Source: Calditrichaceae bacterium (GTDB taxonomy: Bacteria > Calditrichota > Calditrichia > Calditrichales > Calditrichaceae). Taken from it: 37,988 nucleotides of DNA. The DNA is taken from assembly GCA_016928315.1 (NCBI GenBank), contig JAFGKZ010000245.1, forward strand, positions 1-37,988. Direction: 5' to 3'. Shown here piece after piece: positions 1-37,988 of this stretch (its first letter is position 1; the number at the start of each line of letters is the position of its first letter). The notes below the pieces were generated by a model that saw only the letters and a list, made by a program, of their open reading frames with translations, was not told where the DNA came from and made no database searches. The translations under genes and the position numbers were made by a program.

Positions 1-544
1 AACATTTATTATGTTTTTTACTGAGCTAAGGTCCCAATCATTAATTTAAATTCCTTTTCGTCTTTATACTGTACTTTAGAATCGTAAATTGCCAATCCTT
101 CCCAGCTTTAAAGCGCCTCCATCGACGCGTGCACAGATTTTTTTCATGAAAAACCCGTACGGTATCATCCCCGGCATTCCAGTCAGCAGAATCAGCTGCC
201 GGGCAAATAATATTCCATCCGGAAGACTTCGAAAATTCGCGCAATATACTTACTTTTTGCTCCAAAACAAATAAGAATTTCTGTAACAATATGAATCCCG
301 GGGAATTAAGGCCAAGTTTATAAATAATACACGTTATAGATGTACTAATGAGGATTTTTTAAACAAATAAATTATCCTGCCAAAAAGTAACTATTTTTTG
401 GTAAGTATATTCAGCTTATACTTTTATTTTCAAAATTAATTGTTATATTAATGAAAAACACGGATGTATATAGAAATATTTTCACATAGTATAATTTTAT
501 ATTCATCCTTATTTAATTACATCAGATTTTATGAAGGAATTACT
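1..544. other. Leading region without a convincing gene
   Basis: No protein-coding gene can be supported here. A minus-strand open frame of 82 codons (41-289) and a plus-strand one of 61 codons (89-274) overlap each other; neither has a recognisable domain or a good ribosome binding site. The stretch from about 100 to 240 is visibly richer in G and C than its surroundings, so it may be the remnant of a decayed gene. From 300 onward the DNA is very AT-rich and probably holds the promoter of the lipoprotein gene starting at 545. Confidence 0.4.
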
Positions 545-1531
545 ATGAAATGGTTCAGTTTATTTGTGATGTTTTTATTTATTGCAGCATGCGGTTCACA
601 GCAACAAACGGTAATAAAAAGTAAATCAACCACCCTGGATTCGCAACTGGAGGATTTAACCGACCAGATTGTTTTAACCCTGTCACAGCAGCAAAAATCT
701 AAAATAGCAGTGATTGAATTTTCCAATCTGGATGGAAAAATTACTGAATTCGGCCGGTTTATTGCAGAAGAGCTGATAACACGATTATATATGACCAATC
801 AGTTTGATGTAATTGAACGGCAGATGCTGAATAAAGTAATGAATGAACACAGTTTGAATTTAAGCGGTATGATCGATGAAAGTTCTGCAAAAGAATTGGG
901 TCGGATTCTTGGCGTCGATGCCATTTGCACCGGATCGATAACCGATTTGGGCGAAAGTGTAAAGATCAATGCACGGCTAATTTCTACTGAAACAGGAAAA
1001 TTATTTTCGGTAGCATCGGTAAATATTATCAAGGACGATGTGGTTAGAAAATTAATGGATAGCCCAATTGATAATACAGATATTGTACAAACTGAACAAG
1101 GTAAAAATAATCCGGATGACAATCCATCTTCGACCAGAATTGTGGAAGAAGAAGGTTTTCGTATTGAACTCAAGGAATGTACTCTATCCAATCGCCGCGT
1201 GGTCTGTCATCTTATAATAACCAATACATCAGAAGATGATAAAGATTTTGAAATAACGTATGGCTGGCAATATCAGACTAAAATATTTGATGATCTGGGT
1301 AATGAATATATTATTTCTGCAGTCAAATTCGCCAATCAATTAAAAACGATAAAAGGATTGAGTCAGTATGATTCAGCAAATAAAAAAATCGTAGCCGGAA
1401 CATCAGTGAGTGCAGAACTAATATTTGATAAAGTATCATCTATGGCGGTTAAAATTAATCTATTGCAAATACTTTGCGGTTTTCGTGGATTCAAAGTGGA
1501 ATTTCGCGATATCGATTTAATTAAAGGATAA
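545..1531 (+). CDS. FlgO/CsgG-like lipoprotein
   Basis: A 328-residue protein that begins with a lipoprotein signal: a hydrophobic run ending in IAAC, so Cys16 would be lipidated and the protein anchored in the envelope. Residues about 30-165 look like the FlgO / CsgG N-terminal fold, with the features KIAVIEFSNLDG, a stretch on GRFIAEELITRLY, then FDVIERQMLNKVMNE and LGVDAICTGSITDLG. The C-terminal half (about 200-328) looks like a beta-rich domain that I do not recognise. The open frame extends upstream to 464, but the ATG at 545 is preferred because it is preceded by GAAGGAA and starts the signal sequence. It is followed by two envelope genes on the same strand. FlgO-type lipoproteins work at the outer membrane or periplasm in flagellar or curli-like systems; no such genes are visible here, so the role is open. 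Confidence 0.75.
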   Translation: MKWFSLFVMFLFIAACGSQQQTVIKSKSTTLDSQLEDLTDQIVLTLSQQQKSKIAVIEFSNLDGKITEFGRFIAEELITRLYMTNQFDVIERQMLNKVMNEHSLNLSGMIDESSAKELGRILGVDAICTGSITDLGESVKINARLISTETGKLFSVASVNIIKDDVVRKLMDSPIDNTDIVQTEQGKNNPDDNPSSTRIVEEEGFRIELKECTLSNRRVVCHLIITNTSEDDKDFEITYGWQYQTKIFDDLGNEYIISAVKFANQLKTIKGLSQYDSANKKIVAGTSVSAELIFDKVSSMAVKINLLQILCGFRGFKVEFRDIDLIKG

Positions 1532-1619
1532 ATGAAGCGGTAAAAGAAACAATTGTATCAGGTAAAATGGTCAGAAGTTAATACATAATTTTTAAGAGTA
1601 ATGAAAGGAGACCTAAAAA

Positions 1620-2297
1620 TTGAGTGATTTTATTGAAACGCATACGGCGGATGAAATCATTGATAAGGCATGGACATTTGTACCGAAAGGGATACCGAAA
1701 GACAAACATGAGCTTAAAAATTTTAAGTATGGCCTGGATCATGCTATAAAGAAAGATGGAATTTCAGACAGCGCCCGGGCAAGAATTAAAGAGGGTTATG
1801 ATTATATTGAAAAATGGCAGAAACGTTATTTTATCGGATCAGGAAAACTTTTGATTATTTCAATATTGGCGACTTTTTGGTACATTTACCAGATTTATCA
1901 GCGGTATCAACAAGGCCTGCCCATGCTGGATTTTGAGGAAGCGTCGGATTATTCCGTTTTTTACACCATTTATGCATTTTTATTTTTATTTGGTGTGATT
2001 GGTTATTACTGGTCACAGCGAGCGCCGGCCTGGCTTATCATCGCTAATGATTTAAAAAAAGGGCATGACATTCTGGAAGATTGGGAGGAAAATATGAGTT
2101 CAGCCAATCGCCCTGTATCGTATAATGAATATTATGATAAAAGCGGCAGAAAAGTTGGTGATGATCAAATGGCGGCGGAAGGAACGGATGTGCTTGTTAA
2201 AAGCATTCTATGGGTGGTTAAAATACTCATCATGTGGATCGCCATTCCAATTGTCTCACTTGTCGGATTTCTCCGGTATTATGTTTTTTATATGTAA
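1620..2297 (+). CDS. Membrane protein of unknown function, TTG start
   Basis: A 225-residue protein I do not recognise. The N-terminal 75 residues are charged and probably cytoplasmic. Three hydrophobic stretches follow: about 77-97 (LLIISILATFWYIYQI), about 112-132 (VFYTIYAFLFLFGVIGYYW) and about 195-225 at the C terminus. The start is TTG, supported by AAAGGAG nine bases upstream (1604-1610); no in-frame ATG gives a better position. It lies 88 bases after the FlgO-like lipoprotein gene and 66 bases before the SH3-domain gene, all on the plus strand, so co-transcription is likely and an envelope role is a reasonable guess. Confidence 0.65.
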   Translation: MSDFIETHTADEIIDKAWTFVPKGIPKDKHELKNFKYGLDHAIKKDGISDSARARIKEGYDYIEKWQKRYFIGSGKLLIISILATFWYIYQIYQRYQQGLPMLDFEEASDYSVFYTIYAFLFLFGVIGYYWSQRAPAWLIIANDLKKGHDILEDWEENMSSANRPVSYNEYYDKSGRKVGDDQMAAEGTDVLVKSILWVVKILIMWIAIPIVSLVGFLRYYVFYM

Positions 2298-2363
2298 ATA
2301 TCAATTTTGACAAGTAGAATACGGTTAGTCATGGGACTTGAGCTAAAGAGGAAATCGTTTATT

Positions 2364-3446
2364 ATGCTGAATTGTAAAGGAAAGAAAGTATTATTTATTG
2401 GATTCTGGATTTTTCTAAGCGCTTTGATTAGTACTGCCCATGCATCAAGGACTGAGCTTGTAATTATAAGAGATGGCAATGTGCGTTCCGGTCCGGGCGC
2501 CGGAAATGAGATTATAGGTAAAGTCTCTCTTGGTGATGATTATTGGATACAGGAGACCAAAGGTTCCTGGTATCGGATAGAATATGAGAACAGAGAAGGC
2601 TGGGTATCTTCCGTACTAGCTGCGGCTGATAATGATTCAGCATACGTAAACAAGTTACTCATTCTGAAAAATCAATCCGTTAAAGATGCTGGTAAACGTG
2701 TAGCTTATGTTAACAGAGGTGAGATTGTAAAGTTGCTGAAAAAGGGATCCATGCAGCATGCCATTGAAATTAATGGAACCCGCGGCTTTGTAAAAACGGG
2801 TGATACAAAACAACTGGGACCATCCACAACAGATTCAGGGATGATGGACAAAATCCTCGGTCAAAAAGGTATGGTATTTGACTTCTTTTATTGGTTGGAT
2901 AATCTTGGGAAAAAAAATATAACGTTTATGATTATACACTGGATTATTGCCATAGGTATTCTAATAATTCCATTTATTTTAATTAGCAAACTTGTCACCT
3001 GGCTGGCCTATATCACATTTCTAAAAGATAAGTACATTCTGTTTACATTTTGGATTTTAATAATCTTTACTGTGTTGAATATATTTCTTTTTTTAATGAC
3101 TACGCCGCCTTATGAGAGCATTATAATTGCTTCGATTTTCTGTGTGTTCTGGTTTGCCCAAATGGCTTATCAAAAAGAAAAATTACATCAGAACCGTTGT
3201 AAGAAATGCCGTAAAATGTGGGCGACTCAGAGTAAGGGCACCGTATTTATTGGAAAATTCTTCGGCACTACCAAGACGACTACGTACCAGATGAAAAATA
3301 ATCACCAAAAAATCCTGAACAGTGAAACCAAGTTAAATACCTGGCTGGAGTATAAAGATATATTCGAGTGCAAATACTGCGGCCATCGCTGGTTTGCAAC
3401 ATGGGCAAAAGTAATTGATAGTAAGGAAATACCTACCAATTCATAG
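2364..3446 (+). CDS. SH3-domain membrane protein with C-terminal zinc-ribbon-like pairs
   Basis: A 360-residue protein with an unusual domain order. Residues 1-27 form a signal peptide ending near STAHA. Residues about 30-86 are a bacterial SH3 domain (VRSGPGAGNEIIGKVSLGD, then WYRIEYENREGWVSS); about 96-150 look like a second, degenerate copy. Three hydrophobic segments follow (about 186-220, 224-245 and 251-269). The tail carries two CxxC pairs, Cys279/Cys282 (CKKCRKMW) and Cys336/Cys339 (CKYCGHRWFATW), which resemble a split zinc ribbon. The frame is open from a TTG at 2307, but the ATG at 2364 is chosen because AGAGGAA lies ten bases before it and it opens the signal peptide. SH3 domains of this kind often bind cell-wall peptides; an envelope sensor or anchoring role is inferred only. 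Confidence 0.65.
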   Translation: MLNCKGKKVLFIGFWIFLSALISTAHASRTELVIIRDGNVRSGPGAGNEIIGKVSLGDDYWIQETKGSWYRIEYENREGWVSSVLAAADNDSAYVNKLLILKNQSVKDAGKRVAYVNRGEIVKLLKKGSMQHAIEINGTRGFVKTGDTKQLGPSTTDSGMMDKILGQKGMVFDFFYWLDNLGKKNITFMIIHWIIAIGILIIPFILISKLVTWLAYITFLKDKYILFTFWILIIFTVLNIFLFLMTTPPYESIIIASIFCVFWFAQMAYQKEKLHQNRCKKCRKMWATQSKGTVFIGKFFGTTKTTTYQMKNNHQKILNSETKLNTWLEYKDIFECKYCGHRWFATWAKVIDSKEIPTNS

Positions 3447-3598
3447 TATAAATAAGGGCTCTGATTATTCGGTATATTTTAATACCAGATTCAGGTGGTT
3501 AGAAATACTTTGAGCCGCAAAAAATATTAGATTTAAATTTTGATTATTTTCTTTATCCATTTATCTTCCGCCTTTGCTAATATTGGATAATAGATTAT

Positions 3599-4546
3599 AT
3601 GCGCTGGTTTGATCGGTTTTTTGTTTTCATTTTTCTGCTTATTCCCTTTACCTGGGGCGGCAGTTTTATTGCCGCCAAATATGTTGTTCATGATATTGAT
3701 CCCATAAACACGGTAATTTTACGATTTTTTCTTTCTGCGCTGATCATGCTGCCCTGGCTTTTTATATTTCACAGAAAACATCATCCGGATTTAAGAGACC
3801 GGTCTTATTGGTTTCACTTATTATTACTCGTAGCGATTGGCGGGATCAGCTATCATATCTTTTTCTTTTGGGGATTAACGCATACCAATCCGACCAATGC
3901 TGCGATCATTGTTGCTTTAAATCCGTTTTTCACTGCTTTTGGTGAGATTATATTTTTTAAAATCCGCAGAAGCACCCGCTTTTATATTGGTTTTTTAATT
4001 GCCTTTAGCGGGGCATTGTGGGTTAATATTGCGCGCGGGGGGCATATTGATTTTTCTAATCTGGGATTGGGTGAATTGCTTTGTTTAATTGCTTCCCTGC
4101 TTTGGTCAGCCTTTACACTCACCGCCAAAGCCACTAAAAAAGAAGGCTGGGATTCGCTCTGGCTTAATGCTTATAACTACCTTTTAACGGCCTTGGTAAT
4201 TTTACCTTTTGCCGGGCAAATGTTTACAGCCGAATTCTGGTGGGGTATATCAACGCCGGCCTGGCTGGGAATATGGTATATGGTTATTTTCCCAACCACC
4301 ATCGGTTATACCATGTTTTATATTGGTGTGCAGCGTAAAGGTCCGGCCTGGGCGTCAACTTTCATTTACCTGGTTCCATCCATTACCGCCAACCTGGATT
4401 ACCTGTTCTTCGATACATTATTTACCCTGCCATTGGTAGTCGGGACAACGATGGTTGTCATTGGATTGTTGTATGGCAATATGGGTGAGAAACAGATAAC
4501 CTGGCTTAAAAGTAAGATGTTCCGTAAAATGTTTCTGAAAGATTAA
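3599..4546 (+). CDS. EamA/DMT-family transporter
   Basis: A 315-residue very hydrophobic protein with the pattern of about ten transmembrane helices made of two similar halves, as in drug/metabolite transporters of the EamA family. The first half has the typical FTWGGSFIAAKYVV followed by RFFLSALIMLPWLF; the second has the ELLCLIASLLWSAFTLTAK repeat start and ends in a VVIGLLYGN helix. The substrate cannot be told from sequence; relatives export amino acids, metabolites or drugs. The ATG at 3599 has no clear Shine-Dalgarno sequence, but it begins the first helix exactly as in the family. It stands alone, 152 bases after the SH3 protein and 219 bases before the arabinose operon. Confidence 0.85.
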   Translation: MRWFDRFFVFIFLLIPFTWGGSFIAAKYVVHDIDPINTVILRFFLSALIMLPWLFIFHRKHHPDLRDRSYWFHLLLLVAIGGISYHIFFFWGLTHTNPTNAAIIVALNPFFTAFGEIIFFKIRRSTRFYIGFLIAFSGALWVNIARGGHIDFSNLGLGELLCLIASLLWSAFTLTAKATKKEGWDSLWLNAYNYLLTALVILPFAGQMFTAEFWWGISTPAWLGIWYMVIFPTTIGYTMFYIGVQRKGPAWASTFIYLVPSITANLDYLFFDTLFTLPLVVGTTMVVIGLLYGNMGEKQITWLKSKMFRKMFLKD

Positions 4547-4694
4547 GAATATTCGATATTAAATTGAAATTTTTTGTTCGACTGGAATAGTATCTTTGGC
4601 GTTTTTTGGTTAATTTACAGAAACAAGTGGCTTCTTTTTTTTAAAAATATTTTTATATTATATAACTTTAAAACGGTGATTTTTTAATTATAGT

Positions 4695-4744
4695 TTTGAC
4701 CCTATATAAATAAAAGAATGCTTTATACCTAAATTGGGGTCAAA
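4695..4744. promoter_or_regulatory. Candidate operator of the arabinose operon
   Basis: An inverted repeat, TTTGACCC at 4695-4702 and GGGTCAAA at 4737-4744, is perfect over 8 bases with 34 bases between the arms. It lies directly upstream of araB, the right arm only about 20 bases before the start codon. The left arm includes a TTGACC that could also be a -35 element, but I see no well-spaced -10. A paired operator for a sugar-responsive repressor or activator is a reasonable inference; no araC or araR gene lies in the window. Confidence 0.4.
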
Positions 4745-4765
4745 TAATAACATATTGGGGATAAA

Positions 4766-6469
4766 ATGGCAACATACGCAATAGGATTGGATTTTGGTAC
4801 AAATTCCTGCCGTTCTTTAATTGTAAATATTTCAAATGGTGAAGAACTTGCCAGCCATGTTTTTAATTATCCATCCGGTGAAGCCGGAGTGATTGTTGAT
4901 CCGGCCAATCCGCATTTAGCCCGTCAAAATCCAGCAGATTATGTAATAGGTATCGAAGTCACTATAAAAGAAGGCATAAAAGAAGCCCGGAAGAACGATT
5001 CTAAATTTAAACCGGAGAATATAATTGGCATCGGAGTCGATACAACCGGCAGCAGCCCAATGCCGGTAGATTATGATGGCCGGCCATTATGTTTTAGTAA
5101 TAAGTTTAAAAATAATCCTTCTGCAATGGTTTGGTTATGGAAAGACCACACAGCATATGCAGAAGCAGAAAAAATCACAAATCTTGCAGCTAAACAAAGA
5201 CCTGAATATCTGGCAAAAATCGGCGGGGTTTATTCATCGGAATGGTTCTGGAGTAAAATTCTGCATCTGCAAAAAGAAAATCCCGAGGTGTTTGATACAG
5301 CCTATAGTTTTGTAGAGATTTGTGATTGGATTCCTGCCGTGTTGACCGGCGTTACCAATCCTGATAAAATAAAACGCAGCGTTTGTGCGGCCGGGCATAA
5401 GGCAATGTACAACGATGGTTGGGGCGGACTGCCTGATGAAGAATTTTTAAATGAACTCTCACCAAAACTTGGTAAAGTAAGAAATAGCCTGTATCAAAAA
5501 GCTTATCCGGCTGAAGAAAAAATAGGAAATTTGTCGAAAGAATGGGCAGATAAATTAGGTTTATCCACCAATGTAGCTGTTGCCGTTGGCGCGTTCGATG
5601 CCCACATGGGTGCGGTTGGCGCCGGGGTAACAACGGGTACACTGGTTAAAATACTAGGCACCAGTACCTGCGATATTATGATCTGGCCTAATAAAGAAAG
5701 TATAGCCGATATCCCTGGTGTTTGCGGTATTGTAGATGGATCCGTGTTGGGTGGTTTTTATGGAATTGAAGCCGGACAATCGGCAGTAGGCGATATATTT
5801 TTATGGTTTGTGAATCATTTAGTGCCGGAAAAATACGGAAAAACGCAGGAAGAGAAATTTAAAAATCTGGAATCTGCAGCTGAAAAATTAGCGCCGGGAG
5901 AAACGGGTTTACTGGCCCTCGACTGGAACAACGGTAATCGTACTATTTTAGTCGATGTACGATTAACAGGATTACTGCTTGGACAAACATTGCATACACA
6001 ACCCCATGAAATTTACAGAGCATTGGTAGAATCAACAGCTTTTGGCGCCCTGGCTATTATTGACCGGATTGAAAGTAACGGCGTCAAAATAAATGAAATT
6101 GTAAACTGTGGCGGATTGGCCATTAAAAATGCCATGCTGATGCAGATTTATGCGGATATTACCGGCCGTCCGATGAAAGTGTCTCGAAGTGAACAAACAC
6201 CTGCTCTTGGCGCAGCTATGTTTGGCGCTGTCTCGGCTGGTAAAGAGATCAGCGGTTATGCAAATATTAGTGAAGCGCAGAAAGCAATGACTGGTGTAAG
6301 TAAAGTATATGAACCCATTCAGAAGAATCATGAAGTGTATAAAAAATTATATGCGCTGTATATGCAATTACATGATGGATTCGGGACAAAAAGCGGTGCG
6401 GGGAATATGTATAATGTTATGAAAGACTTGCTAACCATACGGGATTCAATCCGTGAAGGGAAAGCATGA
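4766..6469 (+). CDS. araB: Ribulokinase (AraB)
   Basis: A 567-residue FGGY-family carbohydrate kinase that phosphorylates L-ribulose to L-ribulose 5-phosphate with ATP in the cytoplasm. Visible features are the N-terminal phosphate loop GLDFGTNSCR (residues 7-16), VDTTGSS (91-97), the WKDHTA block (125-130), the catalytic-base region GAFDAH with Asp278, and LGTSTCD (297-303) of the C-terminal ATP site. The length fits bacterial AraB. The start is an ATG after GGGGATAAA. It overlaps araD by four bases (ATGA), showing translational coupling, and araA follows, which fixes the substrate as ribulose rather than glycerol or xylulose. Confidence 0.95.
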   Translation: MATYAIGLDFGTNSCRSLIVNISNGEELASHVFNYPSGEAGVIVDPANPHLARQNPADYVIGIEVTIKEGIKEARKNDSKFKPENIIGIGVDTTGSSPMPVDYDGRPLCFSNKFKNNPSAMVWLWKDHTAYAEAEKITNLAAKQRPEYLAKIGGVYSSEWFWSKILHLQKENPEVFDTAYSFVEICDWIPAVLTGVTNPDKIKRSVCAAGHKAMYNDGWGGLPDEEFLNELSPKLGKVRNSLYQKAYPAEEKIGNLSKEWADKLGLSTNVAVAVGAFDAHMGAVGAGVTTGTLVKILGTSTCDIMIWPNKESIADIPGVCGIVDGSVLGGFYGIEAGQSAVGDIFLWFVNHLVPEKYGKTQEEKFKNLESAAEKLAPGETGLLALDWNNGNRTILVDVRLTGLLLGQTLHTQPHEIYRALVESTAFGALAIIDRIESNGVKINEIVNCGGLAIKNAMLMQIYADITGRPMKVSRSEQTPALGAAMFGAVSAGKEISGYANISEAQKAMTGVSKVYEPIQKNHEVYKKLYALYMQLHDGFGTKSGAGNMYNVMKDLLTIRDSIREGKA

Positions 6470-7158
6470 TTGACGAACTAAAGGAAAGAGTACTTCAGGC
6501 TAATCTTGCTCTTGTAAAATATGGATTGGTAACATTAACCTGGGGAAATGTAAGCGGGATTGATCGTGAAAAGAAATTAATAGCCATTAAACCGAGCGGC
6601 ATTGATTATGAAAAGATGACGGCGAATGATATGGTCGTAGTCAATTTAGCCGGTGAAGCGATAGAGGGGAAATGGCGTCCATCATCTGACACTGCCACCC
6701 ACATTGAATTATACAAAGCCTTTCCGGAAATCGGGGGAGTAACGCACAGCCACAGTGAATGCGCCACCGCATTCGCGCAAGCCTGCCGGGAAATACCCTG
6801 TTACGGCACTACGCATGCGGATCATTTTAGCGGGACAGTTCCTGTGACCAGATTTTTAAGTGAGGATGAAGTTAAAACAGCCTATGAGCTAAATACGGGC
6901 AAGGTAATTATCGAACGGTTTGAAAAATTAAATCCAGTTGAAATTCCTGGCGTTTTAGTTGCAGGACATGCACCTTTCACCTGGGGAAAAGATCCTATGG
7001 ATTCTGTCAAAAACAATCTGGTACTCGAAAGAGTTGCTAAAATGGCATTAAATACAAAGTTGATAAACCCTGAAATTAAAGAATTACCAAAATATATTCT
7101 AAATACTCACTATCAACGTAAACATGGACCCAATGCTTATTATGGTCAGAAAAAATAA
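6466..7158 (+). CDS. araD: L-ribulose-5-phosphate 4-epimerase (AraD)
   Basis: A 230-residue class II aldolase-fold enzyme that converts L-ribulose 5-phosphate to D-xylulose 5-phosphate, linking arabinose to the pentose phosphate pathway. Conserved elements visible are GNVSG (27-31), KPSG (42-45), SSD (73-75), the zinc ligands in THSHS (His94 and His96) and the third zinc-binding His168 in VAGHAPF. These match Asp76, His95, His97 and His171 of the E. coli enzyme almost one for one. The start ATG overlaps the araB stop, and araA begins 17 bases after its end. Confidence 0.95.
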
Positions 7159-7175
7159 AATATAAGGAAAAAATC

Positions 7176-8672
7176 GTGATTAATTTTAATGAATTTGAAA
7201 TCTGGTTTCTCACAGGAAGCCAGCATCTATATGGCCCGGAAACACTTAAACAGGTAGCGCAACATTCACAAATTGTTGCAAAAGAACTGGATGCCTCTAA
7301 AAATATTCCTGTCAAAGTGATTTTCAAACCGGTTCTCACTTCACCGGAATCGATTACAAATATATGCCTTGAAGCTAATAATTCCCCGAACTGTATAGGA
7401 TTAATTACCTGGATGCACACCTTTTCACCAGCCAAAATGTGGATAGGTGGTCTGAAGGTACTGCAGAAACCGTTTGTTCACTTGCATACACAATTTAACC
7501 GTGACATCCCCTGGGCCGAAATCGATATGGATTTTATGAATCTGAATCAATCTGCGCATGGCGGCCGGGAGTTTGGATTTATTTGTACCCGTATGAAGAA
7601 GAACCGGAAAGTAATCGTAGGACACTGGCAGGATAAAAAAGTCCAGGAAAAATTAGGAATATGGTCGAGAGCTGCCTGTGCCTGGCACGATTCTAAAAGT
7701 ATGAAAATTGCCCGGTTTGGCGATAACATGCGCGAAGTTGCCGTAACCGAAGGCGATAAAGTAGAAGCCCAAATGCGTTTTGGTTATTCGATTAATGGAT
7801 ACGGTGTCGGCGATCTGGTTGATGTTGTAAATGCAGTTCAGGACTCAGCTATCGATGTACTGATTGATGAATATTCCAATAAATATATTCTGGGCGATAA
7901 AATTAAAAGTGAGGGTAAAAAACATAAAGGGATGCGGGATGCCGCCAGAATAGAACTGGGTATTAGAAAATTCATGGATGATGGTGGATTTAAAGGATTT
8001 ACCACGACATTTGAAGATCTGCATGGATTAAATCAGCTTATGGGTATCTCGGTACAGCGATTGATGGCCGAGGGTTATGGTTTCGGCGCTGAAGGAGACT
8101 GGAAAACGGCGGCTCTTGTACGCGCCATGAAAGTTATGGCACAGGGCCTCAAAGGTGGTACATCATTTATGGAAGATTACACATATCATCTGGATCCGGC
8201 CGGAATGAAAGTTTTGGGTGCACATATGCTGGAAGTATGTGAATCGGTTGCCCAGGGAAAACCTGTGTTGGAAAGTCATCCGTTATCAATCGGAGGCAAG
8301 GAAGATCCTCCAAGATTGATATTTAATGCCCCGGCAGGTCCGGCTTTAAATGCTTCGTTGATTGATTTAGGTAATTGTTTCAGAATGATTGTTAATGAAG
8401 TTGAAGTAGTAGAACCAGATGCAGAGTTGCCAAAATTACCGGTTGCAAGAGCATTATGGATACCGCAGCCGAATCTGGAAATTGCTGCACAAAGCTGGAT
8501 TTTAGCGGGTGGCGCGCATCATACCGGTTTTTCTCAGGCGATTACATCTGAATACATTGAAGATTTCTGCGAAATGGCTAACATAGAGATGGTCATAATC
8601 GATTCAAATACAAATATTTCTGATTTCAAAAAAGAATTACGCTGGAATGAGGCTTATTATTCAAACCTGTAA
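7176..8672 (+). CDS. araA: L-arabinose isomerase (AraA)
   Basis: A 498-residue enzyme that interconverts L-arabinose and L-ribulose using a divalent metal. The four residues that bind the metal in the E. coli enzyme (Glu306, Glu333, His350, His450) are present at Glu306 (GAEGDW), Glu333 (FMEDY), His350 (LGAHML) and His449 (AHHTGF). The N terminus [13 protein letters not shown] is a signature of the family. The start is GTG at 7176, preceded by ATAAGGAAA. The gene order araB-araD-araA, with the first catabolic step encoded last, is seen in several bacterial groups. No arabinose transporter is encoded next to it, so uptake must be supplied elsewhere. Confidence 0.96.
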
Positions 8673-8690
8673 TTCGTATTAGTTAAGAAA

Positions 8691-9269
8691 ATGATTGAAA
8701 TCGGAAATGCCAGGGGATTGATATTCGATTGTGATGGTACTTTGATCGATTCAATGCCCCTGCACATGAAAGCATGGGAACATGCTTTTTTTTCTATTGG
8801 TGAAGTATATAATCATACTTATCTGGACTCAAAGAAAGGGATGAAAGAGTCTGATATTATTGAATTATACAACAAAGATTTCAATAGAAATTTAGATCCA
8901 CACCAGATTGTTCAAATTAAACACAATTATTTTAAAATCCATCTGAAAATTTTAAAACCAATTCAGCCGGTAGTAGATATTGTATTAAAATATTATGGCG
9001 TTAAAAACATGGGTGTAGTATCCGGGAGCACGCGCGAAATTGTACACCAGGAGCTTGAGGTAATTGGAATTAAGGATAAGTTTGATTATATCCTGACTGC
9101 GGATGATCCGTTTAAACCAAAACCGGCGCCGGATAAATTTTTTGAAGCCGCCCGATTGATGAATCTACCTTCGGAAGACTGCCTTGTTTTTGAGGACGGC
9201 GATCCGGGCATCCTGGCGGCTCAAGAAGCAGGTATGCGTACGATTGATGTAAGGAAAATAGATTGCTAA
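8691..9269 (+). CDS. HAD-family sugar-phosphate phosphatase or beta-phosphoglucomutase-like
   Basis: A 192-residue HAD superfamily protein. Motif I is IFDCDGTLID with nucleophile Asp13 and acid/base Asp15, motif II is VVSGSTRE (Ser111), motif III lies in FKPKPAPDKF, and motif IV is VFEDGDPGILAAQEAG with Glu168/Asp169. The helical cap after motif I and the overall size fit the YqaB / beta-phosphoglucomutase branch. It starts 18 bases after araA and is therefore probably the last gene of the arabinose operon; a role in removing or recycling a sugar phosphate is inferred. The stop codon TAA forms the first three bases of a 26-base palindrome. Confidence 0.8.
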   Translation: MIEIGNARGLIFDCDGTLIDSMPLHMKAWEHAFFSIGEVYNHTYLDSKKGMKESDIIELYNKDFNRNLDPHQIVQIKHNYFKIHLKILKPIQPVVDIVLKYYGVKNMGVVSGSTREIVHQELEVIGIKDKFDYILTADDPFKPKPAPDKFFEAARLMNLPSEDCLVFEDGDPGILAAQEAGMRTIDVRKIDC

Positions 9270-9292
9270 CCCCAGCCTTAAGGCTGGGGTTA
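9267..9292. terminator. Perfect 26-base palindrome between convergent genes
   Basis: TAACCCCAGCCTT at 9267-9279 is followed directly by its exact reverse complement AAGGCTGGGGTTA at 9280-9292. It includes the stop codon of the HAD gene and sits between that gene and the convergent aldose epimerase gene, where a bidirectional transcription stop is expected. It lacks a strong T-run on either side, so it may be a dispersed intergenic palindrome used as a terminator rather than a classic intrinsic terminator. Confidence 0.55.
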
Positions 9293-9308
9293 ATGCAAAT
9301 CTTACTTT

Positions 9309-10451
9309 CTACTTAATTGAAAATTTGTGAATAGTCGTTGTTTTATAAACTTCTCCCGGTCTGAGAACTACAGATGGAAATTCAGGTTTGTTAGGAGAAT
9401 CAGGATAATGCTGGGTTTCCAGGCAGAATCCACTACGGAATTTATAGACATCACCATTTTTTCCGGTAATAGAACCATCTAAAAAATTGCCGCTGTAAAA
9501 TTGAATGCCAGGTTCTTCAGTTAAAATTTCCATAAACCGGCCGGTTGTCGGTTCATAGACAGTGGCAGCAAGATTCATTTTTACGTTAGCCGGATTATCT
9601 AATTTCCAATTATGATCGTAGCCTCCGGCTATCTTCAACTGTTCGTAATCAGCATTAATATTATCTCCAATAGCATGTGCGGCAGTGAAATCCATCGGGG
9701 TATCTTTGACAGGTTCTATGACGCCTGTTGGAATAAGCGTTTTATCTACCGGAGTATAGTTGGAAGCATTCAACATTAATTCATGTTGGAGAATATCACT
9801 TTTACCGGCATCCTTAAAATTCCAATAAGTATGATTTGTTAAATTACAAATAGTTGGTTTATCAGTAGCGGCCTGATAATCAATCCGAAAAGTATTATCT
9901 TTGGTCAGTGTATAAGTAACCGTAACATCCAAATTTCCCGGGAAACCTTCTTCGCCGTCTTTACTAAGGTATTTTAATATTAGCCCGGCGCTGTCGGAAC
10001 CGCTAAATGGCTGTGCATTCCATACAACTTTATCAAATCCCTTAACGCCTCCATGCAGGCTGTTGGGTCCGTCATTATGAGCGAGGCTGTATTCATTTCC
10101 ATCCAGTGTAAATTTTGCATTTCCAATCCGGTTACCATAGCGGCCGATGGTGGCGCCAAAATAAGGATTGTTTTTTACATACCCGTCAAGATTATCATAA
10201 CCCAGAACCACATCAGACAAGATTCCATTTTTATCGGGCAGCTTAAATGATGTAATGATACCGCCATAGGTAGTGACTTTCATTTCTGCTTTGCCGGGAT
10301 TGGTAATGGTGTAAATTTCAACATCCCGACCATCAAGTTGTCCAAAAATTTCCTTCGTTACTGTCATTCCGGAGTTACATGAATCATTGCAGCTAATGAT
10401 TACCAGGCATATCACAGACAGGACTAAGATAGAACATAAAGATTTCATCAT
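9309..10451 (-). CDS. galM: Aldose 1-epimerase, predicted lipoprotein (GalM)
   Basis: A 380-residue galactose-mutarotase-family enzyme that interconverts alpha and beta anomers of free sugars. Key residues are visible: Arg108 in GNRIG, His133 in LHGG, His207 in NLTNHTYWN, Asp280 in YDHNW and the catalytic Glu345 in CLETQHYP. The spacing agrees with the Lactococcus enzyme. The N terminus is a lipoprotein signal ending in VIISC, so Cys21 would be lipidated and the enzyme would act outside the cytoplasm. The start has an AAGGAG just upstream (10456-10461); ATG occurs twice in a row, at 10451 and 10448. Being convergent with the arabinose operon it is not part of it, but mutarotation of arabinose or galactose released outside the cell would fit its position. 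Confidence 0.9.
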   Translation of the reverse strand: MMKSLCSILVLSVICLVIISCNDSCNSGMTVTKEIFGQLDGRDVEIYTITNPGKAEMKVTTYGGIITSFKLPDKNGILSDVVLGYDNLDGYVKNNPYFGATIGRYGNRIGNAKFTLDGNEYSLAHNDGPNSLHGGVKGFDKVVWNAQPFSGSDSAGLILKYLSKDGEEGFPGNLDVTVTYTLTKDNTFRIDYQAATDKPTICNLTNHTYWNFKDAGKSDILQHELMLNASNYTPVDKTLIPTGVIEPVKDTPMDFTAAHAIGDNINADYEQLKIAGGYDHNWKLDNPANVKMNLAATVYEPTTGRFMEILTEEPGIQFYSGNFLDGSITGKNGDVYKFRSGFCLETQHYPDSPNKPEFPSVVLRPGEVYKTTTIHKFSIK

Positions 10452-10671
10452 TGACTCCTTATTATGTAAATTCTAATTGAATTAGGTTTGGTAAATTTAC
10501 CTGGAATCTAAAAATTATATCTTATAGTTTCAATAAAATTATATTAGTTGAGTACAAAAAAATATATAATGAAATTACAGGATAAAAAAAATTGATTGTT
10601 TTAAGAAATCATTAGTAGATTGCATTTGAATAGTTAATACAATCCTTCAGCATAGCATTAGAAAAATTATT

Positions 10672-12345
10672 ATGGATAAATTATCGCTCTTTATTATTCC
10701 AATTCTTTCGGTAATTCAGTTTGGTTTAGCTCAAACACTGGCAGGGCAGGTTACCTTATCGGATACATTAATTGATTTAGGTTCAGTTACATGCGGGATA
10801 CCTCATACGCAAACGATTTACGTTGTGAGCGACAGTCCGCAATCACTTAGTATTTTCAGCGCCAAGTTTGAAGAAGACGTGTTTGATATCGAAATATCCA
10901 GTTGGCAAATCCCGGCACTGGGTTCAGTTCAACTTGATATCACATTTAACCCGGATCAAAATATCGATTACGTAGATTTTTTAAGAATTCAGGTTGAAGG
11001 ATTATCTTATCCTTTGATAGCCCGGGTGGAAGCGCAGGGTGATTATCCCGGCAGCTATTATGATGCCACGCAGAATTTATTTGGAGAAACACTAAAATCG
11101 GCATTAAATGGAATTATTGATGAACACACCTCTTTAGGTTACAACACTGCCCGAGACTCTATGTACGGCAGTATCGATAATGTGAACGGATTTGTAGAAT
11201 GTGTTTATACCGGCCGAACAGCGGAATTTAACACCCGATCCGGCGCCACGGCCAATAATTTTAATTGCGAACATACCTGGCCGCAGAGTTTTTTCTCAGA
11301 AAACGATCCGATGCGTTCGGATATTTTTCATTTATATCCTACTGATGAAGAGGCCAACAGCCGGCGGGGCAGCCTGGATTTTGGTGATGTGGTCAGTGCA
11401 ACCTGGTCGGAAGGCGGCTCATTACTGGGAACGGACGCCAGCGGTCAAATAGTATTTGAACCGAGAAATGTTCACAAAGGCAATGTTGCCAGATCGCATT
11501 TCTATTTTTTAATCAGGTACGCCGGGTCTTATAATGAATATACTGATCCGGATAAAATGGAAGTCCTCTTCCGTTCCTGGCACGTCAGTGATCCCATAGA
11601 CGCTGCCGAACAGGGACGCAATGATGCCATCTATGCGGTACAGAATAACCGCAATCCTTTCATTGATCATCCTGAATTGGTTGATCGAATTAACAATTTT
11701 ACGGGGACGTCAACGACTACAAGTCAGCCGGAAATTGCAGTTGGATGTGATTCTTATGATTTGACATCAGTAATGATTAACGAGAAAGTAGATATTATTA
11801 TTGCCATTATCAACAGCGGTAATACTTCTTTGAATGTCAGCGCAATTAGCAGCAGTAATTCTGAATTCACTGTTTCTGAATCAGTTGTTAATATTTCAGC
11901 TGAGTCTTACTATTATATTCGTGTTCAATACACGGCGCCTGCCTATGAAACCAGCGATTCTACCAAAATTACAATTATCAGCAATGATACTGATGAAGGT
12001 TCGATAGAAATACCAATAAGAGTGGAAGTATATGAACCGTCAACAATTACAACTCCCGATGATTTGCCCGGAACAACCGAATTGTACCAAAATTATCCGA
12101 ATCCATTTAACCCGACAACAACTATCCGGTATATTGTTGAGACGCAAAATTTTGCGTCTCAACATGTGGATTTATCCATTTATAATATTTTTGGCCAAAA
12201 AATTGTAACGCTGGTATCGGAAAATCAGCAATCCGGAAAATATTCTGTTGTCTGGAATGCAAATAACCAGGCATCCGGAATTTATTACTACCAATTGCAA
12301 ACAGGTTCGCTTAGTATTTCAAAGCGGATGATTTTGATCAAATGA
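10672..12345 (+). CDS. Secreted endonuclease I with C-terminal sorting domain
   Basis: A 557-residue secreted nuclease. Residues 1-20 are a signal peptide. About 28-122 is a beta-sandwich resembling the Hydin/DUF1573-type domains. About 125-340 is the endonuclease I (EndA/Vvn) domain, with CEHTWPQSFF (His201, Trp203) and DIFHLYPTDEEANSRR, which carry the catalytic and Mg-binding residues of the family, and RSHFYFLIRY further on. About 355-455 is a second beta-sandwich. Residues about 470-557 are a PNPFNP-type sorting tail with a FlgD-like fold (SIYNIFGQKIVTLV, ending SKRMILIK). The tail contains an in-frame 30-base palindrome. It would degrade extracellular DNA or RNA and remain at the cell surface or be released. 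Confidence 0.9.
   Translation: MDKLSLFIIPILSVIQFGLAQTLAGQVTLSDTLIDLGSVTCGIPHTQTIYVVSDSPQSLSIFSAKFEEDVFDIEISSWQIPALGSVQLDITFNPDQNIDYVDFLRIQVEGLSYPLIARVEAQGDYPGSYYDATQNLFGETLKSALNGIIDEHTSLGYNTARDSMYGSIDNVNGFVECVYTGRTAEFNTRSGATANNFNCEHTWPQSFFSENDPMRSDIFHLYPTDEEANSRRGSLDFGDVVSATWSEGGSLLGTDASGQIVFEPRNVHKGNVARSHFYFLIRYAGSYNEYTDPDKMEVLFRSWHVSDPIDAAEQGRNDAIYAVQNNRNPFIDHPELVDRINNFTGTSTTTSQPEIAVGCDSYDLTSVMINEKVDIIIAIINSGNTSLNVSAISSSNSEFTVSESVVNISAESYYYIRVQYTAPAYETSDSTKITIISNDTDEGSIEIPIRVEVYEPSTITTPDDLPGTTELYQNYPNPFNPTTTIRYIVETQNFASQHVDLSIYNIFGQKIVTLVSENQQSGKYSVVWNANNQASGIYYYQLQTGSLSISKRMILIK
12135..12164. repeat. 30-base palindrome inserted in frame in the endonuclease tail
   Basis: TGTTGAGACGCAAAA at 12135-12149 is followed by its exact reverse complement TTTTGCGTCTCAACA at 12150-12164. 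It is read in frame as part of VETQNFASQHV, in a place where related sorting domains usually pass straight from IRY plus a few residues to the HVDLSIYN strand. Palindromes with a GAGACGC core are found dispersed in genomes of several phyla, normally between genes. Confidence 0.75.
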
Positions 12346-12420
12346 AGTTCTCAATCCTACGAATTCATTTACCGATATCAACCGTGAAAAGTGTAATTAG
12401 ATAACAGGATATTCTATCTC

Positions 12421-12449
12421 TTGACAATAAAATTAAAAACCCGTAGTTT
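12421..12449 (+). promoter_or_regulatory. Candidate promoter of the FadL-like gene
   Basis: TTGACA at 12421-12426 is a perfect -35 hexamer, followed after 17 bases by TAGTTT at 12444-12449, a weak -10. It lies about 80 bases upstream of the FadL-like gene. The -10 match is poor, so only the -35 is convincing; sigma factors of FCB bacteria can use different -10 sequences. Confidence 0.35.
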
Positions 12450-12528
12450 TTCCTACCTTCCCGTGCGTTCTCAATAAGTGGTAAAAGATTGATTAAAAAG
12501 GAAATCAATTTAAACTAAAGGAGGCATC

Positions 12529-13791
12529 ATGTTCAAACAAGTTACAATGATCGTTTTTGTGGTGATTATTACCTGTTCACTGGCCTTTGGTTCCGGGTTT
12601 TCTATTTATGAACACGGATCTAAAGCGGCCGCAATGGGCGGAGCATTTATAGCCCAGGCCAATGACGCGTCGGCTGTTTATTTTAATCCTGCTGGAATAA
12701 CGGGATTAAATGGAATCAATATCCAATTGGGATTAACAATAATCCAACCACAGGCTTACTTTGTGGGCCCAACGGATATTGATCCTAATTTATACTCACC
12801 GGCAAAGGAGGAAACCTTTTATATTCCCAATTTTTATGCGACCTATAAAATAACTGACAAATTATCTGCCGGTTTGGGTTTCTTTGTACCATTTGGTTTG
12901 GGAAGTGACTGGGGACAGGATTGGGTAGGCCGGGAACTGGCTACAAATTCCGATGTACAGGTGATGGAATTAAATCCGGTGATTGCCTATAAAGTTCTCG
13001 ATAATTTATCACTGGCCGTGGGTTTTGAATATGGAATAGCCAGTGTGACCCTGGAAAAAAGCGCTTACCTGGGTTATGCGCTTGATAGTTATGCCGAGTT
13101 CAAGATGGAAGGCGAAACAACCGGAATGGGTTTCAATCTTGGACTTCAGTATAAACCAATAGATAAACTTACGCTTGGCTTGATGTATCGCCATGAAATG
13201 ACCCTGGACTTTGAAGACGGCGATGCAACATTTGATCGACCGACGATTAATCCGGCTGTGGATGATTATGTGGAAGACTTACTTCCGGATACCAAAGGCG
13301 ATGCAACTATTGTTTTACCTGCCAGAATTGGATTGGGTATTGCTTATGATTTTACCAATCAACTCACTGCGGAATTTGATTATTATCGTATCAACTGGAC
13401 TTCATATGATGAACTTACAATTAAGACGGATGAACCGATCAATGGTGAAGATGAGCAGACAGTTAAAAAGGGCTATGAAGATAAGGCCAGTTTAAGGGTA
13501 GGGTTGGAATATCGTTTGAATGATCAGGTAGCATTTCGTGCCGGATATTTACGCGATCCGCATGTAGTACCGGATAAGTATGTTGAACCGGATCTTCCCG
13601 AAGGCGATCGCAATTTGTACAGTATAGGCGCTGGTTATAAAGTGGCTGGTATCTCCATTGATGCCTATTATATTTATTTGACTCAGGATGATCGTGTGAT
13701 TAAGAATTCCGAAGTCGAAGATATGCCATTTAATGGAAAATATAAGAGTCAGGGCCATCTGTATGGCTTGTCTCTGGGCTATTCATTCTAA
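12529..13791 (+). CDS. FadL/OmpP1-family outer-membrane transporter
   Basis: A 420-residue outer-membrane barrel. A signal peptide ends near SLAFG. The N-terminal plug region has the family hallmark GSKAAAMGGAFIAQANDASA followed by YFNPAGI. The rest alternates in the way of beta strands and ends in an aromatic residue (GLSLGYSF), as outer-membrane barrels do. FadL proteins move hydrophobic molecules such as long-chain fatty acids or aromatic hydrocarbons across the outer membrane. The ATG is preceded by AAAGGAGG. It lies 27 bases before a GDSL-lipase-like lipoprotein gene, suggesting a shared transcript and possibly lipid hydrolysis coupled to uptake of the products. Confidence 0.9.
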   Translation: MFKQVTMIVFVVIITCSLAFGSGFSIYEHGSKAAAMGGAFIAQANDASAVYFNPAGITGLNGINIQLGLTIIQPQAYFVGPTDIDPNLYSPAKEETFYIPNFYATYKITDKLSAGLGFFVPFGLGSDWGQDWVGRELATNSDVQVMELNPVIAYKVLDNLSLAVGFEYGIASVTLEKSAYLGYALDSYAEFKMEGETTGMGFNLGLQYKPIDKLTLGLMYRHEMTLDFEDGDATFDRPTINPAVDDYVEDLLPDTKGDATIVLPARIGLGIAYDFTNQLTAEFDYYRINWTSYDELTIKTDEPINGEDEQTVKKGYEDKASLRVGLEYRLNDQVAFRAGYLRDPHVVPDKYVEPDLPEGDRNLYSIGAGYKVAGISIDAYYIYLTQDDRVIKNSEVEDMPFNGKYKSQGHLYGLSLGYSF

Positions 13792-13818
13792 TTAACCAAC
13801 GCGAAGGAGAGAACAATT

Positions 13819-15258
13819 ATGAAAACATTTAAAATTATATCCATTATATTACTTCCGCTGTTCCTGTTCTTTATTTCCTGTTCGTTGGAAGAACCGGACT
13901 TAAAAAAGACGCCGACTTCAACAGGCAGCGAGGATTTTTCTAAATATGTGGCCATCGGAAACAGCCTCACAGCGGGCTATCAATCCGGCTCACTGGTGGA
14001 AGAGCATCAAAAGTATAGCTTTCCCAATTTGATTGCCCAACAATTAGGGATTGAAGATTTTGAACAGCCTACCGTCTCCTGGCCAGGCCTTCCAAACATA
14101 ATGACTTTGGAATCGGTAACGGGTGTTTTAGGTACAGCATCGGGTTCCGGCGCGCCGACCAATGCTGCGCTTGCCAGACCTTATGATAATCTGGGTATTC
14201 CGGGTATTGTGCTTGGCGATGTGGACAGTGCATTAACCGGCGCTCTCAGCTATAGCCAAAGCGGTTTGATTGATTTAGTGCTCCGTGGTTTAGGCACACA
14301 AATAGATCAGGCATTATCTTTAAATCCCACTCTCATATCCTGCTGGATTGGTAATAATGATGTTCTGGGTTATGCAACCAGCGGCGGTATAAATCCATCG
14401 TCTCCTACAAATGCGATGGCATTTGGGTTCTTGTATCAGCAATTAGCTGGCAAACTGGCAGGATCAGGCGCTAAAGTTGTGGTTGCCAATATTCCTGATG
14501 TAACCTCAGTGCCATTCTTTACTACAATTGGCCCACGGATTGCCGCAGGCGTTGCAGCGGCACAGCAAGTTAATTCACAAATTCCCGGATTGTATTATCA
14601 AAAACATGGAAGAATTATTGCGAATCAAGATGATTATACAAATTTTAATGAAGATGTTCCTCCATTAATTACATTAGTTGGCGGAACTTATGCACCTTTG
14701 CTTGGTCAGCCGACAGGAAAATGGTACAGGGATTTAGCAGCTAAAACGGGTTATTCAATAGAAATCATTATGGGATCAAATCCTGGTATAGACACGACAG
14801 AAGCTTTCGGTTTTCATCCCCATAATCCCTGGCCGGATGCCCTGCTGCTGGATGCTGACGAGATTGCAGTGGCCCAAACAGCCACATCAACATTCAATGT
14901 TGTAATCGAACAAGCCGCAACAGACAATGGATTTGCTCTTTTTGATGCCAATGCGTTTCTGGCAGAAGCAGCTGTAAGTGGCTATGATCCCGGAGCCGGA
15001 TTACCTACTCTTTATGCTGATTATATTTTGGGAGGGTTGTTTAGCCTGGATGGTGTACATCCTTCTAATATGGGTTATGCCGTAGTAGCTAATCAAATGA
15101 TTGATGCGCTTAATGAAGAATTTGATACGGACATTCAGAAAGTAAATCTGCGTGAGATAAGCGGGAATTCACCGGTAGCCTCATCCGTTAAAACGAGCAG
15201 TCTCGATCTTAAGATGATGAGCAGAACGGTTGAATTAATGGGTGGAAATATTCGATAG
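13819..15258 (+). CDS. SGNH/GDSL-type hydrolase lipoprotein
   Basis: A 479-residue lipoprotein: the signal ends in FFISC, giving lipidated Cys21. The rest matches the SGNH hydrolase fold. Block I is YVAIGNSLTAGYQSG with nucleophile Ser49, block III is WIGNNDVLG (Asn180), and block V is SLDGVHPSNMGY with Asp411 and His414 completing the catalytic triad. It is longer than classic GDSL esterases, with inserts between blocks. An AAGGAGAG ribosome binding site precedes the ATG. It sits directly behind the FadL-like porin, and a strong terminator follows, so the two form an operon. Hydrolysis of lipid esters at the cell surface followed by fatty-acid uptake is inferred from this pairing. Confidence 0.85.
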   Translation: MKTFKIISIILLPLFLFFISCSLEEPDLKKTPTSTGSEDFSKYVAIGNSLTAGYQSGSLVEEHQKYSFPNLIAQQLGIEDFEQPTVSWPGLPNIMTLESVTGVLGTASGSGAPTNAALARPYDNLGIPGIVLGDVDSALTGALSYSQSGLIDLVLRGLGTQIDQALSLNPTLISCWIGNNDVLGYATSGGINPSSPTNAMAFGFLYQQLAGKLAGSGAKVVVANIPDVTSVPFFTTIGPRIAAGVAAAQQVNSQIPGLYYQKHGRIIANQDDYTNFNEDVPPLITLVGGTYAPLLGQPTGKWYRDLAAKTGYSIEIIMGSNPGIDTTEAFGFHPHNPWPDALLLDADEIAVAQTATSTFNVVIEQAATDNGFALFDANAFLAEAAVSGYDPGAGLPTLYADYILGGLFSLDGVHPSNMGYAVVANQMIDALNEEFDTDIQKVNLREISGNSPVASSVKTSSLDLKMMSRTVELMGGNIR

Positions 15259-15281
15259 ATAATGAATTTGTTTTAATTTTG

Positions 15282-15311
15282 AAAGGCTGTTCCAACCGGG
15301 GCGGCCTTTTT
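15282..15311 (+). terminator. Intrinsic terminator after the FadL-GDSL operon
   Basis: AAAGGCTG at 15282-15289 pairs with CGGCCTTT after TTCC...GGGG inner pairs, giving about twelve base pairs including G-T pairs around an AACC loop, then a run of T. It lies 24 bases after the stop codon of the GDSL lipoprotein. Confidence 0.8.
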
Positions 15312-15395
15312 CATTTATAAGACTGTTTCAAAATTATTCCGTTTTTATTAAATTAAAAGCCCTTCAAGGTACTATTAAAAAAATGGAGTTTGAAA

Positions 15396-15953
15396 ATGCG
15401 CATTTCTATGCTGAGTGTACTATCATTTTTTCTGATACTAACTTCAATGGTATTAGCAGGTGATGAAAATTCATCCACTGATCTGAAGCTTGATGAAGAA
15501 GCCCCGGTGTTTTCTTTGCCGGATAAGGACGGGAATTATGTGTTTCTTCGGGACTTCTGCGGCGGGACACTGCGCAAACCATGGATCAATAAAGAAAAGA
15601 AGGCGGTCGTAATTAGTTTTTTTGCAACCTGGTGTGCACCCTGCAAAAAAGAGATTCCGTATCTCATGCAACTTAAAGATGAATTTGCCGGTCAGCCGGT
15701 TGAATTTTTATTAATCGACGTCGGTGAAGAAAAAGAAAAAGTGGAACCGTATATTCAACAGGAAAACATCAATCTGACGGTTCTTTACGATCAATATCAG
15801 GTCGTTTCAAAAAAATATGGCGCTACATCGCTGCCGCGCTTGGTTGTTATAAGTAAAGAGGGAATGGTTAAAAAATATCAAAAGGGATTTGAAGATCCTG
15901 ACATATTTATGAAAGATATGGAAGATCTGATCGGTGAGCTTGTAGTAAAATAG
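15396..15953 (+). CDS. TlpA/ResA-like thioredoxin-fold protein
   Basis: A 185-residue exported thioredoxin-family protein. The N terminus is a signal peptide (to about residue 21). The redox motif is WCAPC with Cys80 and Cys83, preceded by VVISFFAT, and a cis-proline is likely in TSLPRLVV. Between the first strand and the motif there is an insert, LRDFCGGTLRKPWIN, with an additional Cys55, not usual in ResA. The function would be reducing or isomerising disulfides of envelope proteins or cytochromes, or acting as a peroxiredoxin-like partner. ATG at 15396 is preferred over the TTG at 15390 because GGAG lies seven bases upstream. It appears to be transcribed alone. Confidence 0.82.
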   Translation: MRISMLSVLSFFLILTSMVLAGDENSSTDLKLDEEAPVFSLPDKDGNYVFLRDFCGGTLRKPWINKEKKAVVISFFATWCAPCKKEIPYLMQLKDEFAGQPVEFLLIDVGEEKEKVEPYIQQENINLTVLYDQYQVVSKKYGATSLPRLVVISKEGMVKKYQKGFEDPDIFMKDMEDLIGELVVK

Positions 15954-15960
15954 TTTAATC

Positions 15961-16032
15961 GCCGCAGAGAGCGCAGAGAAAAATATTAATACCCCTCTTC
16001 AATTCCCCCCTTTCAGGGGGGATGTAAGGGGT
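15961..16032. repeat. Intergenic repeat-like segment with nested hairpin
   Basis: The stretch begins with a purine-rich GCCGCAGAGAGCGCAGAG segment, followed by a nested inverted repeat: outer arms ACCCCT (15991-15996) and AGGGGT (16027-16032), inner arms CCCCCC (16005-16010) and GGGGGG (16016-16021) with a TTTCA loop. Both types of sequence are familiar as dispersed elements in FCB and related genomes. It lies between the thioredoxin-like gene and htpG and may also stop transcription. Confidence 0.6.
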
Positions 16033-16083
16033 AAAAGCCAAGGTACTTGAAATTGTTACAATACATATAAATTGTATCTTTTA

Positions 16084-16114
16084 TTGAACCAAATTCATCA
16101 GTGATGCATATAAT
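16084..16114 (+). promoter_or_regulatory. Candidate htpG promoter
   Basis: TTGAAC at 16084-16089 and a perfect TATAAT at 16109-16114 are separated by 19 bases, slightly longer than ideal. They lie about 55 bases upstream of the htpG start codon. No inverted repeat of the CIRCE heat-shock type is seen nearby. Confidence 0.4.
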
Positions 16115-16167
16115 ATCTGAAAAAATTTACACAATAATTTTAAAATTAAATTTAGAAGGAGTTGTAC

Positions 16168-18069
16168 ATGTCTGAGAAGGCAAAATCCTACAAATTTAAA
16201 GCAGAAGTGAACCAGCTTCTGGATATCCTGGTTCATTCACTTTACACAAATAAAGAAATTTTCCTTCGAGAACTTGTCTCGAATGCCTCCGATGCGCTGG
16301 ATAAAGTGCGCTTTGAATTAACCAGCGGAGCCGACGTCGCTGACAAAGACCTGGATCTGGAGATCAATATTAAGCTGGATAAAGATAAAAAGTTAATATC
16401 CATTTCTGATACGGGTATTGGAATGACCCGGGATGAAATCATTAAAAATATCGGCACTATCGCCCAATCCGGCTCAGCCGAATTCTTAAAACAACTGGCT
16501 AAGGATGCGGAGAAAAAAGACGTTTCCAATATCATCGGTAAATTTGGCGTGGGATTCTATTCCGTATTCATGGTGGCCGAAGAAGTGGTTATCAAAACAA
16601 AATCTTACCTTAAAGATGAGCCACCGGTTGAATGGCGCTCAAGCGGTATGGGTAGTTTCCAGATATCTGAACTGGCTGAGAAACTAAAACGCGGCACGAC
16701 CATTGAAGTTCACCTCAAAGAAGATGCTATCGAATTTACCGATAAATACCGGATCGAATCGGCTATTAAAAATCATTCCAATTTTATATCCTTCCCGATT
16801 AAAGTGGATAAGGATAAAGTGAATACCGTTGCGGCTATCTGGCGCGAACCGAAATCGAGTATTAAGAAAAAGGATTACGAAGAATTCTATAAATTTATGA
16901 CCTATGATCAGGAACCGCCGATGGATACCATCCATGTTTCCATTGACGCGCCGGTTCAGTTTAACAGTATCATGTTTATTCCCAAACGCCCGTTTGACCT
17001 GTATGGTATTTCCCGGGAGGATATCGGATTAGACCTCTATGTAAAAAGCGTATTGATCCAGCACAAAAATTCGGATTTAATTCCGGAGTACCTGGGATTT
17101 TTGAAAGGCATGGTGGATTCGCCGGACATCCCGCTTAATATTTCCCGTGAAACATTGCAGGAAAACCGCGTGGTCATGAAAATATCGCAAACCCTGGTAA
17201 AACAGGTGCTTTCACATTTGGAGAAGAAAGCTAAAAAAGAAGACGAATACAATGAATTCTGGAAAGCTCATGGCCGGATATTTAAACTGGGCTACAGCGA
17301 TTATGTCAACCAGGAAAAATTTTCAGAACTGCTGCGGTTCGATTCAACGGCTCATGCGGAAGCGGATAAACTGACCTCGCTGGCAGCCTATGTGGAACGG
17401 GCTAAAGAGGATCAGAAAGAAATATATTATATGAGCGGGGCCAGCCGTGACGCCTTATTAAGCGATCCGCATCTGGAAATTTTTAAGCGTAAGGGACTGG
17501 AAGTACTTTTACTCCTCGATCCGGTTGATGAATTTTTAATGACCGGTCTCGGTAAATATAAAACAGAATATGCTTTCACTTCGGTGGAACAGGCTGATTT
17601 AAGCAAGCTTGATAAAGTGGAAGATGTTGAAAAAGCTGATTCCAAAGTTGAAGAAATGAGTGAAGGCGAAACAGCTGTATTCAAAAAGTTGATGGAAAAG
17701 ATCAAAGATATTCTTGGCGATAGAGTCACAGAGGTGCGCGAATCCAAACGTCTGCGCGACAGCGCCTCCTGTCTGGTAAATCCCGATGGCGATATGACCT
17801 CGCAGATGCACAAGATGATGCAGTTTATGAATAAGGATGTATCCATACCTAAAAAGATTTTTGAAATCAATAAGGATCATGCTTTAACGCGCAACCTATT
17901 GAAAATATATAAAAACAATCCCAAGGATCCGTTTATTGATACTACCATTGAGCAGCTTTATGAGTCGGCCTTGCTGCTGGAAGGATATTTAAACGATCCC
18001 CATAAGCTGGTTAACCGGATACAGGATATTTTGCTGAAGAGCAGCGAATGGCATCCGGGGAAGAAATAA
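16168..18069 (+). CDS. htpG: Chaperone protein HtpG (Hsp90)
   Basis: A 633-residue bacterial Hsp90, a cytoplasmic ATP-driven dimeric chaperone. The N-terminal ATPase domain shows KEIFLRELVSNASDALDK, the ATP-lid motifs DTGIGMT and GKFGVGFYSVFMVA, and KRGTTIEVHLKEDA. The middle domain has the catalytic loop region DSPDIPLNISRETLQENRV with its conserved arginine. The C-terminal dimerisation domain is complete and, as in all bacterial forms, lacks MEEVD. The ATG at 16168 is preferred over an upstream TTG at 16162 because AAGGAG ends six bases before it. It is monocistronic, bounded by a promoter candidate and a clear terminator. Confidence 0.98.
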   Translation: MSEKAKSYKFKAEVNQLLDILVHSLYTNKEIFLRELVSNASDALDKVRFELTSGADVADKDLDLEINIKLDKDKKLISISDTGIGMTRDEIIKNIGTIAQSGSAEFLKQLAKDAEKKDVSNIIGKFGVGFYSVFMVAEEVVIKTKSYLKDEPPVEWRSSGMGSFQISELAEKLKRGTTIEVHLKEDAIEFTDKYRIESAIKNHSNFISFPIKVDKDKVNTVAAIWREPKSSIKKKDYEEFYKFMTYDQEPPMDTIHVSIDAPVQFNSIMFIPKRPFDLYGISREDIGLDLYVKSVLIQHKNSDLIPEYLGFLKGMVDSPDIPLNISRETLQENRVVMKISQTLVKQVLSHLEKKAKKEDEYNEFWKAHGRIFKLGYSDYVNQEKFSELLRFDSTAHAEADKLTSLAAYVERAKEDQKEIYYMSGASRDALLSDPHLEIFKRKGLEVLLLLDPVDEFLMTGLGKYKTEYAFTSVEQADLSKLDKVEDVEKADSKVEEMSEGETAVFKKLMEKIKDILGDRVTEVRESKRLRDSASCLVNPDGDMTSQMHKMMQFMNKDVSIPKKIFEINKDHALTRNLLKIYKNNPKDPFIDTTIEQLYESALLLEGYLNDPHKLVNRIQDILLKSSEWHPGKK

Positions 18070-18080
18070 GTTTAATTTAT

Positions 18081-18109
18081 AAGCGGGAATCTTAAGATTC
18101 CCGCTTTTA
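18081..18109 (+). terminator. htpG terminator
   Basis: AAGCGGGAATCTT (18081-18093) is followed at once by its exact reverse complement AAGATTCCCGCTT and further T residues. It lies 12 bases after the htpG stop. The convergent gene on the minus strand ends at 18182, so it may also act in the other direction. Confidence 0.85.
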
Positions 18110-18181
18110 TGTACAATGATTTGTAATACTATTTTGGATAATTAAAAATAAAAAACTTATAAAATTACAATTTTATAAAAT

Positions 18182-19276
18182 TTATCGTAACAACAGCATT
18201 TTTTTTGATTGTTCAACTGAACCTGTTTTAAGCGAATAAATATATATCCCAGAAGGAAGCGCACTTGCATTAAATTCTACTTTATGCAATCCGGCTGACT
18301 GCTCTTCATTTACCGGTTTAGCTACATCCTGTCCAAGGATATTGTAAATGCTTAACTCCACCTTACAGCTAACTGGTAACTGCCAACTGATGATTGTCCT
18401 GGGATTAAACGGATTAGGATAATTGGGATATAGGGTAAAATCCGCGGAATGGATTATCTGCGTATTATCTACAGTGAGGGGCGTAGCTAAGATTTTTATT
18501 TCATTCATATCGTTATCTAAATGAAGATTATCATTGTGTGTGTTGACTGTAATAAAGGCATATATATCATTTAGAGAATCCCGGATGTAATTAAAATGAT
18601 TATCAAGGGAGTCAAATTTAAATTCCCATATGGAACTGTTTAAACCGTATAAACTGTCTGTAGTATTAATGATATATTTTCCATTTTCGTTAAAAGTGAA
18701 AAATCGCCAGTTCCAGTAATCAGCGTGGTCACCCGTTTCATCATCATCAAAAAAGTGACAGGTGTAGCTTAAGGATTCATTTTTATGGATTATTTTTTCG
18801 CCGTCTGTGATAGCTACAAAATCACCATTACAACAATACCAAGAAGGTAGATGATCTACTGATTTACCAATTATTATTATATCAATAACCAGGCTGTAAT
18901 AATTGCCGTTTAAGTCTTCAGCAAAAACTATGAGATAACCGGAATATTGACAATGGTAATTGCCATTGTAATGATAAAAATCCCCGTAGTTTGCATAATC
19001 CGGGATAGAGTCAACTGTAAATAACCATTGGCTTTGTTCCGTACCACTGATACTATCCTCCTGAATTAAAGTAAATGTATCGATGTGATTCCTCAGTTCA
19101 ATTCTCCATGTCCATTTTTTTATGGAAGCAACCTGTGAATTCTTAAATTTACATGTCAGAGTTGTCTCCGTATTGATAAAGATTTTATCAGGCAGGTTTT
19201 CGAATGAAAGCAAGTTTTCTTTTGGGAACATATTCTGGATTAATAGAAATAATATTAAACAAATCCAATTGTGCAT
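18182..19276 (-). CDS. Secreted protein with two internal repeats and a sorting tail
   Basis: A 364-residue exported protein. The N terminus is a signal peptide (CLILFLLIQNMF). Two related domains follow: one with WTWRIELRN and SISGTEQSQWLFTVDS (about 30-105), the other with WNWRFFTF and DSLYGLNSSIWEFKFDS (about 165-245), both with an aromatic W-x-W-R core; I do not recognise the family. Residues about 285-364 form a sorting tail: NYPNPFNPRTIISW, ELSIYNILGQDV and QSKKMLLLR at the end. GGAGG precedes the ATG on the minus strand. It is monocistronic and its role at the cell surface is unknown. Confidence 0.75.
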   Translation of the reverse strand: MHNWICLILFLLIQNMFPKENLLSFENLPDKIFINTETTLTCKFKNSQVASIKKWTWRIELRNHIDTFTLIQEDSISGTEQSQWLFTVDSIPDYANYGDFYHYNGNYHCQYSGYLIVFAEDLNGNYYSLVIDIIIIGKSVDHLPSWYCCNGDFVAITDGEKIIHKNESLSYTCHFFDDDETGDHADYWNWRFFTFNENGKYIINTTDSLYGLNSSIWEFKFDSLDNHFNYIRDSLNDIYAFITVNTHNDNLHLDNDMNEIKILATPLTVDNTQIIHSADFTLYPNYPNPFNPRTIISWQLPVSCKVELSIYNILGQDVAKPVNEEQSAGLHKVEFNASALPSGIYIYSLKTGSVEQSKKMLLLR

Positions 19277-19574
19277 TTAAACCTCCATTTATATTTAGGA
19301 TAGAATGCAATAAGATTTATCATAGAATGTATGATATGCATTTTGTCATCGCATCAATTGTATTATACAGTATTGATGAATTAGTAAATTTCCATTAAGG
19401 ATAAAATTAACTTCAATATATATACACAACTAATATAATGAAATATTTGTTATAAATAATCATATTTTGTCAGATATTTAAAATCTTGAAAAAAATCATA
19501 AATACTACTGTTATTTTTTAATTTAATTTTGTAATATGAAAAAACCTGTCAACAAATATAAACTCGGAGGAGTT

Positions 19575-21515
19575 ATGAAATTTTTATTACTATTTGTATT
19601 TATTTTTAGTGCATTTTTATTTGCACAGGAAATTGCTTATACCAGTTTTGAAGAGCCCACGGTTTATTCTGGTCAGTACACAGATACGGGTGATAAGGCT
19701 GTGGATCATCCTTTAGTCAATAACGACAATCAACCTGTTTTAAATTATATTTCAACAGGAGGAGAGTTAGGATTCACTACATATTATTATAACACAAGAA
19801 ATGGTGATGGCTTAACTGATGGTGATTATGTTGGTGTTACTAATTATACCGGCAATTTTTCCAGTGGAGGTTATCCTGACAGCAGTAATGGATTTGAGAT
19901 GTCCGATGTGGATGGTTATATGGTAACCACGCTTGATACAGTTGATATTAGCGCTTACAATTCTGTTTTCGTATCTGTTGATTATTTTGTTAATGAGGAG
20001 TCTTATGAAGCAGATGATGCTCTAAGAATATGGTTGGTGGTTGACGATTCCATTGAAATTGATTTGTTGAATACAACCGGTACCGATATCGATGATTTAA
20101 ATATTGAGGAGGTCTGGAATACAGTTTCAAAAAAAATAAGTGGATATCATAAATTAAATGTAAAATTTGGATTGGACTGTAATGCCGCTTTTGAAGCTGT
20201 ATTTTTTGACAATATTCGCATCTACGACGGTGGTTCGCTCAATTTACCACCTACTCTTGAAGAATATTCTACCACAGATATGCCGCCAATGAGCGATTCC
20301 ACTTTCAGCGTTACGTATAGAGCCTATGATGTTGATGGCAATATTGCCAGTGCAACACTGCACTATTCAGTTAATGCCGGCGATACCGTCGATATTGAAA
20401 TGATATCACTGGGATATGATTCTCTTTATATGGCGGAAATTTCAGATACAGCCTATGTCAATGAAGATGAAGTAATATTTTGGATGTCTGCAACAGATGA
20501 CAGTGGATCTGTTGCAACCAGTGATTCAAAAGGATTTTTTGCCGGCCTGACACCAATTATAAACTTTAAGCTTTGGCAGGATGATACAGAATTACTTTAT
20601 GAAGGATATTATGTACGTACCAGCGGCGTGGCCACGGTGGGGGATAGCGTCTTTAGTAATACCAGTATGAATTTCTATATTCAGGATGAATATCCATCAG
20701 CGGTTAATATTTATGCCGAAGGCGGCGGCACTGTAAATATTATTCCCGGTCATCAGTACACGGTTACTGGCGTTATTACTCAATATGGCGGCATAGTGGA
20801 AGTTATGCCGGACCATCCGGCCACGGATGTAATTGATAAAGGCGAAGCGGTAATGCCTGCGCCGCTGGAACTGGATATGGCCACCTTGCTTTCGTTGGGC
20901 AGTGAACTGGAATCGTTGCTGATAAAGATTTTAAATGTGGATACGGTTGCTTCCGGAGATAATGATCCCTGGCCGATTACCAATGAGGATAATGCGGATA
21001 TTATGATCAGCGATGACGGCGGCGTCAGTCAGCTCGCTTTGCACATCGATAAGGATACGGATATTCCCGGCAGAAGCCAGCCTGTCTGGCCTCAGCATAT
21101 AACCGGTATTTTCAGCCAGTATGATTATTCCGCGCCGTATACCTCCGGATATCAGATTATACCCAGAAGTATTAATGATTTTGAAGCGGCAACGGCTATT
21201 GAAGATATTGCATCACTTATTCCGGATAAATTAATTCTGTATCCGGCTTATCCTAATCCATTCAATCCGGCAGCGACTATTCCATTTAACTTTCCGGTTA
21301 AAATGATTAGCGAGTCGGCTAAAAAATTGACGATTTATAATACATTGGGTCAGGTGGTTAAGGAATATACCTTATCCAATCTTAAGGCAGGTTTAAATAC
21401 CGTAACTTGGAATGGGCGTTCCAATGAGGGTAATCAGGTTGCATCCGGCTTGTATTTCGCTGTCCTGCAGGTCAGTAACCTGCGCCAGTCAACCAAGTTG
21501 TTGTTGTTGAAGTAA
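19575..21515 (+). CDS. Large secreted protein with anchor-type, OB-like and sorting domains
   Basis: A 646-residue exported protein. A signal peptide ends near FLFAQ. The first domain (about 20-215) starts IAYTSFEEP and looks like a carbohydrate-binding or choice-of-anchor sandwich. A Fibronectin/cadherin-like domain with YRAYDVDGNIASATLHYS follows. About 350-445 resembles an OB-fold with FYIQDEYPSAVNIYAEG and QYTVTGVITQYGGIVEVMP. Residues about 560-646 are the sorting tail with YPAYPNPFNPAATIPF and STKLLLLK at the end. ATG at 19575 is chosen because GGAGGAG precedes it and it opens the signal peptide; an in-frame ATG at 19536 has neither. No enzymatic motif was recognised. Confidence 0.75.
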   Translation: MKFLLLFVFIFSAFLFAQEIAYTSFEEPTVYSGQYTDTGDKAVDHPLVNNDNQPVLNYISTGGELGFTTYYYNTRNGDGLTDGDYVGVTNYTGNFSSGGYPDSSNGFEMSDVDGYMVTTLDTVDISAYNSVFVSVDYFVNEESYEADDALRIWLVVDDSIEIDLLNTTGTDIDDLNIEEVWNTVSKKISGYHKLNVKFGLDCNAAFEAVFFDNIRIYDGGSLNLPPTLEEYSTTDMPPMSDSTFSVTYRAYDVDGNIASATLHYSVNAGDTVDIEMISLGYDSLYMAEISDTAYVNEDEVIFWMSATDDSGSVATSDSKGFFAGLTPIINFKLWQDDTELLYEGYYVRTSGVATVGDSVFSNTSMNFYIQDEYPSAVNIYAEGGGTVNIIPGHQYTVTGVITQYGGIVEVMPDHPATDVIDKGEAVMPAPLELDMATLLSLGSELESLLIKILNVDTVASGDNDPWPITNEDNADIMISDDGGVSQLALHIDKDTDIPGRSQPVWPQHITGIFSQYDYSAPYTSGYQIIPRSINDFEAATAIEDIASLIPDKLILYPAYPNPFNPAATIPFNFPVKMISESAKKLTIYNTLGQVVKEYTLSNLKAGLNTVTWNGRSNEGNQVASGLYFAVLQVSNLRQSTKLLLLK

Positions 21516-21522
21516 ATTTTTT

Positions 21523-21586
21523 ACCCACCCCTCAAACCCCTCCCAAGAGGGGAGGCTAAAGTTTCTCTCTAATGGATGGGCTGGGT
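21523..21586. repeat. Pyrimidine-rich hairpin repeat
   Basis: Imperfect outer arms ACCCACCCC (21523-21531) and GGGCTGGGT (21578-21586) flank an inner hairpin in CCCCTCCCAAGAGGGGAGG around 21537-21555. It begins eight bases after the stop codon of the secreted protein. It resembles the element at 15991-16032 in design: a C-rich outer and inner stem. Confidence 0.55.
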
Positions 21587-21630
21587 GTGGCTTAAATACA
21601 TAATTCTGTTGTTGAGGTAATAGACGATTT

Positions 21631-21726
21631 TGTCATTCTGATCCCGATGTTTTAAGAATCGGGAGAAGAATCTTACTATATTAATAACTAATGGATTATT
21701 CGGTCGTATTCTCCCTCAGAATGACA
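21631..21726. repeat. MITE-like element with 11-base terminal inverted repeats
   Basis: TGTCATTCTGA at 21631-21641 and its exact reverse complement TCAGAATGACA at 21716-21726 bound a 96-base segment. Inside, ATCCCGAT and ATCGGGA form a further stem, followed by GAAGAATCTT. A sequence of this type (TGTCATTCTGA...GAAGAATCT) is common as a dispersed element in many environmental genomes. No coding capacity. Confidence 0.65.
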
Positions 21727-21783
21727 GTGAATATATACTTGCCCTTCGCCAGGGTTTAATAATTAACCTTAAAAGGATAATGA

Positions 21784-23826
21784 ATGAAACATTTGTTAGT
21801 TTTTTTATTATTACCAGTAATTTTATTTGCACAGGGTCATTTACTAATCACCGAAGTATTTATTCCGCCATCCGGTGAAGGCTCAGCTGCTTTTATTGAA
21901 ATCTTTAATCCGACGGATGCCGCGATTTCACTTAATCAGATGTATTTGGCCAATTACAACACCTACTATAATGTAGTTAACGGAACCTATTCAACCAATG
22001 CCGCTCATTTTGCCGTTAAATTTCCGGATATCGAACTGGCTGTTGATGAGGCATTGGCAGTCGCTGTAAATGGCCAAAGTTTTTTTGACTATTTTGGCAA
22101 ACGGGCGGATTATGAAGTTCTGGGTTCGGATGATACGACGCCGGATATGGTTCATCTCAAAGTCGGGGACAACCCTTCTTTTGCTTTATCCAGTGGAATG
22201 ATTGTGCTATTCGCCTGGGATGGATCCGCTGATCTGATTCAGGATGTGGATTATGTACCTTGGGGTATTTTTCCCAGCGGTTGGATGGATAAAAGTACGG
22301 TTGAAATTGATGGTCCCGATGCGGACAGTGATGCAGCTGCTTATAAAAACGATCTGGCAAAGTCTTCCCAACAGGCGCAAACTGTGCCGACCGGCGGAAA
22401 AAGTTTACAACGTTCCGGTTTGGCCGAAGTGGATGAAGTCAGTTCCGGTGGTAATGGTATTGGCGGCCATAATGAAGCAACCGAAAACTGGAAAAGCAGC
22501 TTTATCGCTGCCAGTCCCGGTCCGGGCAGTTTCAGCGAAAATCCCGGTGATGGAACCGGGGTAGCAGCCATGAGCCCTGATTCTGTTATTGCCGAAAGTG
22601 AAATCGATGCTGTTATTCAAATAACCGGCACAGCCGATTATACGCTGGCAACTGTAGAGATTACGATACCGGAAGCCTGGGGCTGGGATGGCAGTATTAC
22701 GCGCAGCGGTTCCGGCCTGGCCATGTCTTCTGAATCGATAAGCGGCAATGTTATCACAATTAGTAATGCAGTTATAACCGATACGGAAACTGGCACAGTA
22801 ACAATCAATAATTTAACCACGCCGGAACAAACAGGGAATTATGTGTTCGAAATTAAAACGGCCGTCGCCGGAGGCGGGTTGACCGAAATTGGCGTTTTCC
22901 CGGCTATTTATGTAAAAGAACCAATCGTTATAGAGACGATAAGCATACGTGAAGCTCGTCAGTTAGGCGATGGCAGCAGCGTAAGCGTAAAAGGCATCGT
23001 GGTTATAGGCGCCGGAACTTTGCGTGATGACCGGACCGACGTGTACATACAGGATGAATCCGGATATGCCATCAATATCTTCGATTTTGATCTAGATCCT
23101 CGTCTCGAGAGAGGCAATGAAGTGTATGTTCAGGGGACGATAGAGATATATGAAGGAAGAGTAGAAATTGTTGACTACACTTTAACGATTATTGCCACCG
23201 GCGTTGAACTGCCGGAACCTGTAAGGATTTCAACCTTTGACGCCAGCACCACCTTTTATGATTCCCGCTATGTAATGGTTGTCGGTAAAATTACAAGAAA
23301 ATCTTCCAGCGGCGGCGGCACCAATCTCAGTATCGACGACGGAACCGGCCCTTGCACGGCAAGAGTATGGGATACGGCAGACCTTAATCTGGATGAATTT
23401 GATGTGGATAGCACGGTTGTTGTGAAAGGTATGGGCAGTATATACAGTGACGCCGGCCAAATATTACTGGCGCATCAGGAAGATATTTATATACCCTTTT
23501 ATGACGGTTCACCCGCTAAATTAACATTACCTAATAAACCCTTTGTCCCTGATAAAGGTGAGGTATTAGATATTACCTTCCAGTCGGGCGCTGAGAGTTC
23601 ACACATCAATCTGCGGATTTTTGATTTAGGCGGCCGATTAATTCGAACATTAATGGACGGCGCGGGCATGCCAATTGAACAGACGATACAATGGAATGGA
23701 CGCAATCACATTGAAGAATTGGTTCCGCTTGGCACTTACATTTGCCATCTTGAGATAGTCAATGAAGACACGGGAAAACGAACAGAAAAAGTAGCGCCCA
23801 TTGTTGTAGGAACGGTGCTGAAGTGA
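21784..23826 (+). CDS. Secreted lamin-tail-domain protein with OB-like domains
   Basis: A 680-residue exported protein. Signal peptide to about FAQG. Residues about 17-120 match a lamin-tail domain (LLITEVFIPPSGEGSAAF, IEIFNPTD). A middle sandwich follows with repeated TGTVTINN-like strands. Two OB-like domains come next: about 388-470 (VSVKGIVVIGAGTL, DVYIQDESGYAINIF) and about 475-570 (YVMVVGKITRKSS, LSIDDGTGP). The C-terminal 90 residues have a FlgD-like fold (LRIFDLGGRLIRTLMDG, QWNGRN) without PNPFNP, ending KVAPIVVGTVLK. Lamin-tail plus OB combinations occur in secreted nucleases and surface proteins; no nuclease catalytic motif was found. The final AAG TGA is part of a repeat arm, so the stop may have been supplied by the repeat block. 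Confidence 0.78.
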   Translation: MKHLLVFLLLPVILFAQGHLLITEVFIPPSGEGSAAFIEIFNPTDAAISLNQMYLANYNTYYNVVNGTYSTNAAHFAVKFPDIELAVDEALAVAVNGQSFFDYFGKRADYEVLGSDDTTPDMVHLKVGDNPSFALSSGMIVLFAWDGSADLIQDVDYVPWGIFPSGWMDKSTVEIDGPDADSDAAAYKNDLAKSSQQAQTVPTGGKSLQRSGLAEVDEVSSGGNGIGGHNEATENWKSSFIAASPGPGSFSENPGDGTGVAAMSPDSVIAESEIDAVIQITGTADYTLATVEITIPEAWGWDGSITRSGSGLAMSSESISGNVITISNAVITDTETGTVTINNLTTPEQTGNYVFEIKTAVAGGGLTEIGVFPAIYVKEPIVIETISIREARQLGDGSSVSVKGIVVIGAGTLRDDRTDVYIQDESGYAINIFDFDLDPRLERGNEVYVQGTIEIYEGRVEIVDYTLTIIATGVELPEPVRISTFDASTTFYDSRYVMVVGKITRKSSSGGGTNLSIDDGTGPCTARVWDTADLNLDEFDVDSTVVVKGMGSIYSDAGQILLAHQEDIYIPFYDGSPAKLTLPNKPFVPDKGEVLDITFQSGAESSHINLRIFDLGGRLIRTLMDGAGMPIEQTIQWNGRNHIEELVPLGTYICHLEIVNEDTGKRTEKVAPIVVGTVLK

Positions 23827-24164
23827 GCTAAAGTTAAATGAAGTTGGGAAGTGCCTAAAATGCCTAAAGTGTGCTAAAGTTAAATGAAGTTGGGAAGTGA
23901 CAAAATTATGAAAAGTTCATAAGTGACTAAAATGCCTAAAGTGTGCTAAAGTTAAATGAAGTTGGGAAGTGACAAAATTATGAAAAGTTCATAAGTGCCT
24001 AAAATGCCTAAAGTGTGCTAAAGTTAAATGAAGTTGGGAAGTGACTAAAATGCCTAAAGTGTGCTAAAGTTAAATGAAGTTGGGAAGTGACTAAAATGCC
24101 TAAAGTGTGCTAAAATCAAATGAAGTTGGGAAATGACTAAAATGCCTAAAGTGCGCTAAAATTG
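23821..24164 (+). repeat. Direct array, seven units, 46 or 72 bp
   Basis: The word GCTAAAG/A starts at 23827, 23873, 23945, 24017, 24063, 24109 and 24155, giving steps of 46, 72, 72, 46, 46, 46. A unit consists of three TAAA cores (ACTAAAATG, CCTAAAGTG, TGCTAAAG) and a linker TTAAATGAAGTTGGGAAGTG. The 72-bp units carry an extra 26-base module containing TTATGAAAAGTTCATAA. The units are nearly identical, only the last two show several changes. Confidence 0.9.
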
Positions 24165-24175
24165 GAATATCAGAT

Positions 24176-24321
24176 GTTTTTTAACTTTAGTCACTTTAGT
24201 TCACTTTAGTGCACTTTGAAACTCAAAAAGAAACTTTAGTTCACTTTAGTGCACTTTGAAACTCAAAAAGAAACTTTAGCTCACTTTGAAATTAAGAAGA
24301 ACACTTTGAAACTTAGAAAAT
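24176..24321 (-). repeat. Inverted array upstream of the four-helix-bundle gene
   Basis: After a short spacer and T6, ACTTTAG or ACTTTG words recur on a strict 10-base grid from 24193 (24203, 24213, 24233, 24243, 24253, 24273, 24283, 24303). Full units are 40 bases: ACTTTAGTTC ACTTTAGTGC then ACTTTGAAAC TCAAAAAGAA; the third has lost ten bases and the fourth runs into the start codon. The words are the reverse complement of the CTAAAGTG cores of the direct array, so a transcript could fold into a long imperfect stem. Confidence 0.88.
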
Positions 24322-24684
24322 ATGGATAACAAAAAATTTGCTGCAGAGTTGGAGGAAAGAACAAAACAATTTGCCATTAATATAATCCGTCTTTGTAGTA
24401 TTCTGCCAAACTCAACTGAAGCCATTGTGCTTAGAAGACAATTGGTAAAAAGCGGTACTTCAATAGGAGCAAACTATCGGGAGGCAAATCGGGCACGAAG
24501 TAAAGCCGATTTTAAGAGTAAAATTCGAATCTGTGAAAGTGAGGCCAGTGAAACGCAATACTGGCTTGAAATACTCAAGGATTTAAAGTGGCTGCCGGAT
24601 TCGAGAATGAAAGAAATATTTTTAGAAAGTAAGGAGTTGTTGGCAATATTTTCAACAATTGGTGCAAAACTAAATAGAAAGTGA
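24322..24684 (+). CDS. Four-helix-bundle protein, 23S rRNA intervening-sequence family
   Basis: A 120-residue soluble, helical, basic protein. The family hallmark is visible: LRRQLVKSGTSIGANYREA (residues 38-55), then RSKADFKSKIRICESEASET and the YWLEIL helix (80-85). This is the S23 / four-helix-bundle family first found inside intervening sequences of 23S rRNA; the related Avd protein accompanies diversity-generating retroelements. Its biochemical function is not established; relatives form pentamers or bind nucleic acid. No rRNA, reverse transcriptase or template/variable repeat is near. The ATG has no Shine-Dalgarno sequence: the leader TTTGAAACTTAGAAAAT is itself a worn repeat unit. The gene is enclosed by repeat blocks on both sides, which suggests gene and repeats move or evolve as one unit. 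Confidence 0.9.
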   Translation: MDNKKFAAELEERTKQFAINIIRLCSILPNSTEAIVLRRQLVKSGTSIGANYREANRARSKADFKSKIRICESEASETQYWLEILKDLKWLPDSRMKEIFLESKELLAIFSTIGAKLNRK

Positions 24685-24772
24685 AAAAGTTTATAAGTGA
24701 CTAAAATGCCTAAAGTGTGCTAAAGTAAAATGAAATTGGGAAGTGACTAAAATGCCTAAAGTGTGCTAAAAT
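24685..24772 (+). repeat. Second direct array, downstream of the four-helix-bundle gene
   Basis: Begins right after the stop codon with AAAAGTTTATAAGTG, a worn copy of the end of the 26-base module, then two 46-base-spaced units with GCTAAA at 24719 and 24765. The units are the same as in the array at 23821-24164 with a few changes. It repeats the arrangement in front of the gene in shorter form. Confidence 0.88.
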
Positions 24773-24802
24773 TAAAAACAATATTAATAACAGTCTTTTC
24801 AG

Positions 24803-24985
24803 GTTTTTTAACTTTAGTCACTTTAGTTCACTTTAGTGCACTTTGAAACTCAAAAAGAAACTTTAGTGCACTTTGAAACTCAAAAAGAAACTTTAGTGCA
24901 CTTTGAAACTCAAGAAGAAACTTTAGTTCACTTTAGTGCACTTTGAAACTCAAAAAGAAACTTTAGCTCACTTTAGGCATTTTGA
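24803..24985 (-). repeat. Second inverted array, upstream of the PorV-like gene
   Basis: Bases 24803-24867 are identical over 65 bases to 24176-24240. ACTTTAG/ACTTTG words continue on a 10-base grid from 24820 to 24970, in units of 40, 30, 30 and 40 bases plus an end piece CTTTAGCTCACTTTAGGCAT, the inverted form of the direct-array core. The next gene starts at 25012, so this array occupies its promoter region. Together with 24685-24802 the 327 bases between the two genes contain nothing else. Confidence 0.88.
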
Positions 24986-25011
24986 AAATCACAATAGTTA
25001 TGAGGAACAAC

Positions 25012-25884
25012 ATGCGATTGATCTTATTAATAACTGTGTTAATACTATTTTCCATGCGGGCCTTTGCGGGCGTATTTGATGACCGCTATCCATCAGCGCG
25101 GGCTACCGCCATGAGCAATGCTTACGTTGCCGTAGCTAACGATGTCTGGGCCGGTTATTTCAATCCGGCTGGTCTGGCGGCTCTGCGGCAATACGAATTT
25201 GGTCTTGCCGTCCAGCGCCCCTATAATATGAAATTTTTCCGCAATGGATTTTTAGGTATTGCAGCGCCTTTACCTCAATCATTCGGGACGATAGGATTGT
25301 TGGCTGAAACCTTTTATGTGGATTATAACGGCAATCAGCTTTCCGTTGAAAACACGATAGGCCTGTCCCATGGTTTTTACCTGCTCAATGACATTCATTC
25401 CTCGCTTTCTGTCGGATACAATCTGAAATACTATTATTGGGATCTGGGGGAAAGCGTTGGCGGATTGGAGCTGGGTTCCACAGGTACTTTCGGCGTTGAT
25501 GTGGGATTACAGGCGTCTATTTATCGCCGTACACATGTGGGTGTTTATGTGTATAATATCAACGGGCCAACCATCGGATCGGAGACAGCCCATGATTTGC
25601 CGCAGCGGATTGTTATTGGCGCCGCCTATAAACCTTATACAGGATTGACCACCTCGCTGGCTATTGAGAAGACCATTGGATTTGATACCCAGGTTATGGG
25701 TGGATTTGAATTTTTCCTTGTTGACTGGCTGGCTATCCGCGCCGGCGCCAGTACTAATCCCAGCCGTTTTTCAGCGGGATTCGGACTTCAATACAGCGGG
25801 TTCCAACTGGATTACTCTTTTCAGACTCATGACGTTCTTTCTGAGACGCATAAATTCGGATTTATCTATCGGTTAGGAGGTTGA
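25012..25884 (+). CDS. PorV/PorQ-like outer-membrane protein
   Basis: A 290-residue barrel protein. A signal peptide ends near MRAFAG. The plug region has ARATAMSNAYVAVANDVWAG followed by YFNPAGLAAL, the pattern shared by PorV, PorQ and FadL relatives; amphipathic strands follow and the chain ends KFGFIYRLGG. PorV and PorQ take part in handing over or attaching proteins carrying C-terminal sorting domains, which fits the several such proteins in this window, but this is an inference. ATG at 25012 is preferred over 25000 and a TTG at 24982 because GAGGAA lies just upstream and it opens the signal peptide. First gene of a four-gene operon; its leader abuts the repeat block. Confidence 0.78.
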   Translation: MRLILLITVLILFSMRAFAGVFDDRYPSARATAMSNAYVAVANDVWAGYFNPAGLAALRQYEFGLAVQRPYNMKFFRNGFLGIAAPLPQSFGTIGLLAETFYVDYNGNQLSVENTIGLSHGFYLLNDIHSSLSVGYNLKYYYWDLGESVGGLELGSTGTFGVDVGLQASIYRRTHVGVYVYNINGPTIGSETAHDLPQRIVIGAAYKPYTGLTTSLAIEKTIGFDTQVMGGFEFFLVDWLAIRAGASTNPSRFSAGFGLQYSGFQLDYSFQTHDVLSETHKFGFIYRLGG

Positions 25885-25888
25885 TCCG

Positions 25889-28468
25889 GTGATGCATTCA
25901 GGAAATCGTTTGAAAAATATTTTAAAACTATTTTTATTTGATTGGTTTCTGCTGGCATTGCTAACTACCGGCGTCAATTCGGTTTTCGCTCAAACGGATA
26001 CAACCGGCATTTATTCCTATGAAAATCAGCTTGATATTAATAATGCGGAATTAGAAGAGATCGTCCGGTTGCCTGTTTCGCAGGAAATTGCTGAAGCTCT
26101 TTATAAACGTGTTACCTACCGGGGCGCATTTCAAAATATTTACCAGCTGCGGGAAATCGAAGGCATTGACCAGCAATTGTTGGAAAGACTGAAACCGTTA
26201 ATCCGCATAGAGCCCTATCAAACCTTAAGCGCTGCCCAGGAAAAGATCGAGCAGATTTATTACCGGCTGGACCGATGGAGTTCCAATGAGGGCGTCAATG
26301 ATGCCTTTATTGATCTCTGGATCGAAAAAGCGCTTGACCCCATGAACGTGAATACCGTGCGTTATGATGAATTAATGAATCTGCAGAATGTATCGCCCGT
26401 GGATGCTGTGGCTATCATTCGTCACCGCCTGGACGCCGGGGAAATCAGAAATATGCGTGATTTACGGGGCGTGCAGGGTTTATCTTATTATGGTTATTCC
26501 AATGCCCGCAATTTTCTGGATTATTCCGATCCGTCTGTGAGAGGCGTGCCTTTTCACGGCCATTTTACCATGCGGCTGGATAACACGCCGTTTATGACGG
26601 AAGAGGGAGAGGCTTCCGGTGAGGCTCTTCAGCAAACGGATATATATCCAACCGCTATTGGTACAAAAAGCAAATACAATTCGCTGCCGAATATGTATTA
26701 TAAAACCCGGTTCTCGATTGCCTCCAATTATAAATTCGGATTTTCCTATACCCGTTATTTAAATGAACCGGATGTATATTTAAATGAAAACGCTGCCATC
26801 AAAATACCGGACATGAAATTTTTTGCCGGGGTTGAAAATCTGCAATTTGGGGATTTTCAGCTACGTAAACTCTATATCGGGGATTACAGCGCCACCTTCG
26901 GCCAGGGCGTCATTATGGAAAACACCGATTTCTTTACACCCCGAAAATCCGGTTATGGTTTCCGAAAACGTTTCAACGGTATTACCGGTGATAATTCCCG
27001 GACAAGAGAATTTGGTTTACGCGGTATAGCTGCGGAGTTGGCCTGGAATAATATAAGCGCAACTATGTTCGGTTCATATACTGATCGGGATGCTATTTTA
27101 AACCGGACTATCGAAGATTCTTCGTTAGGTCGCAGTTTTAATCAATTTATTATTTTAGATCAGCGATTTAAATATGCCCTGGATGATGATGCCCGTAACA
27201 AAGATGATCTGAATTTAAGCTGGCTCAATTCAGTAAAAGAACTGACCTATGGCTCGCATTTCCAGTATGATTTTTTGCCCGGCACCTGGTTGGGTTTAAC
27301 CTATTACGAAAGCGCCTATGATAAATATCTCGATCCCGATCCTGAACAAGTAGTAGATGGAACAAATTGGTCGGATAGACAGGTTACCGCGGATACGGAA
27401 ATCAAGCAAGCCTATGGCGGGCCCATATCCAGGGGAGAAAATCCAATCTGGGATGATGCGGTATCGTTTCGTCGTGTTTACGGTTTCGATTTTCAAACCG
27501 TCATTAAAAATGTGGCTATTCAGGGCGAATGGGGTGAGTTGGATAAAGGCGGCGGTGTATTGAAAATGGGTGATGATCCTAAAGCGCTGGTTTTATCGGC
27601 CTATGTTCAGTTTCCCAGTCTGAATATTCTTGCCTTATACCGAAATTATGATGTCGGCTACGACAATCCATTTCAACGTTCCTTTTCCAATTATCGCCGG
27701 TTTAAGGGAACCATTTATGAAGACTATTATTATCTTCAGTCATCCCTCTATGGTCAGCTTTATGCCAATGCCGCTCAGCCCCAGGCTGAAGAAGGCTATT
27801 ATTTAAACACCTATTACCAGATGTCCCGGCAAATAACTATGCGCATGGAATATGATAACTGGTATCGTAAGGCGGATCGGGCTGAACATTATCGTCTGGT
27901 TGGTACAGTGGATTACCGTCCAATTTTTCCGGTAACTATTCAGCTGCGCCAAAAATGGCAGGCGCGTGAGGAGCAAAATGATGTCACCTTAAATTATTAT
28001 AAAAATCTGGAATTTCGCGGTCGTCTAAGGGTGCGTCTTTCCGGATATGATGATTTGAGCCTTATGTATGTTACAACAAAATTAGTAGTGCACCCGCGGC
28101 CGCGGGTATTTGGCGATATGACGGTTGATGGGGAGGCGATAGTCGGAAACTTTACGCATAATTTTAATCCTAATTTAAAAATAAGCGGTATGCTGGCCTA
28201 TTATAAAGGATTTTTCTGGAATTTTGAAGATACGCAGTTTAGTGTTTTGGAAAGCACGCGCGGCGCATTGCGGTATTGGTTATCCGTATATACACGGTTA
28301 AATCATTATCTTTCTTTGCGGTTAAAATATACGGCTGAACTGAATAAATCGATTGGTTTTATCAGATTTAAGGATGTACGGAATGAAGATCTGTCAAAAC
28401 ATTATGGGACCGACTGGAACCGGAAACGTACAGATTTTTACTATCTTGAATTAAACTATAGTTTTTAA
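25889..28468 (+). CDS. Helix-hairpin-helix protein with a large outer-membrane barrel
   Basis: An 859-residue exported protein. After a signal peptide (to about NSVFAQ, residue 35) come helix-hairpin-helix modules similar to ComEA: YENQLDINNAELEEIVRLP and YRGAFQNIYQLREIEGIDQ (about 44-105), then MNVNTVRYDELMNLQNVSP and IRNMRDLRGVQGLSYYGY (about 150-205). From about 215 to the end the sequence alternates like a beta barrel and ends YYLELNYSF with a terminal aromatic residue. ComEA-type HhH domains bind DNA without sequence preference in the periplasm during DNA uptake, so DNA binding at the outer membrane is inferred. Start GTG at 25889 (or ATG at 25892) after TAGGAGG; four bases after the previous stop. 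Confidence 0.8.
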   Translation: MMHSGNRLKNILKLFLFDWFLLALLTTGVNSVFAQTDTTGIYSYENQLDINNAELEEIVRLPVSQEIAEALYKRVTYRGAFQNIYQLREIEGIDQQLLERLKPLIRIEPYQTLSAAQEKIEQIYYRLDRWSSNEGVNDAFIDLWIEKALDPMNVNTVRYDELMNLQNVSPVDAVAIIRHRLDAGEIRNMRDLRGVQGLSYYGYSNARNFLDYSDPSVRGVPFHGHFTMRLDNTPFMTEEGEASGEALQQTDIYPTAIGTKSKYNSLPNMYYKTRFSIASNYKFGFSYTRYLNEPDVYLNENAAIKIPDMKFFAGVENLQFGDFQLRKLYIGDYSATFGQGVIMENTDFFTPRKSGYGFRKRFNGITGDNSRTREFGLRGIAAELAWNNISATMFGSYTDRDAILNRTIEDSSLGRSFNQFIILDQRFKYALDDDARNKDDLNLSWLNSVKELTYGSHFQYDFLPGTWLGLTYYESAYDKYLDPDPEQVVDGTNWSDRQVTADTEIKQAYGGPISRGENPIWDDAVSFRRVYGFDFQTVIKNVAIQGEWGELDKGGGVLKMGDDPKALVLSAYVQFPSLNILALYRNYDVGYDNPFQRSFSNYRRFKGTIYEDYYYLQSSLYGQLYANAAQPQAEEGYYLNTYYQMSRQITMRMEYDNWYRKADRAEHYRLVGTVDYRPIFPVTIQLRQKWQAREEQNDVTLNYYKNLEFRGRLRVRLSGYDDLSLMYVTTKLVVHPRPRVFGDMTVDGEAIVGNFTHNFNPNLKISGMLAYYKGFFWNFEDTQFSVLESTRGALRYWLSVYTRLNHYLSLRLKYTAELNKSIGFIRFKDVRNEDLSKHYGTDWNRKRTDFYYLELNYSF

Positions 28469-28481
28469 TACGGAGTCATTA

Positions 28482-29774
28482 ATGAAATATTTAGTACTTA
28501 TTATTTTGTTATTAATAAGCATAAACAGTTTTGCTCAACAGCTTGAGATGAATATTTCAAGAGTCAATTATGGCATGGATAATGAATATTTAACGGCAAG
28601 ATCATTGGGATTAGCCGGAGCCGGTGTGGCCGGCGATGACGCTTATGCGTCTGTGTTAATTAATCCTGCCCTGGCGGTTTATTCGGAAAGCTGGCTGAAT
28701 TTGAATACAGGCATATCGATTTATAAATTGGAAGAAGATCGTTCCTATCCGTATTATGATAATTTTGGCGGTTTTGTGGATTACGGTTCGTATGTATTTA
28801 ATAAATACTGGTATTCTCAGTTTTACGGCGTAATTACCAGCCGCTTACCTTTTGATAATTTAATGGGATTATCTGTATCAACCGGATTCATTCCTTTTAA
28901 GAGTTTTGATTATGACTATCTCGAGGAAGTTCGCACCAAAGCTTATGAAGATCCATTGGTTGCTTATAATCATCTGACCAGTGAAGGGGTGTTGAATGCC
29001 ATTCCGTTTAACATTGCCTTTACTCCCTATCAGGGTAAATTATTTGATACAAAAATCAATCTGGCAGTTGGCGCAGGCGTTAATGTACTATCGGGTTCAA
29101 TAGAGCAGTTAAATAAAGTTACGGTAAAGGACAGCACTATTTATGCATATGAAATTACCGATCTGCAGGATATTGATAATATGCCGGTTATTCCATCATT
29201 CGGATTGAAGTTAAATGTTGGCGATCGATTTTCAGTCGGAACAGCGCTGCGTTTAGCTTATGATATTGATTTTAAAAACAAAGTAATCATGTCTGACGCC
29301 CATTCGGATACAATCATACATAGTAAGCAAACCCTATCGTATCCAATGCGGTTGAGTTTTGGTACGGAATACCGTTTCCAGAATATTCTTGAAGCGCGCA
29401 TATTCACGGATTTCATTTACACCTTCTGGGAAGATTTTGAAGACAGTGAAAATGAAGATTTAAGTTTTGATAATACTTACAATATCCGGGCTGGTATTGA
29501 ACATATTTTCTTTAATAAAATGCCATTCCGTGTAGGATTTGATTATGGTACATTGCGGGAGAGTAAAGACTATTCGCAGGCATTGCTCTCCGCCGGAACC
29601 GGATTTATACTTAATAATATCCAGGTTGATATGGCTGTTGGCATTTCCAGCTTAACCTATAAACAGATGGATATGTTTGATAATGCAAAGTACGGAATGG
29701 AAAGTTCATCGGATGCAGATCAGGTTCAATGGAATCATCTGTATGCCCGTATCGATGTAAATTATGCATTTTAA
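28482..29774 (+). CDS. Outer-membrane barrel protein of FadL/PorV type
   Basis: A 430-residue protein with a signal peptide (SINSFAQ), the plug-like segment ARSLGLAGAGVAGDDAYASV followed by LINPALAVYS, and amphipathic beta strands to a C terminus ending in RIDVNYAF. It is distantly like the FadL/PorV group but too divergent to assign a substrate. CGGAGT precedes its ATG. It starts 13 bases after the HhH barrel gene and 15 bases before the nucleotidase gene, so all belong to one transcript. Confidence 0.72.
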   Translation: MKYLVLIILLLISINSFAQQLEMNISRVNYGMDNEYLTARSLGLAGAGVAGDDAYASVLINPALAVYSESWLNLNTGISIYKLEEDRSYPYYDNFGGFVDYGSYVFNKYWYSQFYGVITSRLPFDNLMGLSVSTGFIPFKSFDYDYLEEVRTKAYEDPLVAYNHLTSEGVLNAIPFNIAFTPYQGKLFDTKINLAVGAGVNVLSGSIEQLNKVTVKDSTIYAYEITDLQDIDNMPVIPSFGLKLNVGDRFSVGTALRLAYDIDFKNKVIMSDAHSDTIIHSKQTLSYPMRLSFGTEYRFQNILEARIFTDFIYTFWEDFEDSENEDLSFDNTYNIRAGIEHIFFNKMPFRVGFDYGTLRESKDYSQALLSAGTGFILNNIQVDMAVGISSLTYKQMDMFDNAKYGMESSSDADQVQWNHLYARIDVNYAF

Positions 29775-29789
29775 AATGGGTATTTTTTT

Positions 29790-31400
29790 ATGATTAAATA
29801 TTTTAATATTTTTTTACTGATTGGATTTATCGCTCTCGGATTAGCAGCCGATGATGACAATCTAAATATATATATTTGCTATACTAACGACATCCACGGC
29901 GGAATTACAGAACAGGAAGCAGATTTTTTAAATCCTAATTTTCCACCCATGCTGGGCGGAGGCGCTTCAGCAGCTAATATAATTTTTGAATATCGGAAAA
30001 GAGCCAGAGAGAATGGTGATATCTTCTTATTGCTGGATGCCGGCGATATCTTTCAGGGTACGCCTGTTGGTACAAAGACTGCCGGTAAAGCAGTTGTCGA
30101 TTATATGAATCAGGTTGGTTACGATGCCGTCACGGCCGGTAATCATGATTTTGATCTGGGAAAAGAAGTTTTTGTTAGTTTAACCAAACAGGCGAATTTT
30201 CCGATACTTTCTGCAAATCTTGTTGATAAGAGCACTGATTCAATATTTTCCTATATTAAGCCCTATATAATCAAAGAAGTAGCCGGCTTAAAAATTGGAA
30301 TATTTGGAATCACTACCGAAGCAACCGAACAGATGAGTTTCCCGCAAAATATTGAAGGACTTAATTTTACATCGGAATTACCTGCCGCTCAACAAACTGT
30401 AGATGCATTACGCAGGCAGGGCGTTGATTTAGTCATAGGGCTAGTTCATATGGGATTGCCCTATAACGCTGAAGAAGGATATAAAGAATTACTTGAAGCA
30501 GATCGTCAGAATGTAGTCAAAGAAACCTATTTGAATGCTATGGAAATGGCTCACTATGTAAAAGGAATCGATATTCTTTTTGGCGGTCATATCCATAAGG
30601 GATACGATGAACCATGGGCGGATCCGAAAAATCATACGCTGGTATTTCAGAATTACGGCAATGGCGGCAACCTGGGTATGGTAAAAATTGAAATTGACCG
30701 GGCAAGTAAATCCATTGCCGGTTATACTTTACCAGGCAAGGACAGCGGACTTATGCTGCTTACAGAAGACGAATACTGGCCCAATCAGGAAATATATACT
30801 TCCATCAAAGAAGTACAGAATGAAGTTGAGAAAGGATATGATGAAGTAATAGGAATTAGTGAATACGCGCTGACACGCGGGCAGGGAGAATCGCCGATGA
30901 ATAATCTAATATGTGACGCTATGATAGATGCAAGCGGTGCCGATTTCTCATTCACAAATTTTGGCGGTGTTCGCTCGGACTTAAAGGCCGGTCCTATCAC
31001 CCCCCGTGATGTTTTTAAAGTACTGCCCTTTGGTAACGCTTTGGTTGTTTTCCATTTAAAAGGTGATTTTCTGAAAGACTTAATCGAAGGAAAAATCGCC
31101 GGTAATCGCTCCGGTCTCGCTATTGGCGGGGGACAAATAATCTATGATAGAGCGCGGGATGACGGCGATAAAATAGAAATATTTAATATTGCCGGAGAAC
31201 CAATCCAAAAAGATAAAATATACAGAGTAGCCACGACAGATTATCTTGCAGAAGGAAATTCAGGTTTAAGTCAGTTGGCTGAAATACCGGAAACCGAGAT
31301 CGATCAGACAGGTATTTTACTTCGGGATGCCGTAACGCAGTACATTCAAAAAATGAGTCCGCTAAAAATTAAAATAGATGGCCGCTGGCAAAAGCAATAA
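29790..31400 (+). CDS. Secreted 5'-nucleotidase / UDP-sugar hydrolase (UshA family)
   Basis: A 536-residue exported metallophosphoesterase that releases phosphate from nucleotides or sugar nucleotides. After a signal peptide (to about residue 20) the metal and catalytic residues of E. coli UshA are matched: Asp34 and His36 in NDIHGG, Asp86 in GDIFQGT, Asn118/His119/Asp120 in GNHDFD, His220 in LVHMG, His267 and His269 in GGHIHKG. The C-terminal substrate-binding domain has NFGGVRSDL and PFGNALVVF. Weak ribosome binding site. Last gene of the operon starting at 25012. Together with the secreted endonuclease it would allow use of external nucleic acid. Confidence 0.93.
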   Translation: MIKYFNIFLLIGFIALGLAADDDNLNIYICYTNDIHGGITEQEADFLNPNFPPMLGGGASAANIIFEYRKRARENGDIFLLLDAGDIFQGTPVGTKTAGKAVVDYMNQVGYDAVTAGNHDFDLGKEVFVSLTKQANFPILSANLVDKSTDSIFSYIKPYIIKEVAGLKIGIFGITTEATEQMSFPQNIEGLNFTSELPAAQQTVDALRRQGVDLVIGLVHMGLPYNAEEGYKELLEADRQNVVKETYLNAMEMAHYVKGIDILFGGHIHKGYDEPWADPKNHTLVFQNYGNGGNLGMVKIEIDRASKSIAGYTLPGKDSGLMLLTEDEYWPNQEIYTSIKEVQNEVEKGYDEVIGISEYALTRGQGESPMNNLICDAMIDASGADFSFTNFGGVRSDLKAGPITPRDVFKVLPFGNALVVFHLKGDFLKDLIEGKIAGNRSGLAIGGGQIIYDRARDDGDKIEIFNIAGEPIQKDKIYRVATTDYLAEGNSGLSQLAEIPETEIDQTGILLRDAVTQYIQKMSPLKIKIDGRWQKQ

Positions 31401-31402
31401 AA

Positions 31403-31485
31403 AAGGCTTTTGCATCCCGTAAAGTGGTACATCCCAATCCATACCCATCACAAATCCTTGTGACCCTTAGGAATACAAAAGCCTT
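31403..31485. terminator. Long structured hairpin, probably a bidirectional terminator
   Basis: On the minus strand AAGGCTTTTGTATTCC pairs with GGGATGCAAAAGCCTT (16 pairs including G-U) and is followed by TTTTTT. Between the arms lies a second small hairpin, TCACAA-GGAT-TTGTGA. The loop region of about 50 bases is larger than needed for a terminator, so a small structured RNA ending in a terminator is also possible. It lies between the convergent nucleotidase gene and the minus-strand receiver-like gene. Confidence 0.7.
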
Positions 31486-31508
31486 ATAATCATTGCCCAG
31501 GCCAAGGC

Positions 31509-31601
31509 CTAAGACAACACGTCATCCTTGACATTCACTCCCTTAACCACAAACCAAAACGCTATTATCATTACTTGTACGAAAAAATATATTGATTCCA
31601 T
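31509..31601 (-). CDS. Possible 30-residue single-pass membrane peptide
   Basis: A short frame starting 14 bases after the receiver-like gene and ending just before the terminator. The peptide begins MESIYFFVQVMIIAFW and continues FVVKGVN, that is, one hydrophobic segment of about 16 residues followed by a lysine and a charged tail. An AGGG lies about 12 bases before the ATG, rather far. An overlapping 22-codon frame starting at 31611 is an alternative. Its place inside the same transcription unit is the best argument; chance cannot be excluded. Confidence 0.3.
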   Translation of the reverse strand: MESIYFFVQVMIIAFWFVVKGVNVKDDVLS

Positions 31602-31615
31602 AGTATTTCATGTCC

Positions 31616-32002
31616 CTAATGTTTAATATACAAACTTCTCAAGGTTGTCCAGCGGTCGATATAATGCCGCAGGTTTTTAATTTTAACCGGTTCCTGGACA
31701 AACTCAATCAAATTATCAATAGTCATTGCATCTACTTTGCGTTCAGAAGGTTTTTTATCGCTGATATAAATTACCGGTATTAAAGAAATAACAGGATCCT
31801 GACGCATCTTGGCCAGCATATCCATATCCGAATTATGGGCAAACAATTCGTTCATTACAATTACTGCCGGTTTTTGATGGTATGCTTCCTTAAAAAAGTC
31901 AGCCTGTTTTTGCACGGTTACAATTTTATAATTATAAACGCCTAATATATCCTGAATCAATTTAGCTTTATACGGGTCTTGCTCACAGATAAAAATTTTC
32001 AT
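31616..32002 (-). CDS. Receiver-like protein lacking phospho-acceptor residues
   Basis: A 128-residue single-domain protein with the layout of a response-regulator receiver: IFICEQDPYKAKLIQDIL, then AVIVMNELFAHNSDMDML, VIYISDKKPSE and LIEFVQEPVKIKNLRHYI. The acidic pair is present as Glu7/Asp9, but the phospho-acceptor Asp is Asn51 and the conserved Lys before Pro is Gln103; Ser81 keeps the Thr/Ser position. It is thus a pseudo-receiver, probably working by protein contact without phosphorylation. The start at 32002 is chosen over 32026 because AAAGGAG lies just upstream and it removes an overlap with the previous gene. It is the second gene of the unit behind the sigma-54-type promoter. Confidence 0.72.
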   Translation of the reverse strand: MKIFICEQDPYKAKLIQDILGVYNYKIVTVQKQADFFKEAYHQKPAVIVMNELFAHNSDMDMLAKMRQDPVISLIPVIYISDKKPSERKVDAMTIDNLIEFVQEPVKIKNLRHYIDRWTTLRSLYIKH

Positions 32003-32012
32003 AAAAACTCCT

Positions 32013-32228
32013 TTAATTTGCGACAATGTTTTCTGTGATTATTCTTGCCTGAATAGCGGATCCAATAATCTGTGGCAGTTCTTCAACTAATTCATCAATA
32101 CTGTTACGATAAACCGCAACAACATCATCTTTGGAAAATTCTAGTTGAATGCTGTAGTATCTTCTTCCTTGTTCATCATCCAGAGAACTTATCTTCAGGT
32201 TTCCGTCTAATATGTTATCTAAGCTCAT
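32013..32228 (-). CDS. 71-residue protein of unknown function
   Basis: A small acidic protein that I do not recognise, with KISSLDDEQGRRYYSIQLEF suggesting beta strands and NSIDELVEELPQIIGSAIQ suggesting a helix. AGGA lies about seven bases before the ATG. It is the first gene after a well-formed sigma-54-type promoter, and is followed after ten bases by the pseudo-receiver gene. The short leader (about 22 bases from the predicted transcription start) also supports the start codon. Function unknown; a partner of the pseudo-receiver is a natural guess. Confidence 0.6.
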   Translation of the reverse strand: MSLDNILDGNLKISSLDDEQGRRYYSIQLEFSKDDVVAVYRNSIDELVEELPQIIGSAIQARIITENIVAN

Positions 32229-32260
32229 TGTTCATTCCTATTAATTTTTATTTCTATTAA

Positions 32261-32277
32261 TGCAACAGGTGTACCAA
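32261..32277 (-). promoter_or_regulatory. Sigma-54-type promoter
   Basis: On the minus strand the sequence TTGGTACACCTGTTGCA matches the sigma-54 consensus TGGCAC-N5-TTGCW, with GG (32275-32274) and GC (32263-32262) separated by exactly ten bases. The expected transcription start is near 32250, about 22 bases before the ATG at 32228. It lies between the NtrC-type regulator gene and the small gene pair. Confidence 0.75.
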
Positions 32278-32363
32278 TTTGTAATATATTGTAAATAAAT
32301 AACTTAGCCCCAAATAACGAATAAACAACATAAAAACAACAAGTTATGGATAGAAAACCATAG

Positions 32364-32419
32364 TGGGATTGCATTTTATGCAATTATTTAAAAAGATGGG
32401 ATTGTATTTTATGCAATTA
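32364..32419 (-). promoter_or_regulatory. Paired dyads, candidate activator sites of the NtrC-type regulator
   Basis: Two 23-base direct repeats (32364-32386 and 32397-32419) differ at one base. Each holds a 17-base dyad: ATTGCAT-TTT-ATGCAAT at 32368-32384 and ATTGTAT-TTT-ATGCAAT at 32401-32417. The centres are 33 bases apart, about three helical turns, and lie about 107 and 140 bases upstream of the sigma-54-type promoter, as enhancer sites of NtrC-type activators commonly do. The second repeat includes the stop codon of the regulator gene itself. Confidence 0.65.
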
Positions 32420-33766
32420 GTCTTTTCTAAGCCGCTTCATTAAGGTACGATAATTGACGTCAAGAAAGTCACAGGCCAGTTTTTTATTCTTTTCAGTATG
32501 ATCATAAACCAGGTTTACATACAGACGATTCATTTCTTCCAAAGTCAGTTTACTGTTTAAAGCTTCCTGTAAAAAAGGATGTTCCTTTCCCTGAATATCT
32601 TCCGGAATATCTTTTAGTGTGAGCGTTTTATGATTTAACACAAGCATACGGATCAAGGTGTTTTCAAGCTGACGGATATTACCTTTCCATTGCAATTTGG
32701 ACATGTAGGCAATTAACGATGTATCGAGACGGGGAATTGGAATTTGATTTTCTCTGCAATAACGTTCAACAAAATGGTTAATCAAAGCCGGTACATCATC
32801 TGGTCTTTCGCGTAAGGGCGGAATTTTAACCGGGATGACATTAAGCCGATAATACAAGTCTTCGCGGAAATTTTTTGCTTTGACTTCTTTATCAAGAGTG
32901 CGGTTAGTAGCTGTGATCAATCTGAAATTGGCCTGGAGTTCCTTCGTACCGCCCAGCCGATAAAATTTTTTCTCTTGTAGGACACGTAATAATTTTGCTT
33001 GAATAGAAACCGGCAATTCTCCAATTTCATCCAGAAAAATAGTGCCGCCGTCTGCCAGCTCAAATTGTCCTTTCTTAACTTCATCAGCGCCGGTATAAGC
33101 GCCTTTTTCATGACCGAATAATTCATTCTCTAAGAGACTTTCCGGCAGGGCAGCGGTATTAATGGCAATAAATGGTTTGTCGCTAAATTTACTGCGCTCA
33201 TGAATATGTTGAGCGATTATTTCTTTTCCAACACCCGATTCTCCGGTGATTAATACAGGTTCACGGGTATTGGCAATTTTCTCAACCAAACTTAAAATAT
33301 TTTGCATTTGCTTGCTTATTGCTACAATCCCATCAAAATGTAAAGAATCACTTAATTTTTTCCGCAAATCACGATTCTGTCGCTCCAGCATCTGCATACG
33401 TAACGCACGCTTAACTGATAATGGCAATTCATCGCGGATATTTTCGCTCTTAAAAAAATATGAGGTAGCGCCCCGTCGTTGTGCTTCCAAAGCGTGCTGA
33501 TGATCCTGTGATGAGGTAATCACAATTACCTTGACGTCGGTACCCTGACTAATAATAAAATCCAAAACACTTAATCCCTGATCTACCTGTGGTAAACCCA
33601 GATCGAGCAATACTATATCTGGTAAAAAGCGCGAAAAAAACTGTTTGGCTTTTTCAATATCCGTAGCAGTTTCAAAAATATAATCTGAGCCCAGCCATTT
33701 ACGAAAACTTTGCTGCCAGACAAGGTTATCTTCTATAATGAGTATTTTTTGATTTTTATCGTTCAT
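32417..33766 (-). CDS. NtrC-family sigma-54 response regulator
   Basis: A 449-residue activator. Receiver domain 1-120 with the acidic pair Glu12/Asp13, phospho-acceptor Asp55 (LLDLGLP), Thr84 and Lys106. AAA+ domain about 145-385: Walker A GESGVGKE (175-182), the sigma-54 contact loop as GAYTGA (222-227, a known variant of GAFTGA), Walker B TIFLDEI (242-248) and the YYRLNVIPVKIPPLRERPDD sensor region. C-terminal Fis-type helix-turn-helix about 410-449 (KKLACDFLDVNYRTLMKRL). It follows the kinase gene by eight bases and is translated probably by coupling, as no Shine-Dalgarno is seen. The likely target is the adjacent small transcription unit. Confidence 0.93.
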   Translation of the reverse strand: MNDKNQKILIIEDNLVWQQSFRKWLGSDYIFETATDIEKAKQFFSRFLPDIVLLDLGLPQVDQGLSVLDFIISQGTDVKVIVITSSQDHQHALEAQRRGATSYFFKSENIRDELPLSVKRALRMQMLERQNRDLRKKLSDSLHFDGIVAISKQMQNILSLVEKIANTREPVLITGESGVGKEIIAQHIHERSKFSDKPFIAINTAALPESLLENELFGHEKGAYTGADEVKKGQFELADGGTIFLDEIGELPVSIQAKLLRVLQEKKFYRLGGTKELQANFRLITATNRTLDKEVKAKNFREDLYYRLNVIPVKIPPLRERPDDVPALINHFVERYCRENQIPIPRLDTSLIAYMSKLQWKGNIRQLENTLIRMLVLNHKTLTLKDIPEDIQGKEHPFLQEALNSKLTLEEMNRLYVNLVYDHTEKNKKLACDFLDVNYRTLMKRLRKD

Positions 33767-33774
33767 AGTTTTGA

Positions 33775-34815
33775 TTACCCGGGGATAATAATTTTAACAG
33801 TGGTGCCCATTCCTGGCGTTGATTCTAATTCAATACATCCCTGGTGTGATTCGATTATTTTTTTTGCATTAGCCAGACCAAAACCACTATGGCCGTTTTC
33901 TTTTTGCGTTGTAAAAAAAGGATTCATAACTATTGGTAAATAATCCTTATTTATTCCAACTCCTGTGTCCATTACATCTATAATGGTCCAGGTTTTAGTA
34001 AAAAAAGGAGAAACCGATGGGTATTGCGATATACGGATTTTTAGTTTGGATAAATTCTTATCAACGGCATCAATTGCATTTTGTACAATTTCATTAAATG
34101 CCATAGCAAATAATTCTACATCTACTGATATATCAATAAAATCGTATGAAATATCCAGATCTATAATAGACGATTCAACTCCGGCAATTTGCAGCGATGA
34201 TTCCAGCAATTCCTTAATTGACACATTGGTTTTCATTAAATCACACTCACGAGTCCAAAACAGAAAATTTTTATTCACCTTTTTCTGATATTCTATTCGA
34301 CGACTCAACTGATTACTTTTATCAGTATTGGCAGTAAGATTGATAATGGACTGAATATCGTGCATTAACTGAGATGCCAGCCCGGCATGTTGTTCATTTA
34401 TCTGAATAATAGCTTTATTTATACTGTTGCTTAAAATGCTTTCCTGAAAATTCCATAACTGTAATATTGATTCAATATCTTCTTTAATTGAAAGTTCGGA
34501 AAGATATAACTTACCATTGCCTGTAGCTAAAATTGAATTAAAAAAGTAATAATTATATTTTTTACTTTTAATTTTATTTATATTTACATTTTGTCCAACT
34601 GATTTGAAAATATCATCCTGAATTTCATCCAATTCGATTTTAGAATGAGATGGGTAAATAAGATTATAGGGCTGGGGATGGGTTCGGTGATGGATTATGG
34701 TAAATTCATTACAACGTAATTCATCTTTAAAATACTGAATGCTGTAGTCAGTTAAATCCTGGATGCGCTCTATATTTGCTAATCCGGAAATATATTTTTT
34801 TTCTATTTCAATCAT
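33775..34815 (-). CDS. Soluble sensor histidine kinase
   Basis: A 346-residue kinase with no transmembrane segment. Residues about 1-130 form an unrecognised, possibly GAF-like, sensor domain. The phosphorylation site is most likely His152 in LASQLMHDIQSII. The ATP-binding domain has the N box NEIVQNAIDAVD (241-252), G1 DTGVGI (283-288), the F box NPFFTTQ (298-304) and G2 GFGLANAKKI (311-320). It phosphorylates presumably the NtrC-type regulator encoded next. The start ATG overlaps the end of mazG by eight bases, tying its expression to that gene. The signal is unknown and must be cytoplasmic. Confidence 0.88.
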   Translation of the reverse strand: MIEIEKKYISGLANIERIQDLTDYSIQYFKDELRCNEFTIIHHRTHPQPYNLIYPSHSKIELDEIQDDIFKSVGQNVNINKIKSKKYNYYFFNSILATGNGKLYLSELSIKEDIESILQLWNFQESILSNSINKAIIQINEQHAGLASQLMHDIQSIINLTANTDKSNQLSRRIEYQKKVNKNFLFWTRECDLMKTNVSIKELLESSLQIAGVESSIIDLDISYDFIDISVDVELFAMAFNEIVQNAIDAVDKNLSKLKIRISQYPSVSPFFTKTWTIIDVMDTGVGINKDYLPIVMNPFFTTQKENGHSGFGLANAKKIIESHQGCIELESTPGMGTTVKIIIPG

Positions 34816-35590
34816 TTTCTAAATTTTTTGCATCATTCCAGTGCTGGTCTAAAGTATCAAGCGATTGTTCTTTCATTAATTTAGGATTGTTTTTATACTG
34901 TTTCTCAATATATTGAAATCGTCGGATGAATTTTTGATTTGTTAACCTTAAAGCATCTTCCGCTAAAATTTTGCAGAACCGGGCTAAATTAACCATACTA
35001 AATAATAAATCCCCAAATTCTTTTTTAATTTCTGTTTGATTGTTATCTTTTAAGGCTTGTTTGAATTCCTGCCACTCTTCCTCAATTTTATCTATTACCG
35101 GATTAATTTCTGTCCAATCAAAACCAACGGTTGCTGCTTTTTGCTGGAGCCGCTGAGCCTGCAGCAGAGCGGGTGCTGATTTTGGAATGCCTGCTAATAT
35201 AGATTTCCGGTTTTCTTTTATCAGCTTGTTATGTTCCCAGTTATCCTGCACTTCGTTGGCAGAATTAACCTGTGTATCAGCAAATACATGCGGATGCCGG
35301 TGTACCAATTTTTCAGCGATACCATCAATCACATCCGTAAAATCAAATTCACCGGCGCCTGAAGCAATCTCACTGTGAAAAATGATCTGCAGAAGCAAGT
35401 CACCCAATTCAGAAGATAAAGCACTCCAGGATTCCGAATCGATAGTTTCCAAAACCTCGTAAGCTTCTTCGAGCAGATATTGCTTTAACGTATGATGAGT
35501 TTGTTTGGCGTCCCATGGGCATTCATCCCGCAGGCGTTTCATTATCTCCAACAATTCATCGATGTTATATTTTTGCCCGGTTCTTTGCAT
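34808..35590 (-). CDS. mazG: Nucleoside triphosphate pyrophosphohydrolase MazG
   Basis: A 260-residue enzyme that cleaves nucleoside triphosphates to monophosphates and pyrophosphate. It has two MazG repeats as in E. coli: the first with CPWDAKQTHHTLKQYLLEEA and the metal-binding EEAYE...SELGDLLLQIIFH, the second with KIEEEWQEFKQALKD...EFGDLLFSMVNLAR. The tail region with a NQKFIRRFQYIE segment is typical. No good Shine-Dalgarno is seen. It lies 18 bases after the FAH-family gene and overlaps the kinase gene. It removes damaged or surplus NTPs and modulates (p)ppGpp-linked stress in other bacteria. Confidence 0.93.
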   Translation of the reverse strand: MQRTGQKYNIDELLEIMKRLRDECPWDAKQTHHTLKQYLLEEAYEVLETIDSESWSALSSELGDLLLQIIFHSEIASGAGEFDFTDVIDGIAEKLVHRHPHVFADTQVNSANEVQDNWEHNKLIKENRKSILAGIPKSAPALLQAQRLQQKAATVGFDWTEINPVIDKIEEEWQEFKQALKDNNQTEIKKEFGDLLFSMVNLARFCKILAEDALRLTNQKFIRRFQYIEKQYKNNPKLMKEQSLDTLDQHWNDAKNLEND

Positions 35591-35608
35591 ATATGTTTTT
35601 AATTCAGT

Positions 35609-36262
35609 TTAAATGATTTTTGTTTTAATCTCGGCGATATCTGATATGCTGGCTTCAATCTGATCGCCTTCATTAAGCGGACCTACGCCTTCAGGAGTTC
35701 CGGTAATAATTAAATCACCCTCAGTAAGTGTAAAAAACTGACTAATATAGCAGATTAGAAACGGAACTTTAAATATCATATTTGCTGTGCTGCTGTTCTG
35801 CCGTTCGTTACTATTTACAATTAATTTTAAATTTAGATTGTTATAGTCCTTAATAGAGTCTTTTTGTACAAATGATGAAACCGGACAGGAGTGATCAAAT
35901 CCTTTGGCAATAGCCCAGGGTAATCCCGCAGATTTCGCTTTGCCCTGAATATCACGAAGAGTTAAATCCAGAGCTAATCCAAATCCGGCAATGTAATCTT
36001 CTGCGGATTCAACAGGAATGTTACTGCCTGCTTTGCCGATACAAACGGCCAGTTCAATTTCGTGATGCACCGATCCATAGTTTTTAGGAATGGGAATGGG
36101 CTGCGTGATATCATGCAGCGAAGAATTTGGTTTTAGAAAAATTACAGGTTCTTTCTGCGGTATGGATTTCATCTCATCAATATGTTTAACATAATTCAAT
36201 CCGATACCTATAATTTTTGACGGTATCATTTCCAAGCCATTACTAAATTTTATTTTATTCAT
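35609..36262 (-). CDS. Fumarylacetoacetate-hydrolase-family enzyme
   Basis: A 217-residue protein of the FAH family, which contains hydrolases, hydratases and oxaloacetate decarboxylases acting on beta-diketo acids. Conserved elements are IGIGLNYVKHIDEMK, EPVIFLKPNSS, the metal-binding VHHEIELAV, LALDLTLRDIQGKAK, WAIAKGFDHSCPVS and the final ITGTPEGVGPL. The size fits the short YcgM/FAHD1-like branch, probably an acylpyruvase or oxaloacetate decarboxylase. GAGGAC precedes the ATG, seven bases after the homoserine dehydrogenase gene. The substrate cannot be told from sequence. Confidence 0.87.
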   Translation of the reverse strand: MNKIKFSNGLEMIPSKIIGIGLNYVKHIDEMKSIPQKEPVIFLKPNSSLHDITQPIPIPKNYGSVHHEIELAVCIGKAGSNIPVESAEDYIAGFGLALDLTLRDIQGKAKSAGLPWAIAKGFDHSCPVSSFVQKDSIKDYNNLNLKLIVNSNERQNSSTANMIFKVPFLICYISQFFTLTEGDLIITGTPEGVGPLNEGDQIEASISDIAEIKTKII

Positions 36263-36269
36263 ACAGTCC

Positions 36270-37568
36270 TCATAATATTCTAAAATATTTTATTTCATCC
36301 CGGACTAACTCCAATTTCGAAATCTCGGTGATTGCGTTAATAACATCCTGCTCTATGGCATCATCAATTAAAATATGTACAAAGCCCGTTTTTTCCGGTG
36401 AATCTTTTTCAACCTCAGCATGAGCAGATCCAATATTAATATCATAATTTCCAAGAACGGTTGCAATAGAGCCGATAACGCCGGGTTTGTCGTGGCAGGG
36501 AAATCGCACATAATATGATGATCGTATCTCTTCAATGGGCATCACAGATTTCTCATTCCAGTCAAGCCGGTAGGTGCCTTTTCTTGGTGAATGATAAACC
36601 AAGTTGGCAATTTCTACAATATCTCGTATAATAACACTACTGGTCGCTTCAATTCCAACGCCCTTCCCATAAAGCATGTAATTGCCAATTAAGTCGGTTT
36701 CAATTAAAAACGCATTATATCTGCCTTTAACCGAAATTAGTGGATGGTCTTTTGCTACAAGAGTTGGATGGACACGGATCTCAAATTTATCAGGATGGTC
36801 CTTTAAAATGGCTAATAATTTGATTTCATATCCCAGGTCAGATGCATGACGCACGTCATCTGCTGAAACCGAGGAAATGCCTTCAGCATGGATATGTAAA
36901 TAACTGACATCTATACCAAATGCTGCGGCAGCGATAATGGATACTTTCTGCGCGGCGTCAGAACCCTCGTAATCAATGATCGATAACGATTCAGAAATTT
37001 CCTGTATTTGAGGTGATTTTAGCACTTCAGAAAGCGAAAGGCCGGTTTTACTCATTTCTGATAGTATAAAATTAGATGTGCCGCTTAAAATGCCGATGAC
37101 ATAATTGACTTTATTGGCTATCAGATCTCGCTGGATGGCGCTGATGATAGGGATGCCGCCGCCCAATGACGGTTCCGGCAGAATATATACTTTGTGCCGA
37201 TCAGCTAAATCAGCTAAATCATGCATTTTTGAAGCAAGCAGCGTTCGATTTGCAGAAACAATGTGTATTTTATTTGATACAAGCTGCTTAATAATTGAAA
37301 ATGTTGGTTCGATTCCCCCGATTGCATCCACGGCAATATCAATAGATTTATCAGAGATTATATCCTCAACATTAGTTGTTAACAACGAGGTATCCACGGC
37401 TCGGTCGCGTTTAAAATGTGGATTTTGGATGAGTATTTTTTTGAGACGTAATTCAAAACCGGTTTCATCTTTTATCTTCTGCTGTTTTTCTTTTAATACT
37501 TTCAGGAAACCGGTGCCGAGTTTTCCCAGTCCCAGTAAAGCAACATTGATCACTCTTTTTGTTGGCAT
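36270..37568 (-). CDS. hom: Homoserine dehydrogenase with ACT domain
   Basis: A 432-residue enzyme that reduces aspartate semialdehyde to homoserine, on the path to threonine and methionine. The nucleotide-binding motif is GLGKLGTGFLKVL (13-25). The substrate domain has SANRTLLASK, GGGIPIISAIQRDL and LSGTSNFILSEM, and the conserved YEGSDAAQKVSIIAAAAFG. The C-terminal ACT domain (about 350-432, RFPCHDKPGVIGSIATVLG) is the usual threonine feedback site. It starts 12 bases after exbD and is followed at seven bases by the FAH gene. Neither aspartokinase nor homoserine kinase is next to it. Confidence 0.94.
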   Translation of the reverse strand: MPTKRVINVALLGLGKLGTGFLKVLKEKQQKIKDETGFELRLKKILIQNPHFKRDRAVDTSLLTTNVEDIISDKSIDIAVDAIGGIEPTFSIIKQLVSNKIHIVSANRTLLASKMHDLADLADRHKVYILPEPSLGGGIPIISAIQRDLIANKVNYVIGILSGTSNFILSEMSKTGLSLSEVLKSPQIQEISESLSIIDYEGSDAAQKVSIIAAAAFGIDVSYLHIHAEGISSVSADDVRHASDLGYEIKLLAILKDHPDKFEIRVHPTLVAKDHPLISVKGRYNAFLIETDLIGNYMLYGKGVGIEATSSVIIRDIVEIANLVYHSPRKGTYRLDWNEKSVMPIEEIRSSYYVRFPCHDKPGVIGSIATVLGNYDINIGSAHAEVEKDSPEKTGFVHILIDDAIEQDVINAITEISKLELVRDEIKYFRIL

Positions 37569-37580
37569 TGTATATTCTCA

Positions 37581-37979
37581 CTAAGGTTTTACGGTCGATA
37601 CAATAATTTTATAAATTCCCTGCTGGCGCAATAAATCCATTATTTCAATCACCATACCATGCGATACATCAGTATCAGCTTTGAGTACAATACTTTTATC
37701 TTCTTTAAAATTAGTCAGATTTTGTAATTCGGTGATCAGGTTATTCGTTGAGACAATTTCATCATTCAAAAAGAGATTTTTATCCTTATCCACATATATG
37801 ATGATTTTTTGCGCTGTGTGTCCCTCCGAACTTTTTGCTTCCGGCAATTTCAATTCAATACCCGGCTGTTCAAGAAAGGTTGATGAAACCGTAAAAAAGA
37901 TAATCAGAATAAATAAAACATCGATAAGCGAAGTAAGATTTAATGTAACCTTTCGCTTTTTTTGATTGGATAGCTTCAT
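37581..37979 (-). CDS. ExbD/TolR-family biopolymer transport protein
   Basis: A 132-residue inner-membrane protein. One transmembrane helix near the N terminus (about 16-34) carries the essential Asp20 in LTSLIDVLFILIIFF, which conducts protons with the ExbB/TolQ partner; the periplasmic domain follows (IIYVDKDKNLFLNDE, VLKADTDVSHGMVIEIMDLL). It energises outer-membrane transport or envelope constriction. GGGAA precedes the ATG. It is the first visible gene of the minus-strand operon; an exbB/tolQ gene may lie just beyond the window end at 37988. Confidence 0.92.
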   Translation of the reverse strand: MKLSNQKKRKVTLNLTSLIDVLFILIIFFTVSSTFLEQPGIELKLPEAKSSEGHTAQKIIIYVDKDKNLFLNDEIVSTNNLITELQNLTNFKEDKSIVLKADTDVSHGMVIEIMDLLRQQGIYKIIVSTVKP

Positions 37980-37988
37980 AATGTTCCC

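Follow-up and report, generated by a model that had tools for sequence, protein, structure and literature searches.

The intervening sequences (IVSs) of 23S rRNA in Coxiella and Leptospira carry a gene of the IVP (S23) family, enclosed in the loop that their terminal inverted repeats form (PMC4990558). The Coxiella IVS has heptameric direct repeats ahead of its open reading frame, and an RNase III site is situated at the first repeat (PMC4990558). Heptameric repeats are also found between genes: TAACTGA occurs in Beggiatoaceae and cyanobacteria (PMC4679880), GGGAATC occurs in Xanthomonas and Nostoc, with about 70 convergent pairs in Xanthomonas (PMC4692102), and heptameric repeats have been described for Geobacter as well. 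A text search of PMC4679880 and PMC4692102 found no mention of IVP, S23 or four-helix-bundle genes. The papers searched, which were mostly open-access ones, contained no statement joining IVP genes to genome-wide heptad repeats.

In the REP/REPIN-RAYT systems (for example PMC3116915), a gene lies between copies of a hairpin repeat that also occurs in gene-less form elsewhere in the genome, and the motif is lineage-specific, as it is in the IVP cassettes. The element described here shares this arrangement but lacks an HUH tyrosine transposase, and its ends are tandem words of 7-10 bp in variable number.

The element is located in a window of 37,988 nucleotides (the whole stretch of DNA that was analysed). 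Like the 23S rRNA IVSs, it encloses a gene of this protein family between terminal inverted repeats, which are able to form a stem around the open reading frame. It differs from them in being situated between protein genes, outside 23S rRNA, and in having many gene-less relatives in its genome. The IVSs with this gene family and the Coxiella heptads being already known, the element is a variant outside rRNA. An Rfam search of positions 21000-27000 matched no family, so that the element has no flanking rRNA, as originally predicted. The predicted pattern of direct array, spacer, T6 and inverted array on both sides of a single 120-residue gene was mapped at 23821-24991; the start of the predicted span (23821-24985) is confirmed, while the element runs a few bases further, to about 24991. 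The features are as follows.

23821-24160, + strand: left direct array, words CTAAA(G/A)TG.. in 46-bp and 72-bp superunits
24161-24182, no strand: left spacer, with T6 at its end (24177-24182)
24183-24310, - strand: left inverted array, with superunits of 40/30 bp made up of the words ACTTTAGTNC
24322-24684, + strand: gene for a 120-residue four-helix-bundle protein of the 23S rRNA IVP / S23 / TIGR02436 family, with an Avd-like fold
24690-24773 (approximate), + strand: right direct array, sharing 97% identity with a portion of the left direct array
24774-24809, no strand: right spacer, with T6 at its end (24804-24809)
24810-24991, - strand: right inverted array, sharing 97% identity with its left counterpart over 114 bp

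The repeat units consist of words of about 10 bp, CTAAAGTGNN in the direct arrays and its complement NNCACTTTAG in the inverted arrays. The left direct array has a TRF period of 46 with 7.3 copies, although a period of 72 fits too, and it starts with a unit that overlaps the upstream gene at its stop codon (23824-23826). The left inverted array has periods of 40, 30 and 10, and the outer end of the right inverted array pairs with the outer left array. Over 78 bp the direct arrays of the two sides share 97% identity; given this and the equally high identity of the inverted arrays, one hairpin module is a recent copy of the other. The doubled layout is a local duplication of a hairpin module that has left the gene between two complete modules. 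Both modules fold as RNA beyond chance (z = -3.8 and -5.1).

The gene is the only one encoded by the element (PF05635), which contains neither an HUH/Y1 transposase nor a recombinase. Its assignment to the 23S rRNA intervening-sequence family, made in the original prediction, is borne out by profile matches to PF05635 (E 1.3e-20, 74 bits against a curated cut-off of 33.8) and TIGR02436 (E 1.3e-26, 93 bits against a cut-off of 24). The model of the protein is a four-helix bundle with a pLDDT of 95 and matches the structures of BT_0352 (2RLD), XCC0516 (2GSC), which is a homopentameric ring (PMC4990558), and the Avd protein of diversity-generating retroelements, or DGRs (4DWL and 8UB7, TM 0.75-0.79 by target). 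The predicted fold is therefore the same as that of Avd, whereas the gene, unlike those of a DGR, has no adjacent reverse transcriptase, template repeat or variable repeat.

Homologues with flanking arms are found in Bacteroidota, Desulfobacterota, Cyanobacteria, Chloroflexota, Spirochaetota and others. The arms are tandem repeats with a period of 7-10 bp, direct upstream and reverse-complemented downstream, and the usual layout is one direct arm, then the gene, then one inverted arm. Autocorrelation peaks at 7 bp (also 14 and 21) for the diverse set of genes, whereas the CTTTAG clade has its peak at 9-10 bp. At a single scoring threshold (>=15), an inverted arm match was detected for 69% of 156 genes, compared with 0.8% of 1425 control positions (p ~1e-113); at this threshold the arms of about 30% of the genes are weak or undetected. 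Among close homologues with enough flanking sequence, direct words upstream and inverted words downstream were present in 61 of 76, compared with 5 of 2095 control positions. CTAAAG has a density of 8.8 per kb upstream and CTTTAG of 8.5 per kb downstream, against 0.41 per kb in controls.

The motif of the arms follows the protein. Matching arms (score >=15) occur in about 1-2% of pairs of loci with less than 40% protein identity, in 21% at 45-50% identity, in 52% at 50-55% and, once identity exceeds 55%, in 79-95%; a Mantel test gives r 0.74 (p 0.001). A weaker trend remains when the CTTTAG clade is left out (about 1-5% below 45% identity, 48-57% above 55%). Arms are retained across phyla at protein identities of about 60%. 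The host genome has seven IVP paralogues with mostly different motifs; two of them (in contigs C229 and C118) have weak arms, and the words that can be read in the others include GGAGACC, AGTGGTC, TTTGCAG and CTTTAG. Host composition does not explain the pairing, because close pairs span phyla and paralogues within one genome differ. Comparison of the loci thus shows that each protein lineage keeps its own repeat motif, and it strongly suggests that the protein recognises its own repeat words. Related cassettes could, on the other hand, share arms through common descent alone. Since shared descent of whole cassettes contributes, the pairing is strong, though not final, evidence for recognition.

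The upstream neighbour of the element encodes LTD and OB-fold domains and the downstream neighbour is PorV-like. These two genes adjoin in 23 of 23 relatives, with a spacing of -4 to 226 bp. In the window 1155 bp separate the upstream stop codon from the PorV match, and nearly all of this is element (repeats and gene). The comparison of empty and filled sites shows the element to be an insertion between genes that are adjacent in relatives, the latter being too divergent for target duplication to be judged at this site. Two related cassettes in Nostoc are precisely delimited. In plasmid pC052_A a 422-bp cassette occupies a place that is taken up by 188 bp of unrelated sequence in four relatives, its flanks being 91% and 99.7% identical to those in pC052_D. 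In another case a cassette is situated between cas2 and cas1 of a Nostoc plasmid, where about 60 bp have been replaced and cas1 is shortened. Neither of these two insertions has a target-site duplication; in both, comparison shows that some target DNA was removed or replaced. This family resembles MITEs in having gene-less inverted-repeat derivatives between genes, but differs from them in lacking a parent transposase and, at these two insertions, a target duplication.

Several syntenic pairs contain shifted copies of a cassette. The copies match on the same strand, showing a shift rather than an inversion, and in-place inversion as their origin was rejected. The movement of the cassettes is thus deduced from genome comparison, and it appears not to be recent everywhere: orthologues at the same site have been kept vertically in about 11 species of Flavobacteriaceae, so recent mobility is not universal. 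One intergenic site (L103 and L127) has a CTTTAG cassette in one genome and a gene-less hairpin with other words in the second genome; some sites may therefore be insertion hot spots.

The repeats are not confined to the neighbourhood of the gene. The 15-mer ACTTTAGTKCACTTT, allowing at most one mismatch, has 40 matches in the host genome compared with 0 for the reversed control, these copy numbers being taken from sequence searches of MAG contigs. The window words occur without an IVP open reading frame at 21 other places in the host genome, at least 9 of which have the direct-spacer-inverted layout. The TTTGCAG family is also dispersed there (91 matches against 13 for the control), and its words are present in the spacers of four gene-less CTTTAG hairpins (L015, L019, L020 and L029), which suggests nesting of hairpins. 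Across the phylum, window words are abundant in all four genomes tested that have an intact cognate gene, but in only 3 of the 27 tested that lack one (p 0.001). The three exceptions, G012, G029 and G031, have many repeats and no cognate gene; hairpins therefore persist, or move, without the gene. The original prediction had regarded repeats without the gene and the gene without repeats, with no shared boundaries, as evidence against a cassette. The genomes resemble this pattern only superficially: gene-less repeats are indeed common, yet they are hairpins of the same family. In one pair of genomes (L063 and L065) two sites are reciprocal, each being occupied by a gene-bearing copy in one genome and by a gene-less hairpin in its partner.

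These observations are probably best explained if the element belongs to a group of mobile cassettes that resemble IVSs but are mostly situated outside rRNA, and that encode an Avd-like four-helix bundle able to recognise the repeats of its own cassette; the dispersed heptad hairpins are then best read as non-autonomous derivatives. What is supported of the original proposal is a mobile cassette that stands on its own, comparable to the rRNA IVSs, with gene and repeats as parts of one unit: the empty sites, the motif that tracks the protein and two true 23S IVSs of the same phylum all agree with it. Each cassette would consist of a four-helix-bundle gene (IVP/S23/Avd fold) with inverted arrays of 7-10 bp tandem words as its ends. 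The protein, a ring of five bundles in solved relatives, would bind its own words as DNA or RNA. Such recognition would keep the words uniform and would let the protein act in trans on gene-less hairpins. As there is no recombinase in the cassette and no reverse transcriptase domain in several cassette-rich genomes, host-driven insertion of a hairpin intermediate is the least costly guess. The host process would perhaps most likely be the copying or capture of a single-stranded form of the hairpin, as nucleic acid exposed during replication or repair. The true 23S rRNA IVSs would have arisen where a cassette entered an rRNA loop that tolerates it, and the cassette in the window has in addition duplicated its own hairpin module.

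Another reading places the element at the level of RNA: it would be transcribed within the host operon, fold by means of its arms and be cut out by RNase III, with the protein acting on RNA and mobility being rare and incidental. This is unlikely as the whole explanation, although it is compatible with the mobile-cassette reading and does not exclude it. The architecture is common to two members of the same phylum within 23S rRNA. In L168 the 23S location is confirmed by Rfam and the arms (TCAAGGAACAAGGTTCAAGG and its complement) are heptad-like and clearly alignable; L217 is placed in 23S only by a short sequence signature and by 70% protein identity to L168. Together with the Coxiella heptads, whose first repeat carries the RNase III site (PMC4990558), they show that rRNA IVSs have both the gene family and the type of arm in common with the free-standing cassettes. 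The fold is that of Avd, a component of an RNA-bearing complex, and the cassettes have a strong sense bias: of 144 genes whose neighbours are close on either side, 117 point in the same direction as both neighbours, and 6 run against two neighbours that are themselves co-directional. This bias could come from selection for expression and not be a property of insertion. The 6 antisense cassettes, like the one between cas2 and cas1, argue against the RNA-level reading, and RNA cutting does not explain the gene-less dispersed copies. Both window modules fold significantly, which agrees with the RNA-structured element originally proposed; nevertheless, folding does not demonstrate RNA structure, because any inverted repeat folds. 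Arm scores over the whole clade are higher within loci than between them (own 20.0, cross 16.2), but the same-site orthologues of Flavobacteriaceae show no locus-private compensation (own 19.5, cross 19.4), which counts against the RNA-level reading, and arm compensation was dropped as proof of base pairing.

The hairpins might instead be autonomous repeats that the host copies through slippage or template switching, with the IVP genes as passengers that landed between the arms. The genomes that carry repeats without a cognate gene, the nesting of hairpins of different families in one spacer and the excess of gene-less over gene-bearing forms all point this way. The reading is nevertheless improbable: protein identity predicts the motif across phyla, paralogues in one genome differ, and the words are absent or nearly so from most genomes without a cognate gene. 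Still less probable is a retroelement that depends on a reverse transcriptase supplied in trans, such as the DGR enzyme, with the IVP protein as an Avd-like partner. The shared fold, the sense bias and an Avd-like open reading frame adjoining a reverse transcriptase in the host genome would fit such a retroelement. However, no RVT_1 gene was found in the complete or nearly complete genomes G001, G005, G019 and G039, which hold 9, 12, 8 and 4 IVP genes, respectively, and a reverse transcriptase is thus disfavoured as a required partner. A fixed, immobile regulatory or structural intergenic region would account for the site shared by the Flavobacteriaceae species but is contradicted by the empty and shifted sites, and is very improbable.

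If the mobile-cassette reading is true, rRNA IVSs would no longer be a curiosity but a special case of a widespread mobile element, and a very common bacterial gene family of unknown function would gain a role. There would also be a testable origin for heptameric intergenic repeats known for decades, and a pointer to insertion without a known transposase. The published repeats (TAACTGA, GGGAATC and the cyanobacterial STRR) have the same unit length as the arms described here and are likewise intergenic, and the convergent GGGAATC pairs of Xanthomonas resemble the gene-less hairpins (PMC4692102); the difference is that gene and motif are linked in the cassettes. It is predicted that these families belong with the cassettes and that XCC0516 of Xanthomonas is framed by GGGAATC. 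The broadest form of the proposal, to which we would give slightly less than an even chance, is that of a bacterial-wide class of mobile elements that have no known recombinase and that each pair an Avd-fold protein with its matching short tandem words; rRNA IVSs, STRR, TAACTGA and GGGAATC would be members or derivatives of this class. Such a class may explain short bacterial DNA repeats that have long been unexplained.

A tblastn search of viral contigs with the window query found no relatives. Of twelve plasmid copies inspected by eye (Cyanobacteria, Chloroflexota, Treponema and Monoglobus), most have arms of this kind; L240, with GTAATTC/GAATTAC, and L249, with AGTCGGA/TCCGACT, are examples. 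On cyanobacterial and other plasmids (L241, L242, L243, L244, L245, L247 and L250) the cassette is often within defence loci, which include cas2-cas1, DISARM, restriction-modification and DUF1156/HEPN. PADLOC assigned no defence family, despite several copies adjoining cas, DISARM or restriction genes.

In one of the Flavobacteriaceae (L077) tandem, near-identical gene-less hairpin modules of about 120 bp each are arranged around a single IVP gene. A homologue with 62% identity (L174, in G020:C174) is broken by two stops and has the variant words AAATGCCTT; the usual words CTAAAGTG are absent from its genome, and the locus has the appearance of a decaying cassette. The single RVT_1 gene of the host genome is on contig C197, away from the element in the window. 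There, at positions 473-2065 (L288), an Avd-like open reading frame of 116 residues is accompanied by a YMDD reverse transcriptase and, downstream, by an asparagine-rich repeat-like stretch; this locus is likely to be a diversity-generating retroelement.
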